52,299 nucleotides of DNA from Hydrogenobacter sp. (GTDB taxonomy: Bacteria > Aquificota > Aquificia > Aquificales > Aquificaceae), in the NCBI GenBank assembly GCA_041287335.1, contig JBEULM010000020.1, positions 1 to 52,299 on the forward strand, given 5' to 3'. How positions within the stretch are numbered: the stretch's first letter is position 1; each line of letters starts with the position of its first letter. A program made the position numbers and the translations under genes. Under the pieces are notes generated by a model. That model did no database searches and was not told the DNA's origin. It saw nothing but the letters and a program-made list of their open reading frames with translations. Positions 1 to 52,299 of the stretch are shown piece after piece.

Positions 1-2
1 AG

Positions 3-542
3 CTTTTGCTTGAGTATGCATATAGCAAAGAGGTAGTAGTAAGGCTAAAAGGTGGAGACCCCTTCGTCTTTGGAAGGGGTGGAGAGGAAGCCCTCTTTTT
101 GGCACAGCATGGCATAGAGTTTGAAGTGGTTCCGGGTATAAGCTCAGCCATAGCGGTGCCAGCCTATGCAGGCATTCCTTTGACCTTTAGGGGCATATCT
201 TCTTCCTTTGCCGTCATAACCGGGCATGAGGACCCGAAGAAAGGAAGTTCAAGCATAGACTGGGAGAGCATGAAGGGGATAAACACCCTTGTCTTTTTGA
301 TGGCAGTTTCAAACAGGCAGGAGATAGCAAAGAGGTTAATAAGCGTGGGGAGAGAGCCGAAAGAACCCGTAGCCTTTATAGAGAGGGGAACAACAAAGGA
401 GCAGAAGGTAGTTATTACAAGCCTTAAGGAGCTTTCTGAGAACCCACCTGAGGTGAAACCCCCTGCTGTTATGGTGGTGGGTGAGGTTGTGAGGCTTTAC
501 AATTATATAGGCTGGTTCGCTACAACACAGCAACCTTTATAA
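3..542 (+). CDS. cobA: Uroporphyrinogen-III C-methyltransferase, 3' part (5' end outside window)
   Basis: The frame is open from the window edge, so the N-terminus is missing and about 179 residues are visible. It carries the SUMT/tetrapyrrole methylase motifs: a GGDPFVFGRGGEE loop near the start, then PGISSAIAVPAYAGIP, which in the family form the SAM and substrate pocket. The family transfers two methyl groups from SAM to uroporphyrinogen III, giving precorrin-2 for sirohaem and cobalamin. The visible part ends at the usual C-terminus of a ~250-residue single-domain SUMT; no CysG-type fusion follows. It stops 20 bases before argG, which has its own promoter. Family assignment is firm; whether it serves sirohaem or B12 cannot be told here. 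Confidence 0.9.
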   Translation, partial: LLLEYAYSKEVVVRLKGGDPFVFGRGGEEALFLAQHGIEFEVVPGISSAIAVPAYAGIPLTFRGISSSFAVITGHEDPKKGSSSIDWESMKGINTLVFLMAVSNRQEIAKRLISVGREPKEPVAFIERGTTKEQKVVITSLKELSENPPEVKPPAVMVVGEVVRLYNYIGWFATTQQPL

Positions 543-549
543 CCGGTGT

Positions 550-555
550 TATAAT
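550..555 (+). promoter_or_regulatory. -10 box of argG, probable leaderless start
   Basis: A perfect TATAAT ends 8 nt before the A of the ATG at 563. No Shine-Dalgarno lies between them, and transcription would start at or next to the start codon. No convincing -35 hexamer is seen. Confidence 0.55.
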
Positions 556-562
556 GCTAATT

Positions 563-1762
563 ATGGCTAAAAGGGTTATTTTAGCATACTCTGGAGGGCT
601 TGACACTTCGGTAATGGTAAGGTGGCTTACCGAAAGAGGTTACGATGTAATAACTTATACTGCTGATGTGGGGCAGGGTGAAGAGCTGAGTGATATACCA
701 AAAAAAGCAGAAAGTTCCGGTGCGGTTGAGGCAATTGTGGAGGATTTAAAGGAGGAATTCGCAAAGGATTACTGCCTCCCTACTTTAAGGGCATTGGCTC
801 TGTATGAGGGCAAATATCCGCTAAGCGCAGCTCTGTCAAGACCATTAATATCAAAAAAGCTCGTGTATTACGCTGAGAAATTTAAGGCTGATTACATAGC
901 TCACGGCTCTACGGGGAAGGGGAACGATCAGGTGAGGTTTGAAGTGTCCGCGTGGGCACTCAACCCTAATATTGAAGTGCTTGCACCTGTTAGGGAGTGG
1001 GAGTTCAGATCGCGCGAAGAGGAGGTAGAGTATGCATTAAAACAAAACATTCCGGTAAAGATAACTAAAGACAAGCCTTACTCTATAGACAAGAATCTCT
1101 GGGGAGTGTCAATAGAGTGTGGACCGATGGAGGATCCGACGGTAGAACCTCCTGAAGATGCTTTTGAATGGACAATGTCTCCAGAAAAAGCTTTAGAAAA
1201 GCCTGAGTATGTAGAAATTGAGTTTGAGGAAGGACTACCCATCTCTGTGAACGGTAAAAGGTATGAGATTTTGAGTTCGCTCATTCTTGATCTTAATGTC
1301 ATAGCTGGTAAGCACGGTATTGGAAGAATAGACATGGTGGAAAATAGACTCGTGGGGATAAAAAGCAGGGAGGTGTATGAAGCTCCAGGGGCGACGGTAC
1401 TATACACAGCATACAGAGAACTTCTTGCTCTGACAACGGACAGATTCACCTTCCATTACTTTTTGAGTCATATACCTCATGAATATGCAAAGCTCGTTTA
1501 TGAAGGGCTTTGGTTTTCTCCTTTAAGGGAAGCTTTGGATGCTTTCACATCTAAACTTGCCAAACTAGTAAATGGAAGCGTTAGACTGAAGCTCTACAAA
1601 GGTTCTCTGACGCCTGTTGGAAGAAATTCACCTAATTCCTTGTACGTAGAAGAACTTGCCACATATTCGGAAAAAGACGCCTTTGATCACAGAGCTGGTG
1701 CAAGCTTTACAAAAGTTTTCGGACTTCCCCTCAAGGTATTTGGAAGGGTAAGAAGAAGGTGA
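563..1762 (+). CDS. argG: Argininosuccinate synthase
   Basis: This is a 399-residue protein of normal family length. It joins citrulline and aspartate with ATP to give argininosuccinate, the penultimate arginine step, in the cytoplasm. The N-terminal AYSGGLDTS at residues 8-16 is the PP-loop ATP pyrophosphatase signature, and HGSTGKGNDQVRFE follows as in all ArgG. I chose ATG 563 over the in-frame ATG 554 because family members begin with MAK-(K/R)-V directly before the PP-loop and because TATAAT sits just upstream of 563. The stop codon overlaps the start of aroD (TGATG), so argG, aroD and trpF form one translationally coupled operon of unrelated amino-acid genes. Confidence 0.96.
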   Translation: MAKRVILAYSGGLDTSVMVRWLTERGYDVITYTADVGQGEELSDIPKKAESSGAVEAIVEDLKEEFAKDYCLPTLRALALYEGKYPLSAALSRPLISKKLVYYAEKFKADYIAHGSTGKGNDQVRFEVSAWALNPNIEVLAPVREWEFRSREEEVEYALKQNIPVKITKDKPYSIDKNLWGVSIECGPMEDPTVEPPEDAFEWTMSPEKALEKPEYVEIEFEEGLPISVNGKRYEILSSLILDLNVIAGKHGIGRIDMVENRLVGIKSREVYEAPGATVLYTAYRELLALTTDRFTFHYFLSHIPHEYAKLVYEGLWFSPLREALDAFTSKLAKLVNGSVRLKLYKGSLTPVGRNSPNSLYVEELATYSEKDAFDHRAGASFTKVFGLPLKVFGRVRRR

Positions 1763-2421
1763 TGCTTATAGCTGTACCTCTCACTGATAAAAATTTTGAA
1801 GACGGGCTGAAAGCTTGCAAAGAGTTAGGCGCTGACATAGTGGAGTTGAGGGTGGATATGTTCCAAGACGCAGATGTAAATCACTTACGCGAGCTTATAA
1901 AAAAGATACATAATACGGGGCTTAGGAACATACTAACGATAAGGAGTGAGAAAGAAGGTGGTAAGCATGTGCCTAACAGATTAAAGCTTTTTGAGGAACT
2001 TTCTCCAATAAGTGACTACACAGACTTAGAGCTATCCTCAGAAGGTATCATATCAAAGGTAAGGGATATAGTAAAAGCGCACGATAAAAAGCTCATACTT
2101 TCCTATCACAACTTTGAGAGAACTCCTCCACGCTGGATACTTAAAGAGATCTTTAGAGAAGCAAGGCGATGGGGTGCGGACATAGTAAAAGTGGCAGTTA
2201 GGGCAGATTCTTATGAGGATGTGGCAACGCTTCTTTGCATGGGCAAAGAAGAAGAAGGTGAAAAAATACTCATCTCTATGGGAAGTGTAGGTAGTATATC
2301 AAGGCTTGCTGGCTTTATCTTCGGTTCTGTGATCTCATACGCCTTTGTAGGTCAGGCTGTAGCAGAAGGTCAGATACCCCTTGAAGAGATGGTGAGGTTA
2401 AGAAGGCTTTTTTATGGTTAA
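1762..2421 (+). CDS. aroD: 3-dehydroquinate dehydratase, type I
   Basis: A 219-residue class I enzyme that dehydrates 3-dehydroquinate to 3-dehydroshikimate through a Schiff base. The expected catalytic residues are visible: His116 in YHNFERTPP and Lys143 in DIVKVAVRA. The C-terminal GSVGSISRLAGFIFGS loop that closes over the substrate is also present. The ATG at 1762 overlaps the argG stop by one base; a GTG at 1759 is the alternative. Its 3' end overlaps trpF by 8 bases. It is a stand-alone enzyme, not fused to shikimate dehydrogenase. Confidence 0.94.
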   Translation: MLIAVPLTDKNFEDGLKACKELGADIVELRVDMFQDADVNHLRELIKKIHNTGLRNILTIRSEKEGGKHVPNRLKLFEELSPISDYTDLELSSEGIISKVRDIVKAHDKKLILSYHNFERTPPRWILKEIFREARRWGADIVKVAVRADSYEDVATLLCMGKEEEGEKILISMGSVGSISRLAGFIFGSVISYAFVGQAVAEGQIPLEEMVRLRRLFYG

Positions 2422-3022
2422 GGTCAAGTTCTGCGGTATAAAAAGGCTTGAAGATTTGCAGAAAGCTATCTCTTTGGGTGTACATTACGTAGGTTTTGTA
2501 CTTTATCCAAAAAGTCCAAGATACGTAAGTCTTGACCAGCTGAAAGTTTTGGTAGATACAGCTGATACCATCAAAAAGGTTGCCGTCATGGTAAATCCAG
2601 ATTATGAAGACGTAAGGAAGGTTTTTGATACAGGTATAGATATGGTTCAGCTTCACGGGGAAGAAAGTTTTTCTTTCGCAAAGAAGATAGGAGCTGAGAG
2701 AGTTATAAAAGCCTTTAGGGTAAGGGATAAGATATATGTGTCAGAGGAATGGAAGAAGGTTTACGCTGTACTTTTGGATGCGTACTCAGAAAGGCTTTAC
2801 GGAGGGACGGGTAAAACTTTTAGCTGGAATTTAGCTAAGGATATTGTGAATAAAGGTTTTCGCGTTTTTCTTTCAGGAGGGCTAAACCCGATCAATGTGG
2901 GGGAAGCCATAAAACAGGTAAGTCCTTACTGTGTTGATGTGTCTTCGGGGATAGAGATAGAACCAGGTATTAAAGATCACAGTAAGATGGAAGCTTTTGT
3001 AAGAGCTGTATTTCAGGAGTAA
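2414..3022 (+). CDS. trpF: Phosphoribosylanthranilate isomerase
   Basis: A 202-residue (beta/alpha)8 protein that converts N-(5-phosphoribosyl)anthranilate to CdRP in tryptophan synthesis. The N-terminal VKFCGIKR carries the catalytic Cys7. The acidic partner is in LLDAYSERLYGGTGKTF, and the phosphate-binding end is FLSGGLNPINV...VDVSSGIE. It starts inside the aroD 3' end and is the last gene of the argG-aroD-trpF operon. Its 3' end overlaps the convergent GYD gene by 10 bases, so there is no room for a separate terminator. Confidence 0.95.
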   Translation: MVKVKFCGIKRLEDLQKAISLGVHYVGFVLYPKSPRYVSLDQLKVLVDTADTIKKVAVMVNPDYEDVRKVFDTGIDMVQLHGEESFSFAKKIGAERVIKAFRVRDKIYVSEEWKKVYAVLLDAYSERLYGGTGKTFSWNLAKDIVNKGFRVFLSGGLNPINVGEAIKQVSPYCVDVSSGIEIEPGIKDHSKMEAFVRAVFQE

Positions 3023-3324
3023 TCCACCTTTATTTTCTCTATAATGCTTTTAAAATCTTTCCATTCTATAGCTGGCCAAGTTTCCGTAGTGGCGTGACCG
3101 AAGGATCTTATTATCATGGCAACTTTCGCTGCTTCCTCGTCACTGGTGGCTTCAAAGACGTCAAGATAATCATATGGACCGAAAGTCACCAAATTCATAA
3201 GCCACTTTACCCCAGGACAATTTTCCTCAATAAGCCTCTCGGCATGCTGTTCTATCTCCTTGAGCTTTTCAAGATTCTTGACAGCATAAGGCGATATCTT
3301 CGTTAGCATCACATATATACCCAT
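3013..3324 (-). CDS. GYD-domain protein
   Basis: A 103-residue protein of the GYD family (small dimeric alpha/beta-barrel-like proteins of unknown biochemical role, named for a Gly-Tyr-Asp motif). Here the motif appears as FGPYDYLDVFEA around residues 48-59. No catalytic residues can be assigned. A purine-rich GGGGGAAG lies about 5 bases before the ATG at 3324. It is transcribed alone, convergent with trpF. Confidence 0.8.
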   Translation of the reverse strand: MGIYVMLTKISPYAVKNLEKLKEIEQHAERLIEENCPGVKWLMNLVTFGPYDYLDVFEATSDEEAAKVAMIIRSFGHATTETWPAIEWKDFKSIIEKIKVDYS

Positions 3325-3378
3325 CTTACTTCCCCCTTATCTAAAAATATATTCCCAGTCGAATGCCCAGTTAAGAAT

Positions 3379-4281
3379 TCATGGTATTTTTATTTTTGTG
3401 AGGATCTCTTCCACCAGAAGCTTTGGATCGGCTTCGTTTCTTGTTATGATCCTATGGGGGAGTACGAGCGGGGAAAGTTCTATCACATCTTCCGGAACTA
3501 CAAAATCCCTTCCCTTTATATAAGCGAGCGCCTTAGCACAGCTTACAAGATGTATTGCTCCTCTTGTTGACACACCAAGTACCACATCCGGATGATTCCT
3601 CGTTTGGCTTACTATCTCCACAACGAATTTACCTACATCAGGAGACACATAAAACTTCTTTATCTGATGTATTGTGCTTATAAGCTCTTGCGGTTTTACC
3701 GCTGGGATGATCCTGTCAACCTTTTCAAGAGGATTCTCCCCTCTTATTATCTGCACCTCCGTATCTGGGTCCGGATAACCCAAAGATAACCTCATACTGA
3801 ATCTGTCCAACTGTGATTCAGGAAGTGGATAGGTGCCATACTGTTCCATGGGGTTCTGCGTTGCAATAACAAAAAAAGGAAATGGAAGTTCGTAAGTTAC
3901 ACCATCAACGCTCACCTTAGCTTCAGCCATGGCTTCAAGCAAAGCGCTCTGTGTTTTAGGAGTTGCCCTGTTTATCTCATCCGCAAGTACTATATTGTGA
4001 AATATAGGACCGTGTTTAAAAACAAAAGATTTTTTGGACTGATCATAAACGCTTACACCTGTTATGTCAGATGGTAGGAGATCACTGGTGAATTGAATTC
4101 TCGCAAAAGAAAGTCCGAGTACCTTAGAGAGTGTGAGGGCTAATGTGGTTTTACCTACACCGGGCACATCCTCAAGTATTAGATGTCCACCTGAGAGAAA
4201 GCATACGAGCGAGTAAGTAATTATCTCATCCTTACCTTTTAGAACCGAACTGACATCCAATACTATTCTATCTATATCCAT
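3379..4281 (-). CDS. MoxR-family AAA+ ATPase
   Basis: About 300 residues. Walker A is VPGVGKTTLA near residues 39-48, Walker B is VLADEINRATPKTQSALLEAM, and a sensor stretch VIATQNPMEQYGTYPLPESQLDRF is followed by the C-terminal lid. These are the MoxR/RavA hallmarks. Family members act as chaperones that insert cofactors or mature complexes, usually next to DUF58 and VWA-domain genes; none is adjacent here, so the client is unknown. I prefer ATG 4281 to ATG 4287 because the run GGGGG at 4295-4291 (read on the minus strand) is 9 bases from the former and only 3 from the latter. It is divergent from rimP. Confidence 0.88.
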   Translation of the reverse strand: MDIDRIVLDVSSVLKGKDEIITYSLVCFLSGGHLILEDVPGVGKTTLALTLSKVLGLSFARIQFTSDLLPSDITGVSVYDQSKKSFVFKHGPIFHNIVLADEINRATPKTQSALLEAMAEAKVSVDGVTYELPFPFFVIATQNPMEQYGTYPLPESQLDRFSMRLSLGYPDPDTEVQIIRGENPLEKVDRIIPAVKPQELISTIHQIKKFYVSPDVGKFVVEIVSQTRNHPDVVLGVSTRGAIHLVSCAKALAYIKGRDFVVPEDVIELSPLVLPHRIITRNEADPKLLVEEILTKIKIP

Positions 4282-4299
4282 GCGCATTTACCCCCATGT

Positions 4300-4305
4300 T
4301 ATAAT
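4300..4305 (+). promoter_or_regulatory. -10 box of rimP-nusA-rlmD, probable leaderless start
   Basis: A perfect TATAAT ends 8 nt before the rimP ATG at 4313, with no ribosome-binding site between. The divergent moxR gene begins 19 bases upstream of the box. Confidence 0.55.
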
Positions 4306-4312
4306 TTTAAAC

Positions 4313-4786
4313 ATGCAGATTAATGAAAAAAGTATAGTTCAAAAAGTAAAGGAGCTTGCAGAACCCATAATTAAAAACTTGGGTTTTAAACTTTTTGATG
4401 TGGAATTTAAACCCGAAAGGGGGTGGGTTTTGAGGATCATACTGGACAAAGAGGGAGGTATAACTATAAACGATTGTGAGGAAGTCAGCAAAAGACTAAG
4501 CGCTCTTCTTGATGTGGAAGATATAATACCCACATCCTATATACTTGAAGTATCATCTCCGGGTCTTACCAGAGAGCTTACCAAACCTGAACATTACGAG
4601 TTTTTTAAAGGTAGACTTATAAGGGCAGTTCTCAAAGAAGCTTTGGAAGGTAAGAGGGAAGTCAAAGGTTACATCGTCCAGGTTGAGGAGGGAATACTCC
4701 AGATCAGGGAAAAAGAGAGCGATAAAGTACTCCACATACCACTGTCTGCGGTAGCCAAGGCGCATCTGGAGATAGAGGGATGGTAA
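4313..4786 (+). CDS. rimP: Ribosome maturation factor RimP
   Basis: 157 residues, the usual size for this 30S assembly factor. The signatures are the N-terminal GFKLFDVEFKPE and RIILDKEGGITINDCEEVS, then SYILEVSSPGLTREL, then an SH3-like C-terminal domain. I start at ATG 4313 because upstream in-frame codons add residues the family lacks and because the TATAAT at 4300-4305 would be inside the longer reading. It overlaps nusA by 7 bases, the common rimP-nusA pairing. Here the pair continues into rlmD rather than infB. Confidence 0.93.
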   Translation: MQINEKSIVQKVKELAEPIIKNLGFKLFDVEFKPERGWVLRIILDKEGGITINDCEEVSKRLSALLDVEDIIPTSYILEVSSPGLTRELTKPEHYEFFKGRLIRAVLKEALEGKREVKGYIVQVEEGILQIREKESDKVLHIPLSAVAKAHLEIEGW

Positions 4787-5763
4787 AAAACTTAAAAAGA
4801 TTGATAGAGCAAGTCGCAAAGGAGAAAAACTTACCCGAGTGGATAGTGGAGGGTGCATTAAAAAACGCTATAGCTCTGGCAGTGAAAAAGGATAGGAAAC
4901 TAAGGGAGAACCTTCAGGTGGATCTGCTTGAGGAAGGCATAAAAGTTTACATAGTAAGGAGAAAGAATTCGGAAGTGGTTAGATTTCCTCTTGATATATC
5001 AACGGAGGATGTAAATCGTATAGCAGCCTATGCGGCAAAGGAGGAGTTTCTAAAGGAGCTTGAAAAGGCGGAGGAGGAAAGAGGTTATTTAGAGTTTGTT
5101 CAGCATGAGGGGGAGATCGCTGTAGGTATAGTTAGAAGGGTGCTTGAGAATGGAGACGTACTTGTGGATCTTGGCAAGGTTATGGGCATACTTCCCAGGA
5201 GGGAACAGATACATAAAGAAGCATACAGATCCGGAGAAAGGATAAAAGCTCTCATTCTTGAAGTGAGAAGGTACAGGGGTAAGTACGAAATAATCCTTTC
5301 GCGTACTCATCCCAAGTTTTTGAAAAAACTGCTTGAGGCTGAAGTTCCGGAAATAAAAAGTGGTGAGATAGAAATAAAAGCTATAGCAAGAGAACCGGGA
5401 GAAAGGGCAAAGGTACTTGTACATGCGAAGGATATGAAGATGGATCCTGTAGGCATTATAGTGGGACTTAAAGGTTCACGTATAAACCCCATATCAAAAG
5501 AACTATCTGGCGAGAAGATAGATGTTATAAAGTGGACGGATAACGCTGAGGAACTCATAAAAAAAAGTCTGTCCCCAGCGCCAGTATTAAAAGTCAGGCT
5601 CATACCACAAGACAAAAGGGCTGAAGTTGCTGTGCCTAAAGAAAAACTTTCTCTCGCCATAGGAAAGCATGGTGTGAACGTCAAGCTTGCCAACAAGATA
5701 ACGGGCTGGTACATAGATGTCCTTTCGGAAGAAGATTTTGAAAGATTGACCGCTCTGAAATGA
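4780..5763 (+). CDS. nusA: Transcription termination/antitermination factor NusA
   Basis: 327 residues. An N-terminal RNA-polymerase-binding domain (about 1-105) is followed by an S1 domain (about 105-175, including EGEIAVGIVRRVLENGDVLVDLG) and two KH domains. The second KH ends in LAIGKHGVNVKLANKITGW, the NusA-specific signature. The acidic C-terminal repeats of Enterobacteria are absent, as in many deep-branching bacteria. NusA binds elongating RNA polymerase and nascent RNA and modulates pausing. It is coupled to rimP upstream and to rlmD downstream through an ATGA overlap. Confidence 0.95.
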   Translation: MVKNLKRLIEQVAKEKNLPEWIVEGALKNAIALAVKKDRKLRENLQVDLLEEGIKVYIVRRKNSEVVRFPLDISTEDVNRIAAYAAKEEFLKELEKAEEERGYLEFVQHEGEIAVGIVRRVLENGDVLVDLGKVMGILPRREQIHKEAYRSGERIKALILEVRRYRGKYEIILSRTHPKFLKKLLEAEVPEIKSGEIEIKAIAREPGERAKVLVHAKDMKMDPVGIIVGLKGSRINPISKELSGEKIDVIKWTDNAEELIKKSLSPAPVLKVRLIPQDKRAEVAVPKEKLSLAIGKHGVNVKLANKITGWYIDVLSEEDFERLTALK

Positions 5764-7025
5764 GAACTTTGCAGGAGCTTTCCATAAAGAAAATGGTTTA
5801 TGGAGGTTACGGTCTTGCCGAATACAGTGGAAAAAGAGTTTTTGTACGATACACAGCCCCTAAGGAACTTATATCTGCGGAGATTATCAAAGAAAAGAGG
5901 GATCACATAGAAGCTACGGTAAAGGAAGTACTTATAAGTTCACCATCGCGAAGAGAACCACCGTGTAGGTACTACTACTACTGCGGAGGTTGCCAGCTCC
6001 AACACATAAATGTAGATGAGCAAGTGAAGATAAAGGAAGAAATCCTGCTGGAGAGCCTCAGGCGTATAGGAAATCTGGATGTGGATACGCTGAACGAAAG
6101 CATAAGATCTAAGCAAGAGTTTAACTATAGGATAAGAGCGCAGTTCAAAGTGAGCAACGGTAATTTAGGCTTTTTTGCGTGGGGAACTCACGAACTTGTG
6201 AAAATAGATGAGTGTCTTCTTCTACATCCGGCTATAAATAATCTGATCGGATCCCTTCAAGAGCTGACAAGAAGGATCAGAAACATTCAGGAGCTTCACG
6301 TGCTTTATTCGCCAAGCGAAGGGGAGTTTCTCCTTAAGGTGATAACTCCTAACATTTACGATAAGGATAAGATCAGGAGGCTTAAAGAGAATGTACTTCC
6401 TAAGGAGGTTGTGGGTGTAGGGAATTACTCGAAGCTCGGAGATCATCTTCTGAAAAGGTATCATATAGGTAGAAGCTTTACTTACATGCAAGTTGGGAAT
6501 TACAGATACAGAGTTAGTGCCGACTCCTTTTTTCAGATAAACTTTACCCTTTGGGAAGATCTCATAAGAAGTGTGGTTAAAGGAACTTACAAAAAGGTGC
6601 TTGAACTTCATTGTGGTGCAGGTTTTTTCAGCATACCTATATCGGAGATAGCTCATTTCTTGCTTTCATCAGATACCAACGCATCTGCCGTAAAAGATGC
6701 TCAATACAATGCAAAGCTCAACGGAAGGGATAACGTGGTTTTCTTTAACGAGAGTAGTTACCAAACGCTCAAAAAGTACGCAGGGGAGATCATAGACCTG
6801 CTTTTTCTTGACCCGCCAAGAGGCGGATTAACATCCGATGAGCTTACCCTTATAATTCAGAATAAGCCTAAGGAGATCATATATGTTTCGTGTAATCCAA
6901 CTACACTTGCCAGAGATCTCGGTTTTATGGCACGTGGTGGATACGGTATAAAGAGTGTAAGACTCATAGACAATTTCCCTCAGACCTATCATATAGAAAG
7001 CGTTGCAGAGCTTTATCTAAAGTGA
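5760..7025 (+). CDS. rlmD: 23S rRNA (uracil-5-)-methyltransferase, RumA/RlmD type
   Basis: 421 residues. An N-terminal TRAM-like domain is followed by four cysteines in the RumA 4Fe-4S spacing: C69, C75 and C78 in PPCRYYYYCGGCQLQH, plus C151 in KIDECLLLHP. The C-terminal SAM domain has VLELHCGAGFFS, FLDPPRGGL and YVSCNPTTLARD; the Cys in the last motif is the nucleophile that attacks uracil C6. The cluster supports RlmD or RlmC over TrmA. Which uridine is modified cannot be decided from sequence. It shares an ATGA overlap with nusA and ends the operon. Confidence 0.9.
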   Translation: MRTLQELSIKKMVYGGYGLAEYSGKRVFVRYTAPKELISAEIIKEKRDHIEATVKEVLISSPSRREPPCRYYYYCGGCQLQHINVDEQVKIKEEILLESLRRIGNLDVDTLNESIRSKQEFNYRIRAQFKVSNGNLGFFAWGTHELVKIDECLLLHPAINNLIGSLQELTRRIRNIQELHVLYSPSEGEFLLKVITPNIYDKDKIRRLKENVLPKEVVGVGNYSKLGDHLLKRYHIGRSFTYMQVGNYRYRVSADSFFQINFTLWEDLIRSVVKGTYKKVLELHCGAGFFSIPISEIAHFLLSSDTNASAVKDAQYNAKLNGRDNVVFFNESSYQTLKKYAGEIIDLLFLDPPRGGLTSDELTLIIQNKPKEIIYVSCNPTTLARDLGFMARGGYGIKSVRLIDNFPQTYHIESVAELYLK

Positions 7026-7138
7026 AGTATCGGACTTTCAATAACTTATGGAAAGTTATTTGTTTAAGTATGCTCTAACGTTTTGGAGGTTTGACCATAA
7101 GCGACAACGGATTTATCATTCTTACGGGGGAAGGAATT

Positions 7139-7246
7139 TATGGGTAACCAAGTACCGCCTGCTGGAGGATGGTTACCCTTGTAAGGGCGGAATACAAATA
7201 CGCCAGCCGTAGGCTTTGGACAGCCTACGAAAGGGAAAGGGTAGAT
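7139..7246 (+). promoter_or_regulatory. Structured leader RNA of nrdAB (copy 1 of a pseudoknotted element)
   Basis: The 5' untranslated region of nrdA can form an 8-bp stem GGGTAACC (7142-7149) with GGTTACCC (7171-7178) closing a 21-nt loop. In that loop, CCGCC (7155-7159) can pair with GGCGG (7186-7190) and GCTGG (7161-7165) with CCAGC (7203-7207). A hairpin CGTAGGCT/AGCCTACG (7208-7215/7222-7229) follows, then the AAAGGG ribosome-binding site. Every element recurs with compensatory changes before uvrD at 29092-29204. The core sequence matches no riboswitch consensus I can recall. A role in controlling translation or early transcription of nrdAB is inferred from position. Confidence 0.75.
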
Positions 7247-9541
7247 ATGTATGTAACTAAGAGGAGTGGCGTCAAGGAATCTATGGATATATCCAAGATA
7301 CGTATAGTTATAGACTTTGCCTGCAAGGGGCTTAGGGTTGATCCTCTTGAGCTTGAGGCTGATGCACAGATACAGTTTAGGGAAGGTATATCCACAAAAG
7401 AGATACAACAGCTACTCATAAGAACTGCTGCGGAAAAAGTATCTCCTGAAAATCCAGATTGGCAGTATGTTGCCGCAAGACTGCTCTTATATGATCTATA
7501 TAAAGATGTAGGACATTTAAGAGGCTACAAGGTCAAAGATAAAATAAACGGCAAATATAAACCCTACAATCCTGATAGTTTTTATAAGCTCGTTGAAGAA
7601 TACGCTAAAAAAGGTATTTACGGCGAGTATCTTTTACAAAACTACACGGAAGAGGAATTTAACGAGCTGGCAAGATACATAAATCCGGACAGAGATCTGC
7701 TTTTTAACTATACAGGCATAAAGGTCTTGGTAGATAGGTACTTGGTAAGGGATGAAAACGGCAATGTGATAGAGCTACCACAAGAAATGTATATGCTTAT
7801 TGCCATGACCCTTGCTATACCTGAAAAGAAGGAGGAGAGGCTAAAGTATGCAAAGCTATTTTATGATTTGATGAGCAATCATGAAATATCTCTGGCAACT
7901 CCCACGCTAATGAACGCAAGAAGAACACATACACAACTTAGCTCTTGCTTTGTTTTAACCGTAGATGATGACCTTTATGACATCTTTGACAATGTACAAA
8001 AGGCAGGGCAAATATCCAAGTTTGCCGGTGGCTTAGGCATATACTTGGGCAAGATCAGGGCAACAGGTTCGCCAATAAGGAAGTTTAAAGGTGCAAGCTC
8101 TGGAGTTCTGCCAGTTGTAAAGATACTAAACGATGTTATGGTTTATGTGGACCAGCTTGGTATGAGGAAAGGCTCAGCTTCAATCACGCTTGATATATGG
8201 CACAAAGACGTTTTAGACTTTTTAGAGGTAAAGACAAACGTAGGAGATGAGAGGAAGAAGGCTCACGACATACATCCAGCCATATCCATACCAGATCTAT
8301 TTATGAAAAGGTTAAAAAATAGAGAAAAATGGACACTCTTTGATCCCTATTACTGCAAAAACGTAAAGGATGGGAAAAATCTTGAAGACTTCAACGGAGA
8401 AGAATTTGAAAAGTTATATGAGAATTTGGAAAGAGAACTGCCAAAAGAGGCAAAAAAGGAAGTTGATGCCTTTGAGTTGTGGAAAAGGTTATTGACCGTT
8501 ATATTTGAGACTGGAGAGCCTTATATTTTCTTCAGAGACACCGCAAATAAGCTAAACCCAAACAAACATTGCGGGATTGTGTATTCAAGCAATTTATGTA
8601 TGGAAATTATCCAAAATATGTCGGCGACTACACACATAGAAGACAGTATTGATCCAAAAACAGGTATCATAACTCACAAAAAGAAGTCTGGAGATGTGGT
8701 GGTTTGCAATCTTGGTTCTATAAATCTTGGCAAGGTATATACGAAAGAAGATTTAGAGAGAGTTATGCCGTTACTTGTCAGAATGCTTGACAATGTGATA
8801 TCCATAAACTTCTACGCCATAAAGGAGGCAGAATATACAAATAAGAGATATAGAGCAATAGGCATAGGAGTCAGCAATTACCATTACTGTTTAGTGAAAA
8901 ATGGAATAGTGTGGGAGAGTGAAGAACACCTACAATTTGCAGACCAGCTCTTTGAGAGAATAGCTTATTATGCCACAAAAGGCTCTATGGAGTTAGCAAA
9001 GGAGAGAGAGAAGTACGAACTCTTTGATGGCTCAGATTGGAGCAGGGGAATATTCTTTGGAAGGAGCGCAGAAGAAAACACAAAGATATCAAAAAATGGC
9101 TTTGATTGGGTATCTTTGTCTGAAGAGGTTAAAAGGTATGGCTTGAGGAACGCCTATTTGATAGCCTTAATGCCAACAGGCTCCACATCCTTAATTATAG
9201 GTGCCACACCCTCCATAGACCCCATCTTTGCAAAGTTTTATAAAGAGGAAAATATGTCTGGCATACTGCCTCAAGTGCCTCCAGAAATAGACAAATACTT
9301 CTGGCATTATAAGAGTGCCTACAACATAGACCAAGAGTGGGTGATAAGAGCGGCATCGGTACGACAAAAATGGATAGATCAGGCACAATCTTTAAACATT
9401 TTCATAGACCCTGAAACAGTTGACGGACCAAAACTTTCAAGGCTTTATGAATTGGCTTGGGAATTAGGTTTAAAAACTGTTTACTATTGCAGAAGTAAGT
9501 CATTAACTGATATAGAAGAATGTGAAAGCTGTTCTGTTTAA
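7247..9541 (+). CDS. nrdA: Ribonucleoside-diphosphate reductase class I, alpha subunit
   Basis: 764 residues. It reduces ribonucleoside diphosphates to deoxyribonucleotides with NrdB. An N-terminal ATP-cone (about 1-90, beginning [11 protein letters not shown]) is the dATP-sensing domain. The barrel has the active-site triad motif NLCMEI and the redox cysteines in LSSCFVL and [30 protein letters not shown] is the conserved finger region, and the tail ends CESCSV with the CxxC shuttle pair. I chose ATG 7247 because NrdA proteins begin M-x-V-x-KRxG and AAAGGG precedes it; the in-frame codon at 7169 lies inside the structured leader. No intein or intron interrupts it. nrdB follows directly. Confidence 0.95.
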
Positions 9542-9554
9542 AGGAGGTCTCAAC

Positions 9555-10583
9555 ATGGAAAGAACCATAATCTTTAACCCAAAAGGCGACGGAGAAGTCT
9601 CAAAAAGGAAGATAGTTTTAGGCAATCCAACCAACATAATGGAACTGAACAATGTCAAGTATCAGTGGGCATTTGAACTGTACAAAACGATGGGATTTAC
9701 AAACTTCTGGATACCAGAAGAGATACCTATGCACGAAGACAGAAAGCAGTATGAAAAGGATCTTTCTCCGTATGAAAAAAGAGCCTACGAGATGGTTCTG
9801 TCTTTCCTCATAGCTCTTGATTCTTATCAAGTCAATATGTTGAAAGAGTTTGCACGCTATATTACAGCTCCGGAACTTGTTATGGCACTAACTTCTCAAG
9901 AGTTTCAGGAGGCGCTTCACTCATATTCGTATCAGTTTATTCTTGAAAGCGTAGTAGATCCATCAATAGCGGACGAAATATACAACTACTGGAGACAGGA
10001 CAATGTATTGATGGAGAGAAATAAAGTAATAGCCCAGCTATACAACGAGTTTATAAAAAAGCCAAATGAAGAGAATTTTATCAAAGCGACTTTCGGAAAT
10101 TACGTTCTTGAAAGTCTCTATTTTTATTCTGGCTTTGCCTTCTTCTACACACTTGGGAGACAAGGCAAAATGAGAAACACAGTCCAGCAAATAAAATACA
10201 TAAACAGGGATGAGCTAACCCATGTAACATTATTCAGAAACATAATCCTGACACTAAAAGAGGAACAACCTCAGCTTTTCACACCAGAAATAGAAAAATG
10301 GATATATGAATTTTTCAAGTACGCAACGGATGCTGAAATAAAATGGGGACAGTATGTAACTCAAAATCAGATACTCGGAATAAACAACACACTTATTGAC
10401 AGGTACATAAAGTATCTTGCCAATTTGAGACTTACTCAGCTTGGCTACAAGGCACTCTATCATGAAGTGACAGACAATCCTATGAAATGGATAGATACCT
10501 TTAGAACCATTAACGATACAAAAACAGATTTCTTTCAGGCAAAGCCTCAAACTTACGCAAAGAGAAGCGAGCTAAAGTGGTAG
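9555..10583 (+). CDS. nrdB: Ribonucleoside-diphosphate reductase class Ia, beta subunit
   Basis: 342 residues of the ferritin-like R2 fold, which houses the dimetal site and radical. Expected ligands are visible: Asp89 in LIALDSYQ, Glu119 and His122 in QEALHSYSY, then LESLYFY and RDELTHV further on. Tyr126, four residues after His122, corresponds to the radical tyrosine of class Ia enzymes, so this is a tyrosyl-radical protein rather than the Phe-containing class Ic type. A strong AAGGAGGT at 9541-9548 overlaps the nrdA stop and fixes ATG 9555. Confidence 0.95.
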   Translation: MERTIIFNPKGDGEVSKRKIVLGNPTNIMELNNVKYQWAFELYKTMGFTNFWIPEEIPMHEDRKQYEKDLSPYEKRAYEMVLSFLIALDSYQVNMLKEFARYITAPELVMALTSQEFQEALHSYSYQFILESVVDPSIADEIYNYWRQDNVLMERNKVIAQLYNEFIKKPNEENFIKATFGNYVLESLYFYSGFAFFYTLGRQGKMRNTVQQIKYINRDELTHVTLFRNIILTLKEEQPQLFTPEIEKWIYEFFKYATDAEIKWGQYVTQNQILGINNTLIDRYIKYLANLRLTQLGYKALYHEVTDNPMKWIDTFRTINDTKTDFFQAKPQTYAKRSELKW

Positions 10584-10599
10584 GCTATTCGCTTTTTTT
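10565..10599 (+). terminator. Probable intrinsic terminator after nrdAB
   Basis: AAGCGA at 10565-10570 can pair with TCGCTT at 10589-10594, extended by GC/GC, and is followed by seven T. It overlaps the nrdB 3' end and the stop of the convergent MFS gene. Confidence 0.4.
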
Positions 10600-12075
10600 A
10601 TTTGTGATGAAAAGGAAGGTTACGGTAAGAAGGATACTTGCAAGGCATATATAAGATGCAGTCCTTAGGGCATCCTGTACTGCATATATACCGGCAAGCA
10701 AATCCTGAAACTGCCCAATGGTTACCTTATATCTGAAAGCGTTAAGCCCAGAAATTCTCTGCATAAAGGAAACCAAGTATTCGGAAGTAAGTACAGATCT
10801 TATACCGTTTATTTCGTCAAAGTGGAAGGCTCTACCTGTTTCAAGTGTGTACGTTGCTATGGATGTTGCTATGGATGCCCCCATAAGCCTCGCATAGTTG
10901 TAAAGAGCTGTTCCTATAGGTATCTGGTGAGGTTTTAAGCTTTTAAAGGCAAGGGCGGTCAGCGGAGCAAAAAAGAACCCCATAGCCATACCTATAAAAC
11001 ACATATAAGTGGCAACTTTCCATCTGGGTGTATAGTAATCTATATGGGATAAAAACACAGAGAGAGTCAAAAAGAGAATACTTTGAGATACAAGTAAAAG
11101 TAGCTTAGGTTCTAACCTGTCACTGAGCCTGCCACCTATGAGGGCGAAAAGAGCGAGCAAAAAGGCATAGCCTAAAAAGGTCAATCCGGTTTGGAAGGTA
11201 GGAACTAACCTTAAGCTTTCAAAGTATATGGGCATGAGGTATATGATTTGAAAGAATACAAAGCCATATATTGTAACGAAGGTAATTATAGCGTAAAGGT
11301 AGTTGGGTTCTTTGAAGATGGAATAATCAATAAGGGTATTTTTTGATGTGAGTTCAGAAAGAGCAAAGATTAAAAGAAAAAATACGCTTGTAAAAAAGGC
11401 TAAAAAAGTCTTGGTAGAGTAAAACCAACCCCAGCTTTCTCCTTTTGAAAGAAACACTATAAAAGCTATGGAAGATACTGACAAAGCCAAAAAACTGAGC
11501 AGGTTTAAAGGCGGTTTTGCCCTGTAGCCTATCTCTGGTAGCATAAAATAAGCTACAGGTAACAGAATAACAACTACGGGAACATTTATGTAGAAGATCC
11601 ACCTCCATGAAAAGTACTCTACCATATATCCGCCCACCGTAGGACCAAGTCCCGGTGCGAAAGCTACAGCCATCGCATAAAAACCCATAGCTGTTCCTCT
11701 TTTTTCTGGAGGGAATAAACTAAAGAGTATAGATTGGGAGGAAGGTATCAAAAGTCCTTCTCCCATTCCTTGAAGAAATCTGAAGACTATCATCTCCTCA
11801 AGGGTTGAAGCTTGACCAGAGAGAGCACTACCAATGCTGAAAAGTGCCAGCCCTATTATGTAAGTATTTTTTAGACCTACGCGTGCGGATATTGCATTAA
11901 AAACAATTATCGTGATAGCGGTAGCCACTATGTAGCTTATAGGTACCCACTCAATACCGTATATGTCCGTTTGAAGAGGAGCTATCATCTTGGGTATGGC
12001 TACATTGGTACTTGTTATACCAAGCACCGCCAAGAAAGTACCTAAAACTACTAAGAAAGCATAGAACCACGCCAT
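10585..12075 (-). CDS. MFS drug efflux transporter, DHA2 (14-TM) family, second copy
   Basis: 496 residues, mostly hydrophobic, consistent with 14 membrane segments of the EmrB/QacA (DHA2) family of proton-driven exporters. The family motifs include RFLQGMGEGLLIPSSQSILFS near residue 100 and FAPGLGPTVGGYMVEYFSWRWIFYIN (motif C then the TM6 entry). The next gene upstream (12051-13601) is a paralogue with the same motifs, so the pair arose by tandem duplication. They overlap by 25 bases. It is the last gene of the minus-strand efflux operon, convergent with nrdB. Substrates are unknown; DHA2 pumps usually work with an EmrA-type adaptor, present here at 13598-14725. Confidence 0.88.
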   Translation of the reverse strand: MAWFYAFLVVLGTFLAVLGITSTNVAIPKMIAPLQTDIYGIEWVPISYIVATAITIIVFNAISARVGLKNTYIIGLALFSIGSALSGQASTLEEMIVFRFLQGMGEGLLIPSSQSILFSLFPPEKRGTAMGFYAMAVAFAPGLGPTVGGYMVEYFSWRWIFYINVPVVVILLPVAYFMLPEIGYRAKPPLNLLSFLALSVSSIAFIVFLSKGESWGWFYSTKTFLAFFTSVFFLLIFALSELTSKNTLIDYSIFKEPNYLYAIITFVTIYGFVFFQIIYLMPIYFESLRLVPTFQTGLTFLGYAFLLALFALIGGRLSDRLEPKLLLLVSQSILFLTLSVFLSHIDYYTPRWKVATYMCFIGMAMGFFFAPLTALAFKSLKPHQIPIGTALYNYARLMGASIATSIATYTLETGRAFHFDEINGIRSVLTSEYLVSFMQRISGLNAFRYKVTIGQFQDLLAGIYAVQDALRTASYICLASILLTVTFLFITNKKSE

Positions 12076-13601
12076 CTTTTTGCCCTCTCTCTTGCGTACT
12101 CAAAAATTACGTAAAAGACCAAAATAGAGCCAAGGATTCCCCACAAGCCTGCGGTAAAGAAAGTACTGCGAAAAGCATCTGAGTATGCATATAGCTGTTC
12201 TATGCTGTAGAATAACGCTTTTGCCTTCTCTGTAGTAAAATGCTGGTAGAGTTTTTCAAGGTACAACCCAACAACCGTAGTTTGTATTTCGTTAGTTCTG
12301 TGAAAATTCTCCCACATATATCTTTGAAGGTCATTTGTTGCTATGGCAGTTCCAAAGGAACCCCCAACGAACCTTATGTAATGCATCAAGCTAACACCGA
12401 GTGTGGTGTTCTCTCCAAGCTTCTTAAGAGCCAGATTAGTAATGGGAGCGAAGAAAAAGCCCATGCCGATTCCGAGAGGTATCATCTTCGCAGAAGCTTC
12501 CCATGCTGGTGTGAAGTAATTGAAATTTGGTAAAAGGAAGAGTACCGAATAAAGGTAAGTCAATACAGCTATGCTAAGGGGAAAGACTTCAGATTTCTTA
12601 TCTCCTAAAAGTCCAGCGATGGGAGATGATAGCCCTATAGCGAAAGCTAAAGGTAATATGTGTAAGCCTGTTTGTAAAGTGTCAATGCCCTTCAAGTTCT
12701 CATAATAGAGAGGTATTAGATAAAAAACCTGGTACATAGAGAAACCCAAAAGTAGAAAGTAAACGGACAAAGCTATAATGAATTCCTTTTCAGAAAATAC
12801 AGCAGGTTCTATAAGAGGTTTTTTTGAAGTTAGTTCGGAAAGTATAAAGAGTAAAAAGGAGAAAAGGGAAATTAAAGAAGTGTAAAGAATAAGATCAGAC
12901 CTCCACCAACCGTACTGTTGCCCTTTTGATAGAGTGATCAGAAGTGATACCGTGGCCAAGGATATAAAGAGGAAGGAGGTGACGTTAAGCCTTTTGTACG
13001 TATTTTTTGGCTTATACTCGGGAAGGAAGGACAGTGCGAGGACGAGGTTCAAAATCCCTATGGGTATATTTATGTAAAAGATCCATCTCCAGCTTATATG
13101 TTCCGTAATGTATCCTCCTAGCGTAGGACCCAAGGCTGGTGCAAAACTCACACCAAGTCCGTATATACCCATAGCGAGACCTCTTTTTTGTGGCGGATAG
13201 GCGCTAAAGAGAAGAGCCTCTGCGCTTACGACTATAAGAGCTTCACCCAACCCTTGCAAAGCCCTTGAGCCTATCATCCAGCCGAGGAACTGTGCATGTC
13301 CTGAGAAGAAGGATGCAAGGGTAAAAAGGGAAAGCCCCGAGACAAAAACCTTTTTGAGTCCGAAGTATCTTTCCAACGTCTCCACTATGAGAATACCTGA
13401 AGCTGCAGCTGTCATGTATGAGGTGATTACCCATTGAACGCCGTAGAGATCCGTGCTAAGCGGAGCCATCATTCTTGGTACAACTATGTCCACTATGGTG
13501 GTGTCCAGAATTGCCATAAATACACCGAGCATCAAAGAAAGCGTAAGCATAACCCTTTCTGTAAGCGTCAAAAGTTCATGAAGGGGCTTTTCCTCCATCA
13601 C
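12051..13601 (-). CDS. MFS drug efflux transporter, DHA2 (EmrB-like) family, first copy
   Basis: 516 residues with about 14 membrane segments. DHA2 signatures are FMAILDTTIVDIVVPRM (motif D1), RALQGLGEALIVVSAEAL, and FAPALGPTLGGYITEHISWRWIFYIN. It starts 4 bases inside the end of the EmrA-like adaptor gene and overlaps the following paralogue, so adaptor plus two MFS pumps are co-translated. An EmrAB-TolC-like tripartite exporter is the natural reading, with the TolC protein at 14722-15993 as outer-membrane exit. Two different MFS pumps sharing one adaptor is unusual. They could act as alternatives or as a heteromer; the sequence does not decide. Confidence 0.89.
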   Translation of the reverse strand: MMEEKPLHELLTLTERVMLTLSLMLGVFMAILDTTIVDIVVPRMMAPLSTDLYGVQWVITSYMTAAASGILIVETLERYFGLKKVFVSGLSLFTLASFFSGHAQFLGWMIGSRALQGLGEALIVVSAEALLFSAYPPQKRGLAMGIYGLGVSFAPALGPTLGGYITEHISWRWIFYINIPIGILNLVLALSFLPEYKPKNTYKRLNVTSFLFISLATVSLLITLSKGQQYGWWRSDLILYTSLISLFSFLLFILSELTSKKPLIEPAVFSEKEFIIALSVYFLLLGFSMYQVFYLIPLYYENLKGIDTLQTGLHILPLAFAIGLSSPIAGLLGDKKSEVFPLSIAVLTYLYSVLFLLPNFNYFTPAWEASAKMIPLGIGMGFFFAPITNLALKKLGENTTLGVSLMHYIRFVGGSFGTAIATNDLQRYMWENFHRTNEIQTTVVGLYLEKLYQHFTTEKAKALFYSIEQLYAYSDAFRSTFFTAGLWGILGSILVFYVIFEYARERAKRWRGSMLS

Positions 13602-14725
13602 TTTACCCTTTTTATCTCCACTTCGCCTCCCATACCAACCCTCATCAAAGACACATCGCCTTTAGTTATTCTTATCTTAACTGGTATCCTTTGAACCACC
13701 TTTGTGAACTCGCCTGCTGAAACATCACGCGGGACTAAAGCAAAGGTAGCTGCAGATGCAGGACTTATTTCTTCCACCACACCCTCAAAAATCTTGTCCG
13801 GATAAGCATCAAGTCTCACGTAAGCTATACATCCTTTCTGAACACCTTTTAACTTGGATTCCTCCAGAAGTACCTCCACATACATGGAATTAGGTTTGAC
13901 GAGAGCGTATATGGGGCTGCCAGGACCTACTACATCACCTACGCTTACGTAGCGCTTTGCCACTATACCATCAAAGGGTGCGATGAGTTTTGTATTTAGA
14001 AGATCATTTTCTGCTATTTCTTCCTGCCTTTTAAGACTTTCTATCTCCTTTTCTATGGATACTATCTGTGCCTGTAGCTCTTTTTCCTTGAGAAAGGCTA
14101 TTCGTGACAAATTTATTCCTTTAAGACTCCTTTCGTGACTTATGGCTATCTCCTCAAGATTCTTTTTTAAGCTCTCCTCTTGCTCTTTTAGAACCTTGTA
14201 TCTGGTATCTGCCTCTTCGTAAGTCCTTCTTGGTATAACACCTTGCTGTAAGAGATTTTCATATCTGTCTTTGTCTCTCTTTGCAAGCTGAAGTTGTGCT
14301 TGAACTTGTGCCAGCTGTTTCTGCAATGCTTGCTTTTTCTTTTCTACCTCACTTGCGGAAAGCTCCGACATTGAGTAATTTATGTTCAGCTCCTCAGAGG
14401 TTCTTGCAAGCTGTATTTTTAGTTGCTCTTTTGTAGCCTCCAGACTCTCTATTTTTGCCTTTATGTTCTGAACGTTAAGTGCGTAATCGGTGGGATCAAG
14501 CTCAGCTATGACTTCACCTTTTTTCACCTTATCGCCAAGATCTTTATAAAGTTTTATTACTCTTCCTGATACCTTCTGAAAACCTACATTGGAAAGCTCA
14601 TCGGCTTTCACAAAGACAGCGTCAGTAACAGCATAGTCTATCCTATGCTTTATCCACTTGAAAGCGAGAAAAGAAAAGATAATAAGAAGGATAACAATCG
14701 TAACTATGCCTATCTTACGCTTCAT
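13598..14725 (-). CDS. Membrane fusion (adaptor) protein, EmrA/HlyD family
   Basis: 375 residues: a short cytoplasmic tail, one membrane segment (IVTIVILLIIFSFLAF), and a biotinyl-lipoyl half motif VSGRVIKLYKDLGDKVKKGEVIAELDP. A long charged alpha-hairpin coiled coil (about 75-215) follows, then the second half motif LIAPFDGIVAKRYVSVGDVV and a beta-barrel domain. It is membrane anchored, not a lipoprotein, which fits an MFS partner rather than an RND partner. It overlaps its neighbours on both sides by 4 bases, between a TolC gene and the two DHA2 pumps. Confidence 0.9.
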   Translation of the reverse strand: MKRKIGIVTIVILLIIFSFLAFKWIKHRIDYAVTDAVFVKADELSNVGFQKVSGRVIKLYKDLGDKVKKGEVIAELDPTDYALNVQNIKAKIESLEATKEQLKIQLARTSEELNINYSMSELSASEVEKKKQALQKQLAQVQAQLQLAKRDKDRYENLLQQGVIPRRTYEEADTRYKVLKEQEESLKKNLEEIAISHERSLKGINLSRIAFLKEKELQAQIVSIEKEIESLKRQEEIAENDLLNTKLIAPFDGIVAKRYVSVGDVVGPGSPIYALVKPNSMYVEVLLEESKLKGVQKGCIAYVRLDAYPDKIFEGVVEEISPASAATFALVPRDVSAGEFTKVVQRIPVKIRITKGDVSLMRVGMGGEVEIKRVK

Positions 14726-15993
14726 TTCTCTCCTCCTACAGCGCGAATAAGTTCGTAGTATGCTTTTAAATACTCGTAATAAGAGATCACTTTATTCTTT
14801 CTCGCTTGGGTGAGGCTCGCCTCAGCAAGTAAAAGATCCGTAGAGCTTATGATCTGGTTCTTATACTGCTCTTCAGAGAGCCGGTAAAACTCCTCAGCGT
14901 ACTTTAGGGTATCTTCAGCAACGCGCAAATTATCCTTAGCTGTTAGTAGGTCTTCGTAAGCCTTTTTAACTTCCAACTTCACATTCTCTTTTACGTTTTC
15001 AAGCTCCCACCTTGCTCTCCTTTCATCTTCAGCCCTACTTAACAATCTGTAGTAAGGTTCAAAAGATTGGAACTCAAAGTTGAGTCCTGCGGATAGTGTA
15101 TAGACACCCTTCGGTGTGATAACGGGATTTTGATCCGAATAGGTGTACTCAGTCTGCAGGAATATTTTAGGAAGGTACTTGCTCTTCTCTATGTCTTGAA
15201 GCTTCTTAGCTTGGTAAACCTTTTCCGAATATGCGCGAACTATAAACCTGTTTTGAAGAGCCTCTTGGTAAAGCTCTTCAAGATTTGGTATAGGGCGCTC
15301 CATCAATTGCGGTGCTTTAATCTCCCTTATCTTATCCTCCTGTATACCTGTAAGTTTTGAAAGATTTGCCAATGCAACACTGTAGTCTCCCTCCGCTTTC
15401 CTAAGATCCCTTTGAACTTCTGCAAGCCTTACCTGTGCCTGAAGTACATCGGTGATCGCTACGAGTCCTTCCTTATAAAAAGCCTTTGCACGTTCGTACT
15501 GGGATCTCACCGCTTCAAGCTGTTTTTTATAGACATCAATGATATCCTTGCTTGAAAGCACATCAAGGTAGGCTTTTATAACCTGCAGTTTTATATCTTC
15601 CTTCTTCTCACCGTATAAGTCTTCTTGAAGTCTTACCTCTGAGGAGGATATACTCAATTTTCCTTCTCTTGCTCCGCCATCATAAATTGTTTCCCTCAGT
15701 CCCGCATTAAATGTTCTGTAATTCTGTTTTGCGGACTCTATGGAAAGAGGTGGAAAAGGTCCGAAGGGTGGTATATTCAGGCTTTGCTTGTTTGATAACT
15801 TGTTAAAAGATAGGTTTAGGAAAAAACTCGGAAGATAAAGGTTTTCGTCAGCCTTTTTTGTATAAAAGGCTGAGTTGACAGCGTGTTTGTATGCTCTAAG
15901 CTCCGGATTGTTTTCCATAGCACTCTGGACAGCTTCTTCAATAGTCAAAGAGAAAGCGAAAGAAAAGGTGAGAAAAAAGATAAAGAGCTTCAT
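14722..15993 (-). CDS. TolC-family outer-membrane efflux protein (EmrA-side)
   Basis: 423 residues with a Sec signal peptide at 1-15 (FIFFLTFSFAFS) and two repeated TolC-type halves rich in coiled coil, for example QLEAVRSQYERAKAFYKEGL and, in the second half, EEFYRLSEEQYKNQI. These proteins trimerise to a beta-barrel and periplasmic tunnel. It starts within the end of the tetR gene (4-base overlap) and is followed by the EmrA-like adaptor, suggesting it serves the MFS pumps. A second TolC (16562-17794) lies on the other side of tetR with the RND adaptor. Confidence 0.9.
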   Translation of the reverse strand: MKLFIFFLTFSFAFSLTIEEAVQSAMENNPELRAYKHAVNSAFYTKKADENLYLPSFFLNLSFNKLSNKQSLNIPPFGPFPPLSIESAKQNYRTFNAGLRETIYDGGAREGKLSISSSEVRLQEDLYGEKKEDIKLQVIKAYLDVLSSKDIIDVYKKQLEAVRSQYERAKAFYKEGLVAITDVLQAQVRLAEVQRDLRKAEGDYSVALANLSKLTGIQEDKIREIKAPQLMERPIPNLEELYQEALQNRFIVRAYSEKVYQAKKLQDIEKSKYLPKIFLQTEYTYSDQNPVITPKGVYTLSAGLNFEFQSFEPYYRLLSRAEDERRARWELENVKENVKLEVKKAYEDLLTAKDNLRVAEDTLKYAEEFYRLSEEQYKNQIISSTDLLLAEASLTQARKNKVISYYEYLKAYYELIRAVGGEK

Positions 15994-16565
15994 CCTTTTA
16001 CCCCCTTTAAGATCACATCTATACCTTCACTCACTAAGGAAAGTATGTCCTTAAGATCTACGTTATCCTTGAGTAAGTATTCAAGATAAACTATCCTTAC
16101 GTATCCCATAAAAATGTTTACTATATTTTCCGTATTTTTGTACGAAAACACGCCACTCTTTACACCCTTTTCCACTATGATCCTTAGAAGCTCTCTGACC
16201 TTTTTGTTCTTTTCAAAGTAAAGCTTTCTAAACTCTTCGTTTGTAGCCACGAGCTGAAAGAGGAATATGTAGGCTATAGGTTTTTCCTCGTACATGATCT
16301 TAAAAAAATCAAGGGTTGAGTTTTTTATTATATCCTCCACATTGTCCTCTTTTGAAGCGTATTCTTTTAATATTTTTACAATTTTTTGGGACATGTTCTT
16401 AACAAGTTCCTTGAATATATCTTCCTTGCTCTTAAAGTATAAATAAAAAGTTCCTTGAGAAAGACCCGCATCAGCGACTATATCCGATACCCTAGTTTCG
16501 TAATAACCTCTCTCGGAAAAAAGTTTTTTGGCTGAGTTGAGCAGTTTTTCCTTTGTCTCCATCAC
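15990..16565 (-). CDS. TetR/AcrR-family transcriptional regulator
   Basis: 191 residues. The N-terminal helix-turn-helix (about 8-50) includes LFSERGYYETRVSDIVADAGLSQGTFYLYFKSKED, the canonical TetR signature, followed by an all-helical ligand domain. It sits in the middle of the seven-gene efflux operon with 4-base overlaps on both sides, so it would repress its own transcription. The likely operator is the TGAC-N6-GTCA palindrome at 18855-18868 between the two divergent pump promoters. Inducer unknown. Confidence 0.9.
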   Translation of the reverse strand: MMETKEKLLNSAKKLFSERGYYETRVSDIVADAGLSQGTFYLYFKSKEDIFKELVKNMSQKIVKILKEYASKEDNVEDIIKNSTLDFFKIMYEEKPIAYIFLFQLVATNEEFRKLYFEKNKKVRELLRIIVEKGVKSGVFSYKNTENIVNIFMGYVRIVYLEYLLKDNVDLKDILSLVSEGIDVILKGVKG

Positions 16566-17794
16566 CTCGTTAACCTTTCTATAATTGCTATGTCACTCAT
16601 GTACTGATAAAGCAACAGGTAGTAATTTTGAAGTGTCTGATTGTAGTTATTCCTTGCATCAAGAACCTCAAGTTGATTTGTAACTCCGTATTTGTACCTT
16701 TCCGTAGATAGTCTTAAAGCTTCCTTCGACGCTTCTAAGGAACTTTCTACCGCTTTTATCTGCATCTTTAAAGATTCTATGTCCTCAAGAGTCTTCCTTA
16801 GTTGCGCGTCTTGAGTGTATAGAGTATCTATATAAGTTTCTTTTTGTTTGAGGTAATCTATGTTAGCCTGCGCTATGTTCGCTTCTCTCTGGAAGCCATC
16901 AAAGAGATTATAATTGAATTGAAAGCCAAAGGTATAACCCCTTATCCACTCAGTGCCTCCAGATAAACTGCGCCTTCCAGTACTTCCCTGATACGTGACA
17001 AAACCTGAGAGGTTGGGAAAGTATGCGTCCTTTGCAACATCTATGCGTTTTGCGTAAACATCAAGACTCTTTTTAGCTACAAGCAAAGTAGAATTTCTCT
17101 CAAGGAGAGACTTTTTGAGTATCTGGTAATTATCCTCAAAAGGTAAAAATTGGAGATTTCCTTCGGGATCCACGTCTTTATCAAGTCTCAGATAGGCTTT
17201 AAAGTCCTCCAAAGACTTTTTGTAGTCTGAGAGCGCTTGCTGATATTGAGCCTTTGCGGTCTCAAGCTGTGCTTTACTTCTCATCAAGTTGACAACAGGC
17301 ACAATTCCAGCCCTGTATTGAGCATCCGTAAGCCTATAATTCTCTTCCCAGTAATTCAGATTGTCTTCGTAAAGTTTTACCACTTCCTTCTTGTAAAGGA
17401 GAGCGTAAAAGATCTGTTTGGTTTGGTTTTCTACAGTCCTTTTTACATCTTCCAGAACATAACTTTGCAGATCTTTTGTAAGTTTTGATAGTTTTATAGC
17501 GTCAAATACAGCCTTATCAAATATGCTCTGATTTAACTGAAAGATATATGACTGCCTTTCTCGAGGGGTAAAACCGAAGGCTAAGGAAGAGTCCAATCTC
17601 GTGTAAGAGTAAGATACGCTAACCTGCGGAAGTATTCCAGCTCTAGCTTTTTTTATGTCTTCTTCCACCCTTTTGAGATCAAGTTCAGAAAGCCTCAACT
17701 GTGTGTTATTCTTAAGAGCTAAGTTTAAAGCTTCCTCCAAAGTTATGGACCAACTTACGCAAGCGGATAAAAGAATAATAAGTAAGTACCTCAT
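16562..17794 (-). CDS. TolC-family outer-membrane efflux protein (RND-side)
   Basis: 410 residues with a signal peptide (LLIILLSACVSWS) and the TolC repeat architecture: ALNLALKNNTQLRLSELDLKRVEEDIKKARAGILPQVS in the first half and STERYKYGVTNQLEVLDARNNY in the second. It overlaps the upstream RND adaptor stop and the downstream tetR start by 4 bases. With the adaptor and the divergent RND pump it completes an AcrAB-TolC-type tripartite exporter across both membranes. Confidence 0.9.
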   Translation of the reverse strand: MRYLLIILLSACVSWSITLEEALNLALKNNTQLRLSELDLKRVEEDIKKARAGILPQVSVSYSYTRLDSSLAFGFTPRERQSYIFQLNQSIFDKAVFDAIKLSKLTKDLQSYVLEDVKRTVENQTKQIFYALLYKKEVVKLYEDNLNYWEENYRLTDAQYRAGIVPVVNLMRSKAQLETAKAQYQQALSDYKKSLEDFKAYLRLDKDVDPEGNLQFLPFEDNYQILKKSLLERNSTLLVAKKSLDVYAKRIDVAKDAYFPNLSGFVTYQGSTGRRSLSGGTEWIRGYTFGFQFNYNLFDGFQREANIAQANIDYLKQKETYIDTLYTQDAQLRKTLEDIESLKMQIKAVESSLEASKEALRLSTERYKYGVTNQLEVLDARNNYNQTLQNYYLLLYQYMSDIAIIERLTR

Positions 17795-18834
17795 TTTACC
17801 CTCACTTTACTCGTTTGGTTAAGAAGATAGGCGTTTTCAACCGCTACGGCGTCTCCCTCTTTGAGATCAGCCTTTGCGTAGATGTATCCCTCTTCCTGCT
17901 TTATTATATCCACCTTTACAGGGATTACCTTCTCACCTACCACTTTCCACACAACCTTCTGGTTTCCCACAAGTACTACCGCGGTTTCTGGTATCTTGAA
18001 AGCTATAGCGGAAGCCGTGGGTATATGTACTTGTGTATACATATTAGGTTTTATTTCCTTCTTTGGGTTTTTCACTAAAGCTTTGATGGTTATCATTCTG
18101 TTTGTATCTGCGGAAGGTGATATAAAGTTTATCTCTCCCTGATACTTACCCGCACCCTCCACGTCCAGATATACGGATGATCCTATTCTAAGATTTGGCA
18201 AAATTTCCTGAGGTACTTGAAAGACAACCTTTATAGGGTCAAGGGTTACAAGTCTGAAAGTTTGTGATTGGGGAGTCACATAATCACCTATATTCACAAA
18301 TTTCTGCGCTATATATCCGGAAAAGGGGGCTTTCAAAACAGTTCTTGAAAGCTGTAGCTGTGCGTTTTTAAGCTGTGCTTCCAGCGCCTTTACCTGATCT
18401 TCATACACCTTCATCTGCGTGCCTGCATTTTCAAAATCCTCCTTAGATATTAGGTCTTTCTCGTATAGAAACTTTCGCCTCTCGTAAATAGCTTTTTGAT
18501 TTTCATAGTTTGCCTTTGCTTGTGTAAGGTTAGCTTGTATCTGTCTGAGTGTATTCTCGTAGTCCGAAGGATCTATTTGTAGAAGAGGCTGACCCGCACT
18601 CACCCAGTACCCTTCATCCACAAATAGCCTGAGTACTCTTCCACTCACTTCAGGTCTTAGAGTAACATCCTTTATGCTTTCAAAGTATCCGTTTGTTGTG
18701 TAAAAAACCTCCACGCTTTCCGGCTTTACCCTATAAACGCTTATCTGAATATTCTCCTGCTTAATTTGAGGATTTTCCTCTTTACCGCAACCCGCTAAAA
18801 ATACAAACAGCATTATCAAAAGCAGTCGGAACAT
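17791..18834 (-). CDS. RND efflux adaptor lipoprotein, AcrA/MexA-type
   Basis: 347 residues. A lipoprotein signal MFRLLLIMLFVFLAGC has its lipobox cysteine at 16, followed by biotinyl-lipoyl halves (VSGRVLRLFVDEGYWVSAGQPLLQID; LKAPFSGYIAQKFVNIGDYV), a coiled-coil hairpin between them, and a beta-barrel. I start at ATG 18834 rather than 18852 because the signal peptide begins there and a TATAAT on the minus strand (18846-18841) ends 7 bases before it. It is the first gene of the minus-strand efflux operon and is divergent from its probable RND partner. Confidence 0.91.
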   Translation of the reverse strand: MFRLLLIMLFVFLAGCGKEENPQIKQENIQISVYRVKPESVEVFYTTNGYFESIKDVTLRPEVSGRVLRLFVDEGYWVSAGQPLLQIDPSDYENTLRQIQANLTQAKANYENQKAIYERRKFLYEKDLISKEDFENAGTQMKVYEDQVKALEAQLKNAQLQLSRTVLKAPFSGYIAQKFVNIGDYVTPQSQTFRLVTLDPIKVVFQVPQEILPNLRIGSSVYLDVEGAGKYQGEINFISPSADTNRMITIKALVKNPKKEIKPNMYTQVHIPTASAIAFKIPETAVVLVGNQKVVWKVVGEKVIPVKVDIIKQEEGYIYAKADLKEGDAVAVENAYLLNQTSKVRVK

Positions 18835-18840
18835 ACCTAT

Positions 18841-18876
18841 ATTATACAACATATTGACCAGTCAGTCAGTTATAAT
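18841..18876. promoter_or_regulatory. Divergent efflux promoters with TetR-type operator
   Basis: Two TATAAT boxes face away from each other: 18846-18841 (minus, 7 nt from ATG 18834) and 18871-18876 (plus, 9 nt from ATG 18885). Between them lies the palindrome TGAC-CAGTCA-GTCA at 18855-18868, typical of TetR-family operators. One bound dimer would block both promoters. Both transcripts would be leaderless or nearly so. Confidence 0.7.
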
Positions 18877-18884
18877 ATAACACC

Positions 18885-21800
18885 ATGTACAGATTTTTCA
18901 TTCGCAGACCAGTAACCACTATTATGTTCATGCTCTCTTTTGTTCTCCTGGGCTTGTTTACCTATACGAAAATACCCGTTGACAGGCTTCCCAATGTAGA
19001 CTTTCCCATAGTTACCGTAACTACAACTTATCAAGGGGCTGACCCAGGTGTTGTGGACACTAATGTGACAAGATACATAGAGGATGAGGTCTCTACAGTA
19101 AGCGGTATAGATGCTATCATTTCGCAAAGTTACGCTGGCACATCAAGAGTGACTATAGTTTTTACTCTTGATAAGAACATAGATGTGGGCGCTCAGGAGG
19201 TCAGGGATGCTGTTCAAAGAGCCTACAGACGTATGCCTGTAGGTGTGGATCCTCCAGTGGTCACAAAAGTTGACACGAGCGGTTTTCCAATTCTTGCCAT
19301 TCACCTGCACTCTAAAAGCGTGGATTATCAAACCATTGCTTATTATGCTGATAAAGTGATAAGTAGAGAATTTCAGAAGATAAATGGAGTGGGTAACGTA
19401 GGGTTAGGGGGATTTAGGGATAATGTGCTTTGGGTAAGAATATTTCCAGAAAGGCTTTATTCTTATGGTATTACACCGGTAGATGTCTTAAATGCGGTTT
19501 CCAACAACCATCTTGAGGTACCTACAGGTACTATATATGGAAAGGATAAGGAATATATCATCAGACTGTATGGTAAGGTTCAAGATCCTAAGGAGCTTGA
19601 CGATACTTACATTAAGGGCAACATAAAACTCAGAGATGTAGGCTTTGTAGAGTTTACCGAAGACGAAAAGCGAGGTATGGCGAGGTTCAAAGGTGAGCAA
19701 TCTGTAGCTATGATCATTTATAAACAATCGGGATTTAATACCGTAGCTGTAGCTGATGCGGTAAAAGCAAAAATGGCAGAATTGAACAAACAACTGCCCC
19801 CTGGCATGCGCATGGACATCACCTTTGATACCAGCGTATTTCCAAAAGATAGCGCGCATGCTGCTGTGGAAGAGATCATCATGGGAAGCTTTTTAACCGC
19901 TATCGTCGTATTCCTTTTTTTGGGAAGCTTTAGACTCACATTTATTCCTATCTTTGCCATACCCGTTACATTACTCAGCGCTGTGATATTCCTTTACTAT
20001 ACGGGTAATTCCTTGAATACTTTTACTTTATTGGCTCTTGCTGTAGCTGTGGGTATAGTGATAGATGATGCCATAGTAGTGATAGAGAGCATATACAGGA
20101 GAAGAGAAGAGGGTCTTGAGAGAATAGAAGCGGCTGAAGTAGGTACGCGCATAGTGGTCTTTGCCTTGCTTGCCTCTACATCATCCCTCGTTATAGTTTT
20201 TCTGCCCATCATATTTCTCAAAGGAGTAATAGGCAGTTTCTTTGGCAGTTTTGCCTTAACTTTGGTAGTTGCCATAGCTGTCTCTTACGTGGTAGCAATA
20301 AGCTTTACCCCTATGGCGAGCGCAAGGATGATAAGGGAAGTCAAAGAAAATGCCTTTATGAGAGTATACGGAAAGTTTGAAGCCTTATTCGACAAAATTC
20401 TAAGATGGTCCCTTGATCATAAATTGATTGTGCTTACCCTTTCTCTCTTTACAGTCTTTGTAGGTTTTATGTTTCTAAGGTCTACTAAAAAGGAATTTTT
20501 CCCTATTACCGACGAAGGGGCTTTTATAGTGAGGTTTGAAACTCCCATAGGTACTTCTTTTGATTTTACCAACAGCAAAGCAAAAGAGGTGGAAGCCATA
20601 CTTCTTAAGAATCCTTACATTGACAGGTTTGGAATAGCCATAGGTCAAGGTGTCGCAGGAAGACCTGATGTTAATGGAGGGCAGGCTTTCATCTTTCTAA
20701 AAGACAGATCCGTAAGACCCCATCAGGCGGTTATTATGGACCAGCTCAGAAGGGAACTTACTAAAATAAAGGACATAAAAGTGAGCGTTGAAGCCTTTCC
20801 TATAGTGATGGGTGCAGGCAAACAGACGGACATAACCTACGCGGTGAGAGGTCCATCCTTGGAAGAGCTACAGAGGATATCTGACAAGATGGTGGCGGAG
20901 TTCAGACAAAGACCAGGCTATAAAGATGTGGATACGGATCTTAGACTCAACGAACCACAGATACAAATTAGGGTAAACAGGGAAAAGCTTGGAGATCTCG
21001 GCATAACTGTTGAGGACGTAGGGATAACCTTAAGCATACTCTTTGGCAAATATAAGTTTGGTACTTACGAAGTGGGGGGTGAAAGTTACAACGCTTACAT
21101 AAAAGCTGATCCCGAATTTGTAAAAAACTGGGAGAATCTAAAGAAGGTTTATCTGAGGACAAAAGATGGTGGACTTGTACCACTGACGGATGTTGTAAGC
21201 CTTCAAATTGCACCAGGCTATCACGTGATCAACAGATACAACAGACAATACTCCTTTACCTTTTACGCAAACCTCTCGGGAAAGGCACTGGGAGATGCTA
21301 CAGCCGAAGTAGAAGCTTGGCTCAAAAACAATCTGCCACCTGGATACTTCTTTGAAGCTACAGGTCAGACCAAGGAATTTGCGAGAGCCTTCAAGGGTCT
21401 AGTTTTTGCTTTAACTACGGCGATTGTAGGTATATATATGGTTCTTGCCAGTCTATTTGAAAGCTACAGGCATCCCTTCACCGTGCTTTTGACAGTCCCG
21501 CTTAGTCTTTCTGGTGCATTCGGACTAATGTACCTTACCGGCACATCTTTGAGTGTACCATCATATTTTGGTATCATACTACTCATAGGCATAGTGGTCA
21601 GAGATGCGGTACTTTTTATAGAGAGGATCATACAACTCAGAAAGGAGGGCTATGAGACGAGAAACGCCATACTTCAAGCTAGGAGGGAAAGGCTCAGACC
21701 AATACTCATGACCACACTCACTATAGTATTTGCTCTATTCCCTGTAGCTCTTGGGCTTACTGCAGGATCGGAGCTTAGAAAACCCTTAGCTATTGCAGTT

Positions 21801-21899
21801 ATAGGAGGTATAGCCTCTGCTCTCCCTCTTAGCCTGCTCGTACTTCCCATAGTTTACGAAATGTTTGACAGTTTGAGATGGAGAAAGCGTAGAAACTAA
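18885..21899 (+). CDS. RND-family multidrug efflux pump, HAE1/AcrB type
   Basis: 1004 residues with the RND layout: TM1, a large periplasmic loop, TM2-7, a second periplasmic loop and TM8-12. The proton-relay aspartates lie in VAVGIVIDDAIVVIESIYRRREEG (TM4). The N-terminus MYRFFIRRPVTTIMFMLSFVLLG and the C-terminal LLIGIVVRDAVLFIERIIQLR are typical of HAE1. It is slightly shorter than E. coli AcrB (1049). It exports amphiphilic drugs or metabolites with the adaptor and TolC encoded divergently. It ends 4 bases inside the convergent ntrC-type gene. Confidence 0.93.
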   Translation: MYRFFIRRPVTTIMFMLSFVLLGLFTYTKIPVDRLPNVDFPIVTVTTTYQGADPGVVDTNVTRYIEDEVSTVSGIDAIISQSYAGTSRVTIVFTLDKNIDVGAQEVRDAVQRAYRRMPVGVDPPVVTKVDTSGFPILAIHLHSKSVDYQTIAYYADKVISREFQKINGVGNVGLGGFRDNVLWVRIFPERLYSYGITPVDVLNAVSNNHLEVPTGTIYGKDKEYIIRLYGKVQDPKELDDTYIKGNIKLRDVGFVEFTEDEKRGMARFKGEQSVAMIIYKQSGFNTVAVADAVKAKMAELNKQLPPGMRMDITFDTSVFPKDSAHAAVEEIIMGSFLTAIVVFLFLGSFRLTFIPIFAIPVTLLSAVIFLYYTGNSLNTFTLLALAVAVGIVIDDAIVVIESIYRRREEGLERIEAAEVGTRIVVFALLASTSSLVIVFLPIIFLKGVIGSFFGSFALTLVVAIAVSYVVAISFTPMASARMIREVKENAFMRVYGKFEALFDKILRWSLDHKLIVLTLSLFTVFVGFMFLRSTKKEFFPITDEGAFIVRFETPIGTSFDFTNSKAKEVEAILLKNPYIDRFGIAIGQGVAGRPDVNGGQAFIFLKDRSVRPHQAVIMDQLRRELTKIKDIKVSVEAFPIVMGAGKQTDITYAVRGPSLEELQRISDKMVAEFRQRPGYKDVDTDLRLNEPQIQIRVNREKLGDLGITVEDVGITLSILFGKYKFGTYEVGGESYNAYIKADPEFVKNWENLKKVYLRTKDGGLVPLTDVVSLQIAPGYHVINRYNRQYSFTFYANLSGKALGDATAEVEAWLKNNLPPGYFFEATGQTKEFARAFKGLVFALTTAIVGIYMVLASLFESYRHPFTVLLTVPLSLSGAFGLMYLTGTSLSVPSYFGIILLIGIVVRDAVLFIERIIQLRKEGYETRNAILQARRERLRPILMTTLTIVFALFPVALGLTAGSELRKPLAIAVIGGIASALPLSLLVLPIVYEMFDSLRWRKRRN

Positions 21900-23209
21900 G
21901 GTTCTGGCTTTATGCGGTATTTCTCTATCTTTCTGTATAGGGTTCTGAGGGGGATACCTAACATCTCCGATGCAAGTTTTTTGTTGTAGTTTACTTCTCT
22001 CAAAGCCTCCTCTATTTTCTTTTTCTCCAGCTCCCTAAGGAGTTTATACCCTTGAAAGTTTAAAAAGCTTAGATCTTTCTCATCTATGTATTCGCCTTCG
22101 CACAGCAAACATATCCTTTCCACGATGTTCCTGAGCTCTCTCACATTTCCCGGATAATTGTAAGTAAGTAACAAATTCTTTGCCTTTTGGGTAAAACCCT
22201 TTACACTTCTGGAGTATTTGGCAGAAAATATCTTTAAAAAGTGTTCCGCGATAGGTATTATGTCCTCCTTCCTTTCTCTTAAAGGTGGTATGCACAACTC
22301 AAAGGTATTGAGCCTGAAGTAAAGATCTTCCCTAAACTTGCCAGCTTTTACAAGTTCCCTGAGATCTTTGTTGGTTGCGCTTATAATTCTCACATTGCTC
22401 TCTATTTCTTTTCTGCCTCCCACTCTGTAGAACTTCTTTGTCTCTATAACCCTGAGGAGTTTAGCCTGAAGAGAAAGATCTATCTCACTTATCTCATCCA
22501 AAAAAAGTACGCCACCATCCGCAAGCTCAAAAAAGCCCTCCTTTGAAGTGCTTGCCCCAGTAAATGCCCCCCTTTCGTAACCGAAAAGCTCAGCTTCCAA
22601 CAGATCCTTCGGTATTGAGGCTATATTGATAGCTATGAAGGGTTTTGAACTCCTGTCGCTCACATTATGCACGATCCTTGCCACAACCTCTTTTCCTACG
22701 CCCGTTTCCCCTACAATAAGGACAGGACAATCGCTGCAGGCTATTTTTTCTACTTGCCTTAGAACTTCTTTCATCTTCTTACTTTCAAAGATGAAACCTT
22801 CCTCTTTAAGGTTTTTCTCTTTCCTCAAAAGTTCGTTTTCCCTTTTAACGGCAAGAGATTGGTAAGCCTTCTCAAGTGTCGTTTCTATCTCTTCAAGTGT
22901 GCAAGGCTTTGTCAAAAAGTCATAGGCTCCCCTTTTCATAGCTTCTACAGCTGTCTTTATAGTACCGTGTCCAGTCAGCACAACAATTTCTGTGAGGTTT
23001 TGTGAGAACTTTACCCTTTCAAGGAGTTGCATGCCATCAATGTCCGGAAGGAGAAGATCAAGTAATACGAGATCAAAACTGTATTTTTCAATGTGTTCTA
23101 TAGCCTCCCTTCCATTGGTTGCAAGCCATACCTTGTAACTTCTTTCATCAAAATACTCTTTAAGTAATCTGCCCAGGTCTTCATCATCTTCAACTATCAA
23201 AAGCCTCAT
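21896..23209 (-). CDS. Sigma-54-dependent response regulator, NtrC family
   Basis: 437 residues. The receiver domain (1-120) has acidic pocket D8/D9 and phospho-acceptor D51 in VLLDLLLPDIDGM. The AAA+ domain has Walker A GETGVGKE, the sigma-54 contact loop ERGAFTGAS and Walker B GGVLFLDEI. A Fis-type helix-turn-helix lies at the C-terminus (NKKLASEMLGIPLRTLYRKI). It activates sigma-54 promoters on phosphorylation. I use ATG 23209, at the start of the receiver fold, rather than the upstream codon at 23245, which would lie further inside mazG. It overlaps mazG by 20 bases. The NtrB-like kinase at 26193-28097 is a possible partner. Confidence 0.93.
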   Translation of the reverse strand: MRLLIVEDDEDLGRLLKEYFDERSYKVWLATNGREAIEHIEKYSFDLVLLDLLLPDIDGMQLLERVKFSQNLTEIVVLTGHGTIKTAVEAMKRGAYDFLTKPCTLEEIETTLEKAYQSLAVKRENELLRKEKNLKEEGFIFESKKMKEVLRQVEKIACSDCPVLIVGETGVGKEVVARIVHNVSDRSSKPFIAINIASIPKDLLEAELFGYERGAFTGASTSKEGFFELADGGVLFLDEISEIDLSLQAKLLRVIETKKFYRVGGRKEIESNVRIISATNKDLRELVKAGKFREDLYFRLNTFELCIPPLRERKEDIIPIAEHFLKIFSAKYSRSVKGFTQKAKNLLLTYNYPGNVRELRNIVERICLLCEGEYIDEKDLSFLNFQGYKLLRELEKKKIEEALREVNYNKKLASEMLGIPLRTLYRKIEKYRIKPEP

Positions 23210-23954
23210 CTTTATCAAACCTCTTGGCTTCAAGCCAGAGACCATCCATCTCTTTGAGGCTCATATCTTTGAGCTCAATTCCCATCTCTTTTGCCTTTTT
23301 TTCCATATACCTAAATCTCCTTTCAAACCTATCGTTTGCCTTTTGAAGTGCAAGCTCCGCATCAACTTTCAAAAATCTTGAAAGCTCAACTACCGCTGTG
23401 AGTACGTCCCCAATCTCATGCTGTATGTTATCCTTGTTCCCTTCTTTTATAGCTTCTTTTAGCTCTTGTATCTCCTCCTGTATTTTATCAAATACCTGCT
23501 GTAGGTTTTCAAAATCAAAGCCTACAAGACTCGCTCTGTCCTGAAGTTTTTGAGAGCGCATCAAGGCGGGCATAATTTTAGGAACGCCGTCAAGGATACT
23601 TTCCCTGTCCTTTGCCTTTCTTTCCTCCCATTTTTTGAGAATATCCTCTGCGGGTTCACAGCCAAAAACATGAGGATGTCTGTCTATGAGCTTTTGCCTC
23701 AGCTGTCTCGCAACATCCTGAATATCAAAGGCTTTTCTTTCTTTAGCTATCTGTGCGTGCATAAGTACTTGAAGAAGCATATCGCCAAGCTCTTCAAGAA
23801 GCAATTTGTCATCCTTTTTGTCTATGGCTTCCAAAAGCTCGTAAGCTTCTTCTAAGAGATACCTTTTGAGACTTTCGTGGGTTTGCCTTTTATCCCATGG
23901 ACAGTCTTTTCTTATCTTCGCTACAACTTCCAAAAGGGACTTCAGTTCGTCCAT
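23190..23954 (-). CDS. mazG: Nucleoside triphosphate pyrophosphohydrolase MazG
   Basis: 254 residues with two MazG-type all-alpha domains: an N-terminal one from CPWDKRQTHESLKRYLLEEAYE with metal-binding EExxE residues and LEELGDMLLQVLMHA, and a second around EIQELKEAIKEGNKDNIQHEIGDVLTAVV. It hydrolyses non-canonical and excess NTPs to NMP and PPi. A GAGGTGAGAT ribosome-binding site precedes the ATG. It lies downstream of moeB and the LapA-like gene on the same strand and overlaps the NtrC-type gene. Confidence 0.92.
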   Translation of the reverse strand: MDELKSLLEVVAKIRKDCPWDKRQTHESLKRYLLEEAYELLEAIDKKDDKLLLEELGDMLLQVLMHAQIAKERKAFDIQDVARQLRQKLIDRHPHVFGCEPAEDILKKWEERKAKDRESILDGVPKIMPALMRSQKLQDRASLVGFDFENLQQVFDKIQEEIQELKEAIKEGNKDNIQHEIGDVLTAVVELSRFLKVDAELALQKANDRFERRFRYMEKKAKEMGIELKDMSLKEMDGLWLEAKRFDKDEAFDS

Positions 23955-23957
23955 ATC

Positions 23958-24182
23958 TCACCTCAGGATACTCACCACTACGTGCAGTAGATAACCTAAG
24001 ATCACGCCAAAGAAGAAAAAGAGAAGTACGAGAAGTCCCAACGGCATGGTATCTATTGTATATATATATTCGCCTATTTGCGGTGTGAGGATAAGCGTTA
24101 CAGACTGCTGGTTTAGAAAGACCAGGAGAGCGGATACACCCACCATCAGTACAAAAACGGCAAAATAGAAAAGTAATCTCAT
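23958..24182 (-). CDS. LapA/DUF1049-like small membrane protein
   Basis: 74 residues with two hydrophobic segments, one at the N-terminus (LLFYFAVFVLMVGVSALLVFLNQ) and one near the C-terminus (LGLLVLLFFFFGVILGYLLHVVVSI). The spacing and the N/Q-Q-x-V-x-L motif after TM1 match the LapA family, membrane proteins that in some bacteria act with LapB in LPS assembly control. I start at ATG 24182, where the first membrane helix begins. It overlaps neither neighbour usefully but is packed 3 bases from mazG and starts just before the moeB stop. Function here is inferred only from family. Confidence 0.65.
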   Translation of the reverse strand: MRLLFYFAVFVLMVGVSALLVFLNQQSVTLILTPQIGEYIYTIDTMPLGLLVLLFFFFGVILGYLLHVVVSILR

Positions 24183-24190
24183 GTCAATTT

Positions 24191-25006
24191 TCAAAAATGT
24201 ACATCGCAAACTTGTTCGTACTCTATAAGTTCCTTTATACTCGCCTTTTCACCACATAGAGGACACGCAGGATCTTTGCGCAGTTTTACTTTCCTAAAGT
24301 CCATTGAAAGGGCGTCCATCACCAAAAGCTTACCCACCAAAGGCTCTCCTATGCCCAAGAGTAGCTTTATAGCTTCAGTTGCCTGAATACAACCCATTAT
24401 ACCGCCTATTGAACCGAGAATCCCCGCTTCTTGACAGCTCGGAACGAGTCCAGGGGGTGGTGGCTCAGGAAATAGGCATCTGTAACATGGAGAATGTTCC
24501 CTCATCCTGAAATCAAAAACAGTTATCTGCCCTTCAAACCTCAGCATGGCAGCTGACACAAGCGGTTTGCCTGCAAAGAAACACGCATCGTTTATGAGAA
24601 ATCTCGTAGGGAAGTTATCCGTACCGTCAAGAATAACATCGTAATCCTTTATTATGTCCATAATGTTTTGTTTGTTTAGCATAGTGTTGTATGTTTTTAC
24701 TTCTACATCCGGATTTAGCTTCTCTACTGTGATACGAGCTGACTCCACCTTAGGAAGACCTACCCTCTCAGTAGTGTGAAGGATCTGCCTTTGAAGATTT
24801 GAAAAGTCTACCACATCAAAATCTACTATACCTATGGTTCCAACACCTGCGGCTGCAAGATAGAAGATGGAAGGAGAACCTAAACCGCCTGCACCTACGA
24901 CTAAGACTTTTGAATTGAGCAGTTTTTCCTGCCCTTTGCCTCCTACTTCCGGCAAAATTATATGTCTTGCGTACCTTCTTATCTGCTCCTCTGTAAACTT
25001 GAACAT
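24191..25006 (-). CDS. moeB: ThiF/MoeB/HesA-family adenylyltransferase (E1-like)
   Basis: 271 residues. The nucleotide-binding VVGAGGLGSPSIFYLAAAG, the DGTDNFPTRFLIND motif and two zinc-binding pairs (CYRCLFPEP and CPLCGEK) are those of MoeB/ThiF. The family adenylates the C-terminus of a ubiquitin-like sulphur carrier (MoaD or ThiS). Without the carrier gene nearby, molybdopterin and thiamine roles cannot be separated, so the symbol is tentative. A TATAAT on the minus strand (25018-25013) ends 7 nt before the ATG. Confidence 0.88.
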   Translation of the reverse strand: MFKFTEEQIRRYARHIILPEVGGKGQEKLLNSKVLVVGAGGLGSPSIFYLAAAGVGTIGIVDFDVVDFSNLQRQILHTTERVGLPKVESARITVEKLNPDVEVKTYNTMLNKQNIMDIIKDYDVILDGTDNFPTRFLINDACFFAGKPLVSAAMLRFEGQITVFDFRMREHSPCYRCLFPEPPPPGLVPSCQEAGILGSIGGIMGCIQATEAIKLLLGIGEPLVGKLLVMDALSMDFRKVKLRKDPACPLCGEKASIKELIEYEQVCDVHF

Positions 25007-25012
25007 ACTTAA

Positions 25013-25049
25013 ATTATATATCCTACCTTTCGTAAATGTGTGTTAGAAT
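25013..25049. promoter_or_regulatory. Divergent leaderless promoters of moeB and argJ
   Basis: On the minus strand TATAAT spans 25018-25013, 7 nt before the moeB ATG (25006). On the plus strand TAGAAT spans 25044-25049, 7 nt before the argJ ATG (25056). Neither gene has a Shine-Dalgarno in the space left. Confidence 0.55.
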
Positions 25050-25055
25050 TTTCTC

Positions 25056-26192
25056 ATGAACGTTCTCATGGGAATAGGAAAGGCAGGGCTAAAAAGAGAA
25101 GGAAAACCTGACCTGCTTGTGATACTTCTCCCTCAGGTTTGTAATGCATCTTTTCTTTTTACTAACAATCACTTCAAAGCTGGAAGCGTAATATACTCCC
25201 AAAAGGTTTTTGAAAAGAGCCAGACAGTTAGAGCTTTTGTTATAAATAGCGGTAACGCCAATTGTGGTGTGGGGAAAGAGAGCATAACGCATGCCAGAAT
25301 GATGGCACAGAGAGTAGCTAAAAACCTTGATATTGAAGATGATCAGGTGCTTGTTTTTTCTACCGGGATTATTGGTAAGCCCCTACCCATAGAGAACCTT
25401 TTAAAAGCTATAGATAGCGCTTGCAGTGTCCTTGAACCTCTTGATCTCAAAAGAGCGAGTGAAGTTATATCTACTACTGACAGCTTTCCCAAGTATGACT
25501 TTGCAAAGGTGGGCTCGCTTGAAGTTTATGGCTTTGCGAAGGGAGCGGGTATGATCCATCCGAGCATGGCTACCATGCTTGCCTTTTTGTTTACTAACGC
25601 TCATGTGGATAGCTTTACTTTGAATCAACTGCACAGGGAAGTAGCCGAAAGAACTTTCAATTCAATTAGCGTTGATGGTTGCATAAGTACAAATGACAGC
25701 TTTGGAATCGTGAGCTTGGGTGTGGTTAAAGAAGATCTTGAAAGGGTAAAGCAAGCGGTGTATGAAGTATCCTTGAACCTTGCCAAGAAAATAGTGGAAG
25801 ATGGTGAAGGTGCAACGAGGATAATAAAAGTGATCGTAAAAAACGCATCCATTGAGCTAAAGGCGAGGACCATAGCGGAGAAGATAGCCACATCAAACCT
25901 TGTAAAGACCGCCATTTTTGGAAAGGATCCTAATTGGGGAAGGGTGCTTGCGGCAGCAGGATCCACTCCCTTTCCTATAGACCAATTCAAGGTAAAGCTT
26001 TACATAGGCGAACATTTGGTTTACGATGGGAAGGCTCACTTAAAAGCTACAGAAAACGCAAAAAGGTACATAGAGGAAAATAGGGAGGTTCAGATAACAC
26101 TTGACCTAATGGAAGGTAAAGAAAGCTGGGTATACTACAGTTGTGATCTTTCCTACGACTATGTAAGAATCAATGCAGAGTATACGAGCTGA
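25056..26192 (+). CDS. argJ: Glutamate N-acetyltransferase / amino-acid acetyltransferase
   Basis: 378 residues of the OAT family, which transfers acetyl between N-acetylornithine and glutamate and may also use acetyl-CoA. The autoproteolysis site is HPSMATMLAF, where the conserved Thr becomes the N-terminal nucleophile of the beta chain. KTAIFGKDPNWGRVLAAAGS and the C-terminal NAEYTS end are standard. The N-terminus is somewhat short compared with ~400-residue relatives. It is monocistronic, divergent from moeB and abuts the convergent histidine kinase gene. With argG at 563 it is the second arginine gene in the window. Confidence 0.93.
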   Translation: MNVLMGIGKAGLKREGKPDLLVILLPQVCNASFLFTNNHFKAGSVIYSQKVFEKSQTVRAFVINSGNANCGVGKESITHARMMAQRVAKNLDIEDDQVLVFSTGIIGKPLPIENLLKAIDSACSVLEPLDLKRASEVISTTDSFPKYDFAKVGSLEVYGFAKGAGMIHPSMATMLAFLFTNAHVDSFTLNQLHREVAERTFNSISVDGCISTNDSFGIVSLGVVKEDLERVKQAVYEVSLNLAKKIVEDGEGATRIIKVIVKNASIELKARTIAEKIATSNLVKTAIFGKDPNWGRVLAAAGSTPFPIDQFKVKLYIGEHLVYDGKAHLKATENAKRYIEENREVQITLDLMEGKESWVYYSCDLSYDYVRINAEYTS

Positions 26193-28097
26193 TCACCTAA
26201 CTTGGGAAACCACAATTATCCTGACTTCCATACCATTTCCCATATTTTTAAGCTCTATGTGTCCACCCATATCCTCTATAAATCTCTTAGCTAAGGAAAG
26301 TCCAAGACCAATACCGTCCTTTTTCGTTGTGTAGAAAGGTTCAAACACTTTGTGAAGTTCATCCTCGGGAATTCCGTTCCCGTAATCTCTCACGATCCAT
26401 ACGAAGCGATCACCTTCGTGTTTTAGTCTTATCTCCACCTTTTGGTCTTGTAAAGAGGCATCTATGGCATTTTCTATGACATTTACCAGTATCTGTTCTA
26501 ACTTCCAAGGAAAGCATACTACGCTTGCTTCTGTGTTGGTATCACATATAAATTCAAGGGTGACCCCCTTTTTCCTAGCTTTAAAAGCCAAAAGTTCTAC
26601 CACTTCTCTGGTTATATCGCATGGATTTATCTCTTGAGGTTTTCCATCAAAGGCTTTTGCTATGTCCAAAAGTTTCCTGACTGTCTGCGCACTTTTGAGT
26701 GCCTGTTTCATTATCACTTGAGCCTTCTCTTTTAGCTTTTCATTGTCGGAAGTGTTATGTATGTACTCCGCATATGTAAGTATAGAGGCAAGAGGATTGT
26801 TAAGCTGGTGAGCTATTGAACACGCTATTTCTCCAGCTACTGAGAGTTTTGATGTCCTATAAATCATAAGTTCAAGCTCTTTCTTCTCAGTTAAATCCTT
26901 GAGCTGGTAAAGGATAAAGTTACCATCTTCGGTTTTTATCCTCACTGCGTATACGTTAACTACGTACTTTTTATTCCCTAAGGTAAGAAAGGCTTCGGGA
27001 ATAAAGAGGGCGTTGTATGAGTAAGGTTCTATGAACTGCTCGATGTTTTTACCTACAAGGCTTTCTTCGTTGGCTGAGTATCTTTCCAAAAAACTCCTGT
27101 TGACCTTTTTTATATTTCCCTCCATATCTACGAGAAGCATACCGTCAACGAAATTGTTAAAGATGCTCATATAAACCTCCTTTTCCCTCTCAAGGCGCTT
27201 TATTAGCTCTTCAAAGGTCTTAGAGAGAATGCCTATCTCGTCATCACCTTTTAGGTTTATATGCCTCTTTTCGTTCCACTCAAGAAGATTCCCTTTTAAC
27301 CTATCAAGTGGCTTGAATATGCGCAGTACAACTAAAAAAGCTACGATCCCCAATCCTACAGTGTTTACTATGCCAAACAGGGAAGCCCTAAGCAAGAATC
27401 TGTAAGCAGGATTTACAACTGTGGTATATGGTTGCTCAAGGACAAGTATCCAGCCAGTACCTTTTACCTTAGCTCTCACCTTCAATGGGCTTTCCTCACT
27501 TTTCTGGCGCACACTGAGGAGAACCTTACCCTTGCTGTCCAAAAGGTAAAGATTGACATCCTGCACATTTACAGGGTACATATTTTCCAAAAGTGTATTC
27601 ACATTTATACTTATTACGTAAAAACCTTTAAAAACATTGTCCTGAAAGTCAGGAATCTTAACCCTGACGTATAACTCTCCGTAGTTGTCTGTATAATATC
27701 CGATCATTTGTGTTCTTTCAAGCAATGAATTCAGCGTATCTTCAAAGTTTGATAGAGTTCTTAGTCTGCTTGAATATGTCACCAGCCTACCGCTCGGATC
27801 GTAAAAAGCACCTTCAGTAACACCATCCACATCTCCTGATAAGCGCCACAGGATCTCCTCAGGATATAAGCCCATCTTCTCGTACTTAGCAATTAGCGTA
27901 CTTATCTTACTTATTTTCTCTTCCAAAGCTGAACTTAATTTGTCGGATATAGCATACACAAGTATGTTGGCGTCCTTCCTCCACATTTCAAGGAATTCTG
28001 ATCTGAGAATATAAAAATGGTTAGCGTAGGAAATTATCTGAACCATAAGTACTAAGGTCAGAAGCAGAAGTATCCTCCCCTTTAAACTCTTCCTCAT
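26193..28097 (-). CDS. Membrane sensor histidine kinase with PAS domain (NtrB/AtoS-like)
   Basis: 634 residues. TM1 is at about 8-28, then a ~205-residue extracytoplasmic Cache-like sensor, TM2 at about 238-260 and HAMP (RIFKPLDRLKGN...). A PAS domain starts near 310. The phospho-acceptor His430 is in SIAHQLNNPLASILTY, and the ATPase domain has N box ENAIDAS, G1 DYGNGIPEDE and G2 GIGLGLSLAKRF. The HxLNNPL form of the H box is the NtrB/AtoS type that partners sigma-54 regulators; the one at 21896-23209 is a candidate although not adjacent. It starts 4 bases inside the upstream binding-protein gene, which suggests the two sense one signal together. Confidence 0.92.
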   Translation of the reverse strand: MRKSLKGRILLLLTLVLMVQIISYANHFYILRSEFLEMWRKDANILVYAISDKLSSALEEKISKISTLIAKYEKMGLYPEEILWRLSGDVDGVTEGAFYDPSGRLVTYSSRLRTLSNFEDTLNSLLERTQMIGYYTDNYGELYVRVKIPDFQDNVFKGFYVISINVNTLLENMYPVNVQDVNLYLLDSKGKVLLSVRQKSEESPLKVRAKVKGTGWILVLEQPYTTVVNPAYRFLLRASLFGIVNTVGLGIVAFLVVLRIFKPLDRLKGNLLEWNEKRHINLKGDDEIGILSKTFEELIKRLEREKEVYMSIFNNFVDGMLLVDMEGNIKKVNRSFLERYSANEESLVGKNIEQFIEPYSYNALFIPEAFLTLGNKKYVVNVYAVRIKTEDGNFILYQLKDLTEKKELELMIYRTSKLSVAGEIACSIAHQLNNPLASILTYAEYIHNTSDNEKLKEKAQVIMKQALKSAQTVRKLLDIAKAFDGKPQEINPCDITREVVELLAFKARKKGVTLEFICDTNTEASVVCFPWKLEQILVNVIENAIDASLQDQKVEIRLKHEGDRFVWIVRDYGNGIPEDELHKVFEPFYTTKKDGIGLGLSLAKRFIEDMGGHIELKNMGNGMEVRIIVVSQVR

Positions 28098-29050
28098 CTG
28101 AGTACCTGATCGGCAAGGGAGATAGCACGCGAATCGTAAGGAATTCTTTGCTCTCTAAGGGTTTTCTCGTTTATCACGAGTCTCAAATTTTTCACCTTTT
28201 CAAAGGGTATGTCTTTTACCTTTTCTCCTTTTAGCAACCTATAGGCTATAAAAGCCGACTGATACCCTTGCTCGTAGCCGGAGCTTCCGTAAGAAACCGG
28301 ACAGCCAGCTTTTGCTTGCTCAGGTGATAGACACATGACAGGTACCTGATAAAAGTTAGCGTACTGGAGTATATAAGAAGTTAAAAAATTCTCCGTATAA
28401 AAACACGGCGTTATCACTATACCACCGAAACCATCCTCCTTCATGTGGCTTATCACATACTCTAAGTCAACTGCATCTCTTACTGATACGGGAACCACCT
28501 TTATACCGTATTTTTCCCCTGCTTTTATTGTTATTCTCGTTGCTACCTTTGATGCCTCAAATCGAGGTGTACAGAAAACTACAACCTTATTTATGTTTGG
28601 GAATAACTTGTGAAATATCTCCATTCTTTTTTCCATAAGCTCCGCATTCAGGTTATCCACCCCGGTTATATTGTATGTAGGTCTTTCCATACTATCTGTA
28701 AGCCCCCAAGACTTTACAGCGGTACCTCCCATAAGTACTATAGGCTTTTTCATATCAGGTTTTAGTTTTCTTATATAGTAAGCTTCTATACTACCCCCAA
28801 CAGCTATAAGTTCGTACTTTTGAAGTTTGTTTATCACCTCAATGGTTTTTTCCTCCAGCTTTTTTAAGTTGTTATCTCCCACATATACATCAAATTTTAC
28901 ATCCCTAACCCCAAGCGCCCTAAGTCCATCTTCAAAACCACGCACTTTACTCATCCTACCTTCACCAGATATAACTACAGCTATCCTCTTTTCTTCATTT
29001 GAACATGAGAAGATCAAAAAAAGGTACAAAAATAAAAAAGCAACTCGCAT
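28094..29050 (-). CDS. ABC-type substrate-binding lipoprotein (PF04392-like)
   Basis: 318 residues. A lipoprotein signal ends in LFLIFSC (Cys16). The body matches the TrpX/YxeB-like ABC substrate-binding family, with paired Rossmann-like lobes: IAVVISGEGRMSKVRGFEDGL, VAVGGSIEA-type loop, KPIVLMGGTAV, and SYGSSGYEQGYQSAFIAYRLLKGEK near the C-terminus. No permease or ATPase gene is adjacent. The only partner is the histidine kinase downstream (4-base overlap), so it probably presents a ligand to the kinase rather than to a transporter. It is led by a TATAAT at 29062-29057, 7 nt from the ATG. Confidence 0.8.
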   Translation of the reverse strand: MRVAFLFLYLFLIFSCSNEEKRIAVVISGEGRMSKVRGFEDGLRALGVRDVKFDVYVGDNNLKKLEEKTIEVINKLQKYELIAVGGSIEAYYIRKLKPDMKKPIVLMGGTAVKSWGLTDSMERPTYNITGVDNLNAELMEKRMEIFHKLFPNINKVVVFCTPRFEASKVATRITIKAGEKYGIKVVPVSVRDAVDLEYVISHMKEDGFGGIVITPCFYTENFLTSYILQYANFYQVPVMCLSPEQAKAGCPVSYGSSGYEQGYQSAFIAYRLLKGEKVKDIPFEKVKNLRLVINEKTLREQRIPYDSRAISLADQVLR

Positions 29051-29056
29051 ACCACC

Positions 29057-29064
29057 ATTATAAT
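29057..29064. promoter_or_regulatory. Palindromic -10 shared by binding-protein gene and uvrD leader
   Basis: ATTATAAT reads as TATAAT on both strands. On the minus strand it is 7 nt from the ATG of the binding-protein gene (leaderless). On the plus strand it would start a transcript near 29071 with a ~134-nt leader before uvrD. Confidence 0.5.
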
Positions 29065-29091
29065 AATAGTTTCATGGGATTGGTGCGAGGC

Positions 29092-29204
29092 TATGGCTGG
29101 CTCAAATGCCGCCTGCTGGGGTCTGAGCCAGTCTAAAAAAGGGCGGGATATAAATGCTCCAGCCTAAACTGTGGTTATGTACAGTTTAGATAATTAGGTA
29201 ATTC
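29092..29204 (+). promoter_or_regulatory. Structured leader RNA of uvrD/pcrA (copy 2 of the pseudoknotted element)
   Basis: A stem CTGGCTC (29097-29103) with GAGCCAG (29125-29131) closes a 21-nt loop. In that loop CCGCC (29109-29113) can pair with GGCGG (29142-29146) and GCTGG (29115-29119) with CCAGC (29159-29163). A 9-bp hairpin CTAAACTGT/ACAGTTTAG (29164-29172/29181-29189) follows and then the start codon. The loop length (21) and the 12-nt space between the two 3' pairing strands are identical to the nrdA copy (7139-7246), while both hairpin stems have different sequences that still pair. This is direct compensatory evidence for an RNA structure. Confidence 0.75.
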
Positions 29205-31169
29205 ATGCTCAATCCCTCTCAGGAAAAGGCGGTGAAACACTTCGGCAGACCTCTTTTGATAATAGCAGGCGCAGGTTCGGGAAAAACAAAGACACTGGCG
29301 CACAAATTGGAATACTTAGTGTGCGAAAAGGGATTGAGGCAGGACAGAGTGCTTGTGCTTACTTTTACCAATAAATCAGCTCGTGAGATAAAAGAACGGA
29401 TAATTAAAGTTACAGGCAATAATGCAGAATGGACTGGCACCTTTCACTCCATAGCCTTGAGGATGCTCAAACAAGATAGACGTACCATCGGTATAATTGA
29501 CGAAGAAGATAGAAAGAAGCTACTCAAAAATATCCTCAAAGATCTTTCCTTAGGAAAAGAAATTCTTGAACTTGCGGATGCATACATACTCTCAAGACGT
29601 GAAAATCTTGAAGAGACAAAAGATGGTATCTTAGAAGAGGTGTATATAAGGTACGATCAGATGCTAAAAGAACAGAATCTCCTTGACTTTTCCGGCATTT
29701 TGAGTGAAGCTTACGAACTTCTAAAAAGACAAGGTGATAGGTGGAGGGACTTTTTTGAGTTTGTTATGGTGGATGAATTTCAGGATACAAACAGAATACA
29801 GTACGAGATACTGAAGTTGTTAGTTAAGAAAAATATATGTGTGGTAGGAGATCCAAATCAATGCATATACGAGTGGAGACACGCAAGACCTGACAACATA
29901 CTGAGATTTAAATCTGACTTTGATCCGGATATTATAAAGCTTGAGTACAACTACCGATCCAAGAGACACATAATAGCTATTGCCAACGCTGTGCTTCTGG
30001 CTTCAAAAGCGATATGGAAGGATATGATCCCCACACTTAAAGCTACAAAAGACGGTGAGGAAAAGCCTACCGTAAGGAGATTCCAAACTCAGATTGAGGA
30101 AGCAGTATGGATAGCACAGGAAATAAAAAGGTTACTTGAAAGGTATAAACCCTCCGACATAGCTATACTTGTGAGGGTAAGTTATCTCACAGAAACTTTT
30201 GAGAGAGCGTTCTTCAACGCAAGGATACCTTATAGGACAGTAGGAGCCGTTAGATTCTTTGAGAGGGCAGAAGTGAAGGATGCACTCGCGTTTCTGAAGG
30301 TGCTTACAAATCCTGCCGATGAGCTTTCTTTCAAGAGATGCTTAGAAAACGCACTGATAGGATTGGGAAATAAAGCCTATACTTTCATAAAGAGCTTTTA
30401 TGAGGATAATTGGCTTTCCGCTTCAGTCAAAGCTGTGAAACATCTGAGCGGGAGGGGACGTGAAAAACTGGAAAAGTTTCTTTTGGAGTTTTTGAATCTG
30501 AAGGGGAACATTAGCGAGTACGACATAACCCTCAGAGAATTTTTGAAAAAGGTAGGCTATATAGACTATATGCGGATAAAGTATAGGAAAGATTACGAAG
30601 AGAGGAGAGAGAATCTTGAGGAGCTTTTCAGATTTCTTGAAGAGAAAAGGAAGGACGGCATGTCCCTTTTAGAAGTTCTGGAGGAAATAAGCTTGATGAG
30701 TCAAGAAGAGGAAGGTTCTGACGCTGTAAGCATAATGACTATTCATGCGAGCAAAGGTCTTGAGTTTTCCGTTGTGTTTTTACCAAGACTTGAGGAAGGA
30801 ATACTTCCTCACGAAAGGAGCATAAAGGATCTTCAGGAGCTTGAGGAAGAAAGAAGGCTGTTTTATGTGGCCATTACAAGAGCCAAAGATCTGCTTTATA
30901 TGACATACACCAAAGAGAAGGGTGCAAAACCAAGTAGATTCCTCTCGGACATACCAAAGGAACATTTAGATCTGTCCGCATACAGAGTAAAGAAAAACAC
31001 CTATGCGGATGATCTTGTACCAAACCATACCATAAGGGTCGGAGATATTGTGATACACAGGGTATTCGGGAAAGGTAAGGTGTTGGCTGTAGAGGATGGC
31101 AAAGCGAAGGTAGATTTTGGCGATAAGGTCAAAAATATTCACACAGCTTTTCTGGAGAGCATCTCATGA
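29205..31169 (+). CDS. UvrD/PcrA/Rep-type superfamily 1 DNA helicase
   Basis: 654 residues. SF1A helicase motifs in order: Walker A AGAGSGKTKT (21-30), TFTNKSAREI (Ia), Walker B MVDEFQDTN, GDPNQCIYEWR (III), KLEYNYRSKRHI (IV), TIHASKGLEFSVVF (V) and RRLFYVAITRAKD (VI). The C-terminus ends in a short Tudor-like region (GDIVIHRVFGKGKVLAVEDGKAKVDFGD) typical of PcrA/UvrD. It unwinds DNA 3'-5' in repair and displaces RecA or RNA polymerase. It is a single gene preceded by the structured leader shared with nrdAB. UvrD and PcrA cannot be told apart here. Confidence 0.93.
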   Translation: MLNPSQEKAVKHFGRPLLIIAGAGSGKTKTLAHKLEYLVCEKGLRQDRVLVLTFTNKSAREIKERIIKVTGNNAEWTGTFHSIALRMLKQDRRTIGIIDEEDRKKLLKNILKDLSLGKEILELADAYILSRRENLEETKDGILEEVYIRYDQMLKEQNLLDFSGILSEAYELLKRQGDRWRDFFEFVMVDEFQDTNRIQYEILKLLVKKNICVVGDPNQCIYEWRHARPDNILRFKSDFDPDIIKLEYNYRSKRHIIAIANAVLLASKAIWKDMIPTLKATKDGEEKPTVRRFQTQIEEAVWIAQEIKRLLERYKPSDIAILVRVSYLTETFERAFFNARIPYRTVGAVRFFERAEVKDALAFLKVLTNPADELSFKRCLENALIGLGNKAYTFIKSFYEDNWLSASVKAVKHLSGRGREKLEKFLLEFLNLKGNISEYDITLREFLKKVGYIDYMRIKYRKDYEERRENLEELFRFLEEKRKDGMSLLEVLEEISLMSQEEEGSDAVSIMTIHASKGLEFSVVFLPRLEEGILPHERSIKDLQELEEERRLFYVAITRAKDLLYMTYTKEKGAKPSRFLSDIPKEHLDLSAYRVKKNTYADDLVPNHTIRVGDIVIHRVFGKGKVLAVEDGKAKVDFGDKVKNIHTAFLESIS

Positions 31170-31235
31170 CATAACTCATAATAACCTTCCTGATCCTTTT
31201 GCTAAAATACTCTCAAAATTTTCGGAGGTAAACAC

Positions 31236-31568
31236 ATGAACTTTAAACACCTTTTCATATGCGTAAATCAGAGACCACCAGGTCATCCCATGGGATCCTG
31301 TGCGGAAAAGGGAAGCAGAGATATCTATCAAAAGTTTATGGAAAAGCTTCAGATGGATCCTGAACTTTTTATGAGTGTGGTTGTAACACCTACAGGCTGT
31401 TTAGGTCCTTGTGGTCTTGGACCTACAATGGTTGTGTATCCAGAAGGTGTATGGTACGGAAACGTAAAACCAGAGGATGTGGAGGAGATAGTAAACAACC
31501 ATTTAAAGAATGACAGGCCAGTAGAGAGGCTCGTAGTTTCTAAAGGTAAACCGCCAGGTATGTTTTAA
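31236..31568 (+). CDS. Thioredoxin-like [2Fe-2S] ferredoxin
   Basis: 110 residues. Cysteines lie in the thioredoxin-like 2Fe-2S pattern: Cys9 in HLFICVNQRPPGHP, Cys22 in PMGSCAEKGS, then the TGCLGPCGLGP pair. This closely resembles the well-studied A. aeolicus and Clostridium pasteurianum [2Fe-2S] ferredoxins, also related to the NuoE C-terminal domain. It is a soluble one-electron carrier; the physiological partner is unknown. A GGAGGT ribosome-binding site is 7 bases before the ATG. It is monocistronic and convergent with hfq. Confidence 0.93.
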   Translation: MNFKHLFICVNQRPPGHPMGSCAEKGSRDIYQKFMEKLQMDPELFMSVVVTPTGCLGPCGLGPTMVVYPEGVWYGNVKPEDVEEIVNNHLKNDRPVERLVVSKGKPPGMF

Positions 31569-31592
31569 AAGGGCTGGGGGTTTAAACAGCCC
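31567..31592 (-). terminator. Possible terminator of the fabG-topA-hfq operon
   Basis: GGGCTG (31571-31576) and CAGCCC (31587-31592) form a 6-bp stem overlapping the hfq stop. Read on the minus strand it is followed by TTTT. It lies between convergent ferredoxin and hfq. Confidence 0.4.
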
Positions 31593-31824
31593 CCGGTATC
31601 CCCTCTTCTTCAAACTCAATTTCAAGCTTTTCAGCCGGTATAATTGTAGTTATGGCGTGTTTGTAAACTAGCGTTTGCTGCCTTCCATCTTCCATTAGTA
31701 TAGTATAAAGATCAAAGGATCTTATTCTTCCCTGAAGTCTGACACCATTTACAAGATATATGGTCACTTTAACCCTTCTCTTCCTTGCCGTGTTTAAAAA
31801 GCTCTCCTGCAACTTATAGGACAT
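31582..31824 (-). CDS. hfq: RNA-binding protein Hfq
   Basis: 80 residues. Sm1 is VTIYLVNGVRLQGRIRSFDLYTILM and Sm2 is YKHAITTI, as in canonical Hfq. The N-terminal LQESFLNTARKRR supplies the proximal and rim residues. It forms a hexamer binding sRNA and mRNA. A GGAGG ribosome-binding site lies 7 bases upstream and inside the 3' end of the ADP-ribosylglycohydrolase gene, which it overlaps by 11 bases. It is the last gene of the fabG-topA-ARH-hfq operon. Confidence 0.95.
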   Translation of the reverse strand: MSYKLQESFLNTARKRRVKVTIYLVNGVRLQGRIRSFDLYTILMEDGRQQTLVYKHAITTIIPAEKLEIEFEEEGIPGAV

Positions 31825-32815
31825 CTTGCAACCTCCTTTCTATATAATTTTCCACTATATCGTAAAGCTTATTGGCTAAAGAAATATAATAACCTGAGTT
31901 CTCCAAGTTTTCAACAAGGTGTGGGGGAAAAATATTGCTACCCCAGTAAGCACCCAAATAAGCACCAACAAGATATCCTATCGCATCCGTATCTCCACCA
32001 AAATCTCCGTAAGAGTTTACACCATCCCAAAAGGCTTTCATAGGCTGTTCCAAGTTGGAAAGGAATATGAATATGGAAAGAGGAAAAGATTCAAATACGT
32101 AAGTGGAATTACCGAGAATGTTTATAGCCCTATCTAAATCTGCACCCTCTATGAGAAGCTTGGCAACCTTGTCAATATAAACTTTGTGCTTTTCATACTT
32201 TGTAAAGGACTTGAGTTCTTCCAAAAGCGTGACCCTTTGCTCAAAATACCTGAGATTGTAAGTATCTTTTACTAAATGAGATATCAGCACCGCAAGCAGT
32301 GCGGAAGCATCGTATATTTCCGGACTTCTATGAGTCAGAGTTGAGACAAGTCTTGCGCCTTCCGAAGCTATAAGAGGATTATAAAAGTGAAAAAGCCCCA
32401 CCACTGTACATCTGAGAATACCCTCAACGGAGGAGGAAACTAAACCCGCCGTCTCAAGGGATATTCCAGAAGACAGAAGATCAAGAGAGGTAAGCAACGC
32501 AGGATCCGGGTACCTGTGACTCTTCTCATCCTCCCTCCACAAAAGTAATCTACGATAAAAATCGTAAGGGTCTATAGCCTTTTTGTCCACTATGCTTTCA
32601 AGAAGTATTAAAGAGATCTTCGTTTCATCGGAGATCTCATGAGGTGCAAAACCTGATGATGGACTGAGTGGATGCGGTTCTACAAAACCTTCTACTCTAT
32701 CACCGTAAAAGTCATAAACTTCCTCTTTAGTTATATCTTCCACACACTTACCTATAGCGTCACCTAAAGCCGATCCTATTATAGTTCCTATGAACTTATC
32801 TCTTATTTGCTTCAT
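31814..32815 (-). CDS. ADP-ribosylglycohydrolase family protein
   Basis: 333 residues of the ARH/DraG all-helical family. Motifs are GSALGDAIGKCVED at the N-terminus, DETKISLILLES (the family's D-D/E-T metal site) near residue 62, and YGDFGGDTDAIGYLVGAYLGA near the C-terminus for the second metal. Members remove ADP-ribose from protein, DNA or acetylated small molecules. The target cannot be inferred; no ADP-ribosyltransferase or nif gene is nearby. It sits between topA (20-base overlap) and hfq (11-base overlap). Confidence 0.88.
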   Translation of the reverse strand: MKQIRDKFIGTIIGSALGDAIGKCVEDITKEEVYDFYGDRVEGFVEPHPLSPSSGFAPHEISDETKISLILLESIVDKKAIDPYDFYRRLLLWREDEKSHRYPDPALLTSLDLLSSGISLETAGLVSSSVEGILRCTVVGLFHFYNPLIASEGARLVSTLTHRSPEIYDASALLAVLISHLVKDTYNLRYFEQRVTLLEELKSFTKYEKHKVYIDKVAKLLIEGADLDRAINILGNSTYVFESFPLSIFIFLSNLEQPMKAFWDGVNSYGDFGGDTDAIGYLVGAYLGAYWGSNIFPPHLVENLENSGYYISLANKLYDIVENYIERRLQDVL

Positions 32816-34400
32816 TCAACACCTTCCTGTAAGATTCAATCACCACAAGCTTCCAATCCTCTTTGCCCTCTTCAACATAATCCAGATGATCCTCCATATC
32901 CTTTGTGAAGGTGTAATCCATAAGTTTTGGAAAACGCTCCATTAGATAATCAACAACCCGAAAGGCGATTTCTGTAGGTTTGAGGTGTCCCTTATCTACA
33001 GTTACGTAACCTCTGCTTTTTAGAGTTTTTACGATGGTTGCATAAGTGGAAGGTCTCCCTATACCGAGGCGTTCTAAGGTCTTTACGAGGGTACCTTCTG
33101 TATATCTGGGAGGAGGCTCTGTCTGCATTTCCTCAATGTATGCCCTTTTGGGTTTTAAAAGCTCCCCCTCTTCAAGATAAGGGAGAGGCTTTTCTTTTAC
33201 TTCAATAGTGTAGAGTTTAGTCCATCCGTCAAACAAGGTTTTTAATCCTTCGGCAACAAACTCAAGATCTTCTCTTGTCAAGGGATACAGCTTTACGATA
33301 GTTTTTTCCCTCAAAGCATCTGAGGACAGACTTGCAAGAGTCCTTGAGGTTATAAGATGCCAAAGTTTCAGATCCAGTTCACCTCTTGGTTTTTTATTCA
33401 GATTTGTAGGTCTTATACATTCGTGCGCTCCCTGAGCCAGAGGTTTATCCCTGTATGATCTTAACTTTCCCACATACTCTTTTCCATAGGCTTTTTCTAT
33501 AAAAGACATGAATTCTTCGGCTTTCTGTTTATTTATTCTGTAACTATCCGTTCTCGGATAAGTTATGTGTCCATCTTCGTATAGCCTTTGAGCTATCTTC
33601 TGGACATTATCTACGCTCAATCCGAGTCTCCTGCTTCCTTCAGCCTGAAGGCTCACTGTATTAAAAGGCTTAGGTGGAGCTTCCTTTTGTGTATTCTTAG
33701 CTATCTGTTTTACTACAAACACAACATCCTTCAATTTCTTTAAGTAAGGCTCTGCATTTGACGCTTTTTCAAACCTCTGATTTAAAACTGCAAAAAAGCT
33801 CACACCATCCTTTTCAAACTCTACCTTCAGGTAGTAGTACTTCCTTCTTTTGAAGCTCTGAATCTGCCTCTCTCTTTCCACTATAAGCCTGAGAGCTGGA
33901 GACTGTACCCTTCCTACCGATAAACCTCTCCCCCCCAAATCTCTCCAAAGGAAAGGTGATAGTCTATATCCTATGAGTCTGTCAAGTATCCTTCTTGCAA
34001 ACTGTGCGTGTACCAGATTGAGGTTTATGTCTCCTGATGTTTCCACTGCTTTTAAAATGGCATACTTTGTAACCTCGTAAAAAATGGCTCTATAGAGGTA
34101 TCTGTTGATTTCAGAAAGCTCCTCCTTTATAAAGTAGGCTATAGCTTCACCTTCCCTGTCCGGATCAGTACCTATGTAAATTTTCTTAGCTCTCTTTGCG
34201 AGCCTTTTTATACTGTCAAGAATCTTCCTTTTACCCTTTAGCCACACGTATCTTGGCTCAAGTGTTTCAAGATCAATTCCCAACTCATTTTCCGGTAAAT
34301 CCTTTATATGTCCTAACGTTGCCTTCACAACCCAATCATTACCCAGGTACTTAGCGATGGTTTTAGCTTTTGTAGGAGACTCAACGATAAATAGCTTCAT
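32796..34400 (-). CDS. topA: DNA topoisomerase I (type IA)
   Basis: 534 residues. The TOPRIM domain is visible (LFIVESPTKAKTIAKYLG; GTDPDREGEAIAYF), as are SVGRVQSPALRLIVERE and the active-site tyrosine in DGHITYPRTDS. C-terminal GRPSTYATIVKTLKSRGYV completes the core. The zinc-ribbon tail of E. coli TopA is missing; the protein ends after the catalytic core. It relaxes negative supercoils; as there is no helicase domain, it is not reverse gyrase. It follows fabG by 3 bases and overlaps the ARH gene. Confidence 0.94.
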   Translation of the reverse strand: MKLFIVESPTKAKTIAKYLGNDWVVKATLGHIKDLPENELGIDLETLEPRYVWLKGKRKILDSIKRLAKRAKKIYIGTDPDREGEAIAYFIKEELSEINRYLYRAIFYEVTKYAILKAVETSGDINLNLVHAQFARRILDRLIGYRLSPFLWRDLGGRGLSVGRVQSPALRLIVERERQIQSFKRRKYYYLKVEFEKDGVSFFAVLNQRFEKASNAEPYLKKLKDVVFVVKQIAKNTQKEAPPKPFNTVSLQAEGSRRLGLSVDNVQKIAQRLYEDGHITYPRTDSYRINKQKAEEFMSFIEKAYGKEYVGKLRSYRDKPLAQGAHECIRPTNLNKKPRGELDLKLWHLITSRTLASLSSDALREKTIVKLYPLTREDLEFVAEGLKTLFDGWTKLYTIEVKEKPLPYLEEGELLKPKRAYIEEMQTEPPPRYTEGTLVKTLERLGIGRPSTYATIVKTLKSRGYVTVDKGHLKPTEIAFRVVDYLMERFPKLMDYTFTKDMEDHLDYVEEGKEDWKLVVIESYRKVLNEANKR

Positions 34401-34403
34401 AAC

Positions 34404-35153
34404 TCAATACATACCACCATTTACGTGTATGACTTCTCCGGTAACGTAATCCGCAAGCGAAGAGCATAAAAAAAGTACCGCACCAGCCACATGCTCTGGG
34501 AGACCAAACCTTCCCAAAGGGATATTCTTAAGATAGCTCTGCTTTATATCATCAGAAAGGGCTGATGTCATATCCGTCTCTATAAAGCCAGGTGCAACAG
34601 CATTGACCGTTATGTTCCTGCTTGCAAGCTCTTTGGCAAGACTTTTGGTAAAACCTATAAGACCTGCCTTTGTTGCAGAGTAGTTGACCTGTCCCACATT
34701 TCCCATAAAGCCAACCACTGAAGATACATTTATTATCCTACCCCATCTATTTTTTATCATACCTTTCACAGCTAAGGAGGTTATCAAAAACGTACCAGTC
34801 AAATTAACTTTAAGCACTTCCTCCCAATCTTCTAAGGACATTCTCAAAAAAAGCTTATCCTTAGTTATACCTGCATTGTTTACGAGTATATCTACGCCTC
34901 CTATGAGTTTTTCTATCTCCTCGTAACCCTTTTTTATTGAATCGGGGTCGTCAAGCCTCAAACCAAGTCCCAAAGCTTTTACCGAATGCTTTTCACTCAG
35001 TTCCTTTGCCACTTCATCAGCCTTTGTTTTTTCCCTCCCGGTAATTATAACGCTTGATCCAGCTTGAGCCAGATATTCGGCTATAGCTCTACCTATGCCT
35101 CTCGTGGAGCCTGTAACGAGTGCTCTTCTCCCCGAGAGATCTATACAAAACAT
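34404..35153 (-). CDS. fabG: 3-oxoacyl-[acyl-carrier-protein] reductase
   Basis: 249 residues of the classical short-chain dehydrogenase family. The NADPH motif is VTGSTRGIGRAIAEYLA, then NNAGIT, the catalytic Ser in INVSSVVGFMG, and Tyr/Lys in VNYSATKAG. C-terminal ADYVTGEVIHVNGGMY is typical FabG. It reduces beta-ketoacyl-ACP in fatty acid elongation. I start at ATG 35153 because FabG proteins begin just before the first beta strand and TATAAT (35166-35161, minus) ends 8 nt upstream; the longer frame to 35228 would run through that promoter. Confidence 0.94.
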   Translation of the reverse strand: MFCIDLSGRRALVTGSTRGIGRAIAEYLAQAGSSVIITGREKTKADEVAKELSEKHSVKALGLGLRLDDPDSIKKGYEEIEKLIGGVDILVNNAGITKDKLFLRMSLEDWEEVLKVNLTGTFLITSLAVKGMIKNRWGRIINVSSVVGFMGNVGQVNYSATKAGLIGFTKSLAKELASRNITVNAVAPGFIETDMTSALSDDIKQSYLKNIPLGRFGLPEHVAGAVLFLCSSLADYVTGEVIHVNGGMY

Positions 35154-35160
35154 GAGTAAA

Positions 35161-35195
35161 ATTATAGCACACAGTATCTTCTCTTTTGTTATAAT
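35161..35195. promoter_or_regulatory. Divergent leaderless promoters of fabG and the M50 protease gene
   Basis: Minus-strand TATAAT at 35166-35161 is 8 nt before the fabG ATG (35153). Plus-strand TATAAT at 35190-35195 is 8 nt before the ATG at 35203. In the second case the intervening CAGGAAG could also act as a very close, weak Shine-Dalgarno. Confidence 0.55.
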
Positions 35196-35202
35196 CAGGA
35201 AG

Positions 35203-35844
35203 ATGGATCTCAGAGAAGCTATCATCACAGTGCCAGCTATTATGATGGCTGTTATACTTCATGAGTATGCGCACGGCTGGATGGCTTATAAGATGGGAGA
35301 CCCAACAGCAAAAGAGACAGGAAGGCTCACCATAAACCCCATACCTCACATAGATCCCTTCGGCACCATAATTCTCCCCGCTATGTTCATAATACTCGGA
35401 TCACCCATACTCTTTGGTTGGGCAAAGCCCGTTCCAATAAATCCCCTCAGGTTTAGGGATCTTAAGGTTGGTACTTTTTTTGTCTCTATAGCAGGTGTGG
35501 GAATGAATCTCTTTCTGGCTTTAATCTCCGGCATCTTATACAGATTCATAGATGCCGGTTACTTGGACTTTCTTGGAAACGTGGTGACTCTGCCTTTAGC
35601 TATATTCTGCGCCAAATCGGTGCTTATAAATGTTGTCTTGGCTGTATTTAATGCCATACCTATACCGCCACTTGACGGATCAAGAGCTGTCATGAGTTTT
35701 TTCTCTCTCAAATATTGGGAAATCTTTTACAGATTTGAGATGTACGGCTTTTTAATTATAACGATATTACTCTTTACAGGAGTACTGGGCAGGATCATGT
35801 ACCCTCCTATCATCTTTTTGTATAACTTATTTTTAGGCGTATGA
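35203..35844 (+). CDS. Site-2 protease-like membrane metalloprotease, peptidase M50
   Basis: 213 residues with several membrane segments. The zinc site is HEYAHGW (HExxH), and the third ligand is the Asp in NAIPIPPLDGSR, the compact M50B arrangement without PDZ domain. It starts with MDLREAIITVPAIMMAVILHEYAHG; start chosen at 35203 from this membrane helix and the TATAAT just upstream. Relatives cleave substrates within the membrane; the substrate is unknown. It heads an operon with a NERD-domain protein (1-base gap) and a hypothetical. Confidence 0.88.
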   Translation: MDLREAIITVPAIMMAVILHEYAHGWMAYKMGDPTAKETGRLTINPIPHIDPFGTIILPAMFIILGSPILFGWAKPVPINPLRFRDLKVGTFFVSIAGVGMNLFLALISGILYRFIDAGYLDFLGNVVTLPLAIFCAKSVLINVVLAVFNAIPIPPLDGSRAVMSFFSLKYWEIFYRFEMYGFLIITILLFTGVLGRIMYPPIIFLYNLFLGV

Positions 35845-35845
35845 G

Positions 35846-36400
35846 ATGAGATACTATCTCAGGTGGATGGAGTGGAAATTTAAGCTGTTGGCTGTTTTTG
35901 TCGTGCTATTTTTCCCTTTTCCCGTACTCCTTTCCCTTAAGGGTTCCTTTCCATATTGGGTGGGTATGGCGCTTAGCCTACCTTTGCTGTTTGTCTTTCT
36001 AAACTATGCAAGAAGGGCAGAAAATTACAAAGCTGGTAGGAAGGTAGAAGAGTATGTTGAAGGGATTTTAAAAACTTGTGTGCCATTTAAAGCCTTACTA
36101 AAGAGCGATGTGAAAATAAAATACGGAAACATTGATTTTTTGGTAATGCATGAGGAGAAAGTTCTTATACTTGAAGTAAAGGCAGGAAAATTAAAAGGTG
36201 AAAGGTTAAAAAGAACTTACGAACAGGTTCAAAGGCAAATAGAAGAGATAAGAAAACGGTTTCCACAGAAAGAAGTTAGCGCTTTTGTCATAAACACAGG
36301 AGAGAAGAGTTTTTATTATAAAGATTTGAAGATAGTATGCATTAAGGAGATGTGTTATGAGATCTTGGGTATATTACATACAACTCAGGGCACACTATAA
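35846..36400 (+). CDS. NERD-domain (nuclease-related) membrane-anchored protein
   Basis: 184 residues. Two N-terminal membrane segments (KLLAVFVVLFFPFPVLLSL; YWVGMALSLPLLFVFLNYA) precede a NERD domain beginning GRKVEEYVEGIL. The PD-(D/E)xK-like residues are in YGNIDFLVMHEEKVLILEVKAGK. NERD is related to Holliday-junction-resolvase-like nucleases, so DNA cleavage is possible but unproven. The domain would face the cytoplasm. It starts immediately after the M50 stop and overlaps the next gene by 44 bases. Confidence 0.75.
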   Translation: MRYYLRWMEWKFKLLAVFVVLFFPFPVLLSLKGSFPYWVGMALSLPLLFVFLNYARRAENYKAGRKVEEYVEGILKTCVPFKALLKSDVKIKYGNIDFLVMHEEKVLILEVKAGKLKGERLKRTYEQVQRQIEEIRKRFPQKEVSAFVINTGEKSFYYKDLKIVCIKEMCYEILGILHTTQGTL

Positions 36401-36788
36401 AGGTGGTGAGATAAAGGAAGAAGGAGCATTATATGTGGTGGCGATTCCCAGCGATGAAAAGCTCAAAAGCGTGGATATGGAGTGCTATGCTAAGGAATAC
36501 CTGCCCCAAGAGATGGCTCTTAAGCTTGCTCAGGCTTACGCGGTCGGTACGGACATATCCTTAAAGGATCTTTCACACTATGGTCTTGCCACATACAGGG
36601 AAGATCTCGATCTTTACGTGTTTCATGAGGGTATCTGCTTTGAAGAAGGACTAATAAAGGTTTATAAGATACTTCTTGATCACTTGGGAAAAATCGGTGA
36701 GATAGAATTTGTGGAACCAATCGTAGATATCGGTACTCCTTCAACGGATGTAATGTACAACTGCTTAAATAAGGCTCTATCAGCTTAG
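36357..36788 (+). CDS. Conserved hypothetical protein
   Basis: 143 residues of soluble, acidic character. I do not recognise a domain. Features visible are an amphipathic N-terminal half, YCKEYLPQ/QEMALKLAQAYAVGTD-like helix around residues 45-70 and a C-terminal VDIGTPSTDVMYNCLNKALSA. The start inside the NERD gene is not fixed: GTGTTATGAG just upstream gives a poor ribosome site, and a later start is possible. It is third in the M50-NERD operon and overlaps the convergent bifunctional-nuclease gene by 9 bases. Confidence 0.6.
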   Translation: MRSWVYYIQLRAHYKGGEIKEEGALYVVAIPSDEKLKSVDMECYAKEYLPQEMALKLAQAYAVGTDISLKDLSHYGLATYREDLDLYVFHEGICFEEGLIKVYKILLDHLGKIGEIEFVEPIVDIGTPSTDVMYNCLNKALSA

Positions 36789-37262
36789 ACCCTTTTCAAA
36801 GTCTTCGGGTTTTATGTTCTCAAGCCATTCTTTGAGTCGTTCCTTCTCTTCATCTTCTTCTGGTTTAGGAACTTTTGATTTTTCAAGTACTTCTTGCTCA
36901 ACATATATGGGGGCTTCAAACCTCAAAGCAAGGTTTATAGCATCGCTCGGTCTTGAATCCACTATTAGGGTATTTGTCCCGTAGGCTATGTGTATTTCCG
37001 CGTAGTAAGTGCTATCACGTAGATCAGTTATCACGATCTTTTCCACTACACCACCCATCTGCTGAATTATGCTTTTTAAAAGTTCGTAAGTCATAGGTCT
37101 GGGTGGTTCTACTTTTTGAAGTTCTCTAACTATGCTATCAGCCTCAAAAATGCCTATCCATATAGGGAGTAGTATCTCTTCATTATCTTTTGCTCTAAGT
37201 ACCACTATAGGCATCTGAGAAACAGGATCTAAAGTTACACCGTGTACCACCATCTCTATCAT
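36780..37262 (-). CDS. Bifunctional nuclease family protein (DUF151)
   Basis: 160 residues. VVLRAKDNEEILLPIWIGIFEADSI, the EPPRPMTYELLKSII core and DSRPSDAINLALRFEAPIYVEQEVL are the DUF151/BFN signatures; plant and Mycobacterium members have been reported to have DNase/RNase activity. A strong AAGGAGGT stands 7 bases before ATG 37262 (within the miaB 3' end), so I reject the longer start at 37298. It is the third gene of the hemB-miaB operon. Confidence 0.88.
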   Translation of the reverse strand: MIEMVVHGVTLDPVSQMPIVVLRAKDNEEILLPIWIGIFEADSIVRELQKVEPPRPMTYELLKSIIQQMGGVVEKIVITDLRDSTYYAEIHIAYGTNTLIVDSRPSDAINLALRFEAPIYVEQEVLEKSKVPKPEEDEEKERLKEWLENIKPEDFEKGLS

Positions 37263-37263
37263 T

Positions 37264-38586
37264 TCAGTTACCTCCTTGACTTTCAACCAGCAGATCACAT
37301 TCCATACTGAAAGGATACGATTTTATAACCTTCACCTTTACAATCTTCCCGAGTAGTTCTTCACTACCATTCATACTTGCCCACCTGTTTGTTCTTGTCC
37401 TACCTATTAATTTATTTCCATCTTCAAAGCTTTCAATAAGTACTTCTTGAACAGTACCTTCGTAGGATTTTGCTATATCCGCGAGTATGGTTTTTTGAAG
37501 CTCCAAAAGTCTGGTCATTCTCTCCGTCTTTATGTCATCAGGCACTTGACCTTCCATAGAGTAAGCTGGTGTATCCGGTCTTGGCGAGTATTTAAAGGAA
37601 AATACTTGTTCAAACCTTACCTTTTTTAGGACATCAAGCGTTTCCTCAAAGTCCTCCTCTGTTTCTGTGGGAAAGCCCACTATAACGTCTGTTGAGAAAG
37701 TTATGCCTTTCACATATTCCTTAAGCATCCGTATTTTCTCAAGGTAATCTTCCTTTGTGTATCCTCTGTCCATGAGTTTTAGTATCCTGTTTGAACCTGC
37801 TTGTACTGGAAGGTGTATATGCTGACATACCTTATCTATTTCAGAGATGGCTTTTACTATCTTCTCATCAAGGTCTTTGGGATGTCCTGTAGTGAATCTT
37901 ATTCTCTTTACACCTTCAATTTGCGCAACTTCATATAAAAGTTCCGAAAAGTGCCTGCCTATATCCTGACCCCATGCGGTAACGTTTTGTCCCAAAAGAT
38001 GGATCTCCTTCACACCATCTTCCACGAGCCGTTTTACCTCCCTGATTATGCTCTCCATACTTCTTGATCTTTGCCTTCCCCTCGTTTTGGGAACCACACA
38101 ATAGGTACAATTTTTGTCACAGCCTTTCGTTACAGTTACATACGCGCAGTAAGGATTTTCTCTAACTGTAGGATAGTTCCAGAGCTTCTCTTCATCTTCT
38201 GGGGGATTTTCAAGTATGGCGATCGCTTTGTATCCTGCCTGCGCTTGTTGTATAAGTTCAGGCAATTGATGTATGTTAAAACTTGAAAACATTATATCCA
38301 CTACCTGTGCCTTCTGAACAAGCTCAAAACCCATCCTCTGAGCGAGACATCCGCAAACGCCTATGATAGCTTTAGGATTTTCTTCCTTTACCTTTTTGTA
38401 CTCACCCAAATGGGAAAATACCTTTTGGTCAGGTTTCTCCCTTATAGTACACGTGTTTATAAGGATTATATCGGCTTCTTTCCAGTTTTGGACTTCCTCA
38501 TACCCAAGAGTCTGTAAAATACCCTTTATTCTCTCGCTATCGTTGAAATTCATCTGACAGCCAAAGGTCTTTATATAGTACTTCAT
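37264..38586 (-). CDS. miaB: tRNA-2-methylthio-N6-dimethylallyladenosine synthase
   Basis: 440 residues. An N-terminal UPF0004 domain has three cluster cysteines (TFGCQMN, NTCTIREK, GVCGCLAQR). The radical-SAM CxxxCxxC is in TKGCDKNCTYCVVPKTRG, and a C-terminal TRAM domain is present. This double 4Fe-4S protein adds the methylthio group to i6A37 of tRNA. I start at ATG 38586 (MKYYIKTFGCQMN), which matches family N-termini; it lies 2 bases from the hemB stop. Confidence 0.95.
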   Translation of the reverse strand: MKYYIKTFGCQMNFNDSERIKGILQTLGYEEVQNWKEADIILINTCTIREKPDQKVFSHLGEYKKVKEENPKAIIGVCGCLAQRMGFELVQKAQVVDIMFSSFNIHQLPELIQQAQAGYKAIAILENPPEDEEKLWNYPTVRENPYCAYVTVTKGCDKNCTYCVVPKTRGRQRSRSMESIIREVKRLVEDGVKEIHLLGQNVTAWGQDIGRHFSELLYEVAQIEGVKRIRFTTGHPKDLDEKIVKAISEIDKVCQHIHLPVQAGSNRILKLMDRGYTKEDYLEKIRMLKEYVKGITFSTDVIVGFPTETEEDFEETLDVLKKVRFEQVFSFKYSPRPDTPAYSMEGQVPDDIKTERMTRLLELQKTILADIAKSYEGTVQEVLIESFEDGNKLIGRTRTNRWASMNGSEELLGKIVKVKVIKSYPFSMECDLLVESQGGN

Positions 38587-38587
38587 G

Positions 38588-39571
38588 TCATATACCACCT
38601 CTATTTATCAACTCTGCCACATCCTTTGCAAAGTAAGTTATTATCATATCTGCACCAGCGCGCTTTATAGATGTTAATACTTCCCACATGACCTTTTTTT
38701 CGTCTATCCACCCAAGCCTTCCGGCGGCTTTTATCATAGAGTACTCACCGCTTACGTTGTATGCACATACAGGAAGTAAAGTAGCTTCCCTTACACGGTA
38801 TATTATGTCCAAATAAGAGAGAGCAGGCTTTACCATGACTATGTCTGCACCTTCCTCAACATCCAAAAGTATCTCTTTCAATGCTTCCCTTGCATTTGCA
38901 GGATCCATCTGGTAAGTTCTTCTATCTCCAAAAGCGGGTGTAGATTCGGCTGCTTCCCTAAAGGGTCCATAAAAAGCTGACGCAAATTTGGCAGAATACG
39001 CCATTATAGGTGTATGGTAAAAGCCAGACTCGTCCAAAGCCTCCCTTATCGCCCTTACCATTCCATCCATCATACCCGAGGGAGCGACCATATCAGCACC
39101 ATTTTTTACGTGGGATACAACCTGCTTTTTAAGGTTTTCAAGAGTCATATCGTTTTCCACATCACCGTCTTTTACCACCCCACAATGCCCATGTGTGGTG
39201 TACTCACAAAAGCACACATCCGTGATTACATAAATGTCCGGAACAGCCTCTTTAATAAGCCTCAAGGCTTTCTGTATTATCCCTTCGTCATTCCACGTAT
39301 CAGACCCTACCTCATCTTTATGTTCGGGAATACCAAAAAGTATGATAGCAGGTATACCAAGATCCCTTATTTTCCTTACCTCATCAACCACTTTATCAAG
39401 GCTGTATCTAAACACGCCGGGCATGGAAGGTATTTCTTCAATAACACCCTCTCCATAACGAACAAATACAGGACATATCAGATCCTCATGACTTAAGCTG
39501 GTTTCTCTTACCAAACGTCTTATACCTTCTTTCCTTCTTAATCTACGTGCCCTTAGCTTTGGAAACTTCAT
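38588..39571 (-). CDS. hemB: Delta-aminolevulinic acid dehydratase (porphobilinogen synthase)
   Basis: 327 residues. The zinc cysteines are in [17 protein letters not shown] and the Schiff-base lysines in [15 protein letters not shown] and [12 protein letters not shown], so this is the zinc-dependent type. It condenses two ALA into porphobilinogen. A TATAAT on the minus strand (39584-39579) ends 8 nt before the ATG, and no Shine-Dalgarno is seen. It leads the hemB-miaB-bfn operon. With the cobA end at the window start it is the second tetrapyrrole gene here. Confidence 0.95.
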
Positions 39572-39578
39572 AATAAAA

Positions 39579-39584
39579 ATTATA
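39579..39584 (-). promoter_or_regulatory. -10 box of hemB, probable leaderless start
   Basis: TATAAT on the minus strand, its last base 8 nt from the A of the hemB ATG at 39571. Confidence 0.5.
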
Positions 39585-39621
39585 AGCCTTTATAGCAGGT
39601 ATAGATCTTTACCCCTTTTTG

Positions 39622-39686
39622 TATGATATGTATCATATTGACACTTAATCTCAATTCCTGTAAACTTTTAGACACTAAATCTCAAT
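39622..39686 (+). promoter_or_regulatory. Promoter and operator-like repeats before the porin operon
   Basis: TTGACA (39638-39643), a 17-base spacer and TAAACT (39661-39666) form a good sigma-70 promoter. A palindrome ATGATA-TG-TATCAT ends just upstream of the -35 (about 39623-39636). A 16-base direct repeat, GACACTTAATCTCAAT at 39640-39655 and GACACTAAATCTCAAT at 39671-39686, is spaced by 31 bases (three helical turns) and flanks the -10. This suggests regulated expression by a dimeric activator or repressor; the regulator is unknown. Confidence 0.6.
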
Positions 39687-39706
39687 ATTTTTTAGGAGGT
39701 AGAGAG

Positions 39707-41065
39707 ATGAAAAGGGTTCTTCTTCTTTCCGCGCTATTTTCCACTACGGTTTTTGCTCAATCTACGGAAGATCGGATAAAGCAATTAGAGGATCAGATCA
39801 AAGCGCTTCAAGAGGAGGTACAAAAACTCAAAGAGGATCAGAAAAAAAGTGAGGAAACAAAACAGGAAACAGAAGTACTGAAAGAAGAAATAAGGAAGTT
39901 GCGCCTTGAGATAGCTATTCCTCAACTTGAAATCAAATCTTATTCTGGACTTGGACCTGCCGCCTCAAAAGCCCTTTTAAATCCCAAGGGCGTATCCATA
40001 GGAGGTTATGGTGAGATACATTTTCTTCACAACTCAGACAAAAAGCCTAAAAACAGTGTAGATGCCAAAAGGCTCGTACTTTACTTTGGATATGCCTTTA
40101 ACGAAAAGCTAAAGTTTAATTCAGAGATTGAGTGGGAGCATGCCTTTGTAGAAGGCAAAGAGGAAAGCGGAGAAACAGCTGTTGAATTTGCCTTTATAGA
40201 CTACAACTTTAACGAAAAGTTTGGTATAAGGGGTGGTCTCCTTCTTGTTCCTGTAGGCATAATAAACGAATATCACGAGCCTCCAACTTTTCCGAGCGTG
40301 GATAGACCTTATTTAGAGAGGGTAATAATTCCTACCACTTGGAGGGAGCTGGGTTTTGGAGCTTATGGAAGGCTGGGAGCCTTAGAATACAGAGCTTATA
40401 TCACAAACGGTCTTAAGCCTAATGAAGAGGCTGGTGAAAAGGTTGAAAAGGGCGAGCTACTTCAAGGCTTTAAGCAGAAGGGCTTTAAGGCTTCGGCTGA
40501 CCAAATAGCCTTTACGGGCAGGTTAGATTACAGTCTTCCTCTAAACGCAAAGGTGGGTGCCAGCACCTTTACAGGTGGTATTCAGGACGAAGAGGGCAAC
40601 AGGCTTGGGAGCATAAGCCTTTTTTCTCCGCACCTTTGGTGGCAGTATGAAGGATGGGATGTAAGGTTTGTAGGAGCTTATGGAAGTGTCTCGGACGCTC
40701 AGAAGGTTTCAAAAGCCATAAGCACAAACCCTGCCTGCACACTCCTGGGAGACACAAGTCAATGCACTACCTTTCCAAAAAGGTTTTATGGCTTTTATAC
40801 ACAAGTGGCTTACGACATTTTGAGGTTCTTTAAAGTGTCCGACCAACAGCTCTACCTTTTTGGCATATATGAAAACTACAACACGCACGCCAGTGTCCCT
40901 CAAGGTTTTGAAAAACCTCAAGGAAGTAAGGTACAGGTCTTTAACTTTGGTCTCTCTTACAAGCCCCATCCCCTTGTAGCCCTAAAGGCAGACTATGTAA
41001 GATATGCACCAAAGGATGCCAAAAAGCAAAACATATACAGACTTGCCCTTGGATGGATGTTTTAG
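39707..41065 (+). CDS. Outer-membrane porin-like protein with N-terminal coiled coil
   Basis: 452 residues. Signal peptide MKRVLLLSALFSTTVFA is followed by a heptad coiled coil (about 20-75, EDRIKQLEDQIKALQEEVQ) that probably trimerises. The remainder is rich in alternating aromatic/beta strands (GGYGEIHF, RLVLYFGYAF, VEFAFIDYNF) ending in aromatic LALGWMF, a classical beta-barrel C-terminus ending in Phe. It resembles OprP/phosphate-porin-like proteins in general shape; the solute is unknown. TAGGAGGT precedes ATG 39707. It leads an operon with a dihaem cytochrome lipoprotein, FMN-binding protein and membrane protein. Confidence 0.78.
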   Translation: MKRVLLLSALFSTTVFAQSTEDRIKQLEDQIKALQEEVQKLKEDQKKSEETKQETEVLKEEIRKLRLEIAIPQLEIKSYSGLGPAASKALLNPKGVSIGGYGEIHFLHNSDKKPKNSVDAKRLVLYFGYAFNEKLKFNSEIEWEHAFVEGKEESGETAVEFAFIDYNFNEKFGIRGGLLLVPVGIINEYHEPPTFPSVDRPYLERVIIPTTWRELGFGAYGRLGALEYRAYITNGLKPNEEAGEKVEKGELLQGFKQKGFKASADQIAFTGRLDYSLPLNAKVGASTFTGGIQDEEGNRLGSISLFSPHLWWQYEGWDVRFVGAYGSVSDAQKVSKAISTNPACTLLGDTSQCTTFPKRFYGFYTQVAYDILRFFKVSDQQLYLFGIYENYNTHASVPQGFEKPQGSKVQVFNFGLSYKPHPLVALKADYVRYAPKDAKKQNIYRLALGWMF

Positions 41066-41075
41066 GAGGCAAAGC

Positions 41076-42755
41076 ATGAAAAAGTACCTGTTAATGAGCG
41101 CTCTGTTTTTGTATGCGTGCGGTGGTGGAGACACTTCAAGCAAAGGTGAGAGCAATATGATAAGCACTTCAAACTTTGCCAATCCAGAGCCTAACATACC
41201 CTTAGAGTGTTATACAGACACAGGCATAGTGAGGTATGGAAAGGCTATAGCCAACCCCTGTTATGTGTGCCACACGCAAGCAAATACACCCTACGTTAAC
41301 GAAGTGAATGACTTTGACCTTACCTTTAACTACTCCTTTCCTGAAAGCATACTAAGGCTTGGAAACCCATGGCTCAACGCTATAAGACCAGATATTACTT
41401 TAAAGGAAGTACCCCCTCCCGCAGACCAAGAAATACAGGCATGGATAAGGCAGGACAACTGGACGCCCGCCTACCTCCAAAGAGGCAAGGGAGACCTAAA
41501 GTACTTTCCAGATGTACCACCCCTTTATATGTATTCAGAGGGTAGCTATCAGATAAACCCTCAAGTAGTTGACCAAGAAGGCTTTATACATGACCCTCAG
41601 ACAGGCGAGCATACAGGCTGGAGGGTCTTCAAATGGAAGCCCTTCCCAGGCTTTTTCCCCACCAACGGCAGGATAGATTCTACCCTTATAAGACTGCCTG
41701 AAGAGTTTAGAAAAAGAAAAGAAAACTTTGACATAAACACTTACAAGAGGAACCTTGCCATAGTGGAGTGTGCGGTAAAAGGCGTGCAGGTAGGTGATAT
41801 ATGCAAAGGAACAGATGTGGGTGACTTTACCATGCCTGCCTATTACGAAGGCGATGCAAAGGATGTGCCTGTGGTGGCCTATCAGTATCCTCCCGGCACC
41901 GAGTTTGCCCATCCCCTTTACTACCTTGACCCGCAAAACACAATCTCCTTTAAGGCTCTCCGTATAAAAGAGATGAGGTACATGAAAAAGATAACCTACG
42001 CAGATGTATCAAAGGGTGAAGATGAAGAGGAGGAAGAAGAAAAGTTTTACTGGGATAAGGGAGTGGTTTTTAATCTGAGTAAAAACTGGCTCATGGCTGG
42101 GTTTATAGAGGATAAGGAAGGAAACCTAAGACCGCAGAGTGCGGAGGAGATGAAGTTCTGCACTTCTTGCCATGGTGGTATAGCTGGCACGGTGGATGCT
42201 ACCTTTACCTACTGGCGCAAAGTGCCAGGCTCTGGCGGATGGATGGAGCAAGATTACAACCTGAGCGTGAAAAACATAAAGGACTGGAACTATGCGAGCT
42301 ATGAAGGAAACGTAGGAGAAGCCTTGAAAAAGCTTATAGAGTTTGTAAAAGGAGAGTATCAACTCTACTTTTCTATGACAAACGGTGGAGACCACTTTAG
42401 AAGCAACCAAGAAATACTTTTAAAAATTAGCAAAGACCCCAGTAAAATATCCTTTATATTGTCTCCTGAAGACAACATAATTACCAACCCAAGCCTGATT
42501 AACTACCTTGATGAGCAAGGCTATATAAAGCCAGAGCTTTTTCTACCATCTTCCGAAAGGGCTTATGGCATAGACAAGCAGTATTTTAGAATTGTTAAGG
42601 CTCAAGCCTTTAGGTTTGGAAGGGATGTGTTTGATAGACCTTTCGGTGTATCCTTTGGAGGAAACTCCCTTGAAAGACTTTCGGAGCTTAAAGAGACGGG
42701 GATAAAGGAGTCAAGCATATGGGCGATTATAAAAACAATTCTGTTTATGAGGTAA
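41076..42755 (+). CDS. Dihaem c-type cytochrome lipoprotein
   Basis: 559 residues. Lipoprotein signal MKKYLLMSALFLYAC has its lipobox at Cys15. Two CxxCH haem-attachment motifs are present: CYVCH near residue 65 and CTSCH about 360. The intervening region is rich in Trp, Tyr and Pro and includes WKPFPGFFPTNGRIDSTLIR; an acidic run of Glu/Asp is near residue 330. I recognise it only as a large cytochrome lipoprotein found in several bacterial groups with unassigned function. It is probably periplasmic or surface exposed. TAGGAGGC precedes the ATG, 10 bases after the porin stop; FMN-binding and membrane genes follow. Confidence 0.82.
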   Translation: MKKYLLMSALFLYACGGGDTSSKGESNMISTSNFANPEPNIPLECYTDTGIVRYGKAIANPCYVCHTQANTPYVNEVNDFDLTFNYSFPESILRLGNPWLNAIRPDITLKEVPPPADQEIQAWIRQDNWTPAYLQRGKGDLKYFPDVPPLYMYSEGSYQINPQVVDQEGFIHDPQTGEHTGWRVFKWKPFPGFFPTNGRIDSTLIRLPEEFRKRKENFDINTYKRNLAIVECAVKGVQVGDICKGTDVGDFTMPAYYEGDAKDVPVVAYQYPPGTEFAHPLYYLDPQNTISFKALRIKEMRYMKKITYADVSKGEDEEEEEEKFYWDKGVVFNLSKNWLMAGFIEDKEGNLRPQSAEEMKFCTSCHGGIAGTVDATFTYWRKVPGSGGWMEQDYNLSVKNIKDWNYASYEGNVGEALKKLIEFVKGEYQLYFSMTNGGDHFRSNQEILLKISKDPSKISFILSPEDNIITNPSLINYLDEQGYIKPELFLPSSERAYGIDKQYFRIVKAQAFRFGRDVFDRPFGVSFGGNSLERLSELKETGIKESSIWAIIKTILFMR

Positions 42756-42765
42756 GTATTAAAAT

Positions 42766-43320
42766 ATGTTAAGCATGTGCAGATGGTGTCTTTTCATGAG
42801 CATGATCTTTTGCTTTATTTGTTTTGCTACGGATGGTACTGCGAGAGATTTTAAAACTCCAGAACAAGCTTTAAAGGATGCCTTCCCCGGCGCTAAGATT
42901 GAAGTGAAAAACCTAATTCTATCAAAGGACCAGTTGGAAAAGATAGAGAGACTCTCTGGTATGAAACTTGGAACGAGGCTCATCTCTTGGTATATAGCCA
43001 AAAAGGGAAACAACGTGATCGGATATGCATACATAGACAGCCATACAGTTAGAACTCACCCAGAAGTGGTACTTTACACAATAACACCTGATGGAAAAAT
43101 AGATCTGATAGAGGTCCTCTCCTTTAACGAACCTTTAGAGTATATGCCCGACGAAAATTGGCTAAGGCTTTTCAGAGGTAAGGAGTTAACACCAGAAAGC
43201 CTTAGATTGAGGAAAGATATTCCAAACATGACAGGAGCCACCCTCACATCAAGAGCCATAACGGACAACACAAGAAAGGTCCTTGCTATGTGGAAGGTTA
43301 TATTTGGAGGTGAAAGATGA
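42766..43320 (+). CDS. FMN-binding domain protein (RnfG/NqrC-like, secreted)
   Basis: 184 residues with an N-terminal hydrophobic export signal (CLFMSMIFCFICFATDG). The body is an FMN-binding domain: GYAYIDSHTVRTHPEVVLYTITPDGKIDLIEVLSFNEP, and the flavinylation site NMTGATLTSRAI near residue 155, where the Thr of (S/T)GAT takes FMN covalently through ApbE in characterised relatives. No apbE is in the window. The start could be ATG 42766 or 42775. It overlaps the next gene by 4 bases (ATGA). It is probably a periplasmic electron carrier between the membrane protein and the cytochrome. Confidence 0.85.
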   Translation: MLSMCRWCLFMSMIFCFICFATDGTARDFKTPEQALKDAFPGAKIEVKNLILSKDQLEKIERLSGMKLGTRLISWYIAKKGNNVIGYAYIDSHTVRTHPEVVLYTITPDGKIDLIEVLSFNEPLEYMPDENWLRLFRGKELTPESLRLRKDIPNMTGATLTSRAITDNTRKVLAMWKVIFGGER

Positions 43321-44237
43321 GATTTTTTATATCTGCTAATATAAAAGAGAACAGACCTCTTTACTATTTGGTACTTACCTTTCTTGTCCTATTGCTCATT
43401 TACTGGCTCAGTTCCTGGTTCTTTTTTTATAATAAGTATGGCTTTACTTACTCATCAATCTTCAGGTACTTTTTTGGAGATCCCAATTTTCCTGAAAAGA
43501 TCTCTCTTGCACAGCTTTTTGAGGATATGCATGTGGAAATATTCTTAAAAGCCTTTTATCTTTTGGTGCTTTTTTCACTTTTTTTACTCTCCTCATTTCC
43601 AGAAAAATTGAAGATAACTTTTATAGCTATAAGTACCCTTTCTGCGGTAACTTTTATACTTTCTGACATCTTTGTATTGTATTTTTCACCACTCTTTATA
43701 TATATAAAGCTGATTTCTTTCTTTTTGTTTCAAGCTTTTAGCGGGATGGTTATTTTGCTGACACTCTTTTTTCTTATCTTTATGGGTGATAACAAGCCAA
43801 CAGGTATGTCAAATATCAAGTTTATAATTTTTGTATTCTCTTTCTTTTTGTTACTCTTTACCATTGTAAATTTTCCACTTTTTTTCTCAAAAATGGGTTT
43901 TACACCTGAAAGTATAAAAAGTTACTATCTGGGGAATCCTTCCACCTTTTCAAAGCCTAAGACACTTGATGGTATGTTTAAGATTTTTTATCCTCACATA
44001 CTTTCTATGGCTGTTTACTCTTTGGCTGTTGCTCACCTACTTCTTTTCACAAGTTCTAAGGGAAGGATTTTGATCGGCAGTTCCCTCTTTTTATTGTCTT
44101 TTCTTGATAACATATCCGGTTTTTTCGTTAGGTTTGTGTTTCCACAAATAGCAGTTATCAAAGTGATCATTTTTTTATTCCTTCAGGTTGTACTTTTATA
44201 CACCTCCCTCCTTTTGTTCTTGAACTCAAAAACTTAG
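43317..44237 (+). CDS. Polytopic membrane protein with internal duplication
   Basis: 306 residues, about eight membrane segments, extremely Phe/Leu rich. I do not recognise the family. Residues ~37-145 and ~194-303 are clearly repeated: GFTYSSIFRYFFGDP with GFTPESIKSYYLGNP, a His in DMHVEIFLKAF with one in FYPHILSMAVY, and FIYIKLISFFLFQ with IAVIKVIIFLFLQ. The paired His suggest a bis-His haem or metal site per repeat, as in cytochrome-b-like quinol oxidising subunits, but this is inference. It is last in the porin-cytochrome-FMN operon and overlaps the convergent MATE gene by 71 bases. Confidence 0.72.
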   Translation: MRFFISANIKENRPLYYLVLTFLVLLLIYWLSSWFFFYNKYGFTYSSIFRYFFGDPNFPEKISLAQLFEDMHVEIFLKAFYLLVLFSLFLLSSFPEKLKITFIAISTLSAVTFILSDIFVLYFSPLFIYIKLISFFLFQAFSGMVILLTLFFLIFMGDNKPTGMSNIKFIIFVFSFFLLLFTIVNFPLFFSKMGFTPESIKSYYLGNPSTFSKPKTLDGMFKIFYPHILSMAVYSLAVAHLLLFTSSKGRILIGSSLFLLSFLDNISGFFVRFVFPQIAVIKVIIFLFLQVVLLYTSLLLFLNSKT

Positions 44238-45561
44238 CTATCTCCCTTTTGTATGCCCAATAAAAAATGATGGCACGCATACTCATTTCAAAGCTCATAA
44301 ATATCCAGGGAACTAAGGGTGTGTGAAATTGCCTAAGGAGCAAATAAGACGGTATGATCCTGAAAAGCCAGAAAGATATGAGGTTGACGCCGAGGGGTAT
44401 GTAAGTTTTCCCCATGCCCTTTAAGGCACCTGAATATATGCTCGCGTAAGCCATCTGAGGTTGTGATAGAGCTACTATCACCAGATAATAAACCGCATAC
44501 CTTGTAACTTGACTGTCTCTTGTAAAGATCAGGGAAAAGTAGTGAGGGAATAAAAGCAGAAGAAGACCCATAAAACCCATTGTGAGAGCTGTTACATGTG
44601 CGGTTATTCTTACGCCATAATCAAGACCCGCATAATTTTTAGCCCCCCAATTTTGACCCGATAGAGTGGTGGATGCTGTCATGAATCCAAAACCTATCAT
44701 AAAGGAGGCGCTCTCAACCCTTAGTCCTATTTGGTGAGCAGCAAGCACCTTATCACCAAAGCTCGCGAGAAAGCCTACAAATATGTTAAAAGATAAGCTG
44801 GAAAAAGCTCTTTCAAGAGCTGTAGGGGTACCCACACGTAAGATCTTTATAAGAACATCTTTGCTAAAGGACAAACATATAGGAAAGGGCTTCCTTCCTC
44901 TGATGTAAAGGTAAATGTAAACTGCAAGCCCAACAAGTTCGGAAAGGGCGATTCCCCATCCTGCTCCCTTAGTTTCAAGTCTGGGAAATCCTAAGTTTCC
45001 GTATATGAGAAGGTAAGCGCTTGATATATTAACGAAATTCATAATAAGTGCCACCTTAAAAGGTGTCTTGGTGTCTCCATAGCCATTGTATGCCGCATAA
45101 AGGGTATTTGTGATAAAACCCACAATTATGAAAGTGAAAATAGGGTCAAGATACTCTTTTGCTAAGGCTGTGACGCCTTTTGACGCACCAAACTCACCCA
45201 TCAGGAAAGTTACGAGATTTGTACCAGTAAAAGTAAGGGGTAAGGCTGTAAGGATTGATAAGATCAAACCCCAGAGTAAAGCAGGGGAGGGATCTTTTTT
45301 TGCACCTGTCATTTGAGCTACCAAAACGGAGGTACCAGTGTAGGAAAGAGCCATTAAGGAGTAAATAAACCACAACATGCTCGCGGAGTAACCAACAGCG
45401 GCAACGGCAGTTGCGGAAAGACCAGAAACGAGTATTATGGAAAAGGCACTCTCTATGGTGTAAAGTAGGTTTGAGAGTATTATAGGGAAAGCGAGCTTTG
45501 TAACTTTTTTTGCAACGGATCGCCAGCTCTCATCGTGATCAATAAGTAGCCTATTTGACAT
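44167..45561 (-). CDS. MATE-family efflux transporter
   Basis: 464 residues, 12 membrane segments in two homologous halves. Family features: FPIILSNLLYTIESAFSIILVSGLSATAVAAVGYSA at TM1, LDPIFTFIIVGFITNTLYAAYNGYGDTKTP between halves, and SGALKGMGKTYIPLGVNLISFWLFRI. It exports cationic drugs or metabolites using Na+ or H+. The last 24 codons overlap the 3' end of the opposite membrane protein gene. It starts 11 bases inside the patatin gene; part of the ispF-patatin-MATE operon. Confidence 0.9.
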   Translation of the reverse strand: MSNRLLIDHDESWRSVAKKVTKLAFPIILSNLLYTIESAFSIILVSGLSATAVAAVGYSASMLWFIYSLMALSYTGTSVLVAQMTGAKKDPSPALLWGLILSILTALPLTFTGTNLVTFLMGEFGASKGVTALAKEYLDPIFTFIIVGFITNTLYAAYNGYGDTKTPFKVALIMNFVNISSAYLLIYGNLGFPRLETKGAGWGIALSELVGLAVYIYLYIRGRKPFPICLSFSKDVLIKILRVGTPTALERAFSSLSFNIFVGFLASFGDKVLAAHQIGLRVESASFMIGFGFMTASTTLSGQNWGAKNYAGLDYGVRITAHVTALTMGFMGLLLLLFPHYFSLIFTRDSQVTRYAVYYLVIVALSQPQMAYASIYSGALKGMGKTYIPLGVNLISFWLFRIIPSYLLLRQFHTPLVPWIFMSFEMSMRAIIFYWAYKREIAKFLSSRTKGGRCIKVQPEGIKK

Positions 45562-46297
45562 ATGCGCTCATCACCTCTAAAGTTTTTTTGTAACCGAGTG
45601 TGTATATCTCTTGCGCCCTCCAAAAATCTATGACGGAGTAGTTCTGAAGTTCTGGCTGTATAATTACATGGCATAGTTCTTTCCTTTTTTCTACATTTGA
45701 TCTCACAGCGAGTAGAAAACTCCTCGCTATTATGTGAAATATGCTCCTTACCTTTTCTAAAGTATTGGTAGGGTTAACGTCCGCGCCTATCAATATACCT
45801 TCTTTCTCCAAAAGAGGTTCTACAGGTAAGTTGTTGGTAACACCACCATCAATTAATATGTAATCTTCATACTTGATGGGTTCAAAAATACCCGGAAGCG
45901 CACAGCTTCCCAGAAGTATAGGATAGAGTGGTCCTTCATTAAAGTGAAAGCTCCTACCGCTTTTTATGTCCAGCACACCTATGTAAAGTTCTCTTTTAAG
46001 GTTCTCTATACGTTCCACCTCCAAATACTTTCTCAAGAACTTTTCCGCTTTGCTCAAACTGAAAAATCCGTATCTTGGCACCTTTGGGCGTATAACCTTT
46101 ATCCAGTCGGTCGCTTTTACTATCCTGAGCATCTCTTCAGGAGTGTAGCCTGCACAATAGAAAGCACCTACGAGCGCTCCAGCACTCACCCCGCTTATAG
46201 CTTCAATTTGAAATCCCATATCCCCAAGAGCCTTGATTACCCCTATATGAGCTATACCTCTTGAAGCACCACCGGAAAGGACAAGATTAACTTTCAT
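45551..46297 (-). CDS. Patatin-like phospholipase, RssA/YchK family
   Basis: 248 residues. The oxyanion loop LSGGASRGIAHIG (7-19), nucleophile elbow GVSAGALVG (about 38-46) and catalytic Asp in LIDGGVTNNLPVEPL (about 150) complete the Ser-Asp dyad of patatin lipases. It is a cytoplasmic lipid acyl hydrolase of unknown substrate. It overlaps ispF by 11 bases and the MATE gene by 11. Confidence 0.9.
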   Translation of the reverse strand: MKVNLVLSGGASRGIAHIGVIKALGDMGFQIEAISGVSAGALVGAFYCAGYTPEEMLRIVKATDWIKVIRPKVPRYGFFSLSKAEKFLRKYLEVERIENLKRELYIGVLDIKSGRSFHFNEGPLYPILLGSCALPGIFEPIKYEDYILIDGGVTNNLPVEPLLEKEGILIGADVNPTNTLEKVRSIFHIIARSFLLAVRSNVEKRKELCHVIIQPELQNYSVIDFWRAQEIYTLGYKKTLEVMSAYVK

Positions 46298-46760
46298 GAC
46301 CTAAAAGGATAACACAGTAACATACAGCACCCTTATCTTTACAAAAACCTTCCCTTCTCTTTCCTTTTATAGATATGGCTGTCTTGTCTACATGCATTAT
46401 CCTGGAGAGGTTATCTACTATAATGTTTTTGTAGGGAGATATTTTGGGATCGTCCATAACAAGCACACAGTCAAGATTTATTATACTAAACCCCTTGTTT
46501 CTCATTCTTCTAAGAGCTTCCTTTAAGAACACTTCAGATGAAGCGTTTTTCCATCTCTCATCTCTATCAGGAAAAAGCTCACCGATGTCCGGTTCACCAA
46601 TAGCGCTCAAAAGGGCATCAGTTATAGCATGAAGTAAAATATCACCGTCTGAATGCCCCTTAAAACCCGCTGTATGCTCTATCAACACACCACCAAGATA
46701 AAGTGGCTTACCTTCTTCAAATTCATGCGAATCAAAACCCAAGCCTATCCTCAAAAACAT
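46287..46760 (-). CDS. ispF: 2-C-methyl-D-erythritol 2,4-cyclodiphosphate synthase
   Basis: 157 residues. The zinc site is visible in RIGLGFDSHEF (Asp-x-His) and the HSDGDILLHAITDALL helix; GEPDIGELFPD and the C-terminal KGAVCYCVILL follow. This is MEP-pathway step five, for isoprenoids. ATG 46760 is chosen because family proteins start 3-6 residues before R-I/V-G-x-G-x-D. It leads the ispF-patatin-MATE operon; a TATGGT-like box 9 nt upstream is a weak promoter candidate. Confidence 0.95.
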   Translation of the reverse strand: MFLRIGLGFDSHEFEEGKPLYLGGVLIEHTAGFKGHSDGDILLHAITDALLSAIGEPDIGELFPDRDERWKNASSEVFLKEALRRMRNKGFSIINLDCVLVMDDPKISPYKNIIVDNLSRIMHVDKTAISIKGKRREGFCKDKGAVCYCVILLGHES

Positions 46761-47020
46761 GATGATACACCATAACAAAACACTTGACCTTTCACTCCAA
46801 AATCGTAGATGCTGTAGCTTAACTCCTCACAATTTACAATAGTTCCTTCATACTTCAATTGGACTATTTTACCACACACAGAAAACACTTTCACAGATAC
46901 AAATTCCTGTGATATACGTCAGGTGAGAAATTGGCTCGTATATAGCAAGACTCATTAAAGGGATCAATAAGGAGCTTGTAAAAAAATTCCCATCTGGCAT
47001 TTTCCCTCGATAATATCAGG

Positions 47021-47026
47021 TATAAT
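47021..47026 (+). promoter_or_regulatory. -10 box before the split restriction-like gene
   Basis: TATAAT ends 6 nt before an out-of-frame ATG (47032) and 11 nt before the in-frame ATG 47037. GGAGG at 47039-47043 is too far from the alternative start at 47067 to be decisive. The rest of 46761-47020 shows no gene. Confidence 0.4.
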
Positions 47027-47036
47027 TTCGTATGAA

Positions 47037-47354
47037 ATGGAGGAAAAGCAAGATAAAGAAAGCATTATGACAGTAGAGTTTATTGGCTATATTAAAAAGG
47101 GTCTATCTTATAAGTTCATAAATAGGATAGAAATTCCTGCAGTAGATTTTCATCCCTTAGGCATACAAAAAGCTCCAACGAGGTTTTTAGTCAAGGTAAA
47201 TGGTTATAACGTAGCGGTGTGTTTATGGGTATCTCCAAAAAGGACAAGAAGCTACCCTTATGCAAGGGTGTATGATATACTCACTCAAGAAGCTTCTAAG
47301 AAAGTTAGCATTATACCTATAGTGAAGGATGAGGGTATAGAAGGAGATAGAGAC
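47037..47354 (+). pseudogene. Restriction-endonuclease-like gene, N-terminal fragment (split by inversion)
   Basis: The reading frame is open for 202 codons (to 47645), but only the first ~106 codons belong to this family: WVSPKRTRSYPYARVYDIL and VSIIPIVKDEGIEGDRD are N-terminal hallmarks of a conserved hypothetical, endonuclease-like family I recall with a FLQWDTVSL continuation. That continuation is absent here and present on the opposite strand at 52157. After codon 106 (GAC, ending 47354) the protein changes character. The true start may be ATG 47067 (MTVEFIGYIKKG). Family recognition is from memory and needs a search. Confidence 0.7.
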
Positions 47355-47645
47355 CTGGCGGTAGAACATGAAGTTGTATATGAGAGACTCAGGCTTGCAA
47401 AAGTCTGGCTTATGCCTTCAGAAAGATACGAAGTCTTGCCAGAAGATATTGCGAAGGTTTCAAGAAGCCATGAATGTATCCTATGTAGTATACGCGACTC
47501 TGTGTGTCCTGTGTTTCAAACAGGCTCTTCCTTTGGTGGTTCCCTTGTGCTTACTAGGCTTTACAAAAAACTTCATGATCCAAGAAATGCAAAGGAGGAG
47601 CAAGGTTGGTACAATAAACACACTCTAATGGCAGGGATGGTATAG
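47355..47645 (+). pseudogene. Unrelated gene fragment fused in frame after the breakpoint
   Basis: These 96 codons continue the 47037 frame but look like a different protein. It has a cysteine cluster CILCSIRDSVC, then CPVFQTGSSFGGSLVLTRLY, which weakly recalls the C-P-x-C/F...GSSF glycine-rich loop of CRISPR RAMP proteins. On the minus strand upstream of 52158 a frame beginning MEDNIVCLSKFVNKKQ would run into this sequence if the inversion were undone, although the exact junction does not join in frame without a small indel. The ORF ends where the cmr1 remnant ends. Function not assigned. Confidence 0.4.
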
Positions 47646-48020
47646 GATGGCTGGTAGGGAAGATTTTGTATTTTCTTCTATTCTCATTTTTCTGAAAATT
47701 AGTATGTTCTCGTATCCAAGGTATGATATTACAGGCTTGATTTCTATTTTATCTAATCTAAGTTGTTCTTTATCAATAGGCCTACCAGCAGGATTTTTAA
47801 TTTTAAACCAGAATATAGAAGAGATTTCTTGATTGCCAAACAGCTTGCTCTACTCTTCGTATATACTATCTGTGCTATTTATTTTAGCCTGTAGCATTTT
47901 ACAATACCACCATCTCAAAAGTCCTATAAAGCTTGCAGGTCTAAGCTCTGCATTTTTCGGGTTCGCTCTCCCTATGAAGGCTGGTGTTATGAATTCAAGC
48001 TCAAAGGTTAGCTTTTTCAT
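47625..48020 (-). pseudogene. cmr1: Cmr1 (type III-B CRISPR RAMP protein), truncated with in-frame TAG
   Basis: Begins MKKLTFELEFITPAFIGRAN...ELRPASFIGLLRWWY, the Cmr1/Cas7-group signature (F-x-T-P-x-F-x-G and LRP-x-S-x-x-GLLRWW). After 56 codons a TAG at 47852-47850 interrupts it, but the frame beyond still reads SKLFGNQEISSIFWFKI, the expected E-x-K-LFG continuation. It ends for good at TAG 47627-47625, about 130 codons in total against the ~280 or more typical of Cmr1. The start ATG overlaps the csx1 stop (ATGA), so the two were co-translated. No cmr2-6, cas1, cas2 or cas6 is present. Confidence 0.8.
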
Positions 48021-49270
48021 AGCCTGCCCTTTATTTTTTCTGACAAATCTATGAGTATTTTGCATATTTCTTGGCTTAAACCTTTTTCTTTCAAGTTGGT
48101 AAGGTCCTGAATTATATTATTTATTCTTTCCTCTATATCTTTAACCATACTATTAGCTTTGTCGTCTTCCACTGAAGTAAAAGCATGGGATGCTGCGTTT
48201 CTTAAATGACTAATATTAGAAGCTATATCTCTTATCATTTTTACGATTTCTTTTATGCTTTTATCTTCAATATTATCATCTTTAATATCCTGCAAAGCAC
48301 CCAGCAGTGAATCCAACTTTTTCCTATCTGATTCTTTAATACCACAAGATTGCGCTAAATAACTTATAAAACCTTCCCTAAGCACCTCTAATGCTTGGCT
48401 GAACCTTTTGGTTTTCATATAAAGAGAAGCAAAACTTGTGTAATCTTCAAGATTTTCAAATTTATAACCTTTAAGAGTGTAATACTCGCTCTTTTTAAAC
48501 TTGTCAAAAAGCAAACTTACCGCATACATTCTTGGGTCCTTTTCAAATGTGCTTTTGATGTTTTGCCTCTGCAGAATGTCTTCTATGTCCGATATTTTTT
48601 TAGGATACACCCTTAGAGCATTTGTAAAATACGCATTACTCAAAGTTTTTAATACTTTACTCAACGCCTTTATCCCAGAATAATCTTTTTGTTTATCTTT
48701 CTCTAAACCACTTAAGTACTTCTCCAAGTATTCACTTAGAGAATATACATCTCCATAATCTAAAAAAGTCTTAAAGGAATATATAAGGTTGTCAAGATCA
48801 AGCATGGGTTTTAGGTCTACTACTTGCGCTTCTTGACTGCCTCTTTCATACATACCGTAGAAAATACCCTTAATTTCTGCATTTTCGATAATGTTAATAA
48901 GTCTTATCACGGTAAATATGAATAAAGAAATGCTTCTAAAACCATGAGTTATATCAAAATAAACTTCACTTTCCCTAACTTCTTGTATAATTTCCTGCAT
49001 AACTTCTTTAAATCCTTCCCACAGTTCCTCTTCGTTTTTTCCATAAGGAATCAATACCTTTTTGTATTTCTGGGGAAAGTATTTATCTGGATATTCTTCC
49101 CATTTTGATTCTTGTGTGCCTATTATGATTATGCTATCGGGTTTTACCACTTCTTTACATAGGAAGTATGACACATAATTCGTTTTCATAGACTTCTTTC
49201 CGAGGATATAGGAGGTCTCACTGTAAGGTCCTGTTCCGAGGAGGGATATAAAAACCTTTTTTCTCTTCAT
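48017..49270 (-). CDS. Csx1-family CARF-HEPN CRISPR ancillary ribonuclease (TM1812-like)
   Basis: 417 residues. The N-terminal CARF-like Rossmann domain (about 1-160) starts VFISLLGTGPYSETSY and includes VYFDITHGFRSISLFIF, the TM1812/TIGR02221 signature. The C-terminal helical HEPN domain has the catalytic R-x4-H as SHLRNAASHAF (Arg357, His362). Such proteins are activated by cyclic oligoadenylate from Cas10 and cut RNA. Here the frame is intact and both sites are kept, but the Cas10 needed to make the signal is not in the window. GGGGGAT lies 7 bases before the ATG. Confidence 0.86.
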   Translation of the reverse strand: MKRKKVFISLLGTGPYSETSYILGKKSMKTNYVSYFLCKEVVKPDSIIIIGTQESKWEEYPDKYFPQKYKKVLIPYGKNEEELWEGFKEVMQEIIQEVRESEVYFDITHGFRSISLFIFTVIRLINIIENAEIKGIFYGMYERGSQEAQVVDLKPMLDLDNLIYSFKTFLDYGDVYSLSEYLEKYLSGLEKDKQKDYSGIKALSKVLKTLSNAYFTNALRVYPKKISDIEDILQRQNIKSTFEKDPRMYAVSLLFDKFKKSEYYTLKGYKFENLEDYTSFASLYMKTKRFSQALEVLREGFISYLAQSCGIKESDRKKLDSLLGALQDIKDDNIEDKSIKEIVKMIRDIASNISHLRNAASHAFTSVEDDKANSMVKDIEERINNIIQDLTNLKEKGLSQEICKILIDLSEKIKGRL

Positions 49271-49357
49271 TACAAATCCCCCATATTTTAATCATCAAAA
49301 GGAAACTGCTTTTCATTTTTCCCTCCGTTACGGGATATTATATCAAACATAAATCCT

Positions 49358-49386
49358 CTTTCAACTTCACACGGTAGATTAGCAAC
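49358..49386 (-). CRISPR. Solitary CRISPR repeat (array remnant)
   Basis: The 29 bases read on the minus strand begin GTTGCTAATCTACC, continue GTGTGAAGTTGAAAG and end in GTTGAAAG, the typical 3' handle of type I-B/III repeats. It differs at only a few positions from the Aquifex-type repeat I remember (GTTCCTAATGTACC, then GTGTGGAGTTGAAAC). An AT-rich leader-like stretch lies on its 5' side and csx1 begins 88 bases beyond its 3' side. No second repeat at spacer distance is seen, so the array has collapsed. Confidence 0.65.
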
Positions 49387-49687
49387 TTTTATTACAAATT
49401 ACAATTTATAATATACCACAGTTTTTTAGTCATCATCCTTATATCCTGAAGGATCAATCATAAGAGCTTTACCTTCTCCACGCCAGCCAGCAGATATATA
49501 CGCCAGCTTCCTAACTCAAAAGGCTTATATAAAACGCTGTAGGTTGCAATGAGTCGCTTAGCCCGGGGAAGGGTGGTATATAACCGCCTGGTTATTGCTT
49601 AATAATTTATTCATTTCCCTGAGCCATTCGCCGAGTTTGTTCCGTGTCCACAGTTCAGCTCTTACCTGTAATTATACCTTCACAGGT

Positions 49688-49711
49688 TTTTCTGAGGAAT
49701 TCCCCAGAAAA
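49688..49711. repeat. 24-bp near-perfect palindrome centred on GGAATTCC
   Basis: TTTTCTG-A-GGAATTCC-C-CAGAAAA: one mismatched pair, no loop. It could be a protein-binding site for a symmetric dimer or a cruciform. Confidence 0.6.
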
Positions 49712-49959
49712 GTGGATAAGAGGTCAAGGACACAAGGACAGCTTGACACAGGATTATAAGTGGGTATTTATTTTTACAAATTTTGAAACACTTCAAAAAT
49801 TGGTAAAATGCGATGAAATACTGGTCGCAAATAATTTTTCAGTCAGGAAAAAAGAACAACAGAAGCCTCTATTATTTTTGTTTTGAATGTGGTGGACTTT
49901 TTAAGGCTTTACGAAGATAGACATGGTTAACCTCTAAAATTTGAGTATGATTAACTAAA

Positions 49960-50001
49960 CTTTCTAACTTTCTGGGTATATATAGGTAGAAAGTTAGAAA
50001 G
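49960..50001. repeat. 14-bp perfect inverted repeat with 14-base loop
   Basis: CTTTCTAACTTTCT (49960-49973) and AGAAAGTTAGAAAG (49988-50001). A shorter copy of the same unit, AACTTTC/GAAAGTT, lies at 50048-50074. No U-run follows, so a terminator is unlikely. Confidence 0.65.
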
Positions 50002-50101
50002 ATTAGAAATCTTTGAGAGTCAAGCACTTGGCTATGATATAGTTCCAAACTTTCCGATTTCTGACCAGAAAGTTAAAAAATCTAAAAAACTTATCCAAGC
50101 C

Positions 50102-50343
50102 TTGACTGACAGAGCTTTCCTGCCATTTCCTTTAACGTGTTAAATTAAACCCCCTTTAAACCTTTGATAGACAAGGCTTAGAGATATTGAAAAAAAAGAT
50201 TGAAAATCTGATGTAATTTTGTGGGTCATAGTGGGTCATAATGGGCTATTCAAGTTATTGACTGACAAGGCTTTGGAAATTTTCCATTGAAAGACAAGGT
50301 TTTTGAAAGGGGCTATTTTCAAGGCTTTGAAAGGCAAGGGTTT
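50102..50343 (+). repeat. Five iteron-like repeats, consensus TTGAnnGACAAGGCTT
   Basis: Copies start at 50102, 50164, 50258, 50287 and 50327 (the last with one extra base), spaced 29-94 bases, all in one orientation. They end at the 3' side of tRNA-Val. A separate 10-base tandem, GTGGGTCATA twice, is at 50221-50240. Direct repeats of this size are typical of replication-initiator or recombinase binding sites; no replication gene is adjacent. Confidence 0.55.
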
Positions 50344-50347
50344 AAAA

Positions 50348-50419
50348 TGGGCGATGGAGGACTTGAACCTCCGACCTCCATCGTGTGAGGATGGCGCTCT
50401 ACCTCTGAGCTAATCGCCC
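50348..50419 (-). tRNA. tRNA-Val (anticodon CAC)
   Basis: A 72-base cloverleaf on the minus strand: acceptor GGGCGAT/ATCGCCC, D-arm GCTC/GAGC, anticodon stem CCATC/GATGG with loop CTCACAC (anticodon CAC), variable AGGTC, T-arm GGAGG-TTCAAGT-CCTCC, discriminator A. CCA is not encoded. It lies inside the rearranged island and could have served as its integration site. Confidence 0.95.
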
Positions 50420-50486
50420 TTACTGATAAGGTAAATTATACAACTTTCTAAAAGAATTCAAGCCTATTTTGTAAATTTTTAAAGTT

Positions 50487-51374
50487 TTATGCCCAAGAGG
50501 TATAGATAACTACTTTTTGAAACATACTGGGTTGCTTTTGTAAATTCTCTAAATAACTCTCTAAAGGATAATTTGCTATCAAAAGCTCATCTCCTTCTCT
50601 TAGGTAATTTTTTCCATAGTTTGCCATACCGTATTTGAGTTTCCACCCTACAATGTAAAAATCTATATAAAGTTCTTTTATCTCCTTAGAATTATCATAT
50701 GTTATAAGTATTTTATGCTTGCACTTAAGTACCTCTTCTTTCAGTCTATAGTGGTCAAATTCTGTGTGTAGGGTTCCTTTATTTCCATAAAGTTTTGAGC
50801 CTCTTGAAGAATAATAGGGTGGATCAAGAAATATAACCACGTTTTCTCCTTCTTCTCTTAGTAATTGACTATAATCCCCATGATATACCTCTATTCTCTG
50901 AAGGATTTTGCTTACGCTATAGAGTTTTTCGATACTTTTTGATGTAAATCTCTTCCTAAAGGCTTCTTCCGAGTAGCCTCCGCTGTCTGTAGTTCCAGAA
51001 AAGGTTATCCTATTCAGCACAAAGAAATCTACTGCTCTTTGTAGCGTGTCGTTAGAAAGGTAAGGTCTTCTTTGAAGGATCTCCTCGTATAGCTTCCTTC
51101 CATCTTTATAGCTTTGCCAAAGACTTAAGATTTCTTTTATCAATTTTTCTGGTCTCTCCTTTAACTCTTTCCAAAAGCAATAAAGGTCAAAATTTTTATC
51201 GCCAATTATGTATTTTACAAAAGGTTTTACCTGAGCCCAGTAAAGGGTTATACTGGCACCACCACACATAGGCTCCCTTAACTCCTTAAAATCCACAGGG
51301 AAAAAGTTTTTTAAAAAATTTACCGCCTTTGATTTTCCACCAGGATACCTAAGGGGAGAGGTCACTAATCCCAT
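50487..51374 (-). CDS. DNA adenine-N6 methyltransferase, D12 (Dam/DpnM) class
   Basis: 295 residues. TSPLRYPGGKSKAVNFLKNFFP and LREPMCGGASITLYW form the SAM site (motifs X and I); FLDPPYYSSRGSKLYG is motif IV (DPPY), placed after the target-recognition region as in the alpha-group D12 family. It methylates adenine in a short site, unknown here (GATC is the commonest for the class). ATG 51374 begins just before the family's N-terminal PLRYPGGK; the frame extends to 51395. It lies 36 bases after the C-terminal half of the restriction-like gene on the same strand, the R-then-M order of a type II system. With R broken, M is probably now solitary. Confidence 0.9.
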   Translation of the reverse strand: MGLVTSPLRYPGGKSKAVNFLKNFFPVDFKELREPMCGGASITLYWAQVKPFVKYIIGDKNFDLYCFWKELKERPEKLIKEILSLWQSYKDGRKLYEEILQRRPYLSNDTLQRAVDFFVLNRITFSGTTDSGGYSEEAFRKRFTSKSIEKLYSVSKILQRIEVYHGDYSQLLREEGENVVIFLDPPYYSSRGSKLYGNKGTLHTEFDHYRLKEEVLKCKHKILITYDNSKEIKELYIDFYIVGWKLKYGMANYGKNYLREGDELLIANYPLESYLENLQKQPSMFQKVVIYTSWA

Positions 51375-51410
51375 AATAAACCACCTCAAAGCCATTGTAC
51401 TTGGCTTCTT

Positions 51411-52157
51411 TTAAAAGGCATAATAAAAACTCCTTTTTTGCCTGTTTTTTAGGGATTTAAGGATATTGTCTAAATTATCATAATTACCTTCTGGGCTTGT
51501 TAATTTTAACCCCACTTTGAAATCAATACGCCTACCTTCATAATATAACTCATCTATGCTTTTGAGCAGTAAAATTTTTACTAGACCATCCTTAATGTCA
51601 TCAACGCCGGGTAGTAAAGAGCTTTTACTATGCTTTCATTCGTAGAGATAAACAACCCCATCCTTTTCTTTATGTTCATCCACAGTTAGATGATATACAC
51701 CACCTAAGTAGTTGTATATATCTATCTTTGTTTTCAATTCGGTATTTACTAGTTCCTTAGGTTGCCTTGTTTTTGTTTCTCTTCTTTGAGCTTGTTTTGA
51801 CTTTAATCTTGAACTAACTTTAAACGCCTCTATATCTTTACTAATTAGTTCCTTAAACCTGTCTAATCCAGCAAAACTGTGTAGCTTTATACCTAACTTA
51901 GAGCTTAGCTTTGAATAATAGAATTTAACCTTATCAATAAGCTTCACCAAATTTTCTTGTTCTAATTCCTTTAAATTCCAATGAAGGGCTGTATTGTGAT
52001 AACAGGAAAGCTCTATAAGTTTCCTCTTTATGTAAGCCCAATCAAATCTTTGATCTGTCAGCTTGTTGCCTCTCCTTTCCGCATAGCAGTAATACGCAGG
52101 CATTACATACACATTCAACAGACTAAGTAAAGAAACAGTATCCCATTGAAGAAAGCC
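51411..52157 (-). pseudogene. Restriction-endonuclease-like gene, C-terminal fragment with in-frame TGA
   Basis: From 52157 the minus-strand frame reads GFLQWDTVSLLSLLNVYVMPAYY, the missing continuation of the N-terminal fragment at 47037-47354. It runs through HNTALHWNLKELE and SRLKSKQAQRRETKTRQPKE to a core YLGGVYHLTVDEHKEKDGVVYLYE. There a TGA (51638-51636) is followed in frame by KHSKSSLLPGVDDIKDGLVKILL and ends at TAA 51413-51411. E-[TGA]-K would be the PD-(D/E)xK E-x-K motif. A TAA lies just upstream of 52157, so the frame has no start of its own except TTG 52118. It is probably the dead partner of the methylase. Confidence 0.68.
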
Positions 52158-52299
52158 TTAAAGACTGGTTCTGCTTTTTATTGACAAATTTACTCAAGCA
52201 TACTATGTTATCTTCCATAAAGCTCTCAGATTATGCCAAAAAGGAGCTTATCAAAAATGCATAGAGCCATTCAGGTCTCATGCCCTCTGACAAAAAGAA
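52158..52299. other. Right edge, no assignable gene
   Basis: Short frames exist on both strands (plus: a piece ending LSDYAKKELIKNA; minus: MEDNIVCLSKFVNKKQNQSL) but neither can be recognised. The minus frame is the one that would meet 47355 if the inversion were reversed. Confidence 0.4.

Follow-up and report, generated by a model that had tools for sequence, protein, structure and literature searches.

A pseudoknotted RNA shared by the right ends of IS607-type TnpB transposons and stand-alone leaders of Aquificota genes

We describe a family of pseudoknotted RNAs that forms the right end of IS607-type TnpA/TnpB transposons inserted at GGAGG sites and that also stands alone in front of many Aquificota genes, where it is maintained with compensatory base changes. 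Two stand-alone copies, upstream of nrdAB and of uvrD, lie in the window analyzed here, a 52,299-nt stretch of a Hydrogenobacter sp. contig (JBEULM010000020.1). We favor, at a probability of roughly 0.55 for the whole account, a reading in which the stand-alone right-end RNA has been exapted as a cis-acting leader that stabilizes or insulates messages.

The copy before nrdA (all window features are on the + strand) has a core of three helices, P1, PKa and PKb, at 7142-7207, which a covariance model detects at 84 bits (E 2.3e-23). P1 (7142-7178) pairs GGGTAACC at 7142-7149 with GGTTACCC at 7171-7178 and encloses a 21-nt loop containing CCGCC (7155-7159) and GCTGG (7161-7165). CCGCC pairs with GGCGG at 7186-7190 to form PKa (7155-7190), and GCTGG pairs with CCAGC at 7203-7207 to form PKb (7161-7207), which crosses PKa; each is 100% paired across the alignments described below. 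GGGCGG, at 7185-7190, is followed by a 12-nt spacer and then by CCAGC. A 3' hairpin of 8 bp (7208-7229; CGTAGGCT at 7208-7215 with AGCCTACG at 7222-7229) directly precedes the ribosome-binding site, AAAGGGAAAGGG, which together with the ATG at 7247-7249 spans 7230-7249; this start was assigned from the sequence, the NrdA frame and the starts of homologues. The large chain of ribonucleotide reductase, nrdA, extends over 7247-9541 (Pfam Ribonuc_red_lgC, lgN and ATP-cone) and the small chain, nrdB, over 9522-10583 (Ribonuc_red_sm). An ORF caller placed the nrdA start at 7169, within the motif; we consider this spurious, given that the equivalent of 7247 is where homologues begin. Judging by sequence, a putative promoter occupies 7091-7119 (−35 TTGACC at 7091-7096, 17-nt spacer, −10 TATCAT at 7114-7119), and a promoter-like element is found at the same position in the congeners G025, G027 and G028 and also in G026, which has no motif there. 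The GGAGG at 7085-7089 was considered as a transposon left end and rejected, as it adjoins this promoter retained across the genus; it is probably a coincidence, and GGAGG upstream of stand-alone copies generally (31 of 113, control 33%) is not enriched.

The uvrD copy lies downstream of a −10 box, TATAAT, at 29059-29064. Its core spans 29096-29163 (73 bits, E 5.7e-20), with P1 formed by GCTGGCTC (29096-29103) and GAGCCAGT (29125-29132), PKa by 29109-29113 and 29142-29146, and PKb by 29115-29119 and 29159-29163; a 9-bp 3' hairpin (CTAAACTGT/ACAGTTTAG, 29164-29189) and a uvrD-type helicase gene (29205-31169; Pfam UvrD-helicase and UvrD_C) follow. The elements named for both leaders in the first-pass annotation of this DNA are all present, including the equal loop length (21 nt) and spacing (12 nt) of the uvrD twin at 29096-29189. 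The genes upstream of the two copies are tRNA methyltransferase-like and ABC substrate-binding. Genome-wide, the exact core, CCGCCTGCTGG, has five matches. Those before nrdA and uvrD, the two in the window, share the leader context just described, as do those before acpP and an aldo/keto reductase gene; the fifth (L004) was set aside as a chance match within a coding region. The cores before the aldo/keto reductase gene (L167, G000 C60:16698) and uvrD (L169, C20:29096) show about 3 differences in 77 nt, and their flanks and 3' hairpins differ.

The pairings were assessed with a covariance model (R1) built from a six-sequence alignment, with Ns added to keep register; its structure consists of P1 only, leaving PKa and PKb outside the model, so that the alignment is not fitted to the pseudoknots. 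Across two alignments of 71 and 77 distinct sequences, double changes are seen at all 8 pairs of P1 and at 4 and 2, respectively, of the 5 pairs of PKb, and in 2 and 11 sequences the outer pair of PKa is G-C instead of C-G. The three helices are paired in 99.7% of cells, compared with 76-79% when shuffled and 36-47% when slid, which is more than chance and bears out the first-pass view of a pseudoknotted leader RNA. PKa and PKb together are built like an H-type pseudoknot, its first loop 1 nt long and its third loop A-rich, and P1 crosses both. All three may coexist in a single fold, and one such knotted fold fits their joint retention at least as well as the alternative-state expression platform raised earlier. 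A single-sequence fold of the nrdA leader, which leaves the pseudoknots out, is weakly stable relative to shuffles (z −1.7). The 3' hairpin reaches at least 6 bp in 102 of 115 stand-alone Aquificota copies, against 24% when shuffled.

The family is far larger than the pair of leaders first noticed. A search with R1, the kind of check proposed at the outset, detects it in 87 of the 136 Aquificota genomes. The window genome has 10 strong copies, and G050, a genome of 1,500,577 bases, has 35; copies within one genome are related, so these counts overstate independent events. The motif is also present in thermophilic Firmicutes: Fervidicola and Caldanaerobacter have about 20 copies each, and it occurs in 22 of 37 genomes of Caldanaerobacter's class and in 26 of 398 genomes drawn from its phylum, a few of them weak. 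A pattern scan of genome contigs, too loose for GC-rich genomes, gave clearly real relatives only in Fervidicola and Caldanaerobacter among the matches listed, and plasmid and phage collections gave no match. That the core is not a described family, as first proposed, agrees with Rfam, which has no match at gathering scores over the window; on the nrdA leader nothing meaningful appears at E up to 10, RAGATH-18 included, and RAGATH-18 at E up to 1 matches none of eight loci, among them right ends beside TnpB. The accessible parts of a survey of Aquificales ncRNAs, in which novel ncRNAs were sought in Aquifex aeolicus only, describe no such leader (Lechner et al. 2014, PMC4227106).

The motif is linked to transposons: a TIGR01765 TnpB gene lies immediately upstream of 41 of 52 Firmicutes copies and 23 of 138 Aquificota copies; among the latter, 111 have no TnpB in the available upstream stretch and 4 have too little upstream sequence. 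OrfA of these elements combines a Resolvase domain with a MerR-type HTH, as in IS607, and OrfB carries TIGR01765 and TIGR01766. Exchange in IS607 takes place at GG (PMC10711439; also the accessible part of PMC6188088), and the transposon copies have the defining features of that family, namely a serine recombinase with a MerR-like HTH, TnpB and GG exchange; the window copies lack serine recombinase and TnpB genes and are thus not insertion sequences. A related arrangement is found on a 172-kb viral contig (L125, 2444-3970), where the motif directly follows a TnpB-like gene and a small gene lies downstream; the TnpB-like protein matches TIGR01765 and TIGR01766, with the guided TnpB match below cut-off.

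The left ends of nine out of ten Firmicutes elements (L222-L225, L228-L230, L233, L234, L236) abut GGAGG, the tenth following GGAAG, as do those of all 7 legible Aquificota elements (L381, L382, L397, L398, L426, L433, L435). Right ends mostly carry ACCAGG and stand directly before a start codon. For one Caldanaerobacter insertion the empty site survives in the near relatives G160 and G161 as AAAAAAGGAGGATATGAATCATG, a 100% match to the joined flanks, which share AGG; there, GGAGG is the ribosome-binding site of the downstream gene. The insertion target is mostly a Shine-Dalgarno site just before a start codon, and the right end supplies a new one, ACCAGG. By its position the left-end GGAGG would be the TAM, we infer. 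IS607 TnpBs with RAGATH-18 RNA (ISFba1) have the TAM AGGAG or GAGGG in the accessible part of PMC11061315, which is likewise Shine-Dalgarno-like. Targeting of GGAGG ribosome-binding sites is not mentioned in the available portions of papers on IS607 and Shine-Dalgarno sites. One left end (L222, 464-520) carries a promoter-like TTGAAA-N17-TATAAT before tnpA. The window genome itself contains apparently internally deleted transposons, in which TnpB fragments lie beside the motif (L177 and L179; G000 C57:28281 and C34:5141).

Of 65 transposon copies, 52 combine a CUUGG-like loop on the upstream side with an ACCAGG-like flank on the downstream side. Such pieces are expected for the known guide-flank pseudoknot, which is required in the IS607 TnpB studied in ISXfa1 (PMC10711439). 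Taken as a whole, the anatomy of the motif makes it most likely the scaffold of a TnpB omega-RNA (reRNA), and within the transposons it presumably serves as guide RNA. The stand-alone Aquificota copies mostly lack the SL1 and guide-flank pairing pieces; the same two sequences occur together in 1 of 115.

Most Aquificota copies, including both in the window, stand alone with no adjacent TnpB, and they are placed as leaders. A start codon with a ribosome-binding site follows 112 of the 115 (median distance 39 nt, quartiles 35-42). A −10 box matching at least 5 of 6 positions lies close upstream of P1 in 53 of 115, compared with 10% in controls and 2 of 64 transposon copies, and a joint −35/−10 score of at least 9 is reached by 32 of 113, compared with 0-4% in controls, the controls in both cases being shifted positions of the same loci. 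Copies also sit between genes: in 53 of 112, an open reading frame of 100 codons or more terminates no more than 60 nt upstream, and in G050 such copies occupy apparent rpsB-tsf, rpsM-rpsK and rpsD-rpoA junctions, with upstream genes identified by eye. Downstream genes include nrdAB, uvrD, acpP, aldo/keto reductase, rplQ and hsp20, and in G050 rpsU, rpmF, rpsT, rplY, rpsR, rpsK, rpoA, infC, tsf, two hfq genes, rho, ftsH, korAB, ilvC and glyA, names having been assigned by eye where Pfam was not consulted. The two hfq-like genes of G050 are separate, each with its own copy (L168, L176).

Leaders are retained at orthologous loci. Four of the five members of the genus carry the motif at nrdA, where P1 reads GGGTAACC/GGTTACCC, GGGCAACC/GGTTGCTC or AGGTAGCC/GGCTATCT; the compensatory changes, counted by eye on the alignment, are in G025/G027 and in G028, and G028 retains the 3' hairpin with a G-C to A-T change. 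G026 has lost the copy, and the legible nrdA leaders of other genera lack the motif. At uvrD the motif is confined to the window genome: G025, G026 and G027 have no motif and look leaderless, with TATAAT directly before the ATG. Comparison of 29059-29207 with L331, L332 and L334 points to a structured leader gained between the uvrD −10 box and the start codon. Another genus has seven orthologous leaders in 7 genomes, with double changes at 5 of 8 P1 pairs. Altogether, orthologous leaders persist with compensatory changes at nrdA, acpP and one more gene, even in a genome without any TnpB match. G057 has 3 leaders and no TnpB match; G050 has its 35 leaders and five generic TnpBs, none of them TIGR01765.

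We propose the following course of events. IS607-type elements of this kind insert at GGAGG, usually the Shine-Dalgarno site before a start codon, and their right end then occupies the 5' leader of the neighboring gene and supplies the replacement site, ACCAGG. In Aquificota the right-end RNA appears to have been stripped of TnpB, left end and guide-flank pairing and to survive as a cis module before many genes, some copies opening the transcript and others lying between the genes of an operon. The rigid pseudoknot and hairpin would fold autonomously, shield the message at its 5' or processed end and keep the ribosome-binding site free of upstream sequence, which would yield stable, well-translated messages at high temperature. 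Because copies occur both at transcript starts and between genes, the effect would be on the message and not on transcription termination. The more specific proposal, that a phylum has domesticated a guide-RNA scaffold, stripped of protein and guide, into an all-purpose leader for the mRNAs of its housekeeping genes, with a transposon that targets Shine-Dalgarno sites and re-supplies translation from its right end as the bridge, we regard as an even bet. The direction was probably from transposon to leader; ancestry could also have run from leader to transposon. Against the proposed role, the leader is dispensable at nrdA, given its loss in G026 and its absence from other genera. Conservation also concentrates in unpaired nucleotides: in genomes such as G057 and G050, without a TIGR01765 TnpB, J1 and L3 are about 86% conserved, compared with 63% for P1. 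This is more than plain insulation calls for and would be in keeping with binding of a ligand or protein.

A host RNA-binding protein or RNase might recognize the core and so coordinate growth genes. The conservation of unpaired nucleotides where no cognate TnpB exists would fit such a factor, as would targets that include r-protein genes, infC, rpoA, tsf, hfq and rho; r-protein genes look over-represented in G050 (6 of 34, p 6e-4, on an assumed 52 r-protein genes among 1590). No candidate protein emerged, and the gene set varies strongly between genomes, from 0 to 35 copies, so that we consider this explanation rather doubtful.

The first-pass annotation pointed to a metabolite riboswitch for nrdAB; on this reading the knotted core would bind a small molecule (a nucleotide or second messenger) and the 3' hairpin or the ribosome-binding site would be the expression platform. 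A compact multi-pseudoknot core with conserved J1 and L3 beside a ribosome-binding site speaks for such a switch, and the 35 genes of G050 could form a growth-signal regulon. However, the downstream genes, although rich in growth genes, share no common pathway, as the control of one metabolite would have them do; no alternative pairing is conserved, all helices being kept together; and the same core is the right end of transposons beside TnpB, where its conserved nucleotides have another likely reason. We find the riboswitch for nrdAB unsupported and a riboswitch of any kind unlikely.

Stand-alone copies might instead be guide RNAs serving TnpB in trans, retained selfishly because empty alleles are cut. 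TnpB-bearing relatives occur in many Aquificota, genus mates included, and the copies end at the ribosome-binding site as transposon ends do. Yet the near absence of the CUUGG/ACCAGG combination (1 of 115) is at odds with the guide-flank requirement cited above, G057 and G050 lack TnpB and TIGR01765 TnpB, respectively, and G026 lost its nrdA copy, all of which makes this reading very improbable. Last, the copies could be functionless, neutral relics of right ends, as the degraded TnpB fragments in the window genome and the deletion in G026 would allow, but this reading is already disfavored and hardly credible in view of the compensatory changes in orthologous leaders, the tight start-codon spacing, the promoter placement and retention of the motif where no TnpB is found.

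Exaptation as a cis-acting leader has partial parallels. TldRs, which PMC13418256 mentions, are nuclease-dead TnpB repressors with guide RNAs, a case of a TnpB system exapted for host gene control; they retain both protein and guide and work in trans, whereas here the RNA scaffold would act alone and in cis, without protein or guide pairing. Riboswitch and r-protein leaders are likewise conserved pseudoknotted RNAs directly upstream of ribosome-binding sites, but they serve one ligand or operon, whereas the motif precedes unrelated genes and is related to mobile elements. IStrons (PMC4227781) are IS607/IS605 elements whose RNA likewise makes insertion less harmful for the host gene; they splice out by a group I intron, whereas here there is no splicing and a leader and ribosome-binding site come from the right end. 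The closest likeness, in the accessible parts of the relevant papers, is to the reRNAs of IS607 TnpBs (ISXfa1, PMC10711439; ISFba1 with RAGATH-18, PMC11061315), which lie 3' of tnpB at the right end, have several stems with pseudoknots and a GG-type exchange site and, in ISFba1, a Shine-Dalgarno-like target (TAM AGGAG or GAGGG). The motif differs as an RNA, with no RAGATH-18 or other Rfam match; its TnpB belongs to a different branch (TIGR01765, about 460-595 aa compared with about 390); and most Aquificota copies have no adjacent TnpB. A position directly 3' of tnpB at the right end thus characterizes the family and not the two window copies, which are mRNA leaders.

If the account is right, it would bring together work on mRNA leaders and on the ancestry of TnpB and Cas12. 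By targeting GGAGG, a branch of TnpB would land mostly in ribosome-binding sites and so carry a guide-RNA scaffold into host messages, and Aquificota seem to retain that scaffold in its own right, with as many as 35 copies in a single small genome. Exaptation of an OMEGA RNA as a regulatory RNA would become directly testable, and the family would offer a heat-proof structured leader for expression work and a new class of TnpB reRNA with an unusual target motif. Among the Firmicutes copies, one in Fervidicola (L007, 3200-3540, minus strand) precedes a selD-like gene whose start region apparently reads through an in-frame TGA at a selenocysteine-like position.
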